Shown piece after piece: positions 1-64,000 of a stretch of 64,000 nucleotides of DNA. Within the stretch, counting starts at the first letter, position 1. Each line of letters opens with the position of its first letter. The DNA comes from Phormidium willei BDU 130791. GTDB lineage: Bacteria; Cyanobacteriota; Cyanobacteriia; Cyanobacteriales; Geitlerinemataceae. Location: NCBI GenBank assembly GCA_001637315.1, contig LSZA01000001.1, forward strand, positions 62,001 through 126,000, given 5' to 3'. The notes beneath the pieces are model-generated. The model was not told the origin of the DNA and did no database searches. It worked only from the letters and a program-made list of their open reading frames with translations. Position numbers and translations under genes: made by a program.

Positions 1-416
1 GGAACTGGGAACGGGTCCAAACCGAGTTTCCAAGATATCCAGGATATCTTCGCGACGACTGGTTAACACTCCGGCTGAGACTCCGGCTTCTTGAGCGAAA
101 CGCTCTAGGGGGGTGATATAAGGCATTTTTTCCTCCTCCTCAAAGGCGGCAATTTCAGTGTTAAACGATGACTCCAACTCTTCCGGGAGAGTCATGATCC
201 AGTTGACCAGTCGGAAGAGTTCCAGAATATTTTGACGGCTATAGCCCCGACGGTAGAGGCTTTTAGTTACCTCCAGCTTCCATTGTAGTCGTTGGTTGGG
301 CTGCTGTCGGGTGGCTTGGGTTTTCAAATGGGCCATCACCATCACCGCAAAGGGGTTCACATCCTCTTGTAGCTGGTCCCACTGGTCTTGATACGTGAAT
401 AGGTCGGGAGCTTGAT
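1..416 (-). pseudogene. C-terminal part of an Rpn/PD-(D/E)XK-type nuclease gene, split by an IS
   Basis: This is the downstream half of a gene whose N-terminal half lies at 1811-2258. The intervening DNA is a tnpB element. Joining 416 to 1811 restores one open frame reading KLL-HQAPDLFTYQDQW, so the two parts were one gene. The product belongs to the large cyanobacterial family annotated as Rpn recombination-promoting nuclease/putative transposase. The visible part includes the usual NPFAVMVMAHLK segment and a C-terminal stretch containing ILDILETRFG. The gene runs off the left edge of the window, so its true C-terminus is not visible. It is probably inactive as it stands, unless the element excises precisely. 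Confidence 0.75.
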
Positions 417-598
417 AGCCCTGCTGCTTTAGCGCGGGGTGGAAAAGCGACTCGTGCGGCTTTAGCCGCCGTCAGCTTCTTAATCCTGTCTATCCAATCT
501 TCGATTAGTTGAGTCATCGTTTTGCGCTTCTGCTTGGCAACCCGTCTCAGCTTCTCAAGTCGTCCTGTCTCAATCCTGACACTTAATCTTAATTTCAT
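263..598 (-). CDS. Small ribbon-helix-helix-like protein of the IS element, reading out of the left end
   Basis: The N-terminus (KLRLSVRIETGRLEKLRR, then TMTQLIEDWIDRIKK) has the strand-helix-helix pattern of CopG/Arc-type DNA-binding proteins. Only about the first 60 codons lie inside the element. The remaining ~50 residues are translated from the interrupted nuclease gene in another frame and are surely not native. It is divergent from tnpB, with 45 bp between the two starts. Short proteins of this kind accompany tnpB in several cyanobacterial elements and may control its expression, but that role is inferred here. The readout tail arose from the insertion. Confidence 0.55.
   Translation of the reverse strand: MKLRLSVRIETGRLEKLRRVAKQKRKTMTQLIEDWIDRIKKLTAAKAARVAFPPRAKAAGLSSSRPIHVSRPVGPATRGCEPLCGDGDGPFENPSHPTAAQPTTTMEAGGN
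456..469. repeat. Left-end hairpin of the IS element
   Basis: GCGGCT and AGCCGC form a perfect 6-bp stem with a two-base loop, 40 bp inside the left boundary. Subterminal hairpins are the recognition elements of IS200/IS605 ends. Confidence 0.6.
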
Positions 599-643
599 GG
601 GACTGGCTACCCACTGGCTACCTCAATCGGCTATTATAATAGC

Positions 644-1768
644 ATGAAGACGCTCAAGTTCAAGCTGTACAACCACAAGCGAAATCATCACCTGAAGTGC
701 ATCGTTAATGCCTCGGGAACGATTTACAACCACTGTATTGCGTTGCATCGTCGGTACTATCGGATGTGGGGCAAACACTTGAACTGCTCCAAGCTCCAGA
801 AGCATATTGCTAAGCTCAGAAAACGTAATCCTTCCTGGAAAACCGTTGACGCTCAAGCAGTGCAAGACATCTGCCAGCGTATCGAAAAAGCGTATCAGTT
901 GTTTTTTAAGCACAGAGACAAAGGGGTTCGTCCTCCTGGGTTTAAAAAAGTCAAAAAGTACAAATCGTTTACTCTCAAACAGAACAACTACAAGTTTCTC
1001 GGTGAAAACCGGGTGAAGATCTGCGGTCGAGTGTATCAGTTCTGGAAGTCCAGAGAAATTGAGGGGAAAATCAAAACGGTGACAGTTAAACGGACTCCAT
1101 TGGGAGAGATGTGTATGTTCGTCACGGTAGACGCTCCTTCGGAGCCGACTGTCAAAGTCGAGACGGGTAAAAGCGCTGGCTTTGACTTCGGACTGAAAAT
1201 GTTTCTCACGACCTCTGAAGGCTTCAGTATTGACGCCCCGCTGTTTTTTAAGCAATCTCTCCGTGAGATTCAGAAGGCGAACCGAGAACTGTCCCGCAAA
1301 CAGAAAAGCTCGAACAAGCGAGAACGCGCTCGAAAGAACCTAGTTCGTCGCCACGAAGACATTGTTCATCGGCGAGAGGACTGGTTCTGGAAACTAGCTC
1401 ACTGGCTGACCGATCGGTTTGACGTTCTCTATTTCGAGACGTTGAACCTAAAAGCCATGCAGCGACTCTGGGGACGCAAAGTCTCTGACTTAGGATTTCG
1501 GTCGTTCCTGAAAATCTTGGAATGGGTCGCTCAAAAGAAAGGAAAAGTCGTTGCCTACATCGACCGTTGGTTTCCATCCAGTAAGACCTGCTCGGGCTGT
1601 GGGTATGTTTTGGACGAGTTGGATTTGAGCGTGAGACGGTGGCGCTGCCCGTCTTGTGGGTCGAAAAACGACCGTGACGAAAACGCCGCCATCAATATCA
1701 AACAGGTTGGGGCATCAACCTGTGGGCGAGGTAAAGTCAGTCAGGCTCAGCCTGCATTTACTGTTTGA
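644..1768 (+). CDS. tnpB: TnpB, IS-encoded RNA-guided nuclease
   Basis: At 374 aa it has the usual length of TnpB. The RuvC-like acidic residues are all visible: Asp181 in AGFDFGLKMF, Glu265 in LYFETLNLK, and the Asp of NDRDENAAIN near residue 343-345. A four-cysteine zinc finger lies between the last two (C316, C319, C335, C338). An N-terminal helix-turn-helix region with many basic residues precedes the nuclease core. TnpB proteins use an RNA made from the 3' end of the element to cut DNA next to the target motif, which favours retention of the element. The protein looks intact and probably active. A TATAAT at 635-640 lies directly upstream of the ATG, so the transcript may have almost no leader. 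Confidence 0.9.
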   Translation: MKTLKFKLYNHKRNHHLKCIVNASGTIYNHCIALHRRYYRMWGKHLNCSKLQKHIAKLRKRNPSWKTVDAQAVQDICQRIEKAYQLFFKHRDKGVRPPGFKKVKKYKSFTLKQNNYKFLGENRVKICGRVYQFWKSREIEGKIKTVTVKRTPLGEMCMFVTVDAPSEPTVKVETGKSAGFDFGLKMFLTTSEGFSIDAPLFFKQSLREIQKANRELSRKQKSSNKRERARKNLVRRHEDIVHRREDWFWKLAHWLTDRFDVLYFETLNLKAMQRLWGRKVSDLGFRSFLKILEWVAQKKGKVVAYIDRWFPSSKTCSGCGYVLDELDLSVRRWRCPSCGSKNDRDENAAINIKQVGASTCGRGKVSQAQPAFTV

Positions 1769-1826
1769 CCCCAGAATCCCCGTCGCGTGATTCGCGGGGA
1801 GTTTGTCAATGTAAGAGTTTGACGCT
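1660..1826 (+). ncRNA. Putative omega (right-end) RNA of the tnpB element
   Basis: In characterised TnpB systems the guide RNA scaffold overlaps the 3' end of tnpB and runs to the right end, with about 16 nt of flanking host DNA as guide. By analogy the guide would be the host sequence from 1811 (GTAAGAGTTTGACGCT). This lies directly after TTGAT in the restored empty site, so the RNA would direct cutting of the excised donor locus. The scaffold start is an estimate, not visible in the sequence. Confidence 0.35.
1777..1800. repeat. Right-end hairpin of the IS element
   Basis: TCCCCG and CGGGGA form a 6-bp stem around a 12-base loop that itself contains CG/CG pairing. It lies 10 bp inside the right boundary and after the tnpB stop codon, the usual place for the right-end recognition hairpin and for the omega RNA terminal stem. 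Confidence 0.6.
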
Positions 1827-2258
1827 GGGAAACTCGAATGAGATTTTGCTATCCCAGAGCTCATAGCCGAAGTTTTTAGGGGTCCAGTTGGGTCGATCAT
1901 CGGCCAAAATCACCAAGCTGGCCACGGGTAGCTTGTAGCGGTCAAAGATGCGATAGTTATAGACGAACACCCGTTGGTTGAAGAGTGCTTCGTATTGACT
2001 TTGCACTTCCAGATGGATGAGAACAAGGGCCTCCTGGTTGTCTCTACGCCAAACTTTCACCAGTTTATCGACCAGTCGTTTTCCCAGTTCCGCATCTCGG
2101 ACAATTTGCTGAAACTCTTGGTCGAGAAACTCGTACCCTCGTAACCAGTCGATGTCCTCATAGGCTTTGGGAAAGAAAAAAGCCATGAAGTCGGGGAAAT
2201 AGACTTCTAAGGCTTCTTTCCAGGGGCTATCATAGTCGTTGGTTTCCGATGGACTCAT
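1811..2258 (-). pseudogene. N-terminal part of the Rpn-type nuclease gene split by the IS
   Basis: It starts with MSPSETNDYDSPWKEAL and runs 149 codons before the element boundary. Inside are family landmarks: FPDFMAFFFP, IDWLRGYEFLDQEF, LVKVWR and the PD-(D/E)XK-type strand ALVLIHLEVQSQYE, then VYNYRIFDRYKLPVASL. In the present configuration the frame continues five bases into the element and stops, giving a truncated ~150-aa product that still contains the putative active-site strand. The ATG overlaps the stop codon of an upstream remnant (ATGA). The C-terminal half is at 1-416. Cyanobacterial genomes carry many paralogues of this family. Members are thought to nick or cleave DNA, but activity here is unknown. 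Confidence 0.8.
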
Positions 2259-2370
2259 GGGTTGATGTGATGTTGCACCTGCTCTAATGATAATTCTAAA
2301 GCTTCGGCAATTTGGGCTGGAGTTAGGTGGAAACTGATAAGTTTGGCGATCGAGTATCGTGAGGTTGGTC
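2255..2370 (-). pseudogene. Remnant of the 3' end of another Rpn/DUF2887-type gene
   Basis: A short open stretch with no start codon encodes IAKLISFHLTPAQIAEALEL followed by SLEQVQHHINP and a stop. This helix-turn-helix-like tail resembles the C-terminal ends of Rpn-type proteins, such as the EDIAQLLDVSVEEVQRLL tail at 32758. It lies between the DUF3352 gene and the split nuclease, sharing ATGA with the latter. It is best read as a decayed neighbour, but a short real peptide cannot be excluded. Confidence 0.45.
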
Positions 2371-2391
2371 ACTCCGAAAGGTCTTCTCTCT

Positions 2392-4320
2392 CTAGTGTCG
2401 CGAATGAGAGAGGACAAGGCGAATATCGAGTTGTTCTCTCTCTTCGTCAATGGACAGGCTTAAACTCAAACTGCGGAGAGATTGGAGAAACTCAAAGAAG
2501 GGATCGGTGGGTTGTTCCTCCCCCTCCACGGGAGTCATTCCGTTAAACTCCGCCATCGGAGACCGCCACAAGTCGCGAGTTGCGGCAACGATCGCCCCGA
2601 GGTTGTAATAGGCCAAACTGGTTCGGTTGTCGGGGAAGGGGGCGATCGCCGTCTGGAAGTTATAACTATCCAATAGGCGAACTCGTGGCTGGGGATACAG
2701 ACGGTTCACCGATGCCATTCCCGTCGTCAGTAATAGGGTATCCTCCGTAATCCAGCCATGGGCCACTTGACTGAGGGTTTCATCCTCAAATCCCATGGGG
2801 AGATTCCAACTGGTGAAGGGCTGATTCTCCAGGGATTCTCTAGAAATTTCGATAAACCCCTCACTAATGTTGAGAATCCAGCTATCCAGGGCAGATAAGA
2901 CCCGTTCAGCGGCGGGGCGATCGCCGGTTTCGAGATACAGACCAATATCAAAGGGAAGAAAGGGGAATAACGCATTCTGACTCCCGCCAATGGGAGGATA
3001 GAGAAACAAGGCAAACTCCCCATCCATCCATTGCAACAGGTCTTGCAGTTCCAAACCTAAGGCCTGACGAATCTCCCCCCGAACCCCATCGAGAACCGAA
3101 GCGATTTCAGGAATCTCCTCCACCGTAGAGACGAGAGTCAACAGAGACTGGCCCAAATTGATACCATTGGTGGCAACATAGGTTCCTCCCGGAAGTCGGG
3201 AGAGGAGACGATTGGGGTTTTGGTAACGAACTGCCATCGACCGTTGAGGGTCCCGGTAATCGCTGCGAAATTGCAACCGTCCGCCGGCTTCATCGGCCCA
3301 AATCAGGGCGTTAAAACTCAGATAGGTTTGACCATAGAGATCTGCCACGTCCGATAAGCCTGATCCACTGGGGAGAGGAGGGAATCCTGGTGGTGATTGA
3401 GTTTCCACCTGGCGGCTGAGTTGGGCAAGTTGTTTAAAGTTCCCATAGGTTCCCACCACGGCGTTGCTGAAGTCGGGATGAGACAGCAGTTTCTGAAATT
3501 CAGGATTCTCAGCCAGGGGAACTGCTAAACTCGCCATATCCAGATAGCTTTGGATATCCTCGCGACTCGGGGCCACCACCACTAGATTATTGGGGAGACG
3601 GGCGATCGCCACACTGGGTTTAACGATCGCAGTTTGGGGAAACTCGAACTCTGGCGGGAAATTGGAGTCCTCAACCCCCTCTCCCTGCTTGATCGCTGTC
3701 AAAACCTGTTTGAGGGGGTGAGACAGGTGGCTGAGAGACTTGTTTAGGGAGGGATTGCTGGGGGAAACCTCCCCGTCATCCTGCCACATTTCGGGAGAGG
3801 GAGGAGTTGGCATGGGATCGGGGGCCATCTCCACCTGGGGAAACACCTGAATGGGGATGTCGTTGTAGGTTTCCTGACTCGCAGATGTGCCGTAGTCAAC
3901 TTCTAAGCGAGTGAGATAGTCCGCGAAGGCGTTCTCATCCGATACGGGCATCAAGGTGACCGTTGCGGCTGCTGTTTCTGTCTCAATCGAGGATAGCGGA
4001 ATCACTGCTGTGGCACTCCAATCGTCAATCCAGGGGTCTAGGATTTCCCCCTCTTGGAGAGTGACAACAGGGAGAAAGGGCAACAATCCCGGGTCGTTGA
4101 AGACTTCAACGATGGAATCGAGGGCCTCGAAACGGTTAAAGGAATCCCAGGCTTGGGGGCGATTCAGTAGCAGAACCAGGGCTGCATTAGCGGGGAGATG
4201 CTGAGTGACTTCGGGGGGGGCGATCGCCTGTTCGGGCCTGTCCTCGGTTTGGGCCGATAGGGGTGATATACCCAAAACAGTGGAGAGGAGAACGGTCAGG
4301 GTCAGGTAACGCTTTACCAT
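2392..4320 (-). CDS. DUF3352 domain-containing exported protein
   Basis: The 642-aa product begins MVKRYLTLTVLLSTVLGISPLSAQT, a clear signal peptide. An upstream in-frame extension of 50 codons would bury this signal, so the later ATG is chosen. The mature part matches the cyanobacterial DUF3352 family: it opens with APPEVTQHLPANAALVLLLN and continues with repeated blocks of the type AIARLPNNLVVVAPSREDIQ and GGTYVATNGINLGQS. A proline/serine-rich insert of about 50 residues sits near residue 190-240. The function of the family is unknown; location is probably the periplasm or thylakoid lumen. It is a single gene, separated from its upstream neighbour by a bidirectional terminator. Confidence 0.75.
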   Translation of the reverse strand: MVKRYLTLTVLLSTVLGISPLSAQTEDRPEQAIAPPEVTQHLPANAALVLLLNRPQAWDSFNRFEALDSIVEVFNDPGLLPFLPVVTLQEGEILDPWIDDWSATAVIPLSSIETETAAATVTLMPVSDENAFADYLTRLEVDYGTSASQETYNDIPIQVFPQVEMAPDPMPTPPSPEMWQDDGEVSPSNPSLNKSLSHLSHPLKQVLTAIKQGEGVEDSNFPPEFEFPQTAIVKPSVAIARLPNNLVVVAPSREDIQSYLDMASLAVPLAENPEFQKLLSHPDFSNAVVGTYGNFKQLAQLSRQVETQSPPGFPPLPSGSGLSDVADLYGQTYLSFNALIWADEAGGRLQFRSDYRDPQRSMAVRYQNPNRLLSRLPGGTYVATNGINLGQSLLTLVSTVEEIPEIASVLDGVRGEIRQALGLELQDLLQWMDGEFALFLYPPIGGSQNALFPFLPFDIGLYLETGDRPAAERVLSALDSWILNISEGFIEISRESLENQPFTSWNLPMGFEDETLSQVAHGWITEDTLLLTTGMASVNRLYPQPRVRLLDSYNFQTAIAPFPDNRTSLAYYNLGAIVAATRDLWRSPMAEFNGMTPVEGEEQPTDPFFEFLQSLRSLSLSLSIDEEREQLDIRLVLSHSRH

Positions 4321-4472
4321 AGGGAGAGTCCTTGAAGCCGGGAAAGAGCTTCTGATGGGTCGAGAAGGGTCTGAGAATGGTCTCAGTGTGGCATAGACGA
4401 CCCAGAACGTCACGTCAGAGTTAAGTATCAGGATCGGTTGGGCTGGGGCTTTAACGGCACTTAGACACAAAA

Positions 4473-4498
4473 AAAAAGGGACATGAGCGTCCCTTTTT
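4473..4498. terminator. Bidirectional intrinsic terminator
   Basis: AAAAAGGGAC and GTCCCTTTTT form a perfect 10-bp inverted repeat with a six-base loop. The A/T runs allow termination on either strand. Given the gene order it most likely ends the minus-strand transcript of the zinc-ribbon gene upstream. Confidence 0.85.
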
Positions 4499-4578
4499 CC
4501 TCTTCTCGCTTCCTTATTTTAATCAACTGTCTCGGGCTTTGCATCCCATTTCCAGGGAGTTCTGGGATAGGTTGATGG

Positions 4579-4878
4579 TCAAGGGAAATGTTGGAGGGCG
4601 ATCGCCGATGGCAATGGGTCTCTCGATTGCTCCTCAAGGTCTTGGCTATAAACAACTTCAACCATCACAATCAGAAGCATTCCGGCTAAGATAAAGATGC
4701 TAAACCAGCCGTTATTGTCGTCTTCTGAATCGGAGGACTTCTCATGACGAGAACTCTGACGCGAACTCGAGTGTGACAAGTTTTTAGAAAAATTGCAATT
4801 CAGGCAAGTCCAGCGAGTTTCGCTTTCCTGGACAATACTATAACGACCGCAGCGTGGGCATTCTGGCGCACTTTTCAT
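4579..4878 (-). CDS. Small zinc-ribbon membrane protein
   Basis: The 99-aa protein has two CxxC knuckles, CPRCGRYSIV at residues 7-10 and CLNCNF near residue 30, typical of a rubredoxin-like zinc ribbon. A Ser/Arg-rich linker (about residues 33-55) follows, then one hydrophobic span (WFSIFILAGMLLIVMVEVVY). The architecture suggests a small membrane-anchored zinc protein facing the cytoplasm. I do not recognise a named family. It is a single gene with a terminator about 80 bp downstream. Confidence 0.6.
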   Translation of the reverse strand: MKSAPECPRCGRYSIVQESETRWTCLNCNFSKNLSHSSSRQSSRHEKSSDSEDDNNGWFSIFILAGMLLIVMVEVVYSQDLEEQSRDPLPSAIALQHFP

Positions 4879-5020
4879 GGTGGAGACCCCTGGTGTTTAC
4901 ATCGGTTGATGACATCAGTTCTATGCGCCCTGTTACCCTCATTCTCCGGATTGATTGATAAGTAGAGACTGTTTTAGGACAGTTTTAAAATTGGCAACCA
5001 CCTGGTTTGGAGAGGACAAA

Positions 5021-6340
5021 TTAAGTTTCAAAGTTACGTTCTAGATCCTGAATCACTTTGTCAAGATACCAGGCTTCGGTTTGGTTAGGATAGTAACGTC
5101 GCGCCTGTTCGAGTAACCGTTCGGCAATTTCCCAATGTCCACCCACTAGCATCCGTAAGCGTTCTTTGCGGGGAGAATTGAGAGAATCGAGGCGGTCAGA
5201 ACTCGATGATGTTGGGGTTTGGCGTGAGGGGATGGAACTGGAAATGCCTGATTGTAGAGCGTTGAGCTTTTTTAAGCTGGCGTTATAGTTGTCCCAATCT
5301 TCAGCTTCGCAGAAGAGAGATACCGCTGTTTGATAGTCGGCGATCGCCTGGCGAGTGTCTTCGAGGCGTATGTAAGCCATGGCCCGATTGAGATAAATTG
5401 AGGCACATTGATCGTCGAGGGCGAGGGCCTGTTCGTAGGCGGCGATGGCCTGTTGATGATCGCCGATATCGCGAAAGGCGTTTCCTTTGGCGATGTACAC
5501 CAAGATCTCTTCAGGGTTGAGTTGCAAGGCTCGTTCAAAGTCTGCCATCCCACCGGCGCGATCGCCGAGTTGAAAGCGGACTTTACCTCGATTGCGTAAC
5601 GCCAGAGCGTTATTTGGCTGCTTCTGTAAGGCTCGATTAAAGTCTTTGAGGGCGTTTTGGGGTTGATTGAGTTTTAGGTAGGCGATACCGCGACAGCAAT
5701 GGGCCTGAGGATCGCCATCATCGGCATCTAAGACCCAATTTAAGTCCTTGAGGGCGCTTTGGACATCGCCGTGACGGATGCGATCGAGCAGTTGTGAGTA
5801 GATATCCCCGACGCTAGGCATTGAGGGGGGTTGGGGGGAGGCCGATGTGGATGAGGAGGCGAGGTTCGATTTGGGTTGGATTTGGGCGATCGCCGTTAGA
5901 CAGGCTTGGCAATTGTCTTTATCCTTGCGATCGAGATAGAGTTGGGCGGCCTGTTTGAAGCTGGCGATGGCCTCGGGGATATCATTGAGTTTACGGCAGA
6001 GGATTCCCCGCAATCGTTGTCCGGCGGCGTGTTGGGCGTTCACTCGTAGGGCCACCTCGATATCAGATAAGGCCCCGGTATAGTTTTTTAAGGCCAGGCG
6101 GGCGATCGCTCGTCCATAATGGGCGGCGAAATCCTCGGGATGGAGTTGAATGGCCTGGGTATAGTCGGAAATCGCATCATGAATACGCCCGGCATCATAA
6201 TAGGCTAATCCTCTCTGGCGATAGGCGATCGCCGAGATGGGGTTCGCTTCAATGGCCTCGGTGAAGGCGGCGATCGCTTCGACGGTGTCTCCCATCTTCG
6301 CCTGGGCGATTCCCTTGTCAATCCATTCTTGTTCTACCAT
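5021..6340 (-). CDS. TPR repeat protein
   Basis: The 439-aa protein is almost wholly tetratricopeptide repeats in two arrays: about residues 4-165 (for example AIAYRQRGLAYYDAGRIHDA) and about 205-365 (ALALRNRGKVRFQLGDRAGG). A Ser/Pro-rich linker near 160-185 separates them, and a Ser-rich tail leads to a last helical pair. No signal peptide or membrane span is visible, so it is probably a cytoplasmic scaffold for protein-protein contacts. Its partner cannot be deduced from the neighbours. It appears to be a single-gene unit. Confidence 0.8.
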   Translation of the reverse strand: MVEQEWIDKGIAQAKMGDTVEAIAAFTEAIEANPISAIAYRQRGLAYYDAGRIHDAISDYTQAIQLHPEDFAAHYGRAIARLALKNYTGALSDIEVALRVNAQHAAGQRLRGILCRKLNDIPEAIASFKQAAQLYLDRKDKDNCQACLTAIAQIQPKSNLASSSTSASPQPPSMPSVGDIYSQLLDRIRHGDVQSALKDLNWVLDADDGDPQAHCCRGIAYLKLNQPQNALKDFNRALQKQPNNALALRNRGKVRFQLGDRAGGMADFERALQLNPEEILVYIAKGNAFRDIGDHQQAIAAYEQALALDDQCASIYLNRAMAYIRLEDTRQAIADYQTAVSLFCEAEDWDNYNASLKKLNALQSGISSSIPSRQTPTSSSSDRLDSLNSPRKERLRMLVGGHWEIAERLLEQARRYYPNQTEAWYLDKVIQDLERNFET

Positions 6341-6428
6341 TGCAACGCTCCTAAGACCTCGCCATTTCGCTACAGCTTATTCGATTTTAGGGCGATCGCT
6401 CAGACAGTGGCGAGTCTTAGGGGGACAA

Positions 6429-7544
6429 TTAGGCAAAGGGAACCGCTGAGAATCCCTGATTCTGGCCCACTTCCAAGAAATGAGCGACAGGGGTGGTAAA
6501 CTCCCCAGAGGCCAAGGCATCTAAGGCTTCGGGATTGCGAACCAGATAGGCAAAATCATTGTAAGCCGGATTGGGCGATCGCCAATCAAATTGCCCATGA
6601 TTGATAAAATGGCTGACAGCGGATTCCACCGAACCCTCGGCCACTCCCGCCGCCACATCCGGGTTACTGGCTAGGTAGAAGGCGGTATCAAAGAACCCAT
6701 TAGGATTGCGACCCTCATATTGTCCATGACGTTGAAAATGAGTGAGAGGATCAGCCATCCCTCCGTTCGCTATCTCATTCGCCACATCAGGGTTACTGGC
6801 CAGATAGAAGTCTGCATCAAAGAATTCCTCGAATTGCATTCGAGTCAGGGGGTCGGGTTGACGGTTGATTAAGGCCACAGTTCCCCCCTCATCAAGTCTT
6901 AGACTCACTCCACTAGGGTCATTCTCAGGTAAATTTTGTTCTAGACTAATCAGACGCGCTGTGCCAGCTTCAGCGTCCAGAGGCGTGTGAAACCTGAAGG
7001 TATAACCTTTAGGAGTATTGAGCGTTAGAGTTCTCAACTTACTAGCCGCAGACAGCTGGAACCCTAAATCTGCACTCTCTCCTATTTCTGGATCTAGCTG
7101 AACACTCGTCAAGACTTGTCCATCAGGGGTATAGATGACAAAATTGAAGTTGTCTAGCTGACTCTCACCAATCCGAGATTCTCCAGAGATATCGGGATAA
7201 CTAATCTCAGCTTGAGCGAAATACCCCCCATCACCCCGCCAGACAATTCGATAGGAACCGGCTGGGATTTCGCGGTTCCCCAGGCTAACAACTGTCCGTT
7301 CCCCCCATGTCACACCGGGTAGATTTTTTAGATTAGTTCGTTCCCCAATTCCCCTGTCTGTCCAGGGATTAGGCCATTGATTACTGTCGAAAAACGGCTC
7401 TGAAGTGGGGACAACTCCTCCTTCGTCACGTTCAGCCCTCAACGCGAAAGATGGTGTTGAGGGTTGAACAGTACCCGAGTTCCCTGATGATTGTTGGTCT
7501 TTCGGTCGTTTCGCGTCTTCGATTACTTGAGGATCCACAGACAT
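6429..7544 (-). CDS. Protein with C-terminal NPDVA-type repeats
   Basis: The 371-aa product has a low-complexity N-terminus (about 1-60) and a beta-rich middle region (about 75-235) with SYRIVWRGDGGYFAQAEISY. Three C-terminal repeats follow from about residue 245, each of the form F(D/N)xxFYLASNPDVAxx, then HFxxxGxxEGRxPN. Such repeats occur in cyanobacterial exported, often calcium-binding, proteins. Export without a cleavable signal (type I) would fit, but no transporter lies nearby. The exact role is unknown. A hydrophobic signal sequence is absent. Confidence 0.6.
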   Translation of the reverse strand: MSVDPQVIEDAKRPKDQQSSGNSGTVQPSTPSFALRAERDEGGVVPTSEPFFDSNQWPNPWTDRGIGERTNLKNLPGVTWGERTVVSLGNREIPAGSYRIVWRGDGGYFAQAEISYPDISGESRIGESQLDNFNFVIYTPDGQVLTSVQLDPEIGESADLGFQLSAASKLRTLTLNTPKGYTFRFHTPLDAEAGTARLISLEQNLPENDPSGVSLRLDEGGTVALINRQPDPLTRMQFEEFFDADFYLASNPDVANEIANGGMADPLTHFQRHGQYEGRNPNGFFDTAFYLASNPDVAAGVAEGSVESAVSHFINHGQFDWRSPNPAYNDFAYLVRNPEALDALASGEFTTPVAHFLEVGQNQGFSAVPFA

Positions 7545-7706
7545 AGCCCCCCTAAAATCTCAGGTAATGCAAGTTGAGCCATCGATCGCACCCTACCTTT
7601 ACGTAATTTCACCGACTATTATGACCTGAGATTTTCGATTGTCAAGACGGGGAAATCGCTCTAAGCCTCGACGGTCGAGGGTTTAACCCCTCAGTCCAGC
7701 CCAAGA

Positions 7707-10142
7707 CTAACTCCGTAGTTCTACCTTGAACTTCTTGACGATCGCCTCCCGTACCTTCTGATGAGCGGTATCGACCTCCTTATCTTTAAGGGTGCGATCG
7801 CCGGCCCGATAAACTAGACGAAACGCCAAACTACGCTGACCCTCCGGAACCGACTCACCGCGATACTCATCGAATAGTTCCACCGACTCCAACAATTTCC
7901 CCCCAGCCCGACTCATGGCTTTTTCTAACTCCAAGACTTCTGCATCAATGGGAGCGAAAAAGGCTAAATCGCGATCGCTGGCCGGGAACGTCGAAAAGGG
8001 GTTGAACTTAGGAACCTGACTTGATGGGAGCGCTTCTAGGAGTAGACTTAACTCCAACTCGAAGACATAGACTTCATCGGGGAGTTCGCGATCTTGACGC
8101 AACTGGGGATGAAGCTGGCCAAAGCGTCCCAATTGACGACCCCGCAACCAAATCGAGGCGGTGCGTCCAGGATGCAATCGTTCATCTCCTGCATCAGCTT
8201 GATAGTAAACCGTTAAGCCTAGGCGATCGAACACCCCTTGTAACACCCCCTTGGCTTCAAACCAAGACATCGGTTGTTCCTTCCCAGACCGTAACCAACG
8301 TCCCTGAGTACGATCGCCCCCAAGAATCCCCGCCACCAGGTTTTTCTCCTGGTACGTCTCTCCCTCTTTCCAGAAAACTCGCCCAATCTCAAAGCCATTG
8401 AGCGCCCCATTTCCCTGTTTCAAGTTATACTCAAAGGCGTCAATCATCCCTGGGAGAAGTTCCGTTCGTAGGGCGGAATACTCAGCAAAAAGGGGATTTC
8501 CCAGACAAATTTGTTGCTCTTGGGTGGGTTTGACCAGAGAATAGTGAATTAACTCCGTCAAACCTGCCCCCCGTAGGGCTTCCCGCAACTGTCCCGTCAG
8601 GGCAAATTCCGGGGAAAGTTGGCCCAGCGTTCCCTGTTTGGGCAGGGTTTCGCAGAAGTTATCGTAGCCATAGAGACGAGCGATTTCTTCAATTAAATCA
8701 ATTTCCCGTTCAATATCCCGGCGACGGTAAGGGGGAACCTGCACTGTCCAAACTCCTGTTTCCTCCGTGGGAGCGACGCTAAAGTTGAGGCGTTCCAGGA
8801 TTTGCTTCATATCCGCTTCCGGGAGGTCGCCCACCTCATCCCCGAGATGCACTGGACCGAGAACCTGACGCACCCGGGCCACTCGTAGCGTGAGCGTTTG
8901 AGACAAATCGGGGCGAGAATCGGCCTTGGCTTGGGCCACCGGAGTTCCGCCCGCTAATTCGCCGATAAGGGCGATCGCCCGTTGACAGGCGGTTTCTAAC
9001 TCGGCGAAGTTTACCCCCCGTTCATAGCGTGAGGAAGACTCGCTACGGAGATTCTGAGCGCGAGAGGAACGACGCACGGCGACGGGGTCAAATAGGGCCG
9101 CTTCTAAGACTAAATTAGTGGTCTCTGCATGGACTTCGCTGTCTTCCCCGCCCATGACGCCAGCTAGGGCCACGGGATGGTCATTGGCGGTAATCAGTAG
9201 ATTAGTGTCTTGCAGGGGTCGTTCCTGGCCATCGAGGCTGGTCAGGGTTTCATTAGTTTTGGCGTAACGAACCCCGATGGTTAGGGAATCTTGACCGGTG
9301 AGCTGTTGTAGGCGATCGCGGTCAAAAGCGTGCAACGGCTGTCCCCATTCCAACATCACATAGTTGGTAATATCCACCACATTGTTAATGGGGCGCACGC
9401 CAGCCGCTTGTAGTCGTTGTTGTAGCCAATCCGGCGAAGGGGCGATCGTGACTCCTTCAATCATCGTGCCAATATAGGCCGGACAAGCCTTGTTTTGAGC
9501 CACCTCAACCGTTAGAGACTCCTTCGGGGCAATCTCAGCCACCTCAGCCTGGGGTAATTCCAGCCTATCCCCCGTTAACGCCGCGACTTCCCGGGCCACG
9601 CCCACCATACTCAGAGCATCGGCTCGGTTCGCCGTCGCCGTCAAGTCTAAAATCGAGTCATCGAGTCCCAGAAACGGTCGCGCATCGGCACCAATTTTGC
9701 CCTGGAACTGGTTATCATTGCCCTCGGCAAAAATATGAATGCCATCAATTTCGGAAGTTAGGCCCACTTCCTCAAGAGAGCAAATCATGCCGTTAGAGGG
9801 AACCCCCCGCAGTTTGGTCGGTTTAATCTTGAGACCCACTTGGGGCAGCTTCGTGCCGATGGTAGCCACCGGAACGTAGATATTTGCCTGAGCATTGGGC
9901 GCACCACAGACAATCTGTTGCGGTTCACCGCTGCCAATATCGACTTGACACACCCGCAGCTTATCGGCGTTGGGATGTGGCTCGATACCCACAATGTGAC
10001 CGATCACCACCCCATCGGCCCAGGTGCTGCGCTCTTCAATCTCCTCCACTTCAAACCCCGCCATAGTGAGGCGATGGGCCAGGTCGTCCGCAGTTAGATC
10101 AATGTTAATGAGGGTTCGCAACCAGTTGAGTGAGATACGCAC
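7707..10142 (-). CDS. pheT: Phenylalanine-tRNA ligase beta subunit
   Basis: It charges tRNA-Phe as the beta chain of the alpha2-beta2 enzyme. The 811-aa length fits bacterial PheT. In order: the N-terminal [12 protein letters not shown] segment, the EMAP-type tRNA-binding domain (about 40-150, with [16 protein letters not shown]), the B3/B4 editing domain (about 215-390, with [20 protein letters not shown]), the B5 domain (about 410-510, with [20 protein letters not shown]), the synthetase-like core, and the C-terminal anticodon-binding FDX-ACB domain (about 715-811, with [10 protein letters not shown]). pheS is not in the window. The start is the ATG at MRISLNW, as is usual for the family. 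Confidence 0.96.
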
Positions 10143-10180
10143 AGTTGATGCCTTGTTCGACGAAGTATAGCTCGACTATT

Positions 10181-11881
10181 CTACACAAAATCAGCCTGCC
10201 AAATCTGAACCGCCTGCCGCGCTAAACGTCCTTGGCGATCGGCTAGGCTATCCGCCGTCCACTCTTGGGCTAAAATGCTCTGGGTTAAGCGGTAGCGGCT
10301 TTGCGGGTAGGTTTGCTGCTTAACTGCATAGGCTTGATTGCCCAGCTCACGATTTAAACTCGGTTCTAAGAGGGTCAGGTTTCCTAAGCGATAGGTCATT
10401 TCGTCGAGTTGAGTTTCTGTAAACGCTCGCCGCCAACTCTCACTGGCTGATTCGGGGAGGATATGCTCGATTGAGAAACTGTTACGCTCAATGGGATGAC
10501 CGCACTCGTGTTCTTCGAGTTTGGCTAGGATGTATTGGACGAGTTTTTTGTGTCTCTTGGTTGATAGCCTTAAAACGGCAAAGTCTTGTTGAAATTTATC
10601 GTCTGGGACGTAAATTGGGCGACAGGCACTGAAGACTTCTCGGGAGGTTGTGATTTGGTCGTTCATGATGGCGATCGCCACCTCGTTATAAATTGTCTCC
10701 AACTCATTCGGGTTAAGTTGACTCACCACAAGATAGCGAAAGGATAAAACTCCAATGAGTTTCAACACCCGCACAAAATCCGAGGGAGCAAACTTGACAT
10801 GGGCGGCGAATAGGGCTGGATACGCCTGTTTTACTCGAAAAAGCTGTAGTTCTCGGATATAAGGCTGGCAGTTGGGAGTCTCTCGCCACAGTTCATCATG
10901 AGAGTCGCCGAGGGCAATAAATAAGTCACTATACTGCTCTAAATCATCCAGCAAATGAAATGCTTGTTCTGCATTGGTAATAGTACGACGAATTGTTTTA
11001 AAGAGTCTATCTTTCCGAACTCCGGTTTGGGATAAACTCAGGTAGTCACGCAAAAACTCCGGAAATTGTCGCATCGTGACCGTATCAATGAGCCGTTTCC
11101 ATTGCCGTTGAGCTTCTCGCAAATCATCGGGTCCCTGAAATGAAGAAAATAAATAGTTTTTCAATAAATCGGTGGTACTGAGTTCGATTCCTCGCGCATT
11201 CAAGGTTTCAAACACAGTGTACGCATTGAGCGCATCTTGAACATTGATTTGAATAAATACTAAGCGTTGAGCAACGACATCCGTTAGAAACGTCGTCAAA
11301 TCTTCTCCATTTCTAACTACCAAAGTCAGCCCATTTAAACATTTTGAGAAATGCTCAAAGGCTTGCCAAAGCAGTTGATTGGATGTCGTGAGCCGTCGCT
11401 GATTCCTGGGCTTGCGTAAGTTAATTAAATTACTTTGATAAAAATCATTATCGTTGGCATTCAACAGTAACTTGCTCGAATAGCGTAAGGAACGGGGGTC
11501 TTTATCACTTAAATAGGTTCGCCGCAAAATATTTTGACGTTCCCGATTTTCCTCAACCGCCTGTCCTTGGTTGATTAAGTCTTGGAGTTTATCAAGAATG
11601 GCGATCGCCAAAATGCTCAAAGTCGCCAGCCGCTGTTGGCCATCAATAATGGTAAATTCCTGATTTGAGTCGGGGGAGTTCTGTAAGACAATCGCTCCCA
11701 TATAGTGACTACTCTGGGAATCGTGATAAATCGACTCAATATCTTGCCAGAGGTCTTCCCAATTTTCGACTGTCCAAGAGTAGTCTCGCTGAAAGGCGGG
11801 GACTCGATAAATTTTACCATTACGGATTAAGTCCCCAAAATTGGTTGTCCGAGTATCTAGGAATTGAGACGACGACATCAC
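10181..11881 (-). CDS. DUF262/DUF1524 (GmrSD-like) nuclease
   Basis: The 566-aa protein has an N-terminal DUF262 domain with the VPAFQRDYSW segment near residue 28 and the diagnostic IDGQQR motif near residue 80, a ParB/Srx-like nucleotide-binding fold. It ends with a DUF1524 HNH nuclease domain: SIEHILPES near residue 470, then RLGNLTLLEPSLN. This is the GmrS-GmrD arrangement in one polypeptide. Relatives are type IV restriction enzymes or phage-defence proteins. No methylase, phosphorothioation or BREX genes are nearby, so it stands alone. The start is one of two adjacent ATG codons. The gene lies 38 bp upstream of pheT on the same strand. Confidence 0.85.
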   Translation of the reverse strand: MMSSSQFLDTRTTNFGDLIRNGKIYRVPAFQRDYSWTVENWEDLWQDIESIYHDSQSSHYMGAIVLQNSPDSNQEFTIIDGQQRLATLSILAIAILDKLQDLINQGQAVEENRERQNILRRTYLSDKDPRSLRYSSKLLLNANDNDFYQSNLINLRKPRNQRRLTTSNQLLWQAFEHFSKCLNGLTLVVRNGEDLTTFLTDVVAQRLVFIQINVQDALNAYTVFETLNARGIELSTTDLLKNYLFSSFQGPDDLREAQRQWKRLIDTVTMRQFPEFLRDYLSLSQTGVRKDRLFKTIRRTITNAEQAFHLLDDLEQYSDLFIALGDSHDELWRETPNCQPYIRELQLFRVKQAYPALFAAHVKFAPSDFVRVLKLIGVLSFRYLVVSQLNPNELETIYNEVAIAIMNDQITTSREVFSACRPIYVPDDKFQQDFAVLRLSTKRHKKLVQYILAKLEEHECGHPIERNSFSIEHILPESASESWRRAFTETQLDEMTYRLGNLTLLEPSLNRELGNQAYAVKQQTYPQSRYRLTQSILAQEWTADSLADRQGRLARQAVQIWQADFV

Positions 11882-11956
11882 AGAAAATATAGAAACAGAA
11901 GGGCTAACCCACCCATAAACCCAGTTTAGCGCCTGGTACTTCAGTGGGTTGCCCCT

Positions 11957-11986
11957 AAAAAAAACCTCACTTACATTGAAGTGAGG
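11957..11986 (-). terminator. Intrinsic terminator of glnA
   Basis: Read on the minus strand, CCTCACTT and AAGTGAGG form a perfect 8-bp stem with a six-base loop, followed at once by eight T residues. It lies about 50 bp after the glnA stop codon. Confidence 0.9.
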
Positions 11987-12036
11987 GAATTCTATCTGGT
12001 GGTGATGAGAGTTAGTGAACCATGACTAAGGCGAGC

Positions 12037-13458
12037 TTAGGCATCGTAGTAGAGCATATACTCGAAGGGATGGGGACGTAGGCGAATGGGGTTGACTTCG
12101 TTATCGAGCTTGTAGGTGATGTAGTTGTCGATAAAGTCCTCGGTGAATACGCCACCTTTGGTCAAGAACTCACTGTCATGAGCTAACGCACTCAACGCAC
12201 CTTCGAGAGAACCCGGAGTCGAGGGAATCTTGCTCAGTTCTTCAGGGCTGAGTTCGTAGATATCGACATCGAGGGCCTCGCCGGGGTCAATTTTGTTCTG
12301 AATTCCATCGAGACCTGCCATCAGCATGGCGGCAAAGCCAAGATAAGGGTTAGAACTCGCATCAGGGCAACGGAACTCAATCCGTTTCGCTTTGGGGTTG
12401 GAACCGGTTAAGGGAATCCGAATCGAGGCAGAGCGGTTTCCTTGAGAGTAGGCTAAGTTCACGGGCGCTTCAAACCCAGGAACCAGACGTTTGTAGGAGT
12501 TCAAGGAGGGGTTGGTGAAAGCCAAAACCGCTGGAGCGTGTTTGAGTAGGCCGCCGATGAAGTATAAGGCTAAGTCACTGAGATCGGCATAGTTATCACC
12601 GAAGAAGAGGGGTTGTCCGTCTTTCCAGATGGACATGTGGGTGTGCATCCCGCTCCCGTTGTCGTTGAAGACGGGTTTAGGCATGAAGGTGGCGGATTTG
12701 CCGTATTTGCGAGCCACGTTTTTGACCACATATTTGTAGGTCATGACGTTGTCGGCGGCATTGATCAGATCCGAGAAACGAATCCCCAGTTCACATTGAC
12801 CGGCGGTTCCCACTTCATGGTGATGTTTCTCAATGGGAACTCCACAGCGCCCCATGGTCAGGAGCATTTCTGTACGGATGTCTTGTAGGGTATCCGAGGG
12901 ACCCACGGGGAAGTAACCGCGCTTGTAGCCCGTTTTGAAGCCAAGGTTGCCCCCTTCTTCATGACGTCCAGAGTTCCACATCCCCTCAGTGGAATCGACG
13001 TGGTAGTAGCCTTCATGTTCGTTCTGGTCGTAGCGAACATCGTCGAAGATAAAGAATTCTGGCTCGGGTCCGCAGAAGACTGTATCACCGATTCCGGTCG
13101 ATTGCAGATACTGTAAGGCTCGATCCGCTAGGGAACGCGGATCACGCTCATACCACTCGCCGGTACGGGGTTCTTTGATGGAACAGACCATGCTCAGCGT
13201 GGGGGTATCCATGAAAGGATCTAACCAGGCTGTGCTCGGGTCAGGAACCATACACATATCGGAGGCGTTGATCGCTTTCCAGCCCCGAATACTCGAGCCA
13301 TCAAAGGCAATCCCTTCATCAAAGGATTCTTCTTCAACGAGGCTGCGGTGGAACGTGCAGTGCTGCCAAATTCCGAACAGATCAACAAACTTCAGGTCAA
13401 TCAGTTCGATGTTCTCACCCTGAATCATGTTCAGGACGTCTTGTGGCGTTTCAGGCAT
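12037..13458 (-). CDS. glnA: Glutamine synthetase type I
   Basis: It makes glutamine from glutamate, ammonium and ATP, the main ammonium entry point of cyanobacteria. The 473-aa length is typical of GSI. Visible landmarks are the beta-grasp N-domain with [12 protein letters not shown], the substrate/metal motifs [20 protein letters not shown] and [20 protein letters not shown], and the ATP/ammonium segment [20 protein letters not shown]. It is monocistronic, with its own terminator. An NtcA box lies about 150 bp upstream with a well-placed -10, so induction under nitrogen limitation is expected. Cyanobacterial GSI is usually inhibited by the small proteins IF7/IF17; their genes are not seen here. 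Confidence 0.97.
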
Positions 13459-13575
13459 GGGTTACTTCTCCCTATAATCGCGAAAATCGTTGGAGTTTGC
13501 CAGTAGTTGCTTTTCCGGACGGTACGTGGAAGACGCACGCAGGGGTGGGGCTAGGTGCTGACGAATACCTGATTC

Positions 13576-13581
13576 ATCCTA
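13576..13581 (-). promoter_or_regulatory. -10 element of the glnA promoter
   Basis: On the minus strand this reads TAGGAT. Its centre is 32 bp from the centre of the NtcA box, the spacing of class II NtcA-activated promoters (box near -41.5). The transcript would have a 5' leader of about 110 nt. Confidence 0.65.
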
Positions 13582-13603
13582 GGGATTGCTGTGGCGATGA
13601 TTT

Positions 13604-13617
13604 GTAATGGTTTATAC
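13604..13617 (-). promoter_or_regulatory. NtcA-binding site upstream of glnA
   Basis: GTA-N8-TAC (GTAATGGTTTATAC on the plus strand) is an exact match to the NtcA consensus. It lies in the glnA-apcF intergenic region at the activating distance from the glnA -10. Because the box is palindromic it could also affect the divergent apcF side, but it is more than 230 bp from apcF. Confidence 0.75.
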
Positions 13618-13848
13618 ATTTTTTCGCAAAAATCTCAGAAAGATCCCAGAGACGGCCCGATTTCCAGGATGGAGACCGAGGATTTATGAAAGATTGTTGA
13701 GTTTTCTAAACATTGTGCGGTCAGGACGGAATAATACTATAGGAAGCCGGGTCCAGTGGCTCCCAGTGACCTCTCCCTTGACGTTCATGTTGGAAGGGTG
13801 AGGTAAGCTATAGTCCATCGGTCAATATTTATAACGAAGAGGCATTTC

Positions 13849-14355
13849 ATGCAAGACGCAATTACAACGCTGATTAAAAACTACGATTCGACGGGCCGCT
13901 ATCTTGATGGTGTGGCGATTGATCGCCTAAAGTCCTATTTTGAAACGGGTACGGCTCGGGTTCAAGCCGCAGCCCTGATTAACGGTCAAGCGGCGGCGGT
14001 GGTTAAAGAGGCGGGTTCAACTCTGTTTAACGACCAGCCTGAACTGATTCGCCCCGGTGGGAGTGCCTACACGACTCGTCGCTATGCGGCTTGTTTGCGG
14101 GATATGGACTATTATCTACGCTATGCCACCTATTCTTGGGTGGCCGGTGATACGGATGTCCTCGATGAACGGGTCTTAACGGGGTTGAGAGAAACCTATA
14201 ATTCTCTCAATGTGGCGATCGGCCCCACGGTCATCGGTATTGGTATCTTGAAAGAGATTGTGAAGGCCAAAGTGGCTGATGCTGGTATTGAAACCAGTTT
14301 CATTGATGAGCCGTTTGACCACATGATTCGTGAGTTAGGCGAGAAAGATATCTAA
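13849..14355 (+). CDS. apcF: Allophycocyanin beta-18 subunit
   Basis: It is a phycobilisome core pigment subunit that replaces one ApcB near the linker ApcE and helps pass energy to photosystem II. The 168-aa length, the start MQDAITTLIKNYDSTGRYLD and the ending FIDEPFDHMIRELGEKDI distinguish it from ApcB (about 161 aa). The phycocyanobilin attachment cysteine is Cys82 in YAACLRDMDYYLRYATY. The position that is a methylated Asn in ApcB-type subunits appears to be Ser72 (PGGSAYTTRR). It is monocistronic, with two hairpins downstream. Upstream, CGAAGAGGC is a modest ribosome binding site. Confidence 0.93.
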   Translation: MQDAITTLIKNYDSTGRYLDGVAIDRLKSYFETGTARVQAAALINGQAAAVVKEAGSTLFNDQPELIRPGGSAYTTRRYAACLRDMDYYLRYATYSWVAGDTDVLDERVLTGLRETYNSLNVAIGPTVIGIGILKEIVKAKVADAGIETSFIDEPFDHMIRELGEKDI

Positions 14356-14375
14356 CTCACCCCGAAACCCTCACC

Positions 14376-14403
14376 AGGGGCGTGTCATTGGCTATACGCC
14401 CCT
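14376..14403. repeat. GC-rich stem-loop after apcF
   Basis: AGGGGCGT and ACGCCCCT form a perfect 8-bp stem with a 12-base loop and no T run after it. It may protect or process the apcF 3' end, or be a short cyanobacterial palindromic repeat. Confidence 0.5.
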
Positions 14404-14484
14404 AAGTCTAGGTTCGAGTCTAGGGTCACGCTTTGCTTTTCAATATGCTAATTATAGACACAGTAAAAAAGACAGTTTAAGTTA

Positions 14485-14518
14485 GCCAAAACCCTTTTTG
14501 TAAGGGTTTTGGCGTTTT
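14485..14518 (+). terminator. Intrinsic terminator of apcF
   Basis: GCCAAAACCCTT and AAGGGTTTTGGC form a perfect 12-bp stem with a five-base loop, followed by GTTTTTA. It lies between apcF and the convergent sufS and could weakly stop the opposite strand as well. Confidence 0.85.
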
Positions 14519-14545
14519 TAATGTTAGCTTTGAAGTGTCTGAAGA

Positions 14546-15808
14546 TTATCCCATAATGCTCTGAAAGAAGTTGATCGTGTCCTTGAGACTGGCGATGAAG
14601 GTGTCAATCTCGGCATGGGTGTTGTAGAAATAGAGGCTGGCCCGGGCCGTTGAGGTTTGTTGAAGCCGTTTGTGCAACGGTTGGGTGCAGTGATGTCCCG
14701 TACGAATCGCCACTCCTGACTCATCGAGGAGGGTTGAGAGGTCGTTGGCATGGACATCGGCGGAGGTGAAGGAGGCTAAGGCGGCCCGTCCGCTGCCGTC
14801 GGCTTGGGGTTGGGGTCCGTAGAGGGTTAGGCCGGGGACGGTGGCCAGTTTGTCGTAGAGGTAGCGGCAGAGTTCATGTTCATAGTCGGCGATCGCCTCC
14901 ATGCCAATCTCCGTCAGATAATCAATGGCCGCCCCCAGGGCGATCGCCTCCCCAATCGCCGGGGTCCCCGCCTCAAACTTATGGGGCAATTCGGCACAGG
15001 TAAAGGAGTTGAGTTCCACATCGGCAATCATCTCCCCACCGCCGAGAAATGGCGGCATCGACTGTAATAACGCCAATTTGCCATAGAGAAAGCCAATCCC
15101 TGTCGGCGCACACATTTTATGACCGGACGCCACCAGCCAGTCACAATCGATGTCTTGCACATCGATGGGCATATGAGGCACACTCTGACAAGCATCAATG
15201 AGAACCTTGGCCCCCTGCCGATGCGCCAGTTCAGCAATTTCCTTGACGGGGTTAATACAGCCGAGGGTATTGGAGACATGAACCACCGCCACCAGTTTCG
15301 TCTTCTCCGATAGGAGAGACTGATACTGCTCAAAATCGAACTCCTGAGTCTCCGTCAAGCCGACAAACTTCAACACCGCCCCCGTCTTTTGGGCCACCAT
15401 TTGCCAAGGAATGAGGTTGCTGTGGTGTTCCATCACCGACAGGATAATCTCATCCCCCGCCTGGAGATGATTCAATCCCCAAGAATAGGCCACTAGGTTA
15501 ATCGCTTCACTCGCATTGCGGGTGAAGACGATTTCATTGCGAGATTGGGCGTTGATGAAGGGGACGATTTTATCCCGAGTTCCCTCGTAGTTATCCGTGG
15601 CCCTGGCGCTGAGGGTGTGAACACCACGATGGACATTGGAGTTATCCCGACTGTAGTAGTGAGATAAGGCATCAATGACCGCTTTGGGCTTTTGAGAGGT
15701 GGCGGCGTTATCCAGATACACCAGAGGCTTACCATTGACCTCCTGATGTAGAATCGGGAAGTCAGCGCGGGTGCGATCGGCTAGGGTTTGGGCGGTGGCA
15801 AGGGTCAT
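14546..15808 (-). CDS. sufS: Cysteine desulfurase SufS
   Basis: It is a PLP enzyme that removes sulfur from cysteine to supply Fe-S cluster assembly on SufBCD. The 420-aa length fits SufS. The PLP lysine is Lys231 in [18 protein letters not shown], and the catalytic cysteine is Cys374 in [15 protein letters not shown], a class II desulfurase layout. [18 protein letters not shown] near residue 31 and [14 protein letters not shown] near 98 bind the cofactor. It is the last gene of the sufBCDS cluster, 90 bp after sufD, with short repeats in that gap. Confidence 0.96.
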
Positions 15809-15814
15809 AGGGGG

Positions 15815-15882
15815 AAGAAGGCAATAGGCAAGCTAGCAATAGGCAACAGGCAAGCTAGCAATAGGGATAACCTACTCTTTGC
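15815..15882. repeat. Short tandem repeats between sufD and sufS
   Basis: Units of AGGCAATAGGCAAGCTAGCA type occur twice with an interposed AGGCAACAGGCA. They resemble the heptameric repeats (GGCAAGA, GGGAACA) elsewhere in the window and lie in the sufD-sufS gap. Confidence 0.55.
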
Positions 15883-15898
15883 CCATTACCTTTACTCA

Positions 15899-17236
15899 TC
15901 AATAGCTAATGGTGCGACAGGCGACACATTGGGCGATCGCCGTTTGCAGGGATTTGAGAGGAATCTCTTGCAGAATCTCGGCGGCGAAAGCGTCTACCAG
16001 GAGATTCTGACTGGTGGTTTTGTCTAAACCGCGACTTTGCAGATAAAACACTTCATCGGCTTCGAGTTGACTCACCGTTGCGCCGTGGCTGCATTTGACG
16101 TTATCGGCCACAATCTCTAACTGAGGCTTGGTGTTGACTCGCGCCTTGGGCGACAGCAACAGATTACGGTTGAGTTGGTTGGCGTCGGTGAGTTGAGCCT
16201 TTTTCATGACCACAACCCGACCATCAAAGACCGCGTGACCTTTATCCCCCACAATACATTTATGGAGTTGGTTCACAGTTCCATGGGGATGGTCGTAAAT
16301 CACCGTACTGTGACTATCCGAGGTTTGGGCTTTACCAATTAAGGTTAAACCATTGAGGGTGGTTTCTGTTCCCGGCCCAGTTTGATAAACATCCAGGTTA
16401 TGGCGAGACAGTTGTGACCCCAAATTCAGGGTATGACAGGCGTAACGGCTATCTCGGGCTTGGGTGACGGCGGTTTTGCCAACATGGAAGGCGGACCCAT
16501 TATCCCGCTGTAGGCGCACATGAGTTAATTCCGCATTGTCCTCCAGCCAAATTTCCGTCACGGCATTATTGAAATAGGCCATGGCTTGGGAATCGGGACA
16601 GCCTTCGACGGTGGAGACAAACTCTTCGACGAAGGTGAGATGACTATTAGCCTCAGCCACCACCAGACAGCGTGGCTGCGTCAGCATGGCTGAGTCTTCG
16701 GGAACTGAGACAAACAACAGTTGCAGAGGAACTTCAACGACCGTTCCGCGACGCAACCAAATGACGGCTATATCCTCGAAACTAGCACTGTTTAGGGCGG
16801 TGAAGACTTCTTCTTGTCCCGGCTGTTGCGCCAGGTAGTCTCCCAATTTGGCTTTTTGGTCTTGGGGAAGGTTGGCGAGATTTCCCGCATAGAGGCCTTC
16901 GGGTAGGGCGTTTTGTTGAGAGAGGTTGTCGCTGTAGCGTCCATTGACGAACACCAGACGACTCTCGGGGGCTTCGGGAAGTTGGTTAACCTCAATCTGA
17001 CTGGCTTCGAGATTAATGCTGGGGGCTGGGGTGAAGTTGACCCCAGTTAGTTCCGATAAGTCTGTGAAACGCCAAGCTTCATCGCGGGGGGTGGGGAGGG
17101 CCAGTTCGTCGAGGCGGGCCTGGTGGCGATCGCGAATTGGGTTAAGAATCGCCCCATCACTCACCACCGGCTGACGCAGTTTCACCAACTCCGCGAGGGA
17201 GGTGACGTTGTTTTTAGTGATTGTCTCTAAACTCAT
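15899..17236 (-). CDS. sufD: Fe-S cluster assembly protein SufD
   Basis: It forms the SufBC2D scaffold on which clusters are built, together with SufB and the ATPase SufC. The 445-aa length fits. The C-terminal core carries the SufB/SufD right-handed beta-helix signature: NVKCSHGATVSQLEADEVFY followed by LQSRGLDKTTSQNLLVDAFA. The N-terminal helical part includes LPTPRDEAWRFTDLSEL. It lies 6 bp from sufC, so the two are translationally coupled. Confidence 0.95.
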   Translation of the reverse strand: MSLETITKNNVTSLAELVKLRQPVVSDGAILNPIRDRHQARLDELALPTPRDEAWRFTDLSELTGVNFTPAPSINLEASQIEVNQLPEAPESRLVFVNGRYSDNLSQQNALPEGLYAGNLANLPQDQKAKLGDYLAQQPGQEEVFTALNSASFEDIAVIWLRRGTVVEVPLQLLFVSVPEDSAMLTQPRCLVVAEANSHLTFVEEFVSTVEGCPDSQAMAYFNNAVTEIWLEDNAELTHVRLQRDNGSAFHVGKTAVTQARDSRYACHTLNLGSQLSRHNLDVYQTGPGTETTLNGLTLIGKAQTSDSHSTVIYDHPHGTVNQLHKCIVGDKGHAVFDGRVVVMKKAQLTDANQLNRNLLLSPKARVNTKPQLEIVADNVKCSHGATVSQLEADEVFYLQSRGLDKTTSQNLLVDAFAAEILQEIPLKSLQTAIAQCVACRTISY

Positions 17237-17242
17237 AATGCC

Positions 17243-18028
17243 TTATACCCCTACTGCTGCAAATTCGGCGATTGCCCAATCGTAGCCCTGTTCTTCGAGT
17301 TTCAGGGCTAAATCTTTGCCGCCAGTGGTCAAAATCCGTCCATCATACATAATATGGACAAAATCAGGAACAATATAATCGAGCAACCGTTGATAGTGCG
17401 TAATCATCAGGGTGCAATTATCCGGTTGCGCCAACTGATTCACACCACCAGCCACGGTTTTTAGGGCATCAATATCCAATCCGGAATCCGTCTCATCGAG
17501 AATTGCCAGAGTGGGTTCTAGCAACGCCATTTGCAAAATCTCATTGCGTTTTTTCTCCCCACCGGAGAAGCCTTCATTGACGCTACGGTTCAAGAACTCC
17601 GCCCGCATCTTCACGATATCAAGTTTCTCTTCGACCAAATCCTCGAAATCAAAGGTATCGATTTCTTCCAAACCTTTGGCTTTGCGGTGGGAGTTGTAGG
17701 CGACTCGCAGGAAGTCTAAGTTACTCACTCCAGGAATCTCAATGGGATATTGGAACGCCAAAAATACCCCCGCTGTCGCCCGTTCATCGGCTTCGAGTTC
17801 CAGCAGGTTTTGCCCCTTGTACATCACTTCGCCGCTGGTGACTTCGTAATCCGGATGTCCGGCGATAATCTTAGAAAAGGTACTTTTCCCAGACCCATTC
17901 GGTCCCATAATGGCGTGAATTTCCCCCGCCTTAATTTCCAAATTCAGGTCTTTGAGAATTGGAGTTCCCTCAACGGTTGCGTTGAGGTTTTTTACGGAAA
18001 GAATAACGTCGCTATTTTCAACAATCAT
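17243..18028 (-). CDS. sufC: SufC ATPase of the SufBCD complex
   Basis: This soluble ABC-type ATPase drives conformational change of SufB-SufD during cluster assembly. In 261 aa it shows Walker A (GPNGSGKST near residue 42), the Q-loop, the ABC signature SGGEKKR near 155 and Walker [17 protein letters not shown], all typical of SufC. It is followed by sufD after 6 bp. It is separated from sufB upstream by 338 bp that hold an unusual inverted-repeat element, so sufC may also have its own promoter there. Confidence 0.96.
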
Positions 18029-18233
18029 GGTGGTTTAATTCAAAATCGAGGAGATCGTCCAAATTAGAAGGCTTAATTGAACTTCTGTTAATCGTCTTTT
18101 GAAACGCTTTGATGCCTTCTTTTTCCTAAACAACGATGCTGTAGAGATAATTTTTTCTTGCCCCTACCCTGGACTGATTCAGCATCATAACCGAGAACCA
18201 GGTTAGCAAAAAATGGCATTCAAAACGTGAGTT

Positions 18234-18359
18234 CTCAGGTCTTCAGGATTGATCGTCAGGATTTAAGGTAATACGCTAAGTTTCTATAAAACTAGAACCC
18301 TTGCTGTAGGGGCGAACGGCCGTTCGCCCCTACCCAAATTCCTACATTGAAGACCTGAG
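18234..18359. repeat. 126-bp element with inverted ends and a central palindrome, between sufB and sufC
   Basis: CTCAGGTCTTCA (18234-18245) is repeated inverted as TGAAGACCTGAG (18348-18359). Between them, 18306-18333 is a perfect 28-bp palindrome with arms GTAGGGGCGAACGG and its complement. The central palindrome resembles short palindromic repeats found widely in cyanobacterial genomes. The element fills most of the sufB-sufC gap and could act as an mRNA stem-loop or a small non-autonomous mobile element. Confidence 0.7.
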
Positions 18360-18366
18360 TTCTGGA

Positions 18367-19806
18367 TTAACCCACAGCGCCTTCAAGCTTCAGACTCAGG
18401 AGTTTATCCGCTTCGGCTGCAAACTCCATGGGTAACTCATTGAAGACATCGCGGCAGAAGCCACTAATAATCATGGATACCGCATCTTCTTCCGAGATAC
18501 CCCGTTGAGCGAAATAGAACAACTGGTCTTCGCCAATCTTAGAGGTCGAGGCCTCATGTTCGACCTTGGCCAGATTGTTCTGAACATCGATATAGGGGAA
18601 GGTGTTAGCTTCGGCATTATCCCCAATCAACATCGAATCACATTGGGAGTAATTGCGCGACCCTGCCGCCTTCGGTCCCATTTTCACCAAGCCGCGATAG
18701 CTGTTTTTGGACTTCCCAGAGGAAATCCCCTTCGAGATAATCGTGCTTTTGGTGTTCTTGCCAATATGGACCATCTTGGTTCCCGTATCGGCTTGCTGAT
18801 AGTTATTCGTCAAGGCCACGGAGTAGAACTCACCGACGGAGTTATCGCCGACGAGGACACAACTGGGGTACTTCCAGGTAATTGCAGACCCGGTTTCGAC
18901 CTGAGTCCAGGAAATTTTGGAGTTTTTCCCTTTACAGAGTCCCCGCTTGGTGACGAAGTTGTAAATCCCCCCTTTGCCGTTTTCGTCTCCGGCGAACCAG
19001 TTTTGCACGGTGGAGTATTTAATTTCTGCGTCGTCCAAAGTCACCAGTTCCACCACGGCGGCGTGGAGTTGGTTGGTGTCGAACATGGGGGCGGTACAGC
19101 CTTCGAGGTAGGTGACGGAGGCGCCTTCTTCGGCGACAATCAGAGTCCGCTCGAACTGTCCCGACTCGCCGTTGTTAATGCGGAAGTAGGTGGACAAGTC
19201 CATGGGACAGGTGACGCCTTTGGGGACGAAGACGAAAGACCCATCGGTGAAGACGGCGGAGTTGAGGGCGGCGAAGTAGTTGTCGCCGACGGGAACGACA
19301 CTCCCGATGTATTTTTTCACCAGTTCCGGGTGTTCTTGCAGGGCCTCGGAGATGGAACAGAAGATGACCCCGGCTTCGGCCAGTTTTTCTTTGAAGGTGG
19401 TGGCGACGGAAACACTGTCGAAGATTGCATCGACCGCTACGTTGGCCAGACGCTTTTGTTCCGAGAGGGGAATCCCTAGTTTTTCAAAGGTTTCGAGGAG
19501 GGTGGGGTCAACATCGTCGAGACTTTTCTTTTTCTCGTCTTTGACCTTCGGGGCGGAGTAGTAGACGATGTTTTGATAGTCAATGGGGGGATAGCTGGCG
19601 TGTTGCCAGTCGGGTTCTTCCATTTTCAGCCATTGACGATAGGCTTTGAGGCGGAACTCTAACATAAATTCCGGCTCGTTCTTTTTGGCGGAGATGGCGC
19701 GGATGACATCTTCGTTGAGTCCGCGTGCGATGCTGTCGGTTTCGATGTCGGTGGTGAAACCGTATTTGTAAGGTTGGTTAACGAGGGTTTTAACGCTGGC
19801 ACTCAT
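18367..19806 (-). CDS. sufB: Fe-S cluster assembly protein SufB
   Basis: It is the scaffold subunit of the SufBC2D complex. The 479 aa show the family's [19 protein letters not shown] segment near the N-terminus, the central beta-helix, and the C-terminal [20 protein letters not shown] and [16 protein letters not shown] blocks. These blocks hold the conserved Glu/His used in cluster formation. It follows ftrC by 104 bp. A long frame on the opposite strand (18505-19479) is only its GC-rich shadow. Confidence 0.97.
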
Positions 19807-19862
19807 GGCTGGTTATCTCTGGTTGCGCGGTGGGTGTGTTTGGATGGGGGATGGGGGGGGGG

Positions 19863-19892
19863 AGACCTCACCGGGGGCTTTCCGAGAGGTCT
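19863..19892. repeat. Stem-loop between ftrC and sufB
   Basis: AGACCTC and GAGGTCT form a perfect 7-bp inverted repeat with a 16-base loop in the 104-bp ftrC-sufB gap. There is no T run, so it may be a processing site or attenuator rather than a terminator. Confidence 0.4.
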
Positions 19893-19910
19893 ATGACGTT
19901 AAACCTGGCC

Positions 19911-20273
19911 CTAAACTTGGTTGGTTGTGGCGCGGATTTGTTCGTTCGTGATGTTCTGTTCGGACCCGGCGAAGTCGTTGTCTTCGGTGAGGAAGAGCAT
20001 ACAATGGCATTCTTTACGCTCTCGCATGGGAACGCAGGGGCAGTTCCAGTAGGTGGCTTTGACTTCGGCCTCTTTGTCCTCGTAGTGACGACAGGGACAT
20101 AGGGGCGCACCCAACTCATCCTTGTGCTTGGCTAGCCCCTCGATGACCACGGCCGTAATGCTCAAATCTGAACAGAAGTACGTCCCTGTGCGTTTGGCGT
20201 ACTGTTCGGAAAAGCGCCGCATGGCATCTAGGTTTTTTTCGGTCGCCTGCTGAGGGTTGGTTGGTGCAGTCAT
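19911..20273 (-). CDS. ftrC: Ferredoxin-thioredoxin reductase catalytic subunit
   Basis: It passes electrons from ferredoxin to thioredoxin through a 4Fe-4S cluster and an adjacent disulfide. The 120 aa carry the conserved cysteine pairs CPC (59, 61), CPC (78, 80) and CHC (89, 91), which together supply the four cluster ligands and the redox disulfide. YFCSDLSITAVVIEG near residue 32 is also typical. The variable chain (ftrV) is not in the window. The position between sufR and sufB, with SufR boxes at its 5' side, suggests co-control with Fe-S assembly. Confidence 0.95.
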   Translation of the reverse strand: MTAPTNPQQATEKNLDAMRRFSEQYAKRTGTYFCSDLSITAVVIEGLAKHKDELGAPLCPCRHYEDKEAEVKATYWNCPCVPMRERKECHCMLFLTEDNDFAGSEQNITNEQIRATTNQV

Positions 20274-20317
20274 AGGGCAGAGTCGGTAAACGTCTTTGTC
20301 TATAATAGAGTCTAAAG

Positions 20318-20331
20318 CAACTTGGCTGTTG
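20318..20331. promoter_or_regulatory. SufR operator 1
   Basis: CAAC-TTGGCT-GTTG is an exact match to the CAAC-N6-GTTG inverted repeat reported for cyanobacterial SufR. It lies between divergent ftrC and sufR, 45 bp from the ftrC start. Confidence 0.85.
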
Positions 20332-20360
20332 TTTATATCCCTAGTTGTAGGTTACTTTAG

Positions 20361-20374
20361 CAACAGGCAAGTTG
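20361..20374. promoter_or_regulatory. SufR operator 2
   Basis: CAAC-AGGCAA-GTTG is the second exact CAAC-N6-GTTG copy, with 29 bp between it and operator 1. The two-site arrangement matches the known sufR-sufB intergenic layout. It allows SufR to repress the ftrC-suf side and its own gene at once. Confidence 0.85.
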
Positions 20375-20446
20375 TCAAAGTCTCGGACATCATTTATATC
20401 ATACGCTGCCTACTGTACTGCTGTATTGGTTTTAGGGATAAGGAAC

Positions 20447-21121
20447 ATGAGGGCGACGACACAGAATCCATCGACAAAAGACGATATCCTTTACTACTTG
20501 CTCAAACAAGGTCAAGCGAAGGCGCAAACTCTATCTGAAACGCTGAAAATCAGCCCCCAGGCCATCCGACGCCATCTCAAGGACTTGGAGGGGGAAGGGC
20601 TGATTCAACATGGCTCGGTTCAGGTGGGGATGGGTCGCCCTCAACATGTGTATGAGTTAACGGACGCTGGACGCGATCGCTTTCCGCACCATTATGATGA
20701 GTTTGCGGTCTCTCTCCTGGATACTCTGGCTGAAACCGTGGGACAAGAGGGGGTTGGCCAGGTTCTGGGGAAACAATGGCAACGGAAGGCGATCGCCTAT
20801 CGGGATCAACTCGGTGAGGCGCCGGTGGCGGAACGGGTTGCGAGTTTAGTGGAGTTACGCCGTCAGGAAGGCTATATGGCGGAGTTGGTTGAACTTGATC
20901 CGACGCCTCAGGGTGCACCCCGGTTTGTGGTGGCTGAGTATAACTGTGCGATTTCTAATGTGGCTGAGTCTTTCCCCAGTGTCTGCGGCCATGAGTTGGA
21001 GATGTTTGTGCGGGCGTTACCGGATTGTCAGGTGCAGCGGACTCATTGGATGATTGATGGGGAAAATCGCTGTGGTTATCTGATTGAGGGACAATCTGAG
21101 GCGGCGTCGGAGTCGGGGTAA
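20447..21121 (+). CDS. sufR: SufR, Fe-S-sensing repressor of the suf genes
   Basis: This DeoR-type winged-helix regulator holds 4Fe-4S clusters. The 224-aa product has an N-terminal HTH (QTLSETLKISPQAIRRHLKD) and a C-terminal cysteine motif spaced C-X12-C-X13-C-X14-C (from YNCAISN to NRCGYL), as in characterised cyanobacterial SufR. The ATG at MRATTQNPSTKDD is chosen because it follows AAGGA at a good distance; a longer reading frame upstream runs through the operator region. It is divergent from ftrC with the two SufR boxes between, so autoregulation is expected. Confidence 0.94.
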   Translation: MRATTQNPSTKDDILYYLLKQGQAKAQTLSETLKISPQAIRRHLKDLEGEGLIQHGSVQVGMGRPQHVYELTDAGRDRFPHHYDEFAVSLLDTLAETVGQEGVGQVLGKQWQRKAIAYRDQLGEAPVAERVASLVELRRQEGYMAELVELDPTPQGAPRFVVAEYNCAISNVAESFPSVCGHELEMFVRALPDCQVQRTHWMIDGENRCGYLIEGQSEAASESG

Positions 21122-21187
21122 ATCGGTTGGGGCGATCGCCGGCTACGATACGCTAAAAGTAAGTAGTACTGGCAATTTTTAACTCCG

Positions 21188-21592
21188 ATGACCACTCCTT
21201 CCCCGATGACTGTTGAATTTCTCCAACCTGAAGAGGCGGCTAAGGTGGATGCGGCCCTGTTATCCTCTCAAGAAAAGTTCTTGACACGATTGGCAATTTA
21301 TGCATTAAGATCTCTTCAGCAAATTTCTCAGAGAACCAACACCCCAGCTGATGAGATTACGCCGCAACAGGTGGCGAATTGGATTCAGGAGGATCCCACG
21401 ATTCAGGACCAAGTGGATGTGGATGCCAGTTTTGCGACCTTCTTTAGCAATTTAGTGGTGGCGTCTCAGAAGCCTCTGGTGCAGATCTGCCAGGAAACGG
21501 ACCAACCTCTGGCAGATATTACGGTTGGGCAGATTATTGACTGGTTTGAGCGAGAGTCTAAACGAGGACTCGATCCGGGTTTGAAGAGCTAA
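21188..21592 (+). CDS. Conserved hypothetical protein
   Basis: The 134-aa acidic protein is predicted mostly helical, with two similar halves: KFLTRLAIYALRSLQQISQR then TPQQVANWIQED, and FFSNLVVASQKPLVQICQET then TVGQIIDWFERE. This internal duplication suggests two repeats of a small helical unit. No signal peptide, membrane span or catalytic motif is visible, and I do not recognise the family. It follows sufR by 66 bp on the same strand but need not be co-transcribed. Confidence 0.5.
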   Translation: MTTPSPMTVEFLQPEEAAKVDAALLSSQEKFLTRLAIYALRSLQQISQRTNTPADEITPQQVANWIQEDPTIQDQVDVDASFATFFSNLVVASQKPLVQICQETDQPLADITVGQIIDWFERESKRGLDPGLKS

Positions 21593-21753
21593 TTCGAACA
21601 ATTCATTGGCATAACTCATCTGACAATCGAGCCATGTTCTGTTCTCGGGATGGGGCGATGTATACAGGGATAGTTGAGGGGAGGCGGCCAAGCTCGGCGA
21701 CGACTCCATCCCCTGGACTATACTGAGAAGTTAGAGTTTTGGGAGAATCCCCG

Positions 21754-22671
21754 ATGACCATGCGTAACCAAATTGGCTGGGTATCTCGATGGGGGGGAGG
21801 GGTGAGTATGGTGGCGATCGCCCTGGGAACTTGGTTAACTCCAGTCTGGGCCGGTGATCCCTTCCGCCGCCAAAATCCCCGTGATATTAGTGATACCACT
21901 GAAGCGGCCTTTGAAGCCTTTTTCCGAGTTGGCAACTATCCTCTAGCGGCTCAGCGGGTGAATCAGGCCTTAACCGAGGCTGATCTTGACCCGATTCTCT
22001 ATGCCATGCAGGCGTCGTTGTTGTATCTCGACGATCCTGACAATCTCCCAAGTGAGTTCCAAGACTACGCGACGTTAACCCTAGAACGGGCCGAGGCGTT
22101 GGTCGCTGATGATCCTCTGCGGGGTAATCTGTATCTGGCGGTGGGCCATTTTTTTGAAGGGGCCTATGTTCTGAAAACGGAGGGGGTTGTGCGAGGGGTT
22201 CCGACGGCGTTGTCGAAGTTACAGCAAGTGTTTCGCCATCTCGATCGCGCGGCTGAAGTCAATCCTGAAGATCCTGAACTTAATATCATTAAGGGCTATA
22301 TGGATCTGATGTTAGCGGCTAATCTTCCCTTTTCTAATCCTGAACGGCCCATCGAACGTCTCGAAAACTATGCTGCTCCTGAATATTTGGCGAAGCGAGG
22401 GTTAGCGGTGGGATTTCGGGATCTCGATCGCTTTGATGAGGCGATGGCGGCGGTGAATCGTAGTTTGGAACTGACGCCTGAGAATCCTGAGGTGATGTAT
22501 CTCAAGGCGCAGATTTATGTTGATCGCGGCGATCGCGCCTCCAGTTTACCCTGGTTTGATCGCGCTCTGGCGATGCAGGGGCAACTTCCTGAGGAGTTGG
22601 TGCGCCAAATCCAACGGGAGCGAGATCAGGCTCAACGGCGGGTGGATGCAGAACAAGCCTCGAACCGGTAA
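21754..22671 (+). CDS. Exported TPR-like protein of the Sll0314/Alr1548 type
   Basis: The 305-aa product has a signal peptide (hydrophobic VSMVAIALGTWLTPVWAG near residues 18-35). Helical repeats follow, with FRVGNYPLAAQRVNQAL near 60, AAEVNPEDPELNIIKGYMDL near 165 and two clear C-terminal TPRs (RFDEAMAAVNRSLELTPENP). A dedicated cyanobacterial family with this layout exists (Sll0314-like); function unknown, probably periplasmic or lumenal. The ATG at MTMRNQIG follows GGGAGA; a TTG-started frame 5 codons longer is less likely. Confidence 0.7.
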   Translation: MTMRNQIGWVSRWGGGVSMVAIALGTWLTPVWAGDPFRRQNPRDISDTTEAAFEAFFRVGNYPLAAQRVNQALTEADLDPILYAMQASLLYLDDPDNLPSEFQDYATLTLERAEALVADDPLRGNLYLAVGHFFEGAYVLKTEGVVRGVPTALSKLQQVFRHLDRAAEVNPEDPELNIIKGYMDLMLAANLPFSNPERPIERLENYAAPEYLAKRGLAVGFRDLDRFDEAMAAVNRSLELTPENPEVMYLKAQIYVDRGDRASSLPWFDRALAMQGQLPEELVRQIQRERDQAQRRVDAEQASNR

Positions 22672-22714
22672 GCTAGGTAGTTGACCTCATGTTAATCCCG
22701 AGTGCGATCGCTTT

Positions 22715-23164
22715 ATGGATGTTCAGTTTCGCGAATATAACCCCTTTGATGTTTGGTTTTGGTTGGAGTTTGACAACAGCCCCTCTCCAGCGGAACAGCA
22801 ATATGTAGAACAAGTGTTTGAATCCTGGTTTTACCTCGGTAAACTCGGCGGCTTCAACGCGGAAAATCTGCAAGTGCAGGAGGAGGGGTTGGACATTAGT
22901 TATATGGACTACAATGATCGCCCCGGCAACAGCGCGATCCTGGCGCTGATGCACAATATGGGTGAGTTTGAATATCAGGGAAATTGGGGACGGTGTTGGT
23001 TTGATTTAGGAACCAGTGATGCGATCGCTCTCGATGTGTTGATTAACGCCTTGCGCCAACTGAGTTTGGATTATGTCAGTATTCCTCGTCTGATTATCGG
23101 CGGTGAAAATGAAGACTGGACGATTCCCGGTTCTCACACGGCTCAATTTGCTGACTATAACTAA
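22715..23164 (+). CDS. DUF3531-type protein
   Basis: The 149-aa protein begins MDVQFREYNPFDVWFWLEFD and contains the conserved block ESWFYLGKLGGFNAENLQVQ. This matches a small family shared by cyanobacteria and plastids (DUF3531). It has no signal peptide or membrane span. The function is unknown; conservation in photosynthetic organisms suggests a plastid-type housekeeping role. It sits 43 bp after the TPR gene and may share its transcript. Confidence 0.65.
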   Translation: MDVQFREYNPFDVWFWLEFDNSPSPAEQQYVEQVFESWFYLGKLGGFNAENLQVQEEGLDISYMDYNDRPGNSAILALMHNMGEFEYQGNWGRCWFDLGTSDAIALDVLINALRQLSLDYVSIPRLIIGGENEDWTIPGSHTAQFADYN

Positions 23165-23212
23165 GCTAACTTTAAGTGAAATTTAGGCTGATTTTAAGCT
23201 AAATACAACAAC

Positions 23213-23650
23213 ATGGGTAAATATAATTCCATTCGCGTCATTGCCTTGGGACTGATTCGTGATGGCGATCGCCTCTTTTTATCACAAGGGTATGATCCTC
23301 AAAAAAAACAGGAGTTTTACCGCGCTTTAGGCGGAGGGGTAGAATTCCTAGAGACTAGCTTAACGGCTCTAAAACGGGAGTTTCAAGAAGAAATACAGGC
23401 GGATTTAACTAATATAAAATATCTGGACTGCCTTGAGAATATCTTTGAATATCAAGGCAAAAGTGGTCACGAAGTCATCCAATTGTATCGCTGTGATTTT
23501 GTGGATAAAACGTTCTATGAGCGGGAAGAAATTCCATTTCTAGAAGGTAAACGCAAGAAAATCGCCCGTTGGATTGATATGGAAAAATTTCGTTCCGGGG
23601 AACTCACGCTCTATCCGGATGGGTTTTTACGCTATTGTGAAGCGGTTTAA
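23213..23650 (+). CDS. NUDIX hydrolase
   Basis: The 145-aa protein has a complete Nudix box, G-X5-E-X7-REFQEEIQADL, starting at GGGVEFLETSL near residue 43. The glutamates of REXXEE bind the catalytic metal. The substrate cannot be told from the sequence; the family hydrolyses nucleoside diphosphates linked to other groups. A Lys/Arg-rich segment (EGKRKKIARWIDM) precedes the end. It follows the DUF3531 gene by 48 bp. Confidence 0.9.
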   Translation: MGKYNSIRVIALGLIRDGDRLFLSQGYDPQKKQEFYRALGGGVEFLETSLTALKREFQEEIQADLTNIKYLDCLENIFEYQGKSGHEVIQLYRCDFVDKTFYEREEIPFLEGKRKKIARWIDMEKFRSGELTLYPDGFLRYCEAV

Positions 23651-23697
23651 GCTAAGTCATCGCATCTGAATCGAGTGCTATACTCATGAGCTGAAGG

Positions 23698-23747
23698 TTG
23701 ACATCCTCCCACGCTATATTCTTTGAATTAGCGTAGGCGGATGTCAA
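23698..23747. repeat. 50-bp stem-loop resembling an IS200/IS605-type end
   Basis: TTGACATCC and GGATGTCAA form the base, then ACGCTA and TAGCGT the upper stem, with a 12-base loop and one small internal bulge. Similar GACATCC...GGATGTC palindromes mark right ends of tnpB elements and palindrome-associated repeats in cyanobacteria. It lies 26 bp upstream of trhO and could affect that mRNA. Confidence 0.65.
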
Positions 23748-23773
23748 TCATATGTTCCGTTGTTGTTGGTCTC

Positions 23774-24694
23774 ATGTCCATTATCGTCGCCAGTTTCTAC
23801 CAATTTACGCCCCTCAAACCGCTTGAGGGACTGCGATCGCATCTGTTGGCCCTCGGCCGCGATCGCCACCTCAAAGGAACCGTGATCCTCGCCCCCGAAG
23901 GTCTCAACGCCACTCTGGCCGGATCTCGAACGGCGATCGATGATTTCATGGCCCAACTGCGTCAAATTCCCCAATTTAAAGACTTAGATCGCTTGAACTA
24001 CAAGGAGTCTCAAAGTCAAACTCCTCCTTTCCAACGCTTCAAAGTCCGCATCAAACCCGAAATTGTCACCTTCAAGCAAGACAATGTCAATCCCCAAGAA
24101 ACCGTGGGAACTTACGTTGACACCGCCGAGTGGAATCAACTCATCTCCAATCCTGATGTTACCGTCATCGACACGCGCAATAACTTTGAAGTCGAAATTG
24201 GCACATTTAAGGGGGCAAACAATCCCCAGACTGCCTCATTTACGGAGTTTCCGGACTACATCAAAAACAACCTAGATCCCGACAAAACACCCAAAATCGC
24301 CATGTTTTGCACCGGCGGCATTCGTTGCGAAAAAGCCACATCTTACCTGTTAAAACAAGGCTTCCAAGAGGTGTATCACCTCAAAGGGGGGATTTTGAAA
24401 TATCTCGAAGATGTCCCCGAAGAGGACAGTTTATGGGAAGGAGACTGTTTTGTTTTCGATGAGCGTGTCGCTGTTCAACATGGCTTAAAGCCGGGAAACT
24501 ACGAACTTTGTCTCGGATGTGGCCATCCCGTTTCCGCCCAGGAACGAGAGTCACCTTATTATGACTGGGGTATCTGTTGCCCCCATTGCCACGATCATCT
24601 CAGCGACGAGACACGCCGCCGCCGAGAAGAAAAAGTACGCCAGTTAACGCTTCAACGCCAACGTCAGGCCATCCGCGATGGGAACGAGACTTAG
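23774..24694 (+). CDS. trhO: tRNA uridine-34 hydroxylase, rhodanese type
   Basis: TrhO (YceA) hydroxylates U34 of some tRNAs, an oxygen-dependent step toward 5-(carboxy)methoxyuridine. The 306 aa show the N-terminal acylphosphatase-like domain (GTVILAPEGLNATLAGSRTA), the rhodanese domain with VIDTRNNFEVEIGTFKGA and the active-site cysteine in MFCTGGIRCEKATSYL near residue 180, and a C-terminal Cys-rich tail (LCLGCGHPV and CCPHCHDH). The ATG at MSIIVASFYQF is used; frames reading from further upstream run through the stem-loop. Its last 51 bp overlap the convergent methyltransferase gene. Confidence 0.92.
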   Translation: MSIIVASFYQFTPLKPLEGLRSHLLALGRDRHLKGTVILAPEGLNATLAGSRTAIDDFMAQLRQIPQFKDLDRLNYKESQSQTPPFQRFKVRIKPEIVTFKQDNVNPQETVGTYVDTAEWNQLISNPDVTVIDTRNNFEVEIGTFKGANNPQTASFTEFPDYIKNNLDPDKTPKIAMFCTGGIRCEKATSYLLKQGFQEVYHLKGGILKYLEDVPEEDSLWEGDCFVFDERVAVQHGLKPGNYELCLGCGHPVSAQERESPYYDWGICCPHCHDHLSDETRRRREEKVRQLTLQRQRQAIRDGNET

Positions 24695-25306
24695 GGTGAT
24701 GCGATCGTCGTGGTGAAGCCGGCGGTTAAACTCACGAATCGCCTCAGTACGCTTATCGGTCACGGTTTCATCGGCTACACGCCCGGACCAGAGAACATTA
24801 TCGATCGCAATCAGTCCTCCTGATCGCACCAGTTGCAGACACTTCTCGTAATAGTGAGGATAGTTACGTTTATCGGCATCGATAAAGGCAAAATCAAAAC
24901 TCCCTTCTTCTCCAGACTGGAGTAACTGTTGCAGGGTATCTAGGGCTGGGGCGAGGTGTAGCTGAATCTTATCGGCGACATCGGCGTGTTGCCAATAACG
25001 ACGGGCGATCGCCGTCATCGTTTCATCAATATCACAGGTGACAACGGTTCCTTCCGGCGGCAAGGCTAAGGCAACCACCAAAGCACTATAGCCGGTAAAT
25101 GTGCCAATTTCTAAGGTTTTTCGTGCCCCCAAAAGCTGCACCAGCAGGGCCATAAACTGCCCCTGTTCCGGGGCGATTTGCATCCGCGCGGCGGGTAATT
25201 GGGCTGTTTCCTGCCGCAATTGTTGCAAAACGGGGGTCTCCCGTAGGGAGGTCTTGAGGAGATAGTCGTAGAGTTGGGGCGATACGCCGAGGGTTTTGGG
25301 AGACAT
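24644..25306 (-). CDS. Class I SAM-dependent O-methyltransferase
   Basis: The 220 aa match the caffeoyl-CoA/catechol O-methyltransferase-like family (MTF3). The SAM-binding motif is LEIGTFTGYSALVVALALP, followed by VTCDIDE and the metal/substrate motif FDFAFIDADKRNYPHYYE, then GGLIAIDNVLWSGRV. The natural substrate is unknown. The ATG at MSPKTLGVSPQLYDYLL is chosen because upstream codons consist of the heptameric repeat. The gene converges on trhO with a 51-bp coding overlap. Confidence 0.9.
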   Translation of the reverse strand: MSPKTLGVSPQLYDYLLKTSLRETPVLQQLRQETAQLPAARMQIAPEQGQFMALLVQLLGARKTLEIGTFTGYSALVVALALPPEGTVVTCDIDETMTAIARRYWQHADVADKIQLHLAPALDTLQQLLQSGEEGSFDFAFIDADKRNYPHYYEKCLQLVRSGGLIAIDNVLWSGRVADETVTDKRTEAIREFNRRLHHDDRITLSLVPIADGLTLALKR

Positions 25307-25310
25307 AGGG

Positions 25311-25352
25311 GGAAAGGCAAGAGGTAACAGGCAACAGGCAAGAGGCAAGAGG
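25311..25352. repeat. Heptameric tandem repeat (GGCAAGA type)
   Basis: Copies of GGCAAGAG, GGCAACA and GGCAAGA follow one another just upstream of the methyltransferase start. Such short heptamer arrays are common in filamentous cyanobacteria. Confidence 0.6.
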
Positions 25353-25427
25353 GGGGAGGGATGCCGTGAGGGGTTAAAATGAGATCTAGCTGACTATGTT
25401 AAAGCGTTACAGGGTTTTTACGACGGG

Positions 25428-26213
25428 ATGGATACTACAGATAATCGAATTGAACTCCCAGATGACTTAGAGGATGCGATCGCCCAGGCGAAAGCGGCCA
25501 CCAAAGCTGCCCTGGAGGATGGCTACCGCTTAATCCAAGTTGAGATCGTCTATCCAGAACTGAAGGCCCAACCTATTGCTGAAACTTTTATCCCCGTATT
25601 GACGGAGATGGGCTATAACCTGAAAGTGCTATTCCCTGATACGGGGGCCGCCGCCTTGGCCCGCCGCGATTGGGGAGAGACGCCGTTCAAAATTGCTGAT
25701 GTGGGCAGTCGTCGCCTCCCTGTCACCAATCAGATGGATGACAGCGATGAATGTTATCTGCTGGTGGAACCTTCTGACGTGGAAATTGAACAGGTGGAGA
25801 AACTGGCGAATGAAGCCGGTGATCGCCCGGTGATTTTACTCCTCCCTCGCCTCGAAAGTGTTGCTACTGTTGGTATTGGCTACGCCGCCCGTCAGTTGCG
25901 CGAACGCTTCCTCAGCAAAATCACGTCATGTTATTATGTGCGTCCTCTCCCTGGCGGTGCTGTGTTCCGGGCCTATCCCTCATCTTGGATTGTCTGGACG
26001 TTAAATGAGGAAAATCAATATGAGGTGTTAACAGAAATGTCCTATAAACCGATTGGTGAGGAACTTGAACGCTTACTAATGGGTGAAGAACTCGACAATG
26101 AGTCTTCTGAAGCGGCTGAGGTTGATCCTGATGGGTCCACTCGTTCAACCAAACCCAAATCCCGAGGTTTGTTTGGTGAAGTGCAACGCTTTATCCGCGC
26201 CCTAACTCAATAG
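25428..26213 (+). CDS. DUF1995 family protein
   Basis: The 261-aa protein has the DUF1995 core: ELPDDLEDAIAQAKAATKAA at the start, DGYRLIQVEIVYPELKAQPI, then NLKVLFPDTGAAALARRDWG and a block near residue 100-200 with YLLVEPSDVEIEQVEKLANE and VRPLPGGAVFRAYPSSW. This family occurs in cyanobacteria and in plastids of algae and plants, where the relative LPA3 is linked to photosystem II assembly. A similar role here is inference. A short basic tail (STKPKSRGLFGEVQRFIRAL) ends the protein. Confidence 0.75.
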   Translation: MDTTDNRIELPDDLEDAIAQAKAATKAALEDGYRLIQVEIVYPELKAQPIAETFIPVLTEMGYNLKVLFPDTGAAALARRDWGETPFKIADVGSRRLPVTNQMDDSDECYLLVEPSDVEIEQVEKLANEAGDRPVILLLPRLESVATVGIGYAARQLRERFLSKITSCYYVRPLPGGAVFRAYPSSWIVWTLNEENQYEVLTEMSYKPIGEELERLLMGEELDNESSEAAEVDPDGSTRSTKPKSRGLFGEVQRFIRALTQ

Positions 26214-26328
26214 TCAGTTCACCACAAATCGTTGCCCGAAGAGAGCGATCACAAGGGTAAACCCCTACATATTTTCTCTTGCCATCCCCTCTTGGGAGGG
26301 GTTAGGGGCGGGTTATGCCTTCTTCCCC

Positions 26329-26390
26329 CGTTTGCCTCTTGCCTCTTGCCTTCCTCCCCTGTTCCCTGTTCCCTGTTCCCTGTTCCCTCC
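26329..26390. repeat. Heptameric tandem repeats (CTTGCCT and TTCCCTG)
   Basis: Three CTTGCCT-type units and then four TTCCCTG units run directly up to the ATG of the next gene. They are the complement of the GGCAAGA and GGGAACA arrays elsewhere, so they leave no room for a normal ribosome binding site. Confidence 0.75.
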
Positions 26391-26391
26391 T

Positions 26392-27414
26392 ATGCCAGAT
26401 CTACAAGACGAATTGATTGAGGTTCTCCAGGAACCGCCCGATTTGGATTTTGATTTACCAAATCCTGATGATGAAGACTTGCCTGATTTTGAGTTTTTGC
26501 AACAGGTTGATCGCGCCTGGTTGGTGTGCGATCGCTTTAATTTGCAAACGGATATTTGGCGGGGACGGATTTTACGCGCGGTGCGCGATCGCGAGAAAAT
26601 TGGCGGTGAGGGACGTGGAAAAGGTTTTTTAAAATGGCTCAGTGAACGAGAAATTAGCAAAAGTCAAGCCTATTCTCTGATTGAACTAGCTAATAGTGCT
26701 GATACGTTACTCGACCAGGGAAAACTCGATCCCAATAGTATTAATAACTTCAGTAAGCGGGCATTTGTTGAGACGGCTAACTCGCCGTTAGAGGTGCAAC
26801 AACTCGTTGCTTCGGCGGCTCAGGATGGCGATCGCATTACTCGCCGTGAAGTTAAACAACTGTCTGATGAGTGGATGGCGATGACCTCGGAGTTATTGCC
26901 CGAGGAAGTCCGCGATCGCGCCGCTGATCATTCGTTACCCGCTCGTCATGTTGCACCTCTCGTTCGGGAGTTAGAAAAACTGCCCGAAAACCATCAGAAA
27001 GAGATTCAACGGGAAGCGGCGGAAAATCCTGATGTGGACACTTTAAAACAATTAACAACGGAGGCTCGCAATCTCTCAAAATATATTGATGCCGCTTCTC
27101 AGGTGCAAACTCTACAAGATCCTTCTCTGGATCTCGAGATGGCCTTAGAAGAAGCCTTACGGGTTGGATCTCTCAGTGTCGCCTCAGATTTGGTTAAACA
27201 GGCGGCTCAATTGGAGCAAACGGTTACAAAGCTCTATACGACCTGGAAGCGCCTCTCAAGCCAATCTGACCGCCTCTATGTGGATACTGGAGCGAGTACC
27301 CCTAACCTGCGATCGCTCATTCATGTAATTGAACGCATCAGTGGTCCCATTATTGAAGTTCCCCTCGACGAGACTGGAGAACACACGGTTCGCCTACAAA
27401 TCCTGAGCGACTAG
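26392..27414 (+). CDS. Conserved cyanobacterial protein of unknown function
   Basis: The 340-aa protein starts with an acidic segment (about 1-40), then a predicted helical region with FLKWLSEREISKSQAYSLIE near residue 83-102, which looks like a helix-turn-helix of the KorB/ParB-associated kind. A long helical middle and a C-terminal part ending EVPLDETGEHTVRLQILSD follow. No catalytic motif is seen. The ATG follows a heptamer repeat array without an obvious ribosome binding site, so translation initiation is unusual or the start is later. Function is not assigned. Confidence 0.55.
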   Translation: MPDLQDELIEVLQEPPDLDFDLPNPDDEDLPDFEFLQQVDRAWLVCDRFNLQTDIWRGRILRAVRDREKIGGEGRGKGFLKWLSEREISKSQAYSLIELANSADTLLDQGKLDPNSINNFSKRAFVETANSPLEVQQLVASAAQDGDRITRREVKQLSDEWMAMTSELLPEEVRDRAADHSLPARHVAPLVRELEKLPENHQKEIQREAAENPDVDTLKQLTTEARNLSKYIDAASQVQTLQDPSLDLEMALEEALRVGSLSVASDLVKQAAQLEQTVTKLYTTWKRLSSQSDRLYVDTGASTPNLRSLIHVIERISGPIIEVPLDETGEHTVRLQILSD

Positions 27415-27463
27415 CCAACCCCATGAAAACACTCTAGGCGACTACAAGGCCGAAGTCTTGTCT

Positions 27464-27496
27464 TTTGCCTCTTGTCTTTTGCCTCTTGCCTTCTTC
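27464..27496. repeat. Heptameric tandem repeat (TTTGCCTCTTG type) upstream of rfbB
   Basis: CTTGTCTTTTGCCT is repeated with slight variation up to a few bases before the rfbB ATG. It is the third gene start in this window preceded by such repeats. Confidence 0.6.
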
Positions 27497-27500
27497 CCCC

Positions 27501-28565
27501 ATGCCACATCTTCTAATTACCGGAGGAGCCGGATTCATCGGCTCAAACTTTGTCCGCTACTGGTGCGATCGCCATCCTGAGGATCATGTGGTGGTCCTCG
27601 ATGCGCTCACCTATGCCGGAAACCGAGCGAATATCGCCGATTTAGAGCAACAGGGTAAACTCACCTTTGTTCAGGGGAATATCTGCGATCGCCCCCTTAT
27701 CGATCGCCTGTTGCGCGAGCATGAGATTGATACTGTGGCTCATTTTGCGGCGGAATCCCATGTTGATCGCTCGATTCTTGGCCCAGAAGCTTTTATCCAA
27801 ACCAATGTTGTTGGAACTTTCACCCTTCTCGAAGCCTTCCGCAGCCATTACGCCAATCAACAACGGGGGCGATTTCTCCATGTCTCTACTGATGAGGTGT
27901 ACGGAAGTCTTGGCCCCGACGATCCTGCCTTTTCCGAAACGACCGCCTACGCTCCCAATAGTCCCTATTCCGCCTCAAAAGCGGGGAGTGACCATCTGGT
28001 GCGTTCCTATTTCCATACCTATGGCCTACCAACGCTGATCACGAACTGTTCTAATAATTATGGTCCGTATCATTTCCCGGAAAAGCTGATCCCGTTGATG
28101 TGCATTAATATCCTGTTGGGGAAAGCACTTCCTGTCTATGGAGATGGGCAAAATGTTCGTGATTGGCTGTATGTTGAAGACCACTGTAGCGCCTTGGATA
28201 CGGTGATCTCTAAGGGACAACCCGGACAAACCTACAACATTGGCGGTAATAATGAAGTTAAAAACTTGGATTTAGTCCATCTCCTCTGTCGGTTGATGGA
28301 TGAGATGGCGCCTCAGCTTCCGCAGCGTCCGAGTCAGGAGTTGATCACATTTGTCCGCGATCGCCCCGGCCATGATCGACGCTATGCCATTGATGCCACT
28401 AAAATCAAAACTGAACTGGGATGGCAGCCATCGGTCACGGTAGAGGAAGGGTTACGACGGACAGTGGATTGGTATCTCAGTCATGAATCCTGGTGGACCC
28501 CGCTACTCTCTCAGGACTATCGGGAGTACTATGATCAGGTCTATGGTGCTAATTCTAGCTCCTGA
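27501..28565 (+). CDS. rfbB: dTDP-glucose 4,6-dehydratase
   Basis: It converts dTDP-glucose to dTDP-4-keto-6-deoxyglucose, an early step to dTDP-rhamnose and other surface sugars. The 354-aa SDR protein has the NAD motif GGAGFIGSN at residue 8, the Thr-Asp-Glu active-site set in STDEVYGSL near residue 128, and [12 protein letters not shown] with the catalytic Tyr and Lys near 155. [15 protein letters not shown] and VEDHCSALD are typical of RfbB. Other rhamnose genes (rfbA, rfbC, rfbD) are not adjacent. Confidence 0.93.
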
Positions 28566-28656
28566 CATCCCAGGGTTAGACACTAGAATGAAGAGAAGGA
28601 AGTTATTTTGAGACCCACAGATGCTATCCCTTCTCTTCAGTTGTGGTTAGTCCGAT

Positions 28657-31149
28657 ATGTCCAATGCTGCGATAATACCGGTTAAGAAACGGATACAGCG
28701 ACTGAGTAGCCGGATTCCGTTACGTTTGGTGCTGGTGATTCCATTTTTACTGGAAATCACGGTAATTGTTGGGCTGACGGGCTGGTTTTCTTTGAATAAG
28801 GGCCGCGAGGCTGTTCATAATTTGGTGAGTCGACTGGCTCAAGAAAAGAGCGATCGCATTGAAACGGAAATTGCTAAGTTTTTAGACGTTCCCTTGACGG
28901 TGAATCAGGTGACGGCTCGGGCGATCGCGCGGGAGACTATCGATGTCAGCAATGTTCGCAATTTACAGCCTTTGTTTTGGGACCAACTGCAAAGTTTTCC
29001 GTCGATTAATGCGATCAGCTTTGGGGAAGCTCGCCAAGGAAATCTGATCCGTATTGTATCACAGGAAAAGACACCACCGTTAGACCCATTCGAGTCAGAG
29101 ATATCCTATTTTATTGAATATGCGGATGTAGAAACAAACGGTGAGTTAATTAGTTTTTCTGTGGATGTTTTGGGGCGTATGACGACTCAATTGCGGATGC
29201 AAGAGGAGTTTGATGCCCGCGATCGCCCTTGGTACCGACGAACCATTGGTTTAGGTCATAGTAATTGGAGTCAACTCCATCGTTCTCTGAGTCAGGCGGC
29301 TTATAATGCACTTGTTATCACAGCCTCTCAGCCGATTTATGATGAGAATCATGTGCTTTTAGGAGTTACCGCTGTCACTCTGAGACTGAAGCATATTAGT
29401 ACTGTTCTCAATGAAATTGATATTGCTGGAGGAGGACAGGCTTATATTGTGGATTCGACTGGGCAATTGATCGGGATTTCTGATGGAAGTGATCCTCTCA
29501 GTGCTATTCAATCTGATCTCAATCATCCCCAGCTTATCGAGCGTCCGTATGCTCGTCATAGTCGTCATCCGGTTATTGCTCAATCGGCTCGATACTTAGA
29601 GAAAGAATTTGGACATTGGAGTCAGATTACAGAGCAGAAAAATTTATACTTCAAGATAGCGAATGAGGGATATTTTTTACAAGTTCGGCTAATTCGCGAT
29701 AACTATGGTGTGCGTTGGCGGAGTGTCGTGATTATTCCTGAAGCCAACTTTATGCAAGAGATTGAGGAGAATCAACATCTGACATTGCTGTTATGTGCGA
29801 TCGCTCTGATTGTCGCTGCCATCATCGGCTGGCTGACGGCTCGTTGGCTCACCCGTCCTCTGTTACAACTGAGTAAAATCAGCCGTGATATTGCTAATGG
29901 GAAACGCGATCGTACGATTCCCCAGGGCGGAATTCGAGAAATCAGTCAACTGTCTCAATCTTTTACGGAAATGACTCAACAACTTAATAATGCGTTTGAA
30001 TGTCTAGAAGATAAAGTTGCAGCTCGTACCGCTCAACTCCAAGAGGCTAAACTTGCCGCAGATGCGGCTAATGCTGCGAAAAGTAAATTTATTGCCAATA
30101 TGAGCCATGAATTACGAACCCCCTTAAATGGTATTCTTGGCTATGCTCAAATCTTGATGCACTCTCAACAGTTGACCACCCTTGAAACCAAGCAACTTAA
30201 CTCACTTTATAACTGTGGAAATCATCTGCTGAATTTAATTAACGATATTCTCGATTTTGCAAAAATTGAATCGGGAGAACTAACCCTTCAGCCAAGACTG
30301 GTTAATCTATCAAAGCTGATTAACACTGTTGTTGAAGTTTGTCAAGTCACGGCTAACGAAAAACGTTTGAATTTACAAATATTTGCAGATTCCCAGCTTC
30401 CTAGTCATGTTATTGTCGATGATAAACGATTAAAACAAGTCACTATCAATCTCTTGGGTAATGCGATTAAATTCACAAATTGTGGGGGTACGGTTGAGTT
30501 TCATATTTCCTGTCTTGAGTGTTTGAGTCCAGGGGAAACTCTTGCGAAAGCCGATCATGAATCCGTTTCTGAAAATCATGCTCCAGAGAAAGTGCGTCTT
30601 AGATTTCAAGTCATTGACAGTGGAATTGGAATTGCCGAGGAAGACTTAGAGCGTATTTTTTATCCGTTTGAACAAGTCAGTGATCCAGAAAATAATAATG
30701 ATGGAACCGGTTTAGGATTGGTCATTGTCCAAGAAATTCTCCAGCGGATGGGAAGTGAACTTGAAGTCAAATCAAAACTGGGATCTGGAAGTTTTTTTTG
30801 CTTTGAGTTAGAGATTGACGTGAATTCCTACGAACTGATCAGTGAGGATGCTCTGCCAGTTATCGTATCCACGAGTAACTCGTCAGTCTTGTCCCAATCC
30901 CCAAAAAGAGTAGAGGACTTTCCTGAAACAGATGAGTTGGCAGAATTACTCCATTTAGCGAAGCGAGGGAGTTTAAATCGTTTGGGTCAGCATCTGGATG
31001 CGATCGCAGAGAACCATGAAAACTTAGAAGGTTTTTGTCAACACTATCGCGACTTAATTGAACAGTTCCAAGTGCGAGAACTGGTGCAGGACCTCGAACG
31101 AGATCTTCAGATCAAATCGTTATCACAGGATAATTGTGACGAATTGTGA
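28657..31149 (+). CDS. Membrane sensor histidine kinase
   Basis: In 830 aa: a first membrane span near residues 24-46, a large extracytoplasmic Cache-type sensor domain (about 50-365, with RDRPWYRRTIGLGHSNWSQ), a second span near 372-395, HAMP (about 395-450), a coiled coil, then HisKA with the phospho-His in FIANMSHELRTPLNGILGY near 485. The ATPase domain has the N box NLLGNAIKFTN, G1 DSGIGIAEEDLERIF and G2 GTGLGL near 683. A C-terminal ~100-residue helical tail follows. No response regulator is adjacent, so the partner is unknown. The Cache domain suggests a small-molecule signal. Confidence 0.93.
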   Translation: MSNAAIIPVKKRIQRLSSRIPLRLVLVIPFLLEITVIVGLTGWFSLNKGREAVHNLVSRLAQEKSDRIETEIAKFLDVPLTVNQVTARAIARETIDVSNVRNLQPLFWDQLQSFPSINAISFGEARQGNLIRIVSQEKTPPLDPFESEISYFIEYADVETNGELISFSVDVLGRMTTQLRMQEEFDARDRPWYRRTIGLGHSNWSQLHRSLSQAAYNALVITASQPIYDENHVLLGVTAVTLRLKHISTVLNEIDIAGGGQAYIVDSTGQLIGISDGSDPLSAIQSDLNHPQLIERPYARHSRHPVIAQSARYLEKEFGHWSQITEQKNLYFKIANEGYFLQVRLIRDNYGVRWRSVVIIPEANFMQEIEENQHLTLLLCAIALIVAAIIGWLTARWLTRPLLQLSKISRDIANGKRDRTIPQGGIREISQLSQSFTEMTQQLNNAFECLEDKVAARTAQLQEAKLAADAANAAKSKFIANMSHELRTPLNGILGYAQILMHSQQLTTLETKQLNSLYNCGNHLLNLINDILDFAKIESGELTLQPRLVNLSKLINTVVEVCQVTANEKRLNLQIFADSQLPSHVIVDDKRLKQVTINLLGNAIKFTNCGGTVEFHISCLECLSPGETLAKADHESVSENHAPEKVRLRFQVIDSGIGIAEEDLERIFYPFEQVSDPENNNDGTGLGLVIVQEILQRMGSELEVKSKLGSGSFFCFELEIDVNSYELISEDALPVIVSTSNSSVLSQSPKRVEDFPETDELAELLHLAKRGSLNRLGQHLDAIAENHENLEGFCQHYRDLIEQFQVRELVQDLERDLQIKSLSQDNCDEL

Positions 31150-31167
31150 TGCGATCGCTGAGGTGAG

Positions 31168-31257
31168 ATGTCTCAAGAAACTCTCCCAGGACGATCACGT
31201 CATGGTTTGAGAGAATTGCTAGAAATCGCCAAATTAACCGGAGTAGATGTGAAATAG
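31168..31257 (+). CDS. Possible 29-aa small ORF
   Basis: An ATG just after GAGGTGAG opens a 29-codon frame whose middle reads RHGLRELLEIAKLTGVDVK, an amphipathic helix-like stretch. It lies 18 bp after the kinase stop. The ribosome binding site is very close to the start. It could also be a remnant of a longer gene. Support is weak. Confidence 0.2.
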   Translation: MSQETLPGRSRHGLRELLEIAKLTGVDVK

Positions 31258-31358
31258 ACCCGTCTGAGGGTGGAAATTAGGGGTACAGTACGCTAAAATG
31301 GCATGAAAAATGCCTACTAAACTCTTGTAATTTGTGTGTTAGGGTTCCGTAAAAAACT

Positions 31359-32342
31359 ATGAAATTTCATATTCAATCGGATAGCGACATTCCCGCATCC
31401 AACCAACTCTTTAATCAAATTCGCTTTGCGATCGCCTCGCGTCAGTTTCCCCCCGGACATCGGCTCCCGAGTACCCGCCAACTGGCCATGCAGACGGGCC
31501 TACACCGCAATACCATCAGTAAAGTCTACCGTCAACTCGAAGATATTGGCTTAGTCGAAGCCCAAGCCGGTTCAGGAATCTATGTCCGCGCCCAGGGCCA
31601 TGAAGGGGGAGGGACGCATCTGAGTTCCCCCATCTGGGCGCAATATCCCGAAGCCCACGAAGTCATCAAACGCAGTCTTGACGAACTCCTCAATAAAGGC
31701 TGTTCCCTCAACGAAGCGCGAGAGTTGTTCCTTGGGGAAATTGACTGGCGTTTACGCTGTAGCGCCCGAGTCTTGGTGACGGCGCCACTTCAGGACATTG
31801 GCGTAGGGGAGTTGATGTCTCAGGAACTCGAACAGGCTTTGAAAATTCCCGTTCAACTGGTCCCTATGGAGGAGTTATCCGAGATTCTCGATAAAGCTCA
31901 TTCAGGAACCGTCGTCACCAGTCGCTATTTTATCGGGGAAGCCGAGTCCGTCGCTGCGCCCAAAGCCGTGCGGGTGATTCCCATTGATATTTATGATTAC
32001 GCCAAGGAAACCGAACTCGTCAAAGAGTTAGCCAAGGATAGCTGTTTAGGACTCGTCAGTATCAGTTCCGGGCTATTGCGAGCCGCCGAGGTGATTGTTC
32101 ACAGTTTGCGCGGTGATGAGTTGTTGGTGATTACCACCGAGTTGGGGAATACCTATAAACTGAATGCCATGGTTCGTAGTGCGCGGACGATTATCTGCGA
32201 TCGCGCCAGCTTTGAGGCGGTCAAATCTGCCATCCAATCGGCCCGAGATGACCTGATTCGTCCCCCCCAAGTCACCTGTTTCGAGAACTACATCAGCAGC
32301 AAGTCCATCGAACTCCTGAAACGGGAGTTAGGCTTAGAGTAG
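31359..32342 (+). CDS. GntR-family transcriptional regulator
   Basis: The 327-aa protein has a GntR winged helix at the N-terminus: ASNQLFNQIRFAIASRQFPP, RLPSTRQLAMQTGLHRNTIS and EDIGLVEAQAGSGIYV. The remaining ~250 residues are not an aminotransferase domain (so not MocR). They contain a two-part region with VRVIPIDIYDYAKETELVKE and a C-terminal SARDDLIRPPQV segment, seen in a cyanobacterial GntR subgroup. The ligand is unknown. It is a single gene; REP-like hairpins follow it. Confidence 0.85.
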   Translation: MKFHIQSDSDIPASNQLFNQIRFAIASRQFPPGHRLPSTRQLAMQTGLHRNTISKVYRQLEDIGLVEAQAGSGIYVRAQGHEGGGTHLSSPIWAQYPEAHEVIKRSLDELLNKGCSLNEARELFLGEIDWRLRCSARVLVTAPLQDIGVGELMSQELEQALKIPVQLVPMEELSEILDKAHSGTVVTSRYFIGEAESVAAPKAVRVIPIDIYDYAKETELVKELAKDSCLGLVSISSGLLRAAEVIVHSLRGDELLVITTELGNTYKLNAMVRSARTIICDRASFEAVKSAIQSARDDLIRPPQVTCFENYISSKSIELLKRELGLE

Positions 32343-32362
32343 CCGTTGTCTCAACTCACCCA

Positions 32363-32393
32363 GACACCCGGTTTCTGCCAGAAACCGAGTGTC
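32363..32393. repeat. REP-like hairpin, copy A
   Basis: GACACCCGGTTTCTG and the near-complement CAGAAACCGAGTGTC meet with one base between. The same 31-bp unit recurs at 32695 and 33591. Confidence 0.8.
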
Positions 32394-32425
32394 TCAACCC
32401 CCAGCCATCCCCCCCCGCGTCACAC

Positions 32426-32680
32426 TCACGTCAGGAACCGTTGCACCTCCTCAACAGATACATTAAGCACTTGCGCGATGTCTTCTAGGGAGTAGTTGAG
32501 ATCGCGCATCGGTCGAATTAGGAGTCGTCGTTCTTCTTGACGGACTTCTTGGCGGCCCTCTTCGAAGCCTTTTTCCCAACCTTCTAAAAAGGCCTCTTGA
32601 TAAAAGCGGGTTTGTTTCAAATCACGGATTTCAAACATTTGGGCAATCTCCTCGCGACTGGCGTTGGGAACTTGGGAAAC
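32426..32680 (-). pseudogene. Duplicated 3' end of a DUF2887/Rpn-type gene
   Basis: The minus-strand frame VPNASREEIAQMFEIRDLKQ, then TRFYQEAFLEGWEKGFEEG, a Glu/Arg-rich stretch and EDIAQVLNVSVEEVQRFLT parallels the last ~80 residues of the intact gene at 32758. It is about 80-85% similar. No N-terminal part is present. It is most simply a tandem duplication of the gene's end together with its downstream hairpin. It could alternatively be a spare C-terminal cassette. An internal ATG would give a 70-aa peptide, probably not functional. Confidence 0.65.
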
Positions 32681-32694
32681 GCTCGCTCCACCCA

Positions 32695-32725
32695 GACACC
32701 CGGTTTCTGGCAGAAACCGAGTGTC
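32695..32725. repeat. REP-like hairpin, copy B
   Basis: Same 31-bp unit as copy A with one centre base changed (CTGGCAG for CTGCCAG), 30 bp downstream of the DUF2887 stop codon on the minus strand. Confidence 0.8.
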
Positions 32726-32757
32726 TCAACCCCCAGCAATCCCCCCCCGCCTCACAT

Positions 32758-33543
32758 TCACGTCAACAACCGTTGCACCTCCTCAACCGATACATCCAGC
32801 AGTTGCGCGATGTCTTCCGGGGAATAGTTGCGATCGCGCAGCCGTCGAATTAACTTTCGCTGTTCGGCTTCTTGACCCTCCAAAAAGGCCTCTTGATAAA
32901 AGCGGGTTTGTTTCAAATCCGTAATTCCTAACATTTGGGCAATCTCCTCGCGACTGGCGTTGGGAAGCTTGTAAACGACAATGGTTTCAATCAAGTCAAT
33001 CAGATCTCGTTGTAGCGGCGTGGCTGCGAAACGCTCCTGAGTCTGTTGAATGAGTACCTGTGCCGATTCTATCGCGGCCGATTCGGGTTCGACGACCAGT
33101 TTCATCAGGTTGACCCCAAAACAGTCCGAGTCGGGGAGTTCATTGAGATAAATCCGAGTGACGCGATCGCACTCTAGCCAGTCTTGGAACTGATGCAACT
33201 CAGGTCGTTCCGTCCGTCGTGTTGGATAGATGACCACCACCCGCCAGGGATGAGACGGCCGATACTGTCGCAGATAGAGGAACAGTTCCGCAAAGAGGCG
33301 GTAGTAGAGCGTATCATCGGCTTGGAATTGGACTTCTACCAGATACAGCGGTTGCTGGGGACGGTCACCGGTGGGTAGGAATAGACCATCGAGGCGAAAG
33401 GCCAGTTGTTTCACTTCCACGGAGGTGAACTGATACTCCTGGGCTTCATCACTCGGACGCTGGAGGAGGTCGAAGAGACTCCGAGGATATTGTTGGAAGA
33501 TGCGGTAGAAGATGCTGTCAGTTTTCACAGACTTAATGGGCAT
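32758..33543 (-). CDS. DUF2887/Rpn-type nuclease-like protein
   Basis: The 261-aa protein starts at MPIKSVKTDSIFYRIFQQYP, the usual start of the DUF2887 family. It has SVEVKQLAFRLDGLFLP, the PD-(D/E)XK-type strand LYLVEVQFQADDTLYYRLFA, YLRQYRPSHPWRVVVIYPT, and a C-terminal tail PEDIAQLLDVSVEEVQRLLT. Members are thought to be DNA-acting nucleases related to transposase-like Rpn proteins; biochemical role unproven. The open frame extends 58 codons further upstream, through REP copy C, to a GTG that touches the next gene. That extension is judged not to be native. Confidence 0.8.
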   Translation of the reverse strand: MPIKSVKTDSIFYRIFQQYPRSLFDLLQRPSDEAQEYQFTSVEVKQLAFRLDGLFLPTGDRPQQPLYLVEVQFQADDTLYYRLFAELFLYLRQYRPSHPWRVVVIYPTRRTERPELHQFQDWLECDRVTRIYLNELPDSDCFGVNLMKLVVEPESAAIESAQVLIQQTQERFAATPLQRDLIDLIETIVVYKLPNASREEIAQMLGITDLKQTRFYQEAFLEGQEAEQRKLIRRLRDRNYSPEDIAQLLDVSVEEVQRLLT

Positions 33544-33590
33544 TAACCGGTTGAAGTGATTGTATCTCCAAGTCCACCGCAACTCACCCA

Positions 33591-33621
33591 GACACCCGGT
33601 TTCTCGCAGAAACCGAGTGTC
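33591..33621. repeat. REP-like hairpin, copy C, in the 5' extension of the DUF2887 frame
   Basis: Same unit as copies A and B with TCTCGCAGA at the centre. It keeps the upstream reading frame open (encoding RETGCLGEL) but lies before the likely start codon. Confidence 0.75.
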
Positions 33622-33717
33622 CCAATCCGAGCAATCCCCTTCGACAACCCGTTGCATCTCAGCCAAGAGGTAGGAGTAGAGGCTATCATCGGCTGAGACG
33701 AACGGCCAATTATTCAC

Positions 33718-34803
33718 ATGAACGTTGATATTGCAATTGTCGGTGCTGGATTGGCAGGCTTGACCGCTGCGTTACCCTTGCAGGCAGCGGGGTACTCCCT
33801 ACTGTTGCTAGAGAAGTCTCGGGGATTGGGGGGACGCTTGGCCTCCTATCGTCTCAACGGTTCTCGCTGCGATCGCGGCCTGCGGTATTTGACCGACGAG
33901 GGACGCTTGCTGTCGGGGTTGGTGCGATCGCTCACGGCGCGTCAGGTCCTAACGCCTTGGATTACAGTCAGTCATCGCTATACGGCTGAGGGATTGCAGT
34001 CTAATCCCCCACAAACTCATTATGTGGCGGCTGAGGGGATGAGTCAGATTGCGAAGGAGTTAGGGCGAGATGTACCCGTTTGGTATAGTCGCCGGGTTGC
34101 GGCCATCACGCCCCAATCTCAAGGCTGGCGCGTGGGGTTAGAGGCGGTGCGGGCGGGGTCTGATGCACCGTTAGAGGTGACGGCCAGAGCGGTGATTCTG
34201 GCGATTCCCGCTCCGCAAGTGGTTACTATTTTAGACACAGTGCCAGGGATCAACGCTGATGTCATGAATCGGCTACAATCGGTTACCTATGATCCTTGTT
34301 TAACGCTTCTGGCTCAATATTCTCCAGAGGGGGTTCCCGCTGAGATTCCCTGGCGATCGGTTGAGTTTCCCGGTGATCCGGCTCTGTCTTGGCTAGGACT
34401 TGATAGTAGTAAACGGGAGTCTTCGTCCTCGGGACGCGATCGCCCCCTAGTCGTACTAAACAGTCGTGCTGAGTTGGCGCGATCGCATCTCGATGATAGA
34501 GAGTTAACCCCAGTGATTGAGCATTTACTCAGCCAAGGAGCCGCTCGTTTAGGGAGTTGGTTGCAAACTCCTGAACATCGGCATCTTCACCGTTGGCGCT
34601 ATGCAATCCCGGCTCAGGTGTGGCCGCAAGATACTGTTGTTCTTGATACTCGCTCTCCCCTCGTCTGTTGTGGAGACTGGTGTGGTTCTCGTCAGGTGGA
34701 AACGGCTGTGCGATCGGGCCTCGCGGCGGCTAGTAGCGTCAACGACCAATTAGATCATCGTAGTTTGGCGCCTATTGACTCACTCTGGGACGGAAATCGT
34801 TAA
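33718..34803 (+). CDS. NAD(P)/FAD-dependent oxidoreductase, renalase-like
   Basis: The 361 aa begin with the FAD dinucleotide motif IAIVGAGLAGLTAALPLQAA and continue with LLEKSRGLGGRLASYR, the typical GG-motif of the renalase/amine-oxidase-like flavoproteins. A second landmark is the C-terminal VCCGDWCGSRQVETAVRSG, which contacts the flavin. Bacterial relatives oxidise isomeric dihydro-NAD(P)H forms, but the substrate here is unknown. It starts directly beside the DUF2887 locus on the opposite strand. Confidence 0.85.
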   Translation: MNVDIAIVGAGLAGLTAALPLQAAGYSLLLLEKSRGLGGRLASYRLNGSRCDRGLRYLTDEGRLLSGLVRSLTARQVLTPWITVSHRYTAEGLQSNPPQTHYVAAEGMSQIAKELGRDVPVWYSRRVAAITPQSQGWRVGLEAVRAGSDAPLEVTARAVILAIPAPQVVTILDTVPGINADVMNRLQSVTYDPCLTLLAQYSPEGVPAEIPWRSVEFPGDPALSWLGLDSSKRESSSSGRDRPLVVLNSRAELARSHLDDRELTPVIEHLLSQGAARLGSWLQTPEHRHLHRWRYAIPAQVWPQDTVVLDTRSPLVCCGDWCGSRQVETAVRSGLAAASSVNDQLDHRSLAPIDSLWDGNR

Positions 34804-34991
34804 TCGGCCGAACCCTCAATAGGCAATCAGCCAAACTATTGTGATGCCTCTATCGTATCCCCAGAGTGTCCCCCATGAGTTTGCCGCTGAGTGGTACTAT
34901 TGCGCAAACTCCAGTGGAGAACCGGAGTATAATAGATTCGGTTGAGGACTTCATTCTCAGCCGGCTGTTCTTGAGGTTTAACACGTCGACT

Positions 34992-35429
34992 GTGGAACTT
35001 TCTTGCAAAAGCGAATACGCCCTACTGGCCTTAATTGAATTGGCTGTGCATCATAATAAAGGAGAACCCCTACAAATTCGGCAAATTGCCGCTCAACAGG
35101 GCATTCCCGATCGCTATCTCGAACAACTGCTGGCGACGTTACGACGAGGGGGACTGGTGCGATCGCAGCGGGGGGCGAAAGGAGGATATCACCTGGCCCG
35201 AGAGCCTTGGAACATCACGTTGCTCGATGCTCTCGAATGTATCGAGGGTATCACTGAACAAAGCACCACCGCCCAGGATACAGCTCCCACCGTCGAGAGT
35301 GGAATTATTAAAGATATTTGGTCTGAAGCCCAAGAGGCGGCCGAGGGCGTGTTAAAAAAATATACACTTCAAGACTTGCGAGAACAGCGTGATGCGCGAT
35401 CGCAACTCAATATCATGTACTACATTTAA
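34992..35429 (+). CDS. Rrf2-family transcriptional regulator
   Basis: The 145-aa protein starts at GTG with (M)ELSCKSEYALLALIELAVHH, the standard N-terminus of cyanobacterial Rrf2 proteins. In-frame ATG codons 126 nt upstream would add a non-homologous tail. The winged helix has QIRQIAAQQGIPDRYLEQLL and GAKGGYHLAREPWNITLLDA. The cysteine triplet that holds Fe-S clusters in IscR-type members is not seen. It precedes cysK by 101 bp on the same strand. As with CymR in Gram-positive bacteria, control of cysteine synthesis is a reasonable inference. Confidence 0.85.
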   Translation: MELSCKSEYALLALIELAVHHNKGEPLQIRQIAAQQGIPDRYLEQLLATLRRGGLVRSQRGAKGGYHLAREPWNITLLDALECIEGITEQSTTAQDTAPTVESGIIKDIWSEAQEAAEGVLKKYTLQDLREQRDARSQLNIMYYI

Positions 35430-35530
35430 ATTTCGACGGAGACACGGCTTATCCCGTCAACCGTCGGGGTTTTGTGACGTCAACCTGTCTTGACCCCTAA
35501 TCCACGTTAACTCCTAGAGGATTATTCCCC

Positions 35531-36493
35531 ATGAAAATTGCCAACAATATCACGGAACTGGTGGGTCACACTCCCCTGGTTCAACTCAATCGTATCCCTG
35601 AGGCTGAGGGCTGTGTTGCCCAAATTGTTATGAAACTCGAAGGGATGAACCCAGCGGCTTCTGTCAAGGACCGCATTGGGGTCAATATGATCAATGCGGC
35701 CGAGCGAGAGGGACAAATTCGCCCCGGTGAGACGATTCTGGTTGAACCGACCTCTGGGAACACCGGAATTGCTTTAGCGATGGTGGCGGCGGCCCGAGGC
35801 TATCAACTGATTTTAACCATGCCCGATACGATGAGTTTAGAACGTCGGGCTATGTTGCGGGCCTTTGGGGCGCAGTTAGAGCTGACTCCCGGTGCGCAAG
35901 GGATGCGCGGTGCGATCTCGCGAGCCTCGGAACTGGTGGAGACGACGGAGAATGCTTATATGTTGCAGCAGTTCCAAAATCCGGCCAATCCAGAAATTCA
36001 CCGCAAAACCACCGCTGAAGAAATTTGGCAAGATACTGATGGCCATGTGGATATTTTGATTTCGGGTGTGGGAACTGGGGGAACGATTACGGGGATTGCT
36101 CAGAACTTAAAACACCGTAAACCTCAATTCCAGGCGATCGCTGTTGAACCTTGCAATAGTCCCATCCTCTCGGGTGGAAATCCGGGGTCTCACAAAATCC
36201 AGGGAATTGGGGCCGGATTTGTCCCGGAGGTGTTGGATACCTCGCTCATTGATGAGGTGGTGACGGTAACGGATGATGAGGCGATCGCCTATGGTCGTCG
36301 TTTGGCGGCTGAAGAAGGCTTGCTTTCGGGGATTTCTTCGGGTGCAGCTCTCGCGGCGGCGATTCGGGTTGGGCAACGTCCGGAAAATGACGGTAAACTC
36401 ATTGTGGTCATTCAACCGAGTTTTGGGGAACGCTACCTCAGTACCCCCTTGTTCCAAGATCCTCAGTTAACGATGGAAGCGGTGTTGACCTAA
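35531..36493 (+). CDS. cysK: Cysteine synthase A
   Basis: This PLP enzyme makes cysteine from O-acetylserine and sulfide. The 320 aa contain the PLP lysine in [15 protein letters not shown] near residue 42, the substrate loop [19 protein letters not shown] near 75, and the phosphate-binding [16 protein letters not shown] near 182. The ending [20 protein letters not shown] fits. The Rrf2 gene lies upstream and a DnaJ-domain gene 19 bp downstream, so the three may be one transcript. Confidence 0.95.
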
Positions 36494-36512
36494 CTGTTTC
36501 CCCTGTCTTCTC

Positions 36513-37208
36513 ATGCGTGAGCCGAATTACTACCAAACTCTTCGTGTTGATGCAGCGGCGACACAAGCCGAGGTCAAACAGGCTTATCGACGGCTGGTGA
36601 AGGAATTTCACCCCGATCGCAATCCTGATGTTCAGGCTCGTGAGGAGATGGTTCGTATCAATGCGGCCTATGAAGTCCTCGGCGATTGTAAGGCTCGTCA
36701 GTCTTATGATCGCCGTCAGTGGGGAGGCGGTGCTGGCCCGGCGAAGACAGTCCGCCATCGTCACACCCACTCAGCTCGGACTTCATCGGCTCATCAGGCG
36801 GCGGCTACGGCTGATGAGCGGATTCACTGTTGGGTTACTCAGGTCTATCATCCCCTCAATCTGGAGGTTGATCGCATTATTGATGCTCTCGATGAGCAAA
36901 TCGATGAGTTGTCGGCTGATCCCTTTGACGATGAGTTAATGGAGAACTTTGTCGACTATATCCGCTCTTGTCAGGTGTTCTTGCGACGAGCGGAGTCGGC
37001 CTTTGAGTCTCAACGGAATCCTTCTGTTTTGGCTGGGGTGGCGGCGGATCTCTATCACTGTCTCAATCAGTTGGCTGATGGGATTGAGGAGTTGGAGTAT
37101 TTCAGCCTTAATTATGATGATCATCATTTGCATGTGGGACAGGAGCTATTCCGCATTGCACGGGGGTTACAGCTCGATGCTTGCGATCGCATTCAACCGA
37201 TCATCTGA
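36513..37208 (+). CDS. J-domain (DnaJ-like) protein
   Basis: The 231-aa protein has an N-terminal J domain (residues 5-70) with YYQTLRVDAAATQAEVKQAY and the HPD motif in FHPDRNPDVQAR, needed to stimulate DnaK ATPase. The G/F and zinc-finger regions of true DnaJ are absent. A His-rich linker follows, then a helical C-terminal region (about 105-230, with NLEVDRIIDALDEQIDELSA). It is probably a specialised co-chaperone; its client is unknown. It lies 19 bp after cysK. Confidence 0.88.
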   Translation: MREPNYYQTLRVDAAATQAEVKQAYRRLVKEFHPDRNPDVQAREEMVRINAAYEVLGDCKARQSYDRRQWGGGAGPAKTVRHRHTHSARTSSAHQAAATADERIHCWVTQVYHPLNLEVDRIIDALDEQIDELSADPFDDELMENFVDYIRSCQVFLRRAESAFESQRNPSVLAGVAADLYHCLNQLADGIEELEYFSLNYDDHHLHVGQELFRIARGLQLDACDRIQPII

Positions 37209-37247
37209 GAGAGTCTCTGGGGAGATCTGAGTTTTTTTGTAAATTCC

Positions 37248-37277
37248 TTGCAATATTTCTTTACATTGCGTTACAAT
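37248..37277 (+). promoter_or_regulatory. hli promoter (-35 TTGCAA, -10 TACAAT, 18-bp spacer)
   Basis: The -35 is at 37248-37253 and the -10 at 37272-37277, 38 bp before the hli ATG. The -10 is embedded in the second half of an HLR1 element. Confidence 0.75.
37260..37277 (+). promoter_or_regulatory. HLR1 (RpaB-binding) element of the hli gene
   Basis: TTTACATT-GC-GTTACAAT matches the HLR1 consensus (G/T)TTACA(T/A)(T/A)-N2-(G/T)TTACA(T/A)(T/A) at every defined base. It overlaps the -10. In cyanobacteria RpaB bound at such a position represses under low light and leaves under high light. Confidence 0.88.
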
Positions 37278-37315
37278 GAATCCAACAGACGTAATGCAAT
37301 TAGGATTTAAACCAT

Positions 37316-37528
37316 ATGACTTCTCGCGGCTATACAAACGAAGAAGGCGGCTTGATCAATAACTTTGCCGTTGAGCCTAAAATTTATGTGGATGAGAAAC
37401 AACACTTTGGCTTCAATAAGTATGCTGAACAACTTAACGGTCGTTTAGCAATGATTGGCTTCATTAGTGCCATTGTTTTAGAACTTGCGACGGGTCATGG
37501 TGTGGTTGGTTTCTTGACCAATCTCTAA
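37316..37528 (+). CDS. High-light-inducible protein (one-helix CAB-like)
   Basis: The 70-aa protein has the chlorophyll-binding helix motif with FNKYAEQLNGRLAMIGFISA (ExxNGRxAM type) followed by IVLELATGHGVVGFL. Hli proteins bind chlorophyll and carotenoid in the thylakoid membrane and protect photosystem assembly under excess light. The longer N-terminus (about 38 residues before the helix) resembles the HliA/B type, but the exact paralogue is not assigned. It has its own HLR1 promoter and a strong terminator. Confidence 0.92.
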   Translation: MTSRGYTNEEGGLINNFAVEPKIYVDEKQHFGFNKYAEQLNGRLAMIGFISAIVLELATGHGVVGFLTNL

Positions 37529-37591
37529 ATTCTAGAAACCAGTGATGATTAGTTGCGATTACTCATAATTTCTTACTACTTATCACTCCTT

Positions 37592-37637
37592 AAAAAGGGG
37601 GGCGTTCCTTAACTCGGGAACGCCCCCCTTTTTTTAT
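37592..37637 (+). terminator. Intrinsic terminator of the hli gene
   Basis: AAAAAGGGGGGCGTTCC and GGGAACGCCCCCCTTTTT form a near-perfect 16-17-bp stem with a seven-base loop, followed by a T run. It is one of the strongest hairpins in the window. Confidence 0.9.
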
Positions 37638-37781
37638 TGAGGTTGACAGCAACATACCGAGAAAAGTTTACTGCTGTTTAGTCAGGACAGATAGGACTTT
37701 TATAAATCCTGTGTTTCTTGCCATGATGGCTTTTGATAGCTGTCTGCTGTCCGATTTTAACTGTCCAAATTAAGTTAAATT

Positions 37782-38501
37782 TCAACGATCAGAAGTGGAA
37801 AAAGTAACCCCTTCAGGGAGTTTTGCTCCTTGTAAATCAGCGTGGTCGAGGAGAGTTCCCGTGAGGTCGGCCCCCTCTAAATTGGCATTTTGCAGAATCG
37901 CGTAGCTGAGATCCGCATAACTGAGATCCGCGCCTCGCAGATCTGCCCCGGTCAAATCTGTGGGTACAATTCCGGGTTCCGTCGCCAAATTCGCACGAGT
38001 GAGAATGGCACCTTGGAGATCAACATGATGAAGTTGAGCTTGGCACAGTTGAGCGTAGCTTAAATCTGCTTGACAGAGAATGGCGCCATCGAGATTGGTG
38101 CGCTGATCAGATGTTGAGCGTAAATCCGCAGAAACGAGCAGCGATCGCCGCAAGTTGGCGCGACTCAAATTCGCCCCACAGAGCATGGCTTTGAGGAAAT
38201 TGCTATCTTCGAGAGTGGCCTGAGCCAGACGGGCCGCACTCAAGTCAGCATCACGGAAGAGCGCCCCGGATAAATCCGTATCGGTAAAATCCGTTCCCCA
38301 GAGAATGGCCTCGCTGAGATTGGCCTGGCGAAACTGACAGCGTTGGAAATAACTGCGGCCTAAACGAGCTTGACGAAAATCAGCGCCATTGAAGTTGGCG
38401 TCATTGAGTTGAGCGCTGAGGAGTTCACATTCTCGTAGTTCAATCTGATCGAAGCGGCGATCGCCCCGGTTATAGCGTTCTAAGAGTTCATCAACGTCCA
38501 T
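37782..38501 (-). CDS. Pentapeptide repeat protein
   Basis: From about residue 25 to the end, nearly the whole 239-aa protein consists of A(D/N)LXX pentapeptides such as ANLSEAILWGTDFTDTDLSG and ADLRGADLSYADLSYA. These fold into a right-handed quadrilateral beta-helix. The N-terminal 20 residues (MDVDELLERYNRGDRRFDQI) are a typical cap. No signal peptide or extra domain is seen, and the function is not predictable. It is convergent with the hli gene. Confidence 0.88.
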   Translation of the reverse strand: MDVDELLERYNRGDRRFDQIELRECELLSAQLNDANFNGADFRQARLGRSYFQRCQFRQANLSEAILWGTDFTDTDLSGALFRDADLSAARLAQATLEDSNFLKAMLCGANLSRANLRRSLLVSADLRSTSDQRTNLDGAILCQADLSYAQLCQAQLHHVDLQGAILTRANLATEPGIVPTDLTGADLRGADLSYADLSYAILQNANLEGADLTGTLLDHADLQGAKLPEGVTFSTSDR

Positions 38502-38780
38502 TCGATACCTCAGTAATAATCAAACACTTAGTTTAAAGGGAATCCTGGGGCGATCGCCAGGATCATGAGACCGCCGAGGCGGCGGACTGGGGGCTACTAG
38601 GAGCCAGAATCAAGGGGGTTTCATGGATTTCCTCAATTTATCATGGGGTTGAGATGCGATCGCGTCAGTTTTAAGGTAATGTCTTGGTGAAGTCCTGGGC
38701 TATTTACAGCCAAGAAACTTAACGGAAAAAGCCGTCGCAGGATTCCGGATAGCCTTGTGATGCCAAAGGAGTGAACGAGC

Positions 38781-40220
38781 ATGTTAAATATATTGTCTGC
38801 GATCGGACTGGCCGGCTTGTGTGTTGTGGCCTGGCTGGGTTCGGAGGATCGACGAATTGTGTCTTGGAACACAATTATTTGGGGCATCGGCTTACAACTG
38901 GTCGTGGGTGGCATCGTTTTTGGCATCGGTAGCGATGTCGTGGTTTGGATTAACGACTTGTTGAATGTGTTACTCGATGCGTCCGAAGCGGGAGCTAGAT
39001 TTCTCTTTGGTGGGGGAACGTCGCCTTTTGTCCCGGATCCAGCCCGTAGTCCGGGGCCAGGGGTCGCGGGACGCTGGTTGGTGCGAACCTTGGGGGACCC
39101 GTATGTTAATGTTCCGGGCGATCGCCTCGGCCCGGACAATCTCAATCCAGGGTTTATCTTGGCCTTCCGCTCTTTACCCCAGGTCATTTTCTTCTCAGGG
39201 CTAGTCAGCTTACTCTATCGTCTCAATATCATCCAGCCGATTATTAAGGTATTTGCCAAAATCTTCCGGCGGACGCTGAAAATCAGTGGGGCAGAATCCC
39301 TGGCGGGGGCGGCTAATATCTTTGTGGGGATTGAGTCGGCGATCGCTATCAAACCCTTTTTGCCGAATATGAGCCGCAGTGAACTCTGCGCCATTTTAGC
39401 CAGTTGCTTTGGTTCGATCGCTTCATCGGTCTTGGCCCTCTATGCGGGGCTGCTGCGTCCAACCTTTCCGACGATTACGGGGCATTTAGTCTCTGCGTCA
39501 ATCATGACGATTCCTGCCTGTTTCGTTCTCTCGAAACTGCTGGTCCCGGAAACCACCACTCCTGAAACCTTTGGTCATATCCCCGAAGCCGAAGAAGACC
39601 CCGATCAAGAAAAACCGAATCCCGTCGATAGTCTAATTATCGGGGCTTTGGATGGGGTAAAAATGGCGGTAGGAATTGCGGCGGTGATTATTGCTATCCT
39701 TGGACTCGTTGCCCTAGTCAATGAGTTTTTTAGCTTTCTGACCCAACTTCCGGGAGTTTTGGGCAATATCTTTGGGGTGATTACCCTCCAAAACCTGTTA
39801 GGTGCGATCTTCTTACCGCTAACCTTCCTAACGGGGGTATCTCTGCCAATTCCCTTTACGGATGCTTTCGAGGAGAATTGGCAAGTTCTCTGGGAATCGT
39901 CGGTGATTATTGGACGACGACTGTTTGAAACGAATATCCCGCCTTATATCTCCCTGGCCCAACTGGCGGGAGCTGGGGTTCTGACGCCTCGGGCTTTGCT
40001 GATTGTCAGTTATGTTTTGTGTGGTTTTACCCACTTTGCCTCCTATGGCATTTTTGTGGGGGGATTATCGGCGTTGGTTCCTTCGCGACGGTCAGATATT
40101 TCGGCGTTGGGGTTTAAGGCCTTATGGGCGGCAACTCTGGCAACCTTAATGACTGGCTGTATTGCGGGACTGTTCTTTACGGGCAATACGGATTCTATTT
40201 TGGGTATACCCACTCCTTAA
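38781..40220 (+). CDS. Concentrative nucleoside transporter (CNT/NupC family)
   Basis: The 479-aa membrane protein shows the CNT core: QVIFFSGLVSLLYRLNIIQP, ESLAGAANIFVGIESAIAIK (the nucleoside/sodium-binding segment) and MSRSELCAILASCFGSIASS, then the gate region. About ten hydrophobic segments are visible. An unusual ~70-residue hydrophilic loop with a Gly/Pro-rich stretch lies near residues 72-120. It takes up nucleosides with Na+ or H+; specificity is not assigned. Confidence 0.9.
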   Translation: MLNILSAIGLAGLCVVAWLGSEDRRIVSWNTIIWGIGLQLVVGGIVFGIGSDVVVWINDLLNVLLDASEAGARFLFGGGTSPFVPDPARSPGPGVAGRWLVRTLGDPYVNVPGDRLGPDNLNPGFILAFRSLPQVIFFSGLVSLLYRLNIIQPIIKVFAKIFRRTLKISGAESLAGAANIFVGIESAIAIKPFLPNMSRSELCAILASCFGSIASSVLALYAGLLRPTFPTITGHLVSASIMTIPACFVLSKLLVPETTTPETFGHIPEAEEDPDQEKPNPVDSLIIGALDGVKMAVGIAAVIIAILGLVALVNEFFSFLTQLPGVLGNIFGVITLQNLLGAIFLPLTFLTGVSLPIPFTDAFEENWQVLWESSVIIGRRLFETNIPPYISLAQLAGAGVLTPRALLIVSYVLCGFTHFASYGIFVGGLSALVPSRRSDISALGFKALWAATLATLMTGCIAGLFFTGNTDSILGIPTP

Positions 40221-40304
40221 CCCCCGTCTACTGTCCTGGCTTCATGGCATGGCCCGGATCCACTCTCGTGTTGTTTCGCTGTCAGTTTTCACTGCAAACT
40301 CTCC

Positions 40305-41018
40305 ATGAAAGGCTATTCTTGGTTTCTTGGTTTGGGGTTATCTGTTGCCCTATCGATTGGTCTAATGGGACATTGGCCCCTTTGGGGTATGGCTCAAGCT
40401 GGAGTCACGGCACCGGTTACTCAAGCTCAAGGGGGTTCGGCAAATCCGTTACCGGACCCCCCAGCGGTTCCCCAAACTTCTCCTCCCCCAACGTTACCGG
40501 GGGAGGATGAGGGGCAGTTATCGACGGAACCGGCTGAGTTTCGCTTGGAGGCGTTACCGGTGCTGCCGGATGTGGACACGGGCGGTTTAAGTCTCAGTGA
40601 AAATCTCTATCGGGAGCCGGGACAGTTTCAGGTGGGGGTGTTGCAAGGTTATCAACCGTCGAAGAATGCTGGAGTGGTGATTATTGAGTCGCCAATGGGG
40701 GGGTTGGCCTATACGGTGCAGGTTCAGCAACGAGCGAATGATCGTCCGCTGATTGATGATGAGTTGGTCCAACTGGCGATTAACCGATTGCAACAGGGGG
40801 AAGGGTTCCGTTTGGGGGCGGTGAGGACGATTGATACTGGGGTGGTTCTTGTGAATTGGACGGGAACTCTGGGAACGACCCCGCTTTCGGGACGAGTGTT
40901 TCTACGACAGGTGGGTTCGGAGGTTTTGATGTTGGTGGTGTCGGCGACTCAGGAGCAGTCGGAGCAACTTGATCCGGTGGTCTCTTTGCTGTCTGGTACG
41001 CTGGGCCTTGATGGTTAG
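40305..41018 (+). CDS. Exported hypothetical protein
   Basis: The 237-aa protein has a signal peptide (WFLGLGLSVALSIGLMGHWP, cleavage probably near AQA). A Pro-rich stretch (about 45-75) and a compact alpha/beta domain (about 95-237) follow, with GGLAYTVQVQQRANDRPLID and VLVNWTGTLGTTPLSGRVFL. It is likely periplasmic or lumenal. I do not recognise the family. It begins 84 bp after the transporter on the same strand. Confidence 0.55.
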   Translation: MKGYSWFLGLGLSVALSIGLMGHWPLWGMAQAGVTAPVTQAQGGSANPLPDPPAVPQTSPPPTLPGEDEGQLSTEPAEFRLEALPVLPDVDTGGLSLSENLYREPGQFQVGVLQGYQPSKNAGVVIIESPMGGLAYTVQVQQRANDRPLIDDELVQLAINRLQQGEGFRLGAVRTIDTGVVLVNWTGTLGTTPLSGRVFLRQVGSEVLMLVVSATQEQSEQLDPVVSLLSGTLGLDG

Positions 41019-41105
41019 CAAGAGGTAAGAGGCAAGAGTTAATAAGGTTGGGGGGGAACTGGGGATTTGGAGGAAAATTGTCCATGATTAACGGTTAACT
41101 GTTAT

Positions 41106-41747
41106 ATGATTCAGGATTACAGCGATCGCCGCCAGTTTGCGACGGCCACTCAACGGAATCGAGAGCCAATTTTGCAGGTTCTAAGCCGGGTCTTGCCCCC
41201 TGAGGGTACGGTGTTGGAGGTGGCCAGTGGGACGGGGGAACATGGGGCGTTTTTTGCGCCTCGGCTGGCACCTCGCTTTTGGTTGCCTTCTGATCCGAAT
41301 CCGTTGGCGGTTGAGAGTATTGAGTCTTGGCGACGGTATACGGGGAGCGATCGCTTGTTGGAGCCGTTTGGTCTGGATGTGTGTGAACGGCCATGGACGG
41401 TGGAACGGATGCCACCGCCTCAGTTACAGCAACAGCCAATTGGGGCGATCGTCTGTATCAATATGATTCATATTTCCCCTTGGGAGGCTTGTTTGGGGCT
41501 GTTGGCGGGGGCGCAGCGGTTACTCCCGACGGGGGGAGTTCTCTATCTTTATGGCCCGTATAAGGAAGGCGGACGGCATACGTCGCCGAGTAATGAGGGG
41601 TTTGATTTGATGTTGCGCGATCGCGACCCGAGTTGGGGCGTCCGAGATCAAGAGGCCGTGATTGCGGCGGCAGCGGAACGAGGGCTGCGATTCGAGGAAA
41701 TGGTGGAGATGCCGGCTAATAATCGCTCGTTGGTATTTGGGACATAG
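41106..41747 (+). CDS. DUF938-type SAM-dependent methyltransferase
   Basis: The 213-aa protein opens with the family's SDRRQFATATQRNREPILQVL and has the SAM motif VLEVASGTGEHGAFFAPRLA, then WLPSDPNP. The later blocks IVCINMIHISPWEACLGLLA and YLYGPYKEGGRHTSPSNEGF are characteristic of DUF938. The substrate is unknown. It is followed by a heptamer repeat array. The ATG is the only good start. Confidence 0.88.
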   Translation: MIQDYSDRRQFATATQRNREPILQVLSRVLPPEGTVLEVASGTGEHGAFFAPRLAPRFWLPSDPNPLAVESIESWRRYTGSDRLLEPFGLDVCERPWTVERMPPPQLQQQPIGAIVCINMIHISPWEACLGLLAGAQRLLPTGGVLYLYGPYKEGGRHTSPSNEGFDLMLRDRDPSWGVRDQEAVIAAAAERGLRFEEMVEMPANNRSLVFGT

Positions 41748-41763
41748 GCAAGGGGCAAAAGAA

Positions 41764-41813
41764 GGGAACAGGGAACAGGGAACAGGGAACAGGGAACAGG
41801 GAACAGGGAACAG
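41764..41813. repeat. Heptameric tandem repeat, seven GGGAACA units
   Basis: GGGAACA is repeated seven times without change directly after the DUF938 gene. Two GGCAAGA units follow at about 41855-41870. The complement of the same heptamer (TTCCCTG phase) occurs at 26360-26390. Confidence 0.9.
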
Positions 41814-41870
41814 AAACAACGTAGGGGCGTACCCTTGTGGTCGCCCTCTTCCGGCAAGAGGCAAGAGGCA

Positions 41871-42173
41871 AGCTAATTTTTTATTACTTTACAGTTTTAG
41901 AGTGAGTTTTTTAAAAGTTTGCAGGTTAGATGTTTGACCTTACGCCGCTCAAAAATGCGCCGAGACCCCAATGCCCTAAGCCGTCAAAAAAAATTTTCTT
42001 TTGCTTAAAACGTATTTATTTGTCTATATTTTCATTGTAGTGTCTAATTTTAAAATTGTCAACAGCTACAGCGATATTTTCCCAGACTGATTTGAGAGGG
42101 GTATGGGTCGTCTGGCTGAGGTTGGCCGGCCATCCCGGTGGGGGTGAAGATCTGTTGTGTGATTTAGAGCGAT
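41871..42173. other. AT-rich intergenic region
   Basis: No gene, clear promoter or stable hairpin is seen. The segment 41985-42060 is very AT-rich and marks a base-composition change ahead of the next, also AT-richer, gene, consistent with a different origin of the glycan block. Confidence 0.4.
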
Positions 42174-43511
42174 TTAGAGTTGGATGTCAGGGGATTCTTT
42201 GAACCTGCGAAGCCAGTTCTGATCCACGCCATACCATTTCGCCAAAAGACCGCTTTGAGTAATCTTCAAACACTCTTCACGGGAATACTCACGATTCCAT
42301 AGATGTCCACGGTCTCCACTGGTATGAATTTTTAAGCTATACGTATCCGAAGATGCAAGACAGTTGTAAAGTTCACGTCTCCAATTTAATGGATGATGAA
42401 TCCTGTAGAAATTTGAAGGGTCTTGAATCCAAGTTGCGGTACAGGAAACCACTAATACGAAAGTGCAAATTGTCGTCAAGACTCTTTTGGGAACAGGGGA
42501 GATGCTTCGGGATGGTATAGAATAACTTGTTATCAAAAATATAGAGATAAAAACATAAGGAAAGAAGAAGTATCGCGAACCGCCTAAAATCGGATCGATT
42601 TCTAGAATACTGATTCTTAACCATGAGGCTAACATTGTACTTAAGACAGCCAAAAAGGCGGCTGATGTATTAAAAAACTCTTGTCTCTTGACAATTAAAG
42701 TGAAATAGAGAGCCAAGCCACCTGCCAATAGGAATACCACACTCAAAATATAAGAAGCAGGATTTGGGGTTATGAAAAAGCGATCATAGATTATGTAAGA
42801 CCCTAGAAATTTAGGCAAGACCATATGCAAGTTTGAGAAATCTCGCTCTCCGCTGACCTGATTCAGCGAAAAATACATCTGAATTGCTGAGAGTGCAGTC
42901 CATATAGCTAAAACGATATAATTAAGCCGAGAGCGTGTTATGTATGTTTTGAGCATCATAACTGGCATCAGCAAAATACTAAGGGGGGAACTGAGGCAAG
43001 CTATAATTGTTGAGCCTATATTAATCCATGGAAATGTCTTTTTGTCTGAGTTTGTGGAATAAAATAATGGAACCAGGAGTAACAAAGACGTCCACCAAAA
43101 GACGTATAGAGGCGTGGAAAAAACTTCGGGTCCATAAGGAAGTAATGCGATAATGATTGGCAGGTACTCTTTTTTGGGTAATTCAATCAAGCTTGATGTC
43201 AGGATTGTTATAACCAAAATCGTACAAATAAGTGTGAGAACATAGGCGACTTCAGGATAGAATAAACCTGATATAGATAAGCTTAAAAGTGTAACTACTT
43301 TAGAAGGAATTAGAAGATAACCACTAACGGGAATTAGTAAACTCGACCAGCCATGTTCGATGGCTTGGGGGATATTGATGACCCCGTCTTCACTCCAAAC
43401 AGAAGGGTAGAGAGCATCGGCGGGTCTTCTGAGAATATATAAAATGGTAAAAAGTGCCAGATTTATAATGCGAATTTGCTGCCATCTAGCTGGTTTAGGG
43501 TTACCGGTCAT
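42174..43511 (-). CDS. Multi-span membrane protein, GT-C-like
   Basis: The 445-aa protein has about 10-11 hydrophobic segments, for example INLALFTILYILRR, YVLTLICTILVITILTSSLI and YILSVVFLLAGGLALYFTLI. An early periplasmic loop with YPSVWSEDGVINIPQAIEHG and a soluble C-terminal ~70 residues are also visible. The acidic SEDG loop after the first span is in the place of the catalytic aspartate in GT-C glycosyltransferases. That assignment is inference. The ATG at MTGNPKPARW is preferred over a TTG 20 codons earlier. The gene is AT-richer than its surroundings and lies next to sugar genes. Confidence 0.5.
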   Translation of the reverse strand: MTGNPKPARWQQIRIINLALFTILYILRRPADALYPSVWSEDGVINIPQAIEHGWSSLLIPVSGYLLIPSKVVTLLSLSISGLFYPEVAYVLTLICTILVITILTSSLIELPKKEYLPIIIALLPYGPEVFSTPLYVFWWTSLLLLVPLFYSTNSDKKTFPWINIGSTIIACLSSPLSILLMPVMMLKTYITRSRLNYIVLAIWTALSAIQMYFSLNQVSGERDFSNLHMVLPKFLGSYIIYDRFFITPNPASYILSVVFLLAGGLALYFTLIVKRQEFFNTSAAFLAVLSTMLASWLRISILEIDPILGGSRYFFFPYVFISIFLITSYSIPSRSISPVPKRVLTTICTFVLVVSCTATWIQDPSNFYRIHHPLNWRRELYNCLASSDTYSLKIHTSGDRGHLWNREYSREECLKITQSGLLAKWYGVDQNWLRRFKESPDIQL

Positions 43512-43934
43512 CAAGGTGAAATATAGAGTAAAGGATGTAATGGTGCTAAATTTTGTAGGTTTTGAATGCAATCGGGACTATCCCTTAAGCTAAGTCAATA
43601 ACATTACATAGGAGACCAGAAAGCTGAGGGGAATTTTATCCTACATTTTACAGGTTGACAAGTCATCAATATCGTTCACAGTCATAACGCTTCGCCGTTG
43701 GTGACAAGGGGGGAGAGATGAGGTTGATTTAAAAATCAACTTTCTGGATATAAAAAAGCCGGCAGGACGCCGACCCAGTGAAAACCAACCAAAACCAATC
43801 ACGTTAGCTCATAAACCATGAGAAAACCTCTCATTGTCCCGGCGGGATCTGAAAGAATCTCAGTGAGCCAAGGCGATTGTAACAAAGATTACCGACTTTT
43901 TGTCACAAAAGTTCAAAATTTGCCAAATTTGTCT
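43512..43934. other. Intergenic region between bioU and the membrane protein gene
   Basis: It should contain the promoter of the minus-strand membrane protein gene and the end of bioU. No gene or convincing terminator was found. A plus-strand open frame starting at 43818 is the shadow of bioU. Confidence 0.4.
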
Positions 43935-44951
43935 CTAGCGGACGAACTGCGGCATGACTTCGGCGGCGGTAAAGAGTCCGTGGATGCCGCGACGGTGGAG
44001 GGTTGCACCGGCTTTGAGGTAGCCGAAGGCGGGACCGCAGACGTTGGCGGCCATGCTGGTGTCGTCGCCGAGGGTGAAGGTGTGGGTGGAGATTTTGCCG
44101 TCGAAGGTGCGGCCGGTAACTTGGACGTTAGTGCTGAGGGGTTTTTTGGCGTTACGGGTGTCCACGATACCGCCGACGGTCACGCGATCGCGGTCAATAA
44201 TTCCGGCTAACTCCAACATAATGTCATCGGCGTGTTCCATATTCTCTAACTTGAGGATGCCGTTGGTTTTGTCCAATAGGGCTGTCACCTCGTCATCGCT
44301 CATGGCCCGAGCTGTTTCTACATCATAGCCGGGCATATGGGCAATATCTTCGCGAATGGTGGAACGGTAGGCTTCCCAGTTGGCAATTCCCACGCCGAAG
44401 GTGATGGCGACGTGATGGATTTCGGCGTAACTTTGTGCGGCGAGGGTGGCGGCGGCGGTGAGTAAGCCGGGGGTGGCACCACAGCCAGTCATGTAGGTAA
44501 TCCCGGCCGCTTGCAGGTCATTTTGTAAGTCGAGGAGTTGTTCGACGGCACTGGTGCGTTTTAAGGCGTCTACTAATACCCCTTTCCAGCCGGAGGCGAT
44601 AAATTGACGGGCTACTGAGGCCATGAAGGTGTTGGGGAGATTGGGAAGGGCCAGGAAATAGCCGTCAACGTCAGGTGCAGCGGCGATTAGGTCCTGAATG
44701 CTTTGCTGGCTGAGAATACCGTTGTTCTCTAAATAGCCGACGGAGCCGCGATCGCGGGTTACGCTAATGAGAGCATCGGCATTGAGTCCTTCTCGGTTGT
44801 AGGCGTAGCCTTGGCCATCGGCGACGGCCACCCAACGCATCTGTTGTTTTGGAGACAGAAGACGACAGGCGGCTTGTCCGAGTCCACCGAACCCCAAAAC
44901 TCCGACGGAGAGTGGGGAGGTGTGTGGTTGTGGGGTTGGGTTCACAGTCAT
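43935..44951 (-). CDS. bioU: BioU-type (S)-8-amino-7-oxononanoate synthase (suicide enzyme)
   Basis: The 338-aa product looks like a saccharopine-dehydrogenase-type NAD(P) protein: [17 protein letters not shown], then [20 protein letters not shown]. It matches my knowledge of cyanobacterial BioU (Slr0355 type), in which a single-turnover reaction uses a lysine side chain as amino donor for biotin synthesis. The equivalent lysine appears to be Lys131 in [17 protein letters not shown]. Other blocks are [20 protein letters not shown] and the C-terminal [20 protein letters not shown]. BioU identity is inferred from family resemblance. It is a single gene. Confidence 0.7.
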
Positions 44952-45166
44952 AACAAATCTAAGGTTAAAAACAGACTAATTTTCCATTATCTCCCCCGAT
45001 GGTCGGTTTCGATACGGTGTCATGGACTCAGCTGGGGGACTTCGGACAAGTTTTGGCAAACGATCTATGTTAGAATCCCCCCAATTTGGGGTGGTTTGTT
45101 GTCTATGTCCTGTGTTGAGATAGACCAGATGCGCCTGGTTCCTGTGTGGTGTGTGAGAAGATTCCT

Positions 45167-46228
45167 ATGTCTATTGTCTTAGTGACCGGCTCGGCTGGCT
45201 TAATTGGCTCGGAGTCAGTTCGTTTTTTTTGTGAGAAAGGCTTTACCGTGGTTGGTGTTGACAACAATATGCGGGAGTCGTTTTTTGGTGAGGGTGCTTC
45301 GACGGTGTGGAATCGCGATCGCCTGCAAGAGAAGTATGGCGACCAGTATCTGCATCACAATAGCGATATTCGCGATCGCCAAGCCATCAGCGACCTATTC
45401 GCCACCTATAACCAGGAGATTAGCCTGATTATCCATACGGCGGCCCAACCCTCCCATGACTGGGCCGCGCGAGATCCCTTTACGGATTTTACCGTCAACG
45501 CGAACGGAACCCTCAATTTGCTAGAACAGACGCGCCAACATTGTCCTGAGGCGGTGTTTATCTTCTGTTCAACGAATAAGGTCTATGGAGACACTCCCAA
45601 CCAACTTCCCCTGGTAGAATGCGATCGCCGTTGGGAGATTGAGGAAAGTCATCCCTTTTACCAGGGGATTGACGAAACGATGAGCATTGACCATTGTAAG
45701 CATTCTCTATTTGGTGCGTCCAAGGTGGCGGCGGATGTGTTGGTCCAGGAATATGGCCGCTACTTTGGTATGAAAACCGCCTGTTTCCGAGGTGGATGTC
45801 TCACAGGACCGAGTCATTCGGGAACAGAACTGCATGGGTTTCTCTCCTATTTGATGAAATGTACCATGACCGGAACTCCCTACAAAGTCTATGGCTATAA
45901 GGGAAAACAGGTGCGTGATAACATCCATAGCTATGATTTGGTGAATGCGTTTTATCACTTCTATCAACGGCCGAGAGTCGCTGAAACCTATAACATTGGC
46001 GGTGGACGGGAGAGTAACTGCTCGATGCTAGAGGCGATCGCACAATGTGAAGAGATTGCTGAAAAGACCCTGAACTGGGAGTATCGCGAGAGTCATCGCA
46101 GTGGCGATCATATCTGGTGGATTGGCAATCTGAGTCGCTTTCAGTCCCATTATCCTGAGTGGGAGTTAACCTACCGCGTCCCGGATATCCTGAAAGAGAT
46201 TTATAGCCAAAATGTTGATCGCTGGTAG
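45167..46228 (+). CDS. NAD-dependent sugar-nucleotide epimerase (CDP-paratose epimerase-like)
   Basis: This 353-aa SDR-family protein has the NAD motif [16 protein letters not shown] at the start, [17 protein letters not shown] in place of the active-site Ser/Thr region, and catalytic Tyr/Lys represented by [20 protein letters not shown]. The GASK form (Phe where Tyr is usual) is noteworthy. The C-terminal [20 protein letters not shown] and [17 protein letters not shown] are typical of CDP-tyvelose/paratose epimerase-like proteins. It opens the glycan cluster and is followed by a GtrA-GT2 gene after 54 bp. Confidence 0.8.
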
Positions 46229-46282
46229 CGATCGCCTTGGGATTGAGTTGTCACCACAGTAATCACATAAATTAGGGATGAG

Positions 46283-47602
46283 ATGAGGTTTTTTGAAAAA
46301 CTCTGGCAAAAACGCGCGATTCGCTTTCTCTTGGGCGGTGGTGTCGCAGCAGCTTTTAACTTGCTGTTGATGTTTTTGTTGATCGAGGTAGCTGGCTGGG
46401 ATACGACGGTTCTGCGGAACGTGGCCAACGTCATCTCCATTGAGTTGTCGTTGCTGTTTAGCTTCGTGATTTACCGGATTTGGGTTTGGCGTGGCGGAAC
46501 CTGGCGATGGCGAGAGGTGCTGTTGCGACAATTACCGCTGTATCATCTCTCGGCTGGGGGGTCGGTGGTGTTGCGGGTGTTTGCGATTTTCCCGTTTCTC
46601 GATTGGTTGGGGGTGAGTTATAGCGTTAATACCCTGATTGGGGTGTTGGTCAGTGCGATTATTAACTACATTGTTAGCGATCGCCTGGTGTTCCGCGATC
46701 GCGATCGTGATGATGGACAACTTTACCCCCCTGAAGGCTTAGAAGCGGCCTTTCCCGAAGTCAAAGAGACGCGGGAGGAGAGTGAGTCGGAGAATTATTC
46801 GCCAGTTTCTCTGTTTTCGATTGTGATTCCGGCCTATAACGAGGAGGGGTCGATCGCTGATACGGTAACCGCCATCGCCAACCTCCTGGATGAGAATGGG
46901 GTTCCCTACGAGATTTTAGTGGTCAACGACAATAGCCGCGATCGCACCGAAGCGGTGTTAGCCGATCTCAGCCAAGCTAATCCCGGAGTTCGCTATGTCA
47001 ACAATCACTATCCCAATGGCTTTGGCTTTGCACTGCGTTGTGGTTTAGATGAGTTTAAGGGAGATGCGGTGGCGATTGTCATGGCCGACGCGTCTGATGC
47101 TCCTGAAGATATCCTGCGCTACTATCAGTTACTGCAAGAAGGCTATGATTGTGTCTTTGGGTCTCGCTTTATTCGCGGCGGCCAGGTCATCGACTATCCC
47201 CGTCATAAACTCCTGGTGAACCGTCTGGCGAATCTGTTTATTCAAGTTCTGTTTGGCCTACGCTACAACGACACCACCAACGCTTTCAAAGCCTATCGTC
47301 GAGACGTCATTGAGGGAATCCGGCCAATTCTCTCCCATCATTTCAACCTCACCGTTGAACTTCCCCTCAAGTCGATTGTACGGGGGTACAGTTATGTCAC
47401 GACTCCCATTCGCTGGCAAAATCGTAAAGCTGGCGTCTCGAAGCTCAAAATTAAGGAAATGGGAAGTCGTTATTTGTTTATTGTCCTCTACGTTCTCCTC
47501 GAACGCTGGCTGTCTCGGGGGGATTATCGTCGTCCCTCGCCGCTGCGATCGCCGCGTGTCACTCCCACTGAAGCCGTATCGTCCTCGAAACAACGCCGCT
47601 AA
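46283..47602 (+). CDS. GtrA domain fused to a family 2 glycosyltransferase
   Basis: Residues about 10-140 form a four-span GtrA-like domain (FLLGGGVAAAFNLLLMFLLI, then NVANVISIELSLLFSFVIYR). From about 175 a GT2 domain follows: FSIVIPAYNEEGSIADTVTA, ILVVNDNSRDRTEAVL and the acidic MADASDAPED. RFIRGGQVIDYPRHKLLVNR and the ending TPIRWQNRKAGVSKLKIKEM are also present. Dolichol/undecaprenyl-phosphate sugar transferases have this GT2 form, and GtrA partners are thought to flip the lipid-linked sugar. Here GtrA is N-terminal, whereas separate genes or a C-terminal GtrA are more usual. Confidence 0.88.
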   Translation: MRFFEKLWQKRAIRFLLGGGVAAAFNLLLMFLLIEVAGWDTTVLRNVANVISIELSLLFSFVIYRIWVWRGGTWRWREVLLRQLPLYHLSAGGSVVLRVFAIFPFLDWLGVSYSVNTLIGVLVSAIINYIVSDRLVFRDRDRDDGQLYPPEGLEAAFPEVKETREESESENYSPVSLFSIVIPAYNEEGSIADTVTAIANLLDENGVPYEILVVNDNSRDRTEAVLADLSQANPGVRYVNNHYPNGFGFALRCGLDEFKGDAVAIVMADASDAPEDILRYYQLLQEGYDCVFGSRFIRGGQVIDYPRHKLLVNRLANLFIQVLFGLRYNDTTNAFKAYRRDVIEGIRPILSHHFNLTVELPLKSIVRGYSYVTTPIRWQNRKAGVSKLKIKEMGSRYLFIVLYVLLERWLSRGDYRRPSPLRSPRVTPTEAVSSSKQRR

Positions 47603-47635
47603 ACCGGTATCAATTCCCCATCTATCCCCCATCTT

Positions 47636-48703
47636 ATGACAGAGCGCGTTTTAATTACCGGCGGTGCCGGATTTGTGGGTAGTTCCCTGGCCTTAGGCTT
47701 GGCCAAACGCTATCCCCATTGGCAGATTACCGCCTTAGATAACCTGAAGCGGCGAGGATCGGAACTCAATCTTCCTCGTCTCAAGGCGGCGGGGATTGAG
47801 TTTGTTCATGGTGATATCCGCAACCCTGAAGATCTCGATCCGCAGCGACTCACCCCGGACTTAATTTTAGAATGTTCCGCTGAACCCTCGGTGTTGGCGG
47901 GATATGGTTCGCCGGGATATCTCTTGCAAACGAATTTAGTGGGAACCGTCAATTGTCTGGAGTTGGCCCGCCAGACTCAGGCGGATTTTGTCTTTCTCTC
48001 CACCAGTCGCGTCTATCCCATTTCCTATCTGAGTCAACTCAACTATGAGGAAACGGAGACTCGCTTTGCGTTGCAGGAGGATCAGCCGTTTGCGGGTGTG
48101 TCTCGCTATGGGATTGCGGAGGATTTTCCTCTCGATCGCGCGCGATCGCTCTATGGAACCACGAAACTGGCCTCGGAACTACTCATTGCTGAATATGCAG
48201 ATGCTTATAATCTGCGAACTCTCGTCAATCGCTGCGGGGTGTTGACAGGACCGTGGCAAATGGGGAAAGTGGATCAAGGGGTGTTCGCCTTATGGGTGGC
48301 CCGCCATTATTTCCAGAAACCCCTAAAATATATCGGCTATGGGGGAAGCGGGAAGCAGGTTCGGGATTTCCTGCATGTGGAGGATTTGCTGGATTTACTG
48401 GATTTACAGCTTCAGAATCTCGATCGACTTCAGGGGGAAACCTTTAATGTCGGTGGTGGTGTGGAGAATCAGGTGTCGCTGTTGGAGACGACGCAGATTT
48501 GTCAGGAGATTACGGGGACGGCGATCGCCATCACCCCAGTTCCAGAAACGCGTCCCGGAGATATCCCCATTTTTATCACAGACTCGCGCAAAGTGATGTC
48601 TCAACTCAACTGGCGTCCTAAACGGGATATCCAGCAGACTTTGCAAGATATTTATGATTGGATTGTCCGCGAAGAATCACAAGTGACGGGTATTTTTATC
48701 TAA
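47636..48703 (+). CDS. NAD-dependent epimerase/dehydratase
   Basis: The 355-aa SDR-family protein has GGAGFVGSSLALGLAKRYPH, STSRVYPISYLSQLNYEETE and the active-site stretch SLYGTTKLASELLIAEYADA with Tyr and Lys in place. QVRDFLHVEDLLDLLDLQLQ and FNVGGGVENQVSLLETTQ are close to the neighbouring epimerase, so the two are paralogues that may act in sequence on one sugar nucleotide. It lies 33 bp after the GtrA-GT2 gene. Confidence 0.85.
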   Translation: MTERVLITGGAGFVGSSLALGLAKRYPHWQITALDNLKRRGSELNLPRLKAAGIEFVHGDIRNPEDLDPQRLTPDLILECSAEPSVLAGYGSPGYLLQTNLVGTVNCLELARQTQADFVFLSTSRVYPISYLSQLNYEETETRFALQEDQPFAGVSRYGIAEDFPLDRARSLYGTTKLASELLIAEYADAYNLRTLVNRCGVLTGPWQMGKVDQGVFALWVARHYFQKPLKYIGYGGSGKQVRDFLHVEDLLDLLDLQLQNLDRLQGETFNVGGGVENQVSLLETTQICQEITGTAIAITPVPETRPGDIPIFITDSRKVMSQLNWRPKRDIQQTLQDIYDWIVREESQVTGIFI

Positions 48704-48760
48704 GTTTGTGGGACGATACTCAGCAAGAACCTCCATAAACCTTAGGAGAGAGACCCAAAG

Positions 48761-49426
48761 ATGCTAGGACAAGAGCTACAACAGGAATATCAGAGGCGAT
48801 TTGTCAACATTGCTCAATACCGTCGTCGTGTCTGGCGTGTCTTGGTCAAATCGTACTTTCAAGGGAAAGTTGGCACAAATCGAGATATTCTGGATCTCGG
48901 CTGTGGTTGGGGTGAATTTATTAATCAGATTGAGGCTAACCGCAAGTATGCCATGGATCTCAACCCCGACGCAGCAGAATATCTTGATCAAGATACTCAG
49001 TTTTTACATCAAGACTGTTCCCAAGCCTGGCCCCTCCCCGATGACGCCTTAGATCTGGTGTTTACGAGTAATTTCTTGGAACATCTGTTGTCGAAAGAGA
49101 GTTTGAGTGACACCCTGTCTGAAGCCTATCGCTGCGTCAAGCCGGGAGGACAAATCATCTGTTTAGGACCCAACTTAAGATATACCGGAGGAGCCTACTG
49201 GGATTTCTTTGATCATCATTTACCGTTAACTGATGCGTCAATGTCGGAGATTCTTGAACTGAAGGGGTTTAAGGTGACAAGCTGTATTCCTCGATTTCTT
49301 CCCTACACGATGGCGAATGGACGCCAACCCCCGCTCTGGACGGTTTCTGTTTATTTGTCACTTCCATTTATTTGGCAATTTTTGGGCAAACAATTTTTAG
49401 TGATTGCCTCAAAACCACGGAACTAA
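48761..49426 (+). CDS. Class I SAM-dependent methyltransferase
   Basis: The 221-aa protein has the SAM-binding motif ILDLGCGWGEFINQIEANRK and motif II-like MDLNPDAAEYLDQ. Then come LVFTSNFLEHLLSKESLSDT and the post-motif CVKPGGQIICLGPNLRYTGG. Its place in the glycan block suggests methylation of a sugar or lipid carrier, but this is inference. AGGAGAGAG before the ATG is a strong ribosome binding site. Confidence 0.85.
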   Translation: MLGQELQQEYQRRFVNIAQYRRRVWRVLVKSYFQGKVGTNRDILDLGCGWGEFINQIEANRKYAMDLNPDAAEYLDQDTQFLHQDCSQAWPLPDDALDLVFTSNFLEHLLSKESLSDTLSEAYRCVKPGGQIICLGPNLRYTGGAYWDFFDHHLPLTDASMSEILELKGFKVTSCIPRFLPYTMANGRQPPLWTVSVYLSLPFIWQFLGKQFLVIASKPRN

Positions 49427-49476
49427 CATCTTTTAAAATACAAGCTATGTTCTCATTTTTGTGAGTTTTTGATGTG

Positions 49477-51183
49477 ATGAACCCGAAGCCATTTAACCCT
49501 TTACGTGGGGTGACACTCCTTTATATCTTGCCCGTTTTGGCAACCCTAGCCTTTGTTCATCGCTTCGGGGTTGATGTTCCTTTGATGGACTCATTTAGTT
49601 TGGTGGGATTATTTCATAAAATCCACCTAGAAACGGTGAGTTTTTCAGATTTTTGGGTTCCTCACAATGAGCATCGAATGCTTATCCCTCGCGTTTTTAT
49701 TGCAGCTTTTGCCTTTGCAACAAATTGGGATATTAAACTACAATTATACTTAAATGTTCTTGTGGCTGTTTTAGCTGCGATATCGTTGTCTTGGATTTCT
49801 CGACAGCAAAGCCTCAACAATCCTCAAACCCATAACTGGCGAAGTTTTGCAGATATTGTTACGGTTGTTCTGTTATTTTCTTTAGTGCAGTATGAGAACT
49901 GGATCTGGGAATTTCAACTTGCCTGGTTTTGGAAAACTCTCTGTTTAGTTCTGATTGTCGCTCTTTTACAATATCCTCAACCCCAGCGCTGGCTTGATAA
50001 GGAATTTATTTTAGCCGCCATTTTGGGTGTATTCATGAGTTTCTCAGGTGCTCATGGCTTACTCATTTGGATTGCCGTATTTCCATTGATTTGGGTTCGT
50101 AGTGAGACTTCTGAGCATCCTCGATTGCAACGCGTCATCTGGCTGATTCTATTTGTTGGTTCTGTTTTGTTATATATTAGCGGTTCTGATCAGGCTGATA
50201 CCGGTCTTGACCGCACCTATCTTTTAAAACATCCGCTTGAAGCAATTCCATTCTTTCTAACTATCTTGGGGCGAATTTTTTCTGCCAATCCGAATAGTGC
50301 CAGTTGGGCGGGACTGGTTATGTTGTTGGGGTGTGGCTTGAGTGTTTGGTGTTTCTGGACTCAGAAACAGTATCGGCTAGAAATTGCAGCCTGGCTTTCT
50401 CTGTTGCTGTTTCCCCTAGGTTTTGCGGCAATGACAACCGTAGGACGTGCTGTGTTAGGCATTGGAGGTGCGTTGGCATCTCGCTATACAACGGTCACTA
50501 TTTTGATGCTAATTGGCTTGATTCATATTGCTCGTATTTGTTGCCAAAGGCAGCCTTGGCGGCTTCTCTATGGGGCGATCGCAGTTGTGTTTGCTGTTTT
50601 TTCTATTTCTCGGTCATTTGATGCTTTAGAGGCGGGAAATGTATTGCATAAAGAACGGGTTTTAGGGAAACAGTGCTTTAGCTTGGTTGAGTATATGGAA
50701 CCATCATCAACAAGCTGCCTTCTCATGCTTTTTCCTGATGTTGAGCCGCTGATCTGGCTCTGGTATCCGCAATTAGACCAATTAGGTTTTTTTGAATTCG
50801 TGGACCAGGCTGAGTTCTTGGATATCCCAGCGGAGTCCTATGGACTGATTGACACCCCTCAAGCCGATGAGGCCATCTCTGTGACGGCTGAGCAAACCTT
50901 CGTGGTCGCCGGGTGGGCCATTTTTCCCGGTCGTCCTGAGACGCCGGAAATGGTCTTCTTGTCTCGGAACGATCGCCCGGCTTTTTTTGCTGCTACCTTA
51001 GTCGATCAGGAAAGCCCTGATTTAGTTGAGGCGTTTAATGTCCCTGAGTATGATCGAGCTCGTTGGCAAATTCAGCTCCCAGGGACGGTGTTCTCTGAAG
51101 GGGCGACGACCGTTCGAGCTTGGATTTATGATGGCGATCGCAGTTTTATCCCCTTGAGCACTTCAATCACCGTCAATCGTTGA
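49477..51183 (+). CDS. Multi-span membrane protein with C-terminal soluble domain, GT-C-like
   Basis: The 568-aa protein has about ten hydrophobic segments, beginning LLYILPVLATLAFVHRFGVD. Next are a loop with PLMDSFSLVGLFHKIHLETV and NEHRMLIPRVFIAAFAFATN. A beta-rich C-terminal domain of about 120 residues ends the protein (from TPQADEAISVTAEQTFVVAG). The acidic loop after span 1 recalls GT-C transferases. The protein is organised like the membrane protein at 42174. It is the last gene of the glycan block. An ATG preceded by GTG in frame makes the exact start uncertain by one codon. Confidence 0.55.
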   Translation: MNPKPFNPLRGVTLLYILPVLATLAFVHRFGVDVPLMDSFSLVGLFHKIHLETVSFSDFWVPHNEHRMLIPRVFIAAFAFATNWDIKLQLYLNVLVAVLAAISLSWISRQQSLNNPQTHNWRSFADIVTVVLLFSLVQYENWIWEFQLAWFWKTLCLVLIVALLQYPQPQRWLDKEFILAAILGVFMSFSGAHGLLIWIAVFPLIWVRSETSEHPRLQRVIWLILFVGSVLLYISGSDQADTGLDRTYLLKHPLEAIPFFLTILGRIFSANPNSASWAGLVMLLGCGLSVWCFWTQKQYRLEIAAWLSLLLFPLGFAAMTTVGRAVLGIGGALASRYTTVTILMLIGLIHIARICCQRQPWRLLYGAIAVVFAVFSISRSFDALEAGNVLHKERVLGKQCFSLVEYMEPSSTSCLLMLFPDVEPLIWLWYPQLDQLGFFEFVDQAEFLDIPAESYGLIDTPQADEAISVTAEQTFVVAGWAIFPGRPETPEMVFLSRNDRPAFFAATLVDQESPDLVEAFNVPEYDRARWQIQLPGTVFSEGATTVRAWIYDGDRSFIPLSTSITVNR

Positions 51184-51502
51184 GTGTCCCCGGCCAGGGG
51201 CCGTCGCTGGGATGACTCGGAGCCGACCCCCCCTAGGACATAGCTGAGAAAATTTTGCAATTACTTGGGCGATCGCCTTGACGGAAATGGGAATTTGGGA
51301 CAAACTTAGTAAAAGTAAACGTGCGTAGCTCAACAATTGTTAAGTTACGCAAAGCCTTGGATCGTAACAAAGCAATTTATTAAGATTTTATTCGAGAGCG
51401 ACTGAGTTCAGAGGCTCCCGCTAGTGTTACATCGCTGTTGGGAGAGGTTCTGGCTATCGACCTCAAGGCATCTATCGTCCCCCTCGTGGTTCCCCGGAGC
51501 TT
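51184..51502 (+). other. Leader/promoter region of the DUF2997-ycf35-ferredoxin genes
   Basis: This 319-bp region holds a near-perfect palindrome (51323-51350) and no gene. A possible transcript start lies downstream of the palindrome, giving a leader of over 100 nt. Confidence 0.4.
51323..51350. promoter_or_regulatory. 28-bp palindrome upstream of the ycf35 cluster
   Basis: GCGTAGCTCAACAA faces TTGTTAAGTTACGC; 12 of 14 positions pair. No T run follows, and it is over 120 bp from any stop codon, so an operator is more likely than a terminator. Confidence 0.5.
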
Positions 51503-51715
51503 ATGGAAACACTCGAATTCACGATTTACCCCGATGGCAGAGTGGTCGAACAGGTGACCGGTATTTCCGGAGCCTCCTGTGCTGAGGTCACGGCTGCGAT
51601 CGAGGAAAAGCTCGGAATTGTTCTCAATCAAGAGAAAACCTCTGAGTTTTACCAACAAACCCAAGAAAACTCGGCAACAACAGCGGCTCAGGCTCAATCC
51701 TACAGCCAATGGTAA
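51503..51715 (+). CDS. DUF2997 domain protein
   Basis: The 70-aa protein begins METLEFTIYPDGRVVEQVTG and has the conserved C-AEVTAAIEEKLGIV block, then a Gln/Thr/Ala-rich tail ending SYSQW. DUF2997 proteins are short and of unknown function. In cyanobacteria they commonly sit beside DUF1257 (Ycf35) and a ferredoxin, as here. It is 63 bp ahead of ycf35. Confidence 0.8.
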   Translation: METLEFTIYPDGRVVEQVTGISGASCAEVTAAIEEKLGIVLNQEKTSEFYQQTQENSATTAAQAQSYSQW

Positions 51716-51778
51716 CTGTTTGCCCGTTCATTTGTCTCATCTGTTGTCCCTAACATTTAGCAAATCCCTCGCCAAGCT

Positions 51779-52162
51779 ATGTCTCACTTTAGCCATATCA
51801 AAACCCAAATCCGTGACCTCGATGCCTTACAACAGGCGCTGACGGAACTGAAACTCGACTGGAAAGCGGGTCCCAAGGATGTTCGCGGCTATCGCGGCCA
51901 GGTTCATTCGGCGGCGATCGTTGTCGAACAGGACAATGGCTACGATATCGGATTTAGCTGGAACGGACAGGCCTACGACCTGGTGGCTGACCTACAATTC
52001 TGGAATCAGCCGATTCCCGTTGAACGCTTTTTAAGCAAAATCACCCAACAATATGCCTTCTCGACGGTGATGCAGGAAACCGCTAAACAAGGATTCCAAG
52101 TCTCAGAACAACAAACCCAAACAGACGGTTCCATCCGTCTGGTGTTGCAACGCTGGAGTTAA
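51779..52162 (+). CDS. ycf35: Ycf35 (DUF1257) protein
   Basis: The 127 aa begin MSHFSHIKTQIRDLDALQQA and contain the conserved GQVHSAAIVVEQDNGYDIGF and AYDLVADLQFW blocks of Ycf35, which is also encoded in red-lineage plastids. The function is unknown. The next gene, a ferredoxin, starts two bases after its stop codon, so the two are coupled and may act together. Confidence 0.88.
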   Translation: MSHFSHIKTQIRDLDALQQALTELKLDWKAGPKDVRGYRGQVHSAAIVVEQDNGYDIGFSWNGQAYDLVADLQFWNQPIPVERFLSKITQQYAFSTVMQETAKQGFQVSEQQTQTDGSIRLVLQRWS

Positions 52163-52164
52163 CC

Positions 52165-52608
52165 ATGACCGATGCCCCAAATCCACAACAACAGGTCTCT
52201 AAAGACCGTTCAGGCTGGGAACCCGAACTCGGCGGCTCTCTACGGGAGCATCCTGAACGGTCTGGGTTCGAGCCGGAATTAGGGGGGGCGTTGCGTGAAA
52301 AGGGCGTGTATGTTGATGAGGTCACCTGTATTGGCTGTAAACATTGCGCCCATGTGGCCCGTAATACCTTTTATATTGAACCGGATTACGGGCGAGCGCG
52401 GGTCATCAACCAAGATGGTGAGCCAGAAGAGGTGATCCAAGAGGCCATTGATACTTGTCCAGTGAACTGTATCCACTGGGTTGAGTATGAGGAACTCAAA
52501 GAACTTGAGGCTGAACGTCAGCATCAAGTGATTCCGGTGGCTGGATTCCCAGTTACGCGCGGTACGATTGTTTCGGCTCAACGCCGCCAACGTCAAAAAA
52601 ACTCATAA
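52165..52608 (+). CDS. 4Fe-4S ferredoxin with duplicated N-terminal peptide
   Basis: The 147-aa protein has one cluster motif, CIGCKHC at about residues 53-59, plus CPVNC further on, which together supply the ligands of a single 4Fe-4S cluster. RARVINQDGEPEEVIQEAID lies between. The N-terminus carries a 15-residue motif twice, SGWEPELGGSLRE and SGFEPELGGALRE, which resembles peptides seen near other cyanobacterial Fe-S or photosystem proteins. The C-terminus is basic (QRRQRQKNS). It probably passes electrons in a process shared with Ycf35. Confidence 0.88.
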   Translation: MTDAPNPQQQVSKDRSGWEPELGGSLREHPERSGFEPELGGALREKGVYVDEVTCIGCKHCAHVARNTFYIEPDYGRARVINQDGEPEEVIQEAIDTCPVNCIHWVEYEELKELEAERQHQVIPVAGFPVTRGTIVSAQRRQRQKNS

Positions 52609-52749
52609 TCGAGTTATTGTGAGACGGAACATTCGCATCAGGAGTCTTGACTCTTGGTCGAATGTTCCGTTTTTGGCTGGCTGTGATGGGAATGGGGTTA
52701 TGGCATTCGTGTTGCTAAACTACGCATTAGTCCCCTCACCACTCCCACC

Positions 52750-53337
52750 ATGCTCGCCAACGATCCCCTCTACATCACCCCAGAAGACTACCTCGCCGCC
52801 GAGGAAATTAGCCCCATCGGCCACGAATACCGCGACGGTGAAGTCTTCGCGATGACAGGCGGGACACAGGCACATCACACGATTGTTGGCAACTTATTAT
52901 TCGCGCTCAAAACTCACCTCCGGAGTTCTGGCTGTCGCATTTTCGCCGAAGGGATGAAAACCCGCGTCGAAGCTAGCAACGCTTTCTACTATCCCGATGT
53001 TGTCGTCACCTGCGATGATCGCGATCGCCAGCCCCAAAGCCAATACATCGAATATCCCCGCCTGATTATCGAAGTTCTCTCTCCCTCGACGGCTTGTTTT
53101 GATCGCACGGAAAAATTCGCCGACTACCGCACTATTCCTAGTCTCGAAGAATACGTCCTCGTTTCGAGCGATCGCCAGCAGGTTGAGGTTTTCCAAAAGG
53201 GCGATCGGGGTAATTGGGCGATCGTACCCACTCGCAACCCGATCCAACTCGCGAGTGTTAATTGTGCGATCGCGATCGCCGACATCTATGAAGATACCGA
53301 TATTCCCGCTACATTATTGTCTGAGAATAATATCTGA
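52750..53337 (+). CDS. Uma2-family (DUF820) nuclease-like protein
   Basis: The 195-aa protein has the family's YITPEDYLAAEEISPIGHEY start and YRDGEVFAMTGGTQAHHTIV. The PD-(D/E)XK core follows with NAFYYPDVVVTCDDRDRQ (catalytic Asp) and RLIIEVLSPSTACFDRTEKF (Glu and following residues). These genes are highly amplified in cyanobacteria and are proposed restriction-like endonucleases; activity is not shown. Its last codons coincide with a 33-bp interspersed repeat (copy at 58808). Confidence 0.9.
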   Translation: MLANDPLYITPEDYLAAEEISPIGHEYRDGEVFAMTGGTQAHHTIVGNLLFALKTHLRSSGCRIFAEGMKTRVEASNAFYYPDVVVTCDDRDRQPQSQYIEYPRLIIEVLSPSTACFDRTEKFADYRTIPSLEEYVLVSSDRQQVEVFQKGDRGNWAIVPTRNPIQLASVNCAIAIADIYEDTDIPATLLSENNI

Positions 53338-53348
53338 GAACGATTGAT
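53316..53348. repeat. 33-bp interspersed repeat, copy 1
   Basis: The unit starts ATTGTCTGAGAATAATATCT and ends GAACGATTGAT. Copy 2 at 58808-58840 differs at one base. It spans the last codons and stop of the Uma2 gene. Confidence 0.85.
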
Positions 53349-53361
53349 GGGGCGATCTGAG

Positions 53362-53793
53362 ATGGTGCGCGTCTTTGTCTACGGAACCTTGCAACCGGGG
53401 GAACGTTTTCACCTTCCCTATTGCGGCGATCGCGTGCGGGTAGAAGGCGAGGCGTTGGCTTCCGGCCGCTTGTACCACCTTCCGGGGTTGAACTATCCCG
53501 CCATGACTCGCGAACTCGGTTGGGTGCAGGGGGTGGTGTTGTCGTTCGACGATCCCCAGGCGATTTTGAAGTTGGATACCTTGGAGGGGTTTGTGGGCGA
53601 TCGCGATCCGGCCTCGAACGAGTACAACCGTTATGAGGTGGAGGTGTTTGACGTAGAGGACAAGTCGCGATCGCGCGGTGTGGCTTGGGCGTACTACATG
53701 AGCGGCGAGAAAGTGCGTGAGTATGGCGGAATTTGGTTGCCTGGGGGCGTTTGGCGGCAAGCTCAGTTACCGGAGTTGGGGCTTGAGGGGTGA
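53362..53793 (+). CDS. Gamma-glutamylcyclotransferase (AIG2-like) family protein
   Basis: The 143-aa protein begins VRVFVYGTLQPGERFHLPYC, with the YGTL motif that binds the substrate. The usual catalytic glutamate lies in LDTLEGFVGD, and VAWAYYM follows near the end. Family members release 5-oxoproline from gamma-glutamyl peptides or act on related substrates. The ATG at MVRVFVYG is chosen; an ATG five codons earlier overlaps the repeat. It is 24 bp after the Uma2 gene. Confidence 0.85.
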   Translation: MVRVFVYGTLQPGERFHLPYCGDRVRVEGEALASGRLYHLPGLNYPAMTRELGWVQGVVLSFDDPQAILKLDTLEGFVGDRDPASNEYNRYEVEVFDVEDKSRSRGVAWAYYMSGEKVREYGGIWLPGGVWRQAQLPELGLEG

Positions 53794-53799
53794 TGGAAG

Positions 53800-53965
53800 T
53801 TTTGAGGTATTACTTCGATCTCGATTTGTCCGAAGGTATTGGGAATCATGTTTCCCTCAACAATTTCACCGAACAGGCACAGGTGTTGTGCCGTGCAGAT
53901 AGTGATGAAGTACCACCCGGATTGGCTGTAGTCGTCATGTTTCAGACAGATGGAACGGTGCGATC
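53800..53965 (-). pseudogene. Remnant of a REP-associated (Y1-type) transposase
   Basis: The minus-strand frame reads SICLKHDDYSQSGWYFITIC, then TAQHLCLFGEIVEGNMIPNT and FGQIEIEV, the conserved start of REP-associated tyrosine transposases. The catalytic HUH motif and tyrosine are not encoded, so only the N-terminal part remains. A divergent plus-strand frame over it is not credible. Confidence 0.75.
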
Positions 53966-54409
53966 GATGATGAGTTTTTATCAGTTCTATTATCCGTAAA
54001 AACGACAATACTAAACCGTTGATTTTGGGTTTAAAAATTTGGTAATTTTGGCAGTGTTATTGTTGATGCCTGGTTTGGGGTATTAGCGGGTAACATCCGG
54101 GAATCGAACGCAGGGCGCATTGCCATACGCCCCAGTTGATTGGAGAAAAACGACAACGTTAATCGGGTTATTTGGAGATGGGAGTGGGGATTAGTCGATG
54201 GACGATTGCCATGCCAACCACTGATGACTACTTCACTCTGTTAGTGAGATTAAAGCGGGGTCTTCGCTGTTCGCGGTGAAAAATATATGGGAAACTACAA
54301 ACAGTTGGAGAATCGAGCGCCAAAACCCCTGAAATCTCGTGAAGTCAGTTTTTCTGTCACCCTAAACGGCGAAGAGCCTTAAAGCGCCATTTCACCTTAC
54401 GCAGGAAGG
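53966..54409. other. Intergenic region without recognised genes
   Basis: After the transposase remnant this ~440-bp stretch holds no credible ORF on either strand. A short pairing between GGGCGCATTG and the nearby ATACGCCCC may be a REP-like hairpin belonging to the decayed transposase. Confidence 0.4.
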
Positions 54410-55669
54410 CTAGTCTACACGATTCCACGTAGCTGAATAGCGAGCCCGTCCAGGACCACGTGAGTGAGCACAAATGCAATCCCAGCTAATCTGTGTTTGA
54501 CTGTCGTTAACAACACCTCTGCATTCGCTAGTAAACCCACCACCTCGATCCAGCCAAGTTACCTCATTGGCTTCTACAGTTCCAGAATAACTTACGGAGT
54601 ATGAGCGGCGGCGACCCTCACGATCGGTGTAGCTATAGGTAGATGATTGACGGATTATTTGGTTACCCCTTTGTTCAATCGTAAAGGGTTCCCCCAAAGG
54701 ACGACCATCCATCTGTGGATTACCACCAGATCTTCCAAGGCTACATCCACTATCATCACCTATCAGACTAGGTCCCTCGGCAACAACCCATTCGCCAGAC
54801 AGAGATTGCCCCCCTATTACTTCTAATTCCTCTAAAGTCTGGTCATAGGCTTCACGCACGTGGCTTGCAAATCTTTGACAGTTTTCCCCTCCAATGTTCA
54901 CAACATTGTAGTTCCTTGAATTTAATCGACAACTTGTAGGAAACACCAATCCATCAGGATCTTGAACAACCTGTTGCATTAAGTCGTAATCATAATAATT
55001 ATCTTCACGAGCACTGGGACGAAAAGTTGTTAAGTTACGTCCAGTTTCAGTCACACCTCGTTCAATTTCACTGCGAGAATAAGAGAAACGTTCTCCAGGA
55101 GGAGTGAGATTTAAATCAAAGCCCTCATTCCTATTCGTGTATCCGATATTTTCTACAATTACTCCATTGTCACAGAAGAACAAGTGTTCGTGAAGTCGTT
55201 GAATATCAAGATCATCGAAAAAACGCACGTCCGGATTACCATAATCGCCCCCAAATAAGGGATTTTCACCAAAAGTAGCATAACGACCAGGTTGAGTACA
55301 TATGGCTCGATCGACATCAGATAATCTGGAAGACTGCGGTGGTGGTGGCTGTATCGGAAGCCGAGTATCGTCACGTCGAAACTCGTCGCGAATAGAATCC
55401 GGCCCCGGATCGTAAGGAAACGGGGGAGCGGCTTGTTTTTCTAGCAATAATGGCGAATTTACAAGAACTCGATTTTGTTTAACGTCCCAAGTGTTACTGA
55501 GCTCATCTGAAAGCATCTCAGTGACAACAGGTGTTGCTGAGGACTCTTGTGTGGGTGAAATCGAACTTATCGCAGGTTCCATTCCCAAAAGAGTCAAGAC
55601 TGCCAGCAAAATCGATTGATCGAACCTAATCTTGTTTAACTGGAAGCGTTTCACGATTTTTATCTCCAC
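54410..55669 (-). CDS. Exported two-domain protein with His/Asn-Cys motif, unknown function
   Basis: The 419-aa protein has a basic N-terminus with a moderate hydrophobic stretch (SILLAVLTLLGMEPAISSIS), possibly a signal. The middle domain (about 120-285) has RLHEHLFFCDNGVIVENIGY and, later, SRNYNVVNIGGENCQRFASH. This His-then-Asn-Cys pattern resembles permuted papain-like folds (NlpC/LRAT type), but I do not recognise a family. From about 290 a beta-rich domain resembles a lipocalin-like barrel and ends SATWNRV. It is the last gene of the exported-protein block, 52 bp after a protease gene. Confidence 0.55.
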   Translation of the reverse strand: MEIKIVKRFQLNKIRFDQSILLAVLTLLGMEPAISSISPTQESSATPVVTEMLSDELSNTWDVKQNRVLVNSPLLLEKQAAPPFPYDPGPDSIRDEFRRDDTRLPIQPPPPQSSRLSDVDRAICTQPGRYATFGENPLFGGDYGNPDVRFFDDLDIQRLHEHLFFCDNGVIVENIGYTNRNEGFDLNLTPPGERFSYSRSEIERGVTETGRNLTTFRPSAREDNYYDYDLMQQVVQDPDGLVFPTSCRLNSRNYNVVNIGGENCQRFASHVREAYDQTLEELEVIGGQSLSGEWVVAEGPSLIGDDSGCSLGRSGGNPQMDGRPLGEPFTIEQRGNQIIRQSSTYSYTDREGRRRSYSVSYSGTVEANEVTWLDRGGGFTSECRGVVNDSQTQISWDCICAHSRGPGRARYSATWNRVD

Positions 55670-55721
55670 TTAAAAAAGGTCAAACAAAGAACAATAATTA
55701 CTACTTGAAGCTTCCCAAGGC

Positions 55722-56627
55722 TTAGAACGGCAAAAATCGCCGAAGTACATCCCGTAAAACATCTTCAAGTAGTTCAAAAGCGAACGCTTCAAACCAATCG
55801 TCTACATCAGAACTATCTACTTCTTCAGAATCGACTTCAGCAGGGGGATCGTCATCGATCGCCATATCCCGATCGCTGAATCCATCGACATCCTCAGCCA
55901 ACTCTATAAAAGTATTCACAGGAATGGCGAAGTTAAACCCGGTTTTCGCTTCTTCCTGTCCTTGCGTACCTTCCCGCGTGACGACTTCCGTGACCCCAGT
56001 GGTTTCTCCTTGACCGTGAATTCCCACCACGCGGCCGCTCACATCAAAGACTGGACCGCCGCTCATCCCCCGTCGCGTCACCGCATCGTAACGCAGCAGA
56101 TAGCCTTCTTCATCACTAGACCGAACGTTGCTGATAATCCCGTTGGTGAAACTATACTCCCGTTCCTCACCGGGCGTACCGGGAAGCGGGTATCCCGAGA
56201 TGTAAATCCCCGAACCGACCGTGGCTTCCTCGGAATCCGTAACTGGAGCGATGGGATAGTCCTCGTCACTTTCAAACTGAACGATCGCCAGATCGATTCC
56301 TCGTTCGGGTTCAGGATCGAAATCTAAATTAATGACATTGGTGACAGTGTGACTGTTCTCGCGGGATGTTACGATCTCGTACTCGGAGTTGGGATTCGCC
56401 ACAACATGGTTGGCAGTCAAGACGGTATAAGTCTCATCGTCTTTCGCGATAATAACTCCCGAACCTCCACTATTCGGGGCGAGAAGGTTGTTGATTTGTA
56501 CCGTTGTGGGAATGGCAACGCGTGCTACCTCTCGCGCCGTTTGAGCGAAAGCCGATCGCGGAAAGGCCGTTCCGGCGAGAACAGTTCCGACGGTCAGACC
56601 CAAAATTGGTGTAAAACGTTTCATCAT
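55722..56627 (-). CDS. Exported trypsin-like serine protease (2)
   Basis: The 301-aa product has a clear signal peptide (LGLTVGTVLAGTAFPRSAFA, then QT). The catalytic triad is visible: His in VLTANHVVANPN near residue 75, Asp in RGIDLAIVQFES near 112 and Ser in RRGMSGGPVFDVSGRVVGIH near 190. No PDZ domain follows, so it is not a DegP type. The C-terminal ~50 residues are acidic, then hydrophobic (FEAFAFELLEDVLRDVLRRF). It starts 30 bp after protease 1, with which it is probably co-transcribed; the two are about one third alike. Confidence 0.88.
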   Translation of the reverse strand: MMKRFTPILGLTVGTVLAGTAFPRSAFAQTAREVARVAIPTTVQINNLLAPNSGGSGVIIAKDDETYTVLTANHVVANPNSEYEIVTSRENSHTVTNVINLDFDPEPERGIDLAIVQFESDEDYPIAPVTDSEEATVGSGIYISGYPLPGTPGEEREYSFTNGIISNVRSSDEEGYLLRYDAVTRRGMSGGPVFDVSGRVVGIHGQGETTGVTEVVTREGTQGQEEAKTGFNFAIPVNTFIELAEDVDGFSDRDMAIDDDPPAEVDSEEVDSSDVDDWFEAFAFELLEDVLRDVLRRFLPF

Positions 56628-56657
56628 GGTTTGAGGTCAGGTAAAATCCGGACAGGT

Positions 56658-57611
56658 TTATTCTTGGAGAGAATTGAGATCTTCGTCGCGAACAGTTTGC
56701 GGTTCGCGAGAAACTGGAGTGAGAGGAGTTTGCGGACGCACGACAGGCGGCGCGATGGTTTCGGGATTGCGCGGTGGCGGGGAAACGGTCGGTGTTGAAG
56801 ACACCGGGGACAGGCCGGTGTAATAGTGAATGGGGACCCCAAGACTTGACGATTGCACGATTTCGAGTTCATCAGGGGTTGGGGAACTGCCATCGCGGTA
56901 TTGGTAAGCGCCAAATCCGGGATCGCGCCCGCTAGTGCGGGCGTTTAAACCGATGAGTTCGCCCCGTCCGTTGAAAATCGGACCGCCGCTCATTCCCACG
57001 ACGATAGGGTTGGTGTAGCCAAGTTGATAGCCCCCTAGAAGGGGTCGATCGAGCAGAACAGATACTTCACCGACATTCAAGGTAAAGTTAGTGATGCCGC
57101 GATCGATCGTCATAGAACCGCCACCTCGCTCGTACAGGGGAAATCCGGCAGCGTAAGCCGTTTCGCCGACCTGCGGCAAGTTTTCGGCCAGTGTAACGAC
57201 GGGATATTGACGCGAACTGCGAAATCGAACGACTGCCATATCGACTCCCGCAATCCGTCTTGGTGCGACGGACAGGGAATGGCGATGGCCGTCGTGGGTG
57301 AGAACGGTCAAGTTCTGGCGATTTTCGACAACGTGCCAGTTGGTTAAGACGGTGTAGGTATCGTTCGATCGATCGACGATCGCCCCAGATCCCGCCGCGT
57401 CCGAACTCATCACTCGTACTGTTACACGCCGCAATTGGGTTTCGTCTACCGCCGTGGTGTCCGGCGATTGTGCTGTGCGATCGCCGAATTTTGCTACTGT
57501 GTCGATCGCGGGTGCGGTCAGTCCTTCCGCCGAAATACCCCAGAATAACGCCAGCAGCAAGCTACTGACGAGTTCGATCGGTATTTTGGCAAGATGAGGT
57601 CGGTGAGTCAT
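56658..57611 (-). CDS. Exported trypsin-like serine protease (1)
   Basis: The 317-aa product has an N-terminal hydrophobic segment (LVSSLLLALFWGISAEGLTA). The triad is complete: His in VLTNWHVVENRQ near residue 98, Asp in AGVDMAVVRFRSS near 127 and Ser in VVGMSGGPIFNGRGELIGLN near 212. The C-terminal ~60 residues are Pro-rich (SPPPRNPETIAPPVVRPQTP), an unusual tail. Its ATG overlaps the stop of a 39-codon ORF as ATGA. It lies in tandem with protease 2. Confidence 0.86.
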   Translation of the reverse strand: MTHRPHLAKIPIELVSSLLLALFWGISAEGLTAPAIDTVAKFGDRTAQSPDTTAVDETQLRRVTVRVMSSDAAGSGAIVDRSNDTYTVLTNWHVVENRQNLTVLTHDGHRHSLSVAPRRIAGVDMAVVRFRSSRQYPVVTLAENLPQVGETAYAAGFPLYERGGGSMTIDRGITNFTLNVGEVSVLLDRPLLGGYQLGYTNPIVVGMSGGPIFNGRGELIGLNARTSGRDPGFGAYQYRDGSSPTPDELEIVQSSSLGVPIHYYTGLSPVSSTPTVSPPPRNPETIAPPVVRPQTPLTPVSREPQTVRDEDLNSLQE

Positions 57612-57727
57612 GGAGGAAAGGGTTTGGCGATCGCCGCATCGAGATTGACAATCGGCTGATGTTCTGGAGAACTCTGGGCAAACAAACGGAATTCTTCCAG
57701 AGTTTCCAAGGCAAGTTCGAGCGTCAC
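57608..57727 (-). CDS. 39-aa small ORF bridging the COP23 and protease genes
   Basis: A GTG 10 bp after the COP23 stop opens a frame encoding TLELALETLEEFRLFAQSSP, then EHQPIVNLDAAIAKPFPP, which ends as ATGA over the protease start. It is in the same frame as COP23, so it would also be the C-terminal extension of COP23 if the TAG codon were read through. The sequence is not low-complexity and looks like real protein. I do not recognise a family. Confidence 0.45.
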   Translation of the reverse strand: MTLELALETLEEFRLFAQSSPEHQPIVNLDAAIAKPFPP

Positions 57728-57736
57728 AAACTCACT

Positions 57737-58360
57737 CTAGAGATCGCGCATTCCACCACCATTAGAACTCGGTCGAGGTGCAGGTGCGGGGACGGCAGCA
57801 GGTGCAGGTGCCGTTCGAGGTGCAGGTGCTGAAGTGGTCGCCGGGGCATTGTCGTTGTAAAGGCGATCGCCCACATTAATATAAGGAACCTGGCCGCTTT
57901 CGTACTGAGAGGGTGTTGCCGCTTGACCTTCCCGCCACGCCATAAGAGTTTGCAGTGTTTGAATGACATCCGTTCCCGGACGCAGCGTATAGATTAAGTT
58001 TTCACACCGTCCGTTGACTTGGCTGGCAGTGCAAATCACATTTTCACCGTTCATACGTCCGGCGGTGATGTAGTAAAGCTGGCGATTCCGGCGGTAGGTT
58101 TCCATACGACCGCTCACTTCCCGACAGCGGGTTAGAGGGTCGTAGCCGGAACCCGTAAAGTGATGAGAAGCCCAACGAATCCAGGGTTCCCACTCCCCGT
58201 TAGCACTTTGGTACATGGTCGTGGGGTACTGGCCGGCTTGCGTGTGACACCAGAACCCCGTTTGGCCGGGGCCAGGTTGTGCTTTCGTGGCATTTGGGAA
58301 CAGAACCGCGCCACTAGCAACGGTTGCCAAAATAGTCAAGGTTTTTAGAAGGCGTTTCAT
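57737..58360 (-). CDS. COP23 domain exported protein
   Basis: The 207-aa protein has a signal peptide (LLKTLTILATVASGAVLFPN, then ATKAQ) and the COP23 domain (about 35-150): FWCHTQAGQYPTTMYQSANG, WIRWASHHFTGSGYDPLTRC, REVSGRMETYRRNRQLYYIT and NGENVICTASQVNGRCENLI. Four conserved cysteines suggest two disulfides. The C-terminal ~50 residues are Ala/Pro-rich. COP23 was first named as a circadian oscillating protein in cyanobacteria; biochemical function is unknown. It is headed by a leader ORF and followed by a bridging ORF and two proteases. Confidence 0.85.
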   Translation of the reverse strand: MKRLLKTLTILATVASGAVLFPNATKAQPGPGQTGFWCHTQAGQYPTTMYQSANGEWEPWIRWASHHFTGSGYDPLTRCREVSGRMETYRRNRQLYYITAGRMNGENVICTASQVNGRCENLIYTLRPGTDVIQTLQTLMAWREGQAATPSQYESGQVPYINVGDRLYNDNAPATTSAPAPRTAPAPAAVPAPAPRPSSNGGGMRDL

Positions 58361-58396
58361 GGTGAAGTTTCCTCGGTTATCAACAAGATCGAACAG

Positions 58397-58453
58397 TCAC
58401 ATTGATGTAGAAACATTTGGTGGGGGACTTCGATCGCGCTTCATAATCTTCAT
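58397..58453 (-). CDS. Leader peptide 1 (MKIMKRDRSPP type) upstream of COP23
   Basis: An ATG five bases after AAGGAGA opens an 18-codon frame beginning MKIMKRDRSPPPNVSTSM. It ends 36 bp before the COP23 start. A homologous frame stands upstream of the RTX gene at 58912; over codons 1-11 the differences are synonymous (CGA/CGC, CCC/CCA, CCA/CCT) or Lys/Arg. An overlapping frame starting four bases earlier (25 codons) is less likely because it lacks the match. Confidence 0.6.
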   Translation of the reverse strand: MKIMKRDRSPPPNVSTSM

Positions 58454-58741
58454 TCATATCTCCTTTAATTGCTAGATTTCTTCACAATCGGCGGCAGTTT
58501 TTAATGAAAAAAACGTCTATCCTTTGAGGAATTTTTGAGTATATTTACAGAGAAAATTTTAGTCATAATGAAGCTGGCGGTAGTCCAAAGTCAGGGTTAA
58601 AAAAAATAATTTCTTGTTGAGAGTTAGGCGCTTCGATTATGACAAGCGGTTGAGAAGCCGGGTTTTCCTATGAGTCCGCTCGTGATGAAGCACGTAGCAG
58701 TCTAACACCGACGGTGAAACTTGTTATAAGGGGAGAAAATT

Positions 58742-58850
58742 TCACTCTACCGTCAAAGCTTTGAGTTCAAATCCAGCGTCTTCGGCAGCATCGAAGGCAG
58801 GTTCCAAATTATCTGAGAATAATATCTGAGAACGATTGATTGTCTTCGGT
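58742..58850 (-). pseudogene. Orphan coding fragment with 33-bp repeat
   Basis: The minus strand encodes SQILFSDNLEPAFDAAEDAG, then FELKALTVE and a stop. There is no start codon; a stop lies about 35 codons upstream. The composition looks protein-like, but the family is not recognised. Its upstream part is the 33-bp repeat shared with the Uma2 3' end. Confidence 0.35.
58808..58840. repeat. 33-bp interspersed repeat, copy 2
   Basis: It matches 53316-53348 at 32 of 33 bases. Here it lies between the COP23 and RTX genes, away from any Uma2 gene. Confidence 0.85.
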
Positions 58851-58911
58851 CTTCATCTTCATTTTTTAGTATTATTGTCCTCCATCTTTTTTATCAAGAA
58901 AATCCAACCAT

Positions 58912-61008
58912 TTAAGTTGGGCTAACAACTATAGTTCCGTTTTCCAAGCGTGCGCCGATGACTTGGATAATAGCATCGTCAAAATCATCTTCACTCTCAA
59001 TCTTTGTATCCAATAAACCTATTTTAGGTTTCCATCCATCCTCAAATTTAATGCGAACAATATTATTGCTCCACTGAGATAGTTCGGCTTGAGATGGATT
59101 GCTTGAAGAAATTTCTGTGTTACCCGTCACAAGATATTCAGCATCAAAAGGTTGAACATTTACGGTAAACGTTAATTCAGATCCAGGTGTGAAGTTGCCT
59201 AAAGATACTTCTTCGCTCCAGTCATTGTTCATTCCCAAAATATCGTTAGGCGGAACTCCAATGAACTGCTCTCGGGGACTGGTTAGAAAAACTTCTCGAT
59301 CTGCCCAAAAACCATTTCCTGAGTCAACCAAAACCCGCACCTCTTCTCCTTCTCCTGTTGGCGGTAATGGAGTGGGTTCTGGTTCTACATTGGGAGGATC
59401 TGAGTTGGGTGTATCGTCACAGAATGAAAAGTTAATACCAGTTGCCTCAGTCAGATTCTTTCGGAACGCCTTCATGAATCCACCTTCTTCATTTGCTGGT
59501 GGATTAAATGAGGATTTCAAATTGGCTGCTGAGCTTACGACTTGAAAGCCATTATCAACCACCTTTTCAAAGACATTATCCGCAAGCTCGTCACTCTTTG
59601 AAACTAACAATTTACTTCCTGCCTTTCCTAACAACTTGCCAAAGGGAATTTTTCCAACCAGAGTCTTGACAACGTCAGAATCGTTTCCCGCCAATATTAA
59701 ACATCCGTAACCAGCTACTTTTGAAGCTCCTGCAATAAAACCAAAAGCTGGCGTAGCAGTAATAGCTCCAACTCCTGTCAAGGCAGACAAACCAGCCAGA
59801 ATACTAGCAGCATCTCCAACTCGAGATGTATTTTTACACCAGTTCTTCAATCCCGAACATTGAGAATCTCCTGTTCCCTGGCTCTCCACTGTAGGCTCAT
59901 CAGAAAATAAAGGAAGAATCGATTCTCCATCTAAAGTTAATGGAATGTCAACTGTAGTTTCTTCTTCAGGAGTCTGTGTTGTGACCTGTACTGTATTTGA
60001 GTCACCGTCATATTCTAGTATGGTGACGTCACTAGAATCATCTCGTTCAAATTCTACACGCTTGCCGTTATCCTTCCAACGTACAGTGTAAGGTTTTTGC
60101 CCATTTTCTAGTTCTTCTTGTGAGGGAGTGTAACGAACTGACTCCGGTTCTACTTCAGTTTCGTTCCGCCTCACATTTGTAGAGAATTGACTGCCATTGC
60201 TTCCAATTAATTGGATTTCAAATAAATTTTCAGATACCGAACGAATGATTGGCGCTTGGAAAGTCACGACATCATCAGAAGGCGGCGGATCGACATTTAA
60301 CTCCGTAACATAGTTCTCATCTAGCGTTTCAATTGAAGTCCCCAAAAGTAGCCCTAAAATTTGGTTAGTATTGCGAATTTTGACGAGCGTACCCTGAGGA
60401 ATACTTTCTAGGCTGACTTCCTCTGTAGTTAAAGTTCCCCCAAAAGCGATCGTATCTATTCCCGCCTCAAAATCCGTGATGATATTCGCCTGTTCGAGAT
60501 CAGTTACAGCAGTCTTGTCTCTCAAAGCGAAAATATCGCTTCCAGAACCGCCAATTAGTGTATCGGCTCCAAAATCTCCAACTAAAATATCATCACCATC
60601 GCCCCCCAAAAGAGAATCATCTCCCTTGCCACCACGAAGAATATCGATACCTCCTTGACCAAGCAGAGTATCGTTCTCTGTATTTCCAGCGAGGATATCG
60701 TCCCCTGAACCACCGTCTAAAACATCTTCGCCAGAATTGCCTACAATGATATCAGATCCGACCTCACCAAAGATGAGATCGCGATCTTCCCCACCTAGCA
60801 AAATGTCATCGCCGCTTTCTCCGTAAATTGTGTCATTTCCTAAGTTCCCTCGTACAAAATCTGCATCGACTGAACCCACAACTGAATCAGCACCATCTAA
60901 TGCAAACAGACCATCGATATAAGATGAAGTCAACCCAGGTGTAAGGGTTACTACATCCACCTCACTGGTTAATTGCAGGGATAGTCCGTCTATACTCGTT
61001 CCAACCAT
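58912..61008 (-). CDS. RTX calcium-binding repeat protein (1)
   Basis: The 698-aa protein has no signal peptide. Residues about 35-150 hold about a dozen RTX nonapeptides (GNDTIYGESGDDILLGGEDR type), which bind Ca2+ in a beta-roll. A linker follows (ANIITDFEAGIDTIAFGG), then beta-rich sequence. A middle part near residue 390-470 has a hydrophobic Gly/Ala-rich region (AASILAGLSALTGVGAITAT) that could insert into a membrane. The end carries a further beta-rich domain. RTX repeats at the N-terminus rather than at the C-terminus are unusual. Export would be by type I secretion, but no transporter is nearby. It follows leader peptide 2 by 29 bp. Confidence 0.8.
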   Translation of the reverse strand: MVGTSIDGLSLQLTSEVDVVTLTPGLTSSYIDGLFALDGADSVVGSVDADFVRGNLGNDTIYGESGDDILLGGEDRDLIFGEVGSDIIVGNSGEDVLDGGSGDDILAGNTENDTLLGQGGIDILRGGKGDDSLLGGDGDDILVGDFGADTLIGGSGSDIFALRDKTAVTDLEQANIITDFEAGIDTIAFGGTLTTEEVSLESIPQGTLVKIRNTNQILGLLLGTSIETLDENYVTELNVDPPPSDDVVTFQAPIIRSVSENLFEIQLIGSNGSQFSTNVRRNETEVEPESVRYTPSQEELENGQKPYTVRWKDNGKRVEFERDDSSDVTILEYDGDSNTVQVTTQTPEEETTVDIPLTLDGESILPLFSDEPTVESQGTGDSQCSGLKNWCKNTSRVGDAASILAGLSALTGVGAITATPAFGFIAGASKVAGYGCLILAGNDSDVVKTLVGKIPFGKLLGKAGSKLLVSKSDELADNVFEKVVDNGFQVVSSAANLKSSFNPPANEEGGFMKAFRKNLTEATGINFSFCDDTPNSDPPNVEPEPTPLPPTGEGEEVRVLVDSGNGFWADREVFLTSPREQFIGVPPNDILGMNNDWSEEVSLGNFTPGSELTFTVNVQPFDAEYLVTGNTEISSSNPSQAELSQWSNNIVRIKFEDGWKPKIGLLDTKIESEDDFDDAIIQVIGARLENGTIVVSPT

Positions 61009-61037
61009 TTTTTTAACTGATGTAATTCGCCAAAAAA

Positions 61038-61118
61038 TCAGAAATTGTCTCTTTGATTCAAATCATAGAAAAAAAATAAAAACTGAGGTGGACTGCGATC
61101 GCGCTTCATAATTCTCAT
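61038..61118 (-). CDS. Leader peptide 2 (MRIMKRDRSPP type) upstream of an RTX gene
   Basis: An ATG five bases after AAGGAGA opens a 26-codon frame beginning MRIMKRDRSPPQ and continuing with a Phe-rich stretch and YDLNQRDNF. It starts 18 bp after the stop of RTX gene 2 and ends 29 bp before RTX gene 1. It is homologous to leader peptide 1 in position, ribosome binding site and first 11 codons. Confidence 0.6.
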   Translation of the reverse strand: MRIMKRDRSPPQFLFFFYDLNQRDNF

Positions 61119-61136
61119 TGATTTCTCCTTCAGTGG

Positions 61137-62573
61137 CTAAGCTGGCTCGTAATCGAACGTAACCTCGTAGCTCGTTCCTGCTCCATTCGGGTCGGCTTGC
61201 GAAACGACGACAAAGTATGTGTCGCTAAATATCGTTGTGCCGTTTCCTGTCCCCGTCACGTTTTGAGTGATAAATTCAGCAGCAAGACCGGCATTTGTTG
61301 AAGAGGCAACTAAGGTATCAGCATCGTATTCTAATTCGCCATTAAAATTAGAATCGCGGTAAAGAGCGAGATTGACATCCTCCGTGATATTGCTCAAGCT
61401 TAGATCGAGGCTTCCTGTATCAGCCCAGGCATTAAATGGAAAGACATCCACTGAATCATTAGCTGAAGTCGAACCGAGGACTATTGGCTGCGTGCTATTT
61501 GAAACAAACGGACTGATAATATTGTTTGAATCTTCAGCAGAGAGAGGCTCCGCACTAATCTCAAACGAGTAAGACAATCCAGGCGTTCCACGGACTCCTA
61601 CAAAATAAGTTCCATTTTCAACCTGCGCTGATACTGTTTCGAGTTCCTCATCAGGACGTCCGACAATATCTTCTCGCGTATCGATTTGACTCCTACCTAC
61701 CTGCTCATCCAAATACTGTTGATAAATATCATCTCCTGTCAAATCTTGGGATAAATCAAGGCTAAAAGTTACCCCTTCCAGAGAGCCGACAGAAGAGGAG
61801 ATTGTCACCGTACTCGGTTGGTTGACCTCAAATTGGAAGAAGGTAGGTGTGAAGCCGCCCAGAGAGTTTTCAGGAAGGAGCGTTCCTGAAGCAGACAAGT
61901 TCGATTCTCCTAGATTTCCTAAATCTTGCTCTTGAGGAGAACGTGAGGGTAGAGCGGCGCCCAAACTAATAATGTCTTCTTTGCGAACTGCGTTTGAGGC
62001 TTCTCCAGGGAAGTCATTCAGAATAGCTAATTGCTCTCCAGTCGATCGAACTTGCAAAATGGCAGCTTGAGGTCCACCTCCTCGTCCCGAACCCAAAATG
62101 TCAATGTCATCAATCGTTAAGCCTGGAGGAAGTTCGATAACATCGACTTGAGGAACGTAGTCGTCAATAACGGTTCCTTGGGTGTCGGTTAAGCGGAATA
62201 CATCTTCTCCGGCTCCCCCAATTAAGGTATCGCCGCCACTACTAATCAGGAGATCGTTTCCGCGATCGCCTTGTAAAAGATCGCTTCCAAAACCACCATC
62301 TAACGTATCGTTATCACGACCGCCAACGAGGGTGTCGGCTCCGCTTCCGCCTGCGATAATGTCGTTTCCAGCGTTGCCGAAATAAATGCGAGGGCTGTTG
62401 TCGTTTTGCGCGACGTCGTTCCCACCCCCGAGCACGATCGCATCGATTCCTCTGGAACGGCTGAGCAGACTTTGTTGGTCGCCGGGGAGTTGTGCGTAGG
62501 CTAAAACGTCGTCTCCGTTGCTGGCGATCGCGAAGTCATAGTCGAAGTTGGTGAGAATTTCTGAAAAAACCAT
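61137..62573 (-). CDS. RTX calcium-binding repeat protein (2) with PPC-like domains
   Basis: The 478-aa protein opens with a segment found at the head of cyanobacterial RTX proteins (VFSEILTNFDYDFAIASNGD). RTX repeats follow at about 55-120 (NAGNDIIAGGSGADTLVGGR). From about 215 there are two beta-sandwich regions of the pre-peptidase C-terminal kind: FQFEVNQPSTVTISSSVG, TYFVGVRGTPGLSYSFEISA and TYFVVVSQADPNGAGTSYEV. It is exported, probably by type I. It stands first in a likely operon with leader peptide 2 and RTX gene 1. Confidence 0.82.
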   Translation of the reverse strand: MVFSEILTNFDYDFAIASNGDDVLAYAQLPGDQQSLLSRSRGIDAIVLGGGNDVAQNDNSPRIYFGNAGNDIIAGGSGADTLVGGRDNDTLDGGFGSDLLQGDRGNDLLISSGGDTLIGGAGEDVFRLTDTQGTVIDDYVPQVDVIELPPGLTIDDIDILGSGRGGGPQAAILQVRSTGEQLAILNDFPGEASNAVRKEDIISLGAALPSRSPQEQDLGNLGESNLSASGTLLPENSLGGFTPTFFQFEVNQPSTVTISSSVGSLEGVTFSLDLSQDLTGDDIYQQYLDEQVGRSQIDTREDIVGRPDEELETVSAQVENGTYFVGVRGTPGLSYSFEISAEPLSAEDSNNIISPFVSNSTQPIVLGSTSANDSVDVFPFNAWADTGSLDLSLSNITEDVNLALYRDSNFNGELEYDADTLVASSTNAGLAAEFITQNVTGTGNGTTIFSDTYFVVVSQADPNGAGTSYEVTFDYEPA

Positions 62574-62768
62574 GTCGATTTACCTAAATTCAGGCGAATA
62601 GTCATGAATGAATAGAGTGGTGGTTAATGAGGTATGGTCACTTTTAAGATGACTCACAATGAAATTTATAGACTGTCAACCTCGACCAACTCTGCACAAT
62701 CAATCAAGTATTATTCATTGCATTTTTAAACCAAACGGGAATAGCAAACATGAGTCCATTTTGTGATC
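62574..62768 (-). other. Upstream region of the RTX operon
   Basis: This non-coding stretch should hold the RTX operon promoter on the minus strand. I see no leader-peptide copy here and no clear operator. Confidence 0.35.
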
Positions 62769-62823
62769 TACGAAAAATTACGCACACCTGTATTTATTTT
62801 TTGTTGTTTGCGTATTTTTCGTA
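62769..62823. repeat. 55-bp inverted repeat between the RTX operon and the vMAP-like gene
   Basis: TACGAAAAATTACGCA (62769-62784) faces TTGCGTATTTTTCGTA (62808-62823). The arms match except for one extra base. It is AT-rich with a 23-base loop. It lies between divergent promoters, so it is more likely an operator or a mobile-element relic than a terminator. Confidence 0.65.
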
Positions 62824-63030
62824 AAACTGTCAAGATATCATGGCAATTCCACAGAGTCCAGAATTAAGGCGACAAGACATCATACGGCGATCGCCCCAGT
62901 GCTTGCTTTGACTCCAAAATCGCTGAACTTCCCTCGAATGAAGCATTGCCAAGATATCTCCAACCCTTTCGTCCAAAAGACTACCATAGGTATATAGGGG
63001 TCACTGCCTAAACTTATTGAACTGTTATTG

Positions 63031-63112
63031 AAAAGTCAGAAAAAGTCAGTTGCGCACATTAACTTCATAAAAAAGTCGGAGAAAGTCTGCTAAACTGGAG
63101 CCAATTTAAGTC
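63031..63112 (+). promoter_or_regulatory. AAGTC direct repeats in the promoter of the vMAP-like gene
   Basis: AAGTC occurs at 63033, 63043, 63073, 63083 and 63108, four of them in the longer form AAAGTC(A/G/T)G. The pairs are 10 bp apart and the two pairs 40 bp apart, so they lie on one face of the helix. A possible -10 (TAAACT, 63091-63096) lies just after the second pair. This looks like an operator array for an unknown regulator. Confidence 0.55.
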
Positions 63113-63126
63113 AGGTGGTTCATATT

Positions 63127-64000
63127 ATGGAGAACAACCGAGAGATTGCTCGCGCCCTTGCCTACATTAACCAGACTCTCACCGAGCATGAAGGAACAGT
63201 CCTCACGAATGCCCAGGTAATTGTCATTCGAGGATCCATTAAAAATTGGACATATGCAAAGATGTCCAATGACTGCCCACCCCACCACCACCAGAACTAT
63301 TTAAAAGACATCGGTAGCCAACTCTGGAAAAAGCTCGAAAACTATTGGGGCGTAACAGTTAAAAAGTCTCAAATCCGCACTGTCATTGACGAACAACTTC
63401 GACAAAATTCCTTACCTGACCCGGCAGTTTCAACAGCCTCAGCGACGTTACTATCACAGCGATATCAATGGCATAATGCCTTCAAACCCATATTGCTCAG
63501 AGCTTCGGACTATCACGACTGGCTTCCGGGTTATCACGAAGAATCCGACTTAGAGGCTTACAAACAGGCACTTTCAGAGAATTTTGCACAGTTGCAATAT
63601 CTCGATCGCTACGAAGAAGTCCGCCAGCAATGGCAAGAGGTTCGAGGTATCGTCCATGTCTACGATTGGTCAGACCTACGTCACAATACTCTGACTTGGT
63701 TGCTCAATCGCGCTAAAAATCTGGGAGCATCCAAGTGGATCTGGCTCCATCACAGCGAACTCGCCTGGGGGAAGAGTGTCAGCGGCTATCCTGGGGCCGA
63801 CGCAGAGAGCCTCGAAGAAATGGAAACCCTATGGAAACAAGTTCCCTCAGTCTGTGTTTCGCCACTCGCCCAGTTGGAACTGCTCATTGATCTATGCGCT
63901 ACAACGCTTGCCCTCAGACGATTTAACGAAACGGATCGTTGGTTGTACGAAGCTAAGTCTATCTCTGAGGGAATCTCTGCTAACACTTGCGATCGCCGTT
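63127..64000 (+). CDS. vWA-MoxR-associated-type protein, N-terminal part (runs off the window)
   Basis: The frame is open from MENNREIARALAYINQTL to the window edge (291 codons). Residues about 18-95 (TVLTNAQVIVIRGSIKNWTY, then HHHQNYLKDIGSQLWKKLEN and VKKSQIRTVIDEQL) match the N-terminal helical domain of cyanobacterial vWA-MoxR-associated and related NTPase conflict proteins. Later parts resemble the linker ahead of an NTPase or TPR region (LIDLCATTLALRRFNETDRW). In such proteins this domain leads to an effector or NTPase domain, which would lie beyond the edge. AGGTGG precedes the ATG. Confidence 0.65.
   Translation, partial: MENNREIARALAYINQTLTEHEGTVLTNAQVIVIRGSIKNWTYAKMSNDCPPHHHQNYLKDIGSQLWKKLENYWGVTVKKSQIRTVIDEQLRQNSLPDPAVSTASATLLSQRYQWHNAFKPILLRASDYHDWLPGYHEESDLEAYKQALSENFAQLQYLDRYEEVRQQWQEVRGIVHVYDWSDLRHNTLTWLLNRAKNLGASKWIWLHHSELAWGKSVSGYPGADAESLEEMETLWKQVPSVCVSPLAQLELLIDLCATTLALRRFNETDRWLYEAKSISEGISANTCDRR

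What the first reader, a model, noticed from the sequence alone, without database searches (positions are those of the whole stretch)
417..1810. tnpB element inserted without scar in an Rpn-type nuclease gene; exact empty site can be reconstructed
Joining TTGAT (412-416) to 1811 restores one reading frame through ...KLL-HQAPDLF..., which fixes both ends to the base. The element has tnpB and an RHH-like gene but no tnpA. The predicted guide (host bases after the right end) lies next to TTGAT in the empty site, so TnpB would cut exactly the locus left after excision.
Basis: partly seen in the sequence, partly recalled or inferred. Interest (0 to 1): 0.6.

Follow-up and report, generated by a model that had tools for sequence, protein, structure and literature searches.

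The report
TnpB element with ribbon-helix-helix partner gene
A small mobile DNA element carrying an RNA-guided DNA-cutting enzyme (TnpB) sits inside a cyanobacterial gene; relatives with the gene intact show its true ends lie 22 bases and 1 base away from those proposed, and a small DNA-binding gene it carries is repeatedly paired with TnpB genes across cyanobacteria, which looks like an unreported control module.

Summary
The insertion is real; the stated ends are not. Five intact alleles of the host gene in four sister genomes read ...CTTGATAC|TG(T/C)AAGAG... without a scar. This fixes the element at 395-1809 (1,415 bp), not 417-1810.

The target and presumptive TAM is ATAC (391-394), not TTGAT. 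ATAC obeys the IS608 guide rule with ATAG (415-418); 46 of 46 related left ends fit that rule. The right end is GAAT...TCAA, as in IS608. So this is an IS608-type IS200/IS605 derivative without tnpA, with an intact TnpB catalytic triad and a covarying omega-RNA.

With corrected coordinates the homing idea stands: the guide (from 1810) abuts ATAC in the empty site. Nearly identical flanks in otherwise diverged genomes fit transfer by homologous repair, but do not prove TnpB did it.

The unexpected part is the ribbon-helix-helix gene: under purifying selection, head-to-head with tnpB, and by my count paired with TnpBs of at least six lineages at 61 or more of about 85 loci, in the place of tnpA. 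This resembles the Arc regulators divergent from cas12k in type V-K CASTs. I found no report of it in the papers searched.

The parts
395..1809 (+). whole element, 1415 bp, no target-site duplication
   Evidence: five empty alleles join 394|1810
391..394 (+). target / left cleavage site and presumptive TAM, ATAC
   Evidence: pairs with the left guide by the IS608 rule; 46 of 46 left ends fit
   Evidence: rule from PMC5934647
418..440 (+). left-end hairpin (imperfect palindrome)
   Evidence: DNA fold (not unusual against shuffles, z -0.6) and conservation among copies
263..598 (-). RHH ORF; conserved core 479-598; frame runs through the left end into host DNA after loss of the usual stop
607..623 (.). 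candidate operator: direct repeat CTACCCA / CTACC spaced 11 bp; a perfect 14-bp palindrome GCTATTATAATAGC follows at 630-643
   Evidence: motif built from the same regions, absent in about half of the pairs
644..1768 (+). tnpB, 374 aa, D181/E265/D345 and four zinc-finger cysteines intact
1676..1809 (+). omega-RNA scaffold (inferred RNA)
   Evidence: 34-pair consensus, 19 pairs with compensatory change
1774..1777 (+). right guide tetranucleotide GAAT
   Evidence: as in IS608; invariant in 27 copies
1806..1809 (+). right cleavage site TCAA, last bases of the element
   Evidence: as in IS608; invariant in 27 copies; junction
1810..1825 (+). host bases presumed to be the guide of the omega-RNA
   Evidence: inference by analogy with ISDra2 (PMC8612924)
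1810..2258 (-). host gene, 5' part (N-terminal half)
   Evidence: homologous to the intact alleles
1..394 (-). host gene, 3' part, continuing beyond the window start

Best explanation
The element (395-1809) is a non-autonomous, IS608-type member of the IS200/IS605 superfamily. Shown by sequence: exact ends, no target duplication, target ATAC, guide/target pairing of the Y1-transposase type, a TnpB with intact catalytic residues, a covarying right-end RNA, and a maintained RHH gene head-to-head with tnpB. Inferred: a Y1 TnpA supplied in trans excises and inserts it as single-stranded DNA; TnpB with an omega-RNA whose guide starts at 1810 cuts the restored ATAC|TGTAAGAG allele, so that repair from an occupied chromosome copies the element back or into empty alleles; the RHH protein binds the 45-bp intergenic region and represses tnpB and itself, limiting nuclease cost.
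For: Five empty alleles; 46 of 46 left ends fit the guide rule, shuffled maximum 32; GAAT/TCAA right end invariant in 27 copies; TnpB family match and catalytic residues; RNA covariation; RHH dN/dS 0.04-0.12; head-to-head tnpB at 60 of 88 RHH loci by a local model, more by NCBIfam, and no TnpA detected; nearly identical flanks around the element between diverged genomes.
Against: No transposase of a matching type was found in this incomplete genome. Cleavage, RNA and repression are untested. The identical tract could come from recombination without TnpB. The candidate operator is missing from about half of the pairs. The window's RHH lost its usual stop, so this copy may be impaired.
Confidence: 0.75

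Rival explanations
1. One reading: an ISDra2-type element at 417-1810 inserted next to TTGAT (412-416), with TTGAT as TAM.
For: TTGAT is the ISDra2 target (PMC8612924); the frame is open across 416|1811.
Against: Five intact alleles join 394|1810; TTGAT lies inside the left end and recurs there in other copies; the guide rule calls for ATAC.
Confidence: 0.02
2. The RHH protein is not a repressor of tnpB but a transposition accessory or replacement for TnpA functions, for example binding the left end or recruiting a TnpA in trans.
For: It occupies the tnpA position and lies next to the left-end region; no TnpA was detected at 88 RHH loci (the model had two seeds).
Against: Head-to-head spacing, mostly 15-65 nt, and a recurring intergenic motif favour transcriptional control; at cas12k in the same arrangement the RHH genes are predicted repressors and the MerR-type CvkR is a demonstrated one (PMC9938897). 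An RHH fold has no known nuclease activity (general knowledge).
Confidence: 0.2
3. The shared insertion in G000, G009 and G010 spread by ordinary homologous recombination or common descent; TnpB homing played no part and the element is now inert.
For: Recombination tracts of similar identity occur without such elements: one stretch near window 51346-51446 reaches 0.99 between G000 and G009. No TnpA in cis; single full copy in this genome.
Against: In the G000-G010 pair all 600-bp windows at or above 0.99 start next to the element; tnpB and RHH are under purifying selection across copies.
Confidence: 0.4

Closest known systems
IS608 (ISHp608), IS200/IS605 family
   Same: Cleavage-site/guide pairing at both ends, right end GAAT...TCAA, no target duplication (PMC5934647)
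   Different: Target ATAC instead of TTAC with matching guide change; no tnpA; an RHH gene in the tnpA position
ISDra2 and its TnpB
   Same: TnpB homologous over most of its length (E about 8e-48), right-end RNA, homing logic (PMC8612924)
   Different: Target is ATAC, not TTGAT; no tnpA; RHH partner
IS1341-type tnpB-only elements
   Same: tnpB with end sequences and no transposase (PMC9956272)
   Different: Carries a second, maintained gene (RHH) that those descriptions do not include
Arc_1/Arc_2 and CvkR regulators of type V-K CASTs
   Same: Small Arc-like RHH genes (53-72 aa) upstream of and divergent from an RNA-guided effector gene in cyanobacteria (PMC9938897)
   Different: Partner is tnpB, not cas12k; homology of the RHH proteins to Arc_1/Arc_2 was not tested; that paper's main text does not mention TnpB

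Membership tests
IS200/IS605 (IS608-type ends) | no target-site duplication, insertion 3' of a fixed tetranucleotide | tested here: met
   394|1810 junction in five empty alleles
IS200/IS605 (IS608-type ends) | guide tetranucleotides at the hairpin feet pair with both cleavage sites | tested here: met
   46 of 46 left ends; right GAAT/TCAA
IS200/IS605 (IS608-type ends) | own Y1 transposase (tnpA) | tested here: not met
   none in the element; one full and one partial Y1 match in the genome, the full one beside another type of tnpB. The family includes tnpB-only members (PMC8612924)
TnpB RNA-guided nuclease | family match and RuvC D/E/D residues | tested here: met
   226 bits against guided_TnpB, cut-off 100; D181, E265, D345
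TnpB RNA-guided nuclease | omega-RNA at the right end that guides cutting next to the TAM | tested here: inconclusive
   conserved RNA structure met; expression and cutting not testable here
ISDra2-type (TTGAT target) | insertion 3' of TTGAT | tested here: not met
   the base before the element is C394 of ATAC; TTGAT 388-392 lies two bases further left and is not shared by other copies
RHH (CopG/Arc/DUF6364-like) | match to a curated family model above its cut-off | tested here: inconclusive
   DUF6364 E 7e-5 but 23.6 bits against a cut-off of 27.3
V-K CAST Arc_1/Arc_2 regulators | homology to Arc_1/Arc_2 and a cas12k neighbour | not tested
   only the arrangement was compared (PMC9938897)
Rpn / PD-(D/E)XK nuclease (host gene) | match to a family model | tested here: not met
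   no meaningful Pfam or NCBIfam match for the intact allele; a distant fold match is not excluded

The most novel reading that the evidence does not exclude
RHH-tnpB head-to-head pairs are a widespread, undescribed regulatory module of tnpA-less TnpB elements in cyanobacteria: a small RHH repressor takes the place of tnpA, is exchanged among unrelated TnpB lineages, and may be the forerunner of the Arc regulators next to cas12k in type V-K CASTs.
Probability: 0.4. Interest if true: 0.68.

Novelty: new variant of a known kind. Interest (0 to 1): 0.5.

Why it matters
It gives a base-exact natural case (occupied and empty alleles of one gene in sister species) for testing TnpB homing with the right TAM. 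It also points to a recurrent partner gene that could explain how tnpA-less TnpB elements keep their nuclease under control and how the regulator at cas12k arose.

Tried and rejected
Rfam search for a known RNA: only a chance CRISPR repeat match, E 0.59. A tnpA of matching type in the genome: none found. RHH as a chance ORF: rejected by dN/dS and by recurrence. RHH-linked TnpBs as inactivated, TldR-like: not supported, since D/E/D aligns intact in 35 of 47 and most of the rest are divergent lineages where my alignment is unreliable. A single-sequence fold of the right-end RNA is not unusual (z -1.6); only the alignment shows the structure.

Full report
Observation. The window holds an intact tnpB at 644-1768 and an RHH-like ORF on the other strand whose conserved core is 479-598. 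The host gene, on the minus strand, is interrupted. I searched the held genomes of the same family for the uninterrupted protein and for the DNA. Five alleles uninterrupted at this site turned up, in G007, G008, G012 (two copies) and G011. All read ...CTTGATAC|TG(T/C)AAGAGTTTGAC..., joining window 394 to 1810 with nothing added or lost. The element is therefore 395-1809. The bases flanking the joint differ from the element's end bases, so the ends are unambiguous. The same insertion, at the same base, is present in G009 and G010; public contigs with the same sequence come from Phormidium sp. SL48-SHIP and Geitlerinema sp. P-1104.

Ends and target. Copies in other genomes share the left end from ATAC on and end in GTCAA. 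In IS608 the four bases at the cleavage site pair with a four-base guide at the foot of the end hairpin (left TTAC with AAAG, right TCAA with GAAT; PMC5934647). I tabulated 46 left ends, chosen by eye and checked to occur verbatim in their loci. Five target/guide classes appear: TTAC/AAAG, ATAC/ATAG, ACAC/GTAG, TGAC/CAAG, TCAC/GAAG. The first two bases pair antiparallel in 46 of 46, the full four-base rule holds in 44, and shuffled pairings gave a mean of 20.6 and at most 32 in 100,000 trials. Picking by eye may favour agreement, but five classes agreeing is hard to get that way. In the window the guide is ATAG (415-418), which calls for ATAC (391-394). TTGAT at 412-416 overlaps the guide and is not the target. 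The right end has GAAT (1774-1777) and TCAA (1806-1809), invariant in 27 copies.

TnpB and RNA. TnpB scores 226 bits against guided_TnpB (cut-off 100), aligns with solved ISDra2-type TnpB at about 8e-48 and keeps D181, E265, D345 and four zinc-finger cysteines. The last 134 bases of the element form a consensus RNA of 34 pairs, 19 of them with compensatory change in 27 sequences; 96.9% of cells pair against 81% in shuffles and 33-48% when slid. Part of this stretch is also coding. In ISDra2 the last 16 nt or so of the RNA come from host DNA beyond the right end (PMC8612924); by analogy the guide here starts at 1810. In the five empty alleles the first guide bases stand directly next to ATAC, differing only at one T/C position. 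Cleavage itself is inferred.

Spread of the insertion. G000, G009 and G010 are well diverged: over the stretches compared, 600-bp windows outside the element have median identity 0.866 (G000-G010) and 0.900 (G000-G009). Around the element G000 and G010 are nearly identical: 0 differences in 206-394, 2 in the element, 6 in 1810-2847, and ordinary divergence beyond both limits. All ten windows at or above 0.99 in that pair start at 1846-2296, next to the element. In G009 the identical tract is shorter on the right (to 1917) and cut by its contig end on the left. This is the pattern expected when an occupied allele is copied into an empty one with its flanks, as after a TnpB cut, but recombination without TnpB would leave the same mark.

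The RHH gene. Over 40 codons dN/dS between copies is 0.04-0.12, like TnpB's. A profile found it in 88 of 291 genomes and 54 of 121 genera of the order. I fetched the best-scoring loci, not a random sample. Of 88 loci with a detected RHH (a few are duplicates), 60 have a tnpB head-to-head within 600 nt by a local model, mostly with 15-65 nt between starts, and none a TnpA (the TnpA model had only two seeds). Three more are TnpB by NCBIfam (L086, L154, L158) and L173 resembles them; after removing duplicates I count at least 61 of about 85, in about 24 genera (hand count). The partner TnpBs share from 94% down to about 15% identity with the window's and, by eye, fall into at least six groups, so the RHH gene has been joined to several TnpB lineages. 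A direct repeat, CTACCCA-nTGG-CTACC(C), stands between the two genes in the window and recurs in some pairs of two other lineages; I built the motif from these same regions, and about half of the pairs lack it. In the window the RHH frame lost its usual stop through what looks like a 1-nt deletion relative to L065 and L066, so its product may be longer than usual.

Comparison with the known. The nearest parallel found is in type V-K CASTs, where small Arc-like RHH genes or the MerR-type repressor CvkR lie upstream of cas12k in reverse orientation (PMC9938897). That paper's main text does not mention TnpB. Six paper searches gave no report of RHH-tnpB pairs, but subscription journals are largely not held. 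By its ends the element belongs with IS608-type IS200/IS605 elements; by gene content it is tnpA-less like IS1341, with an added gene. I rate it a new variant of a known kind.

Noticed in passing
L116, about 8186-10085 (G011): The orthologous host gene in G011 is interrupted independently, roughly 70 bp from the window's site, by a different IS605-type element with divergent tnpA and tnpB. The gene may be a dispensable landing place.
   Followed up: partly
L090, about 130-475 (G009); also L081, L088: Short elements with the same kind of left and right ends but too little room for tnpB (L090 about 0.3 kb), i.e. MITE-like derivatives.
   Followed up: no
own genome G000: 22 tnpB matches from many lineages but only one full and one partial Y1 TnpA match.
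   Followed up: partly
window 2346-2469: A 124-bp stretch that recurs near the element in relatives (93% at a second place in L091), beginning a shared ORF start MTKRENNSIFALSSL.
   Followed up: no
RHH loci without a tnpB, e.g. L187, L190, L203: The RHH gene also occurs with no detectable tnpB next to it; solitary genes, remnants or another partner.
   Followed up: no
window 630-643: A perfect 14-bp palindrome GCTATTATAATAGC directly before the tnpB start, shared with L065.
   Followed up: partly
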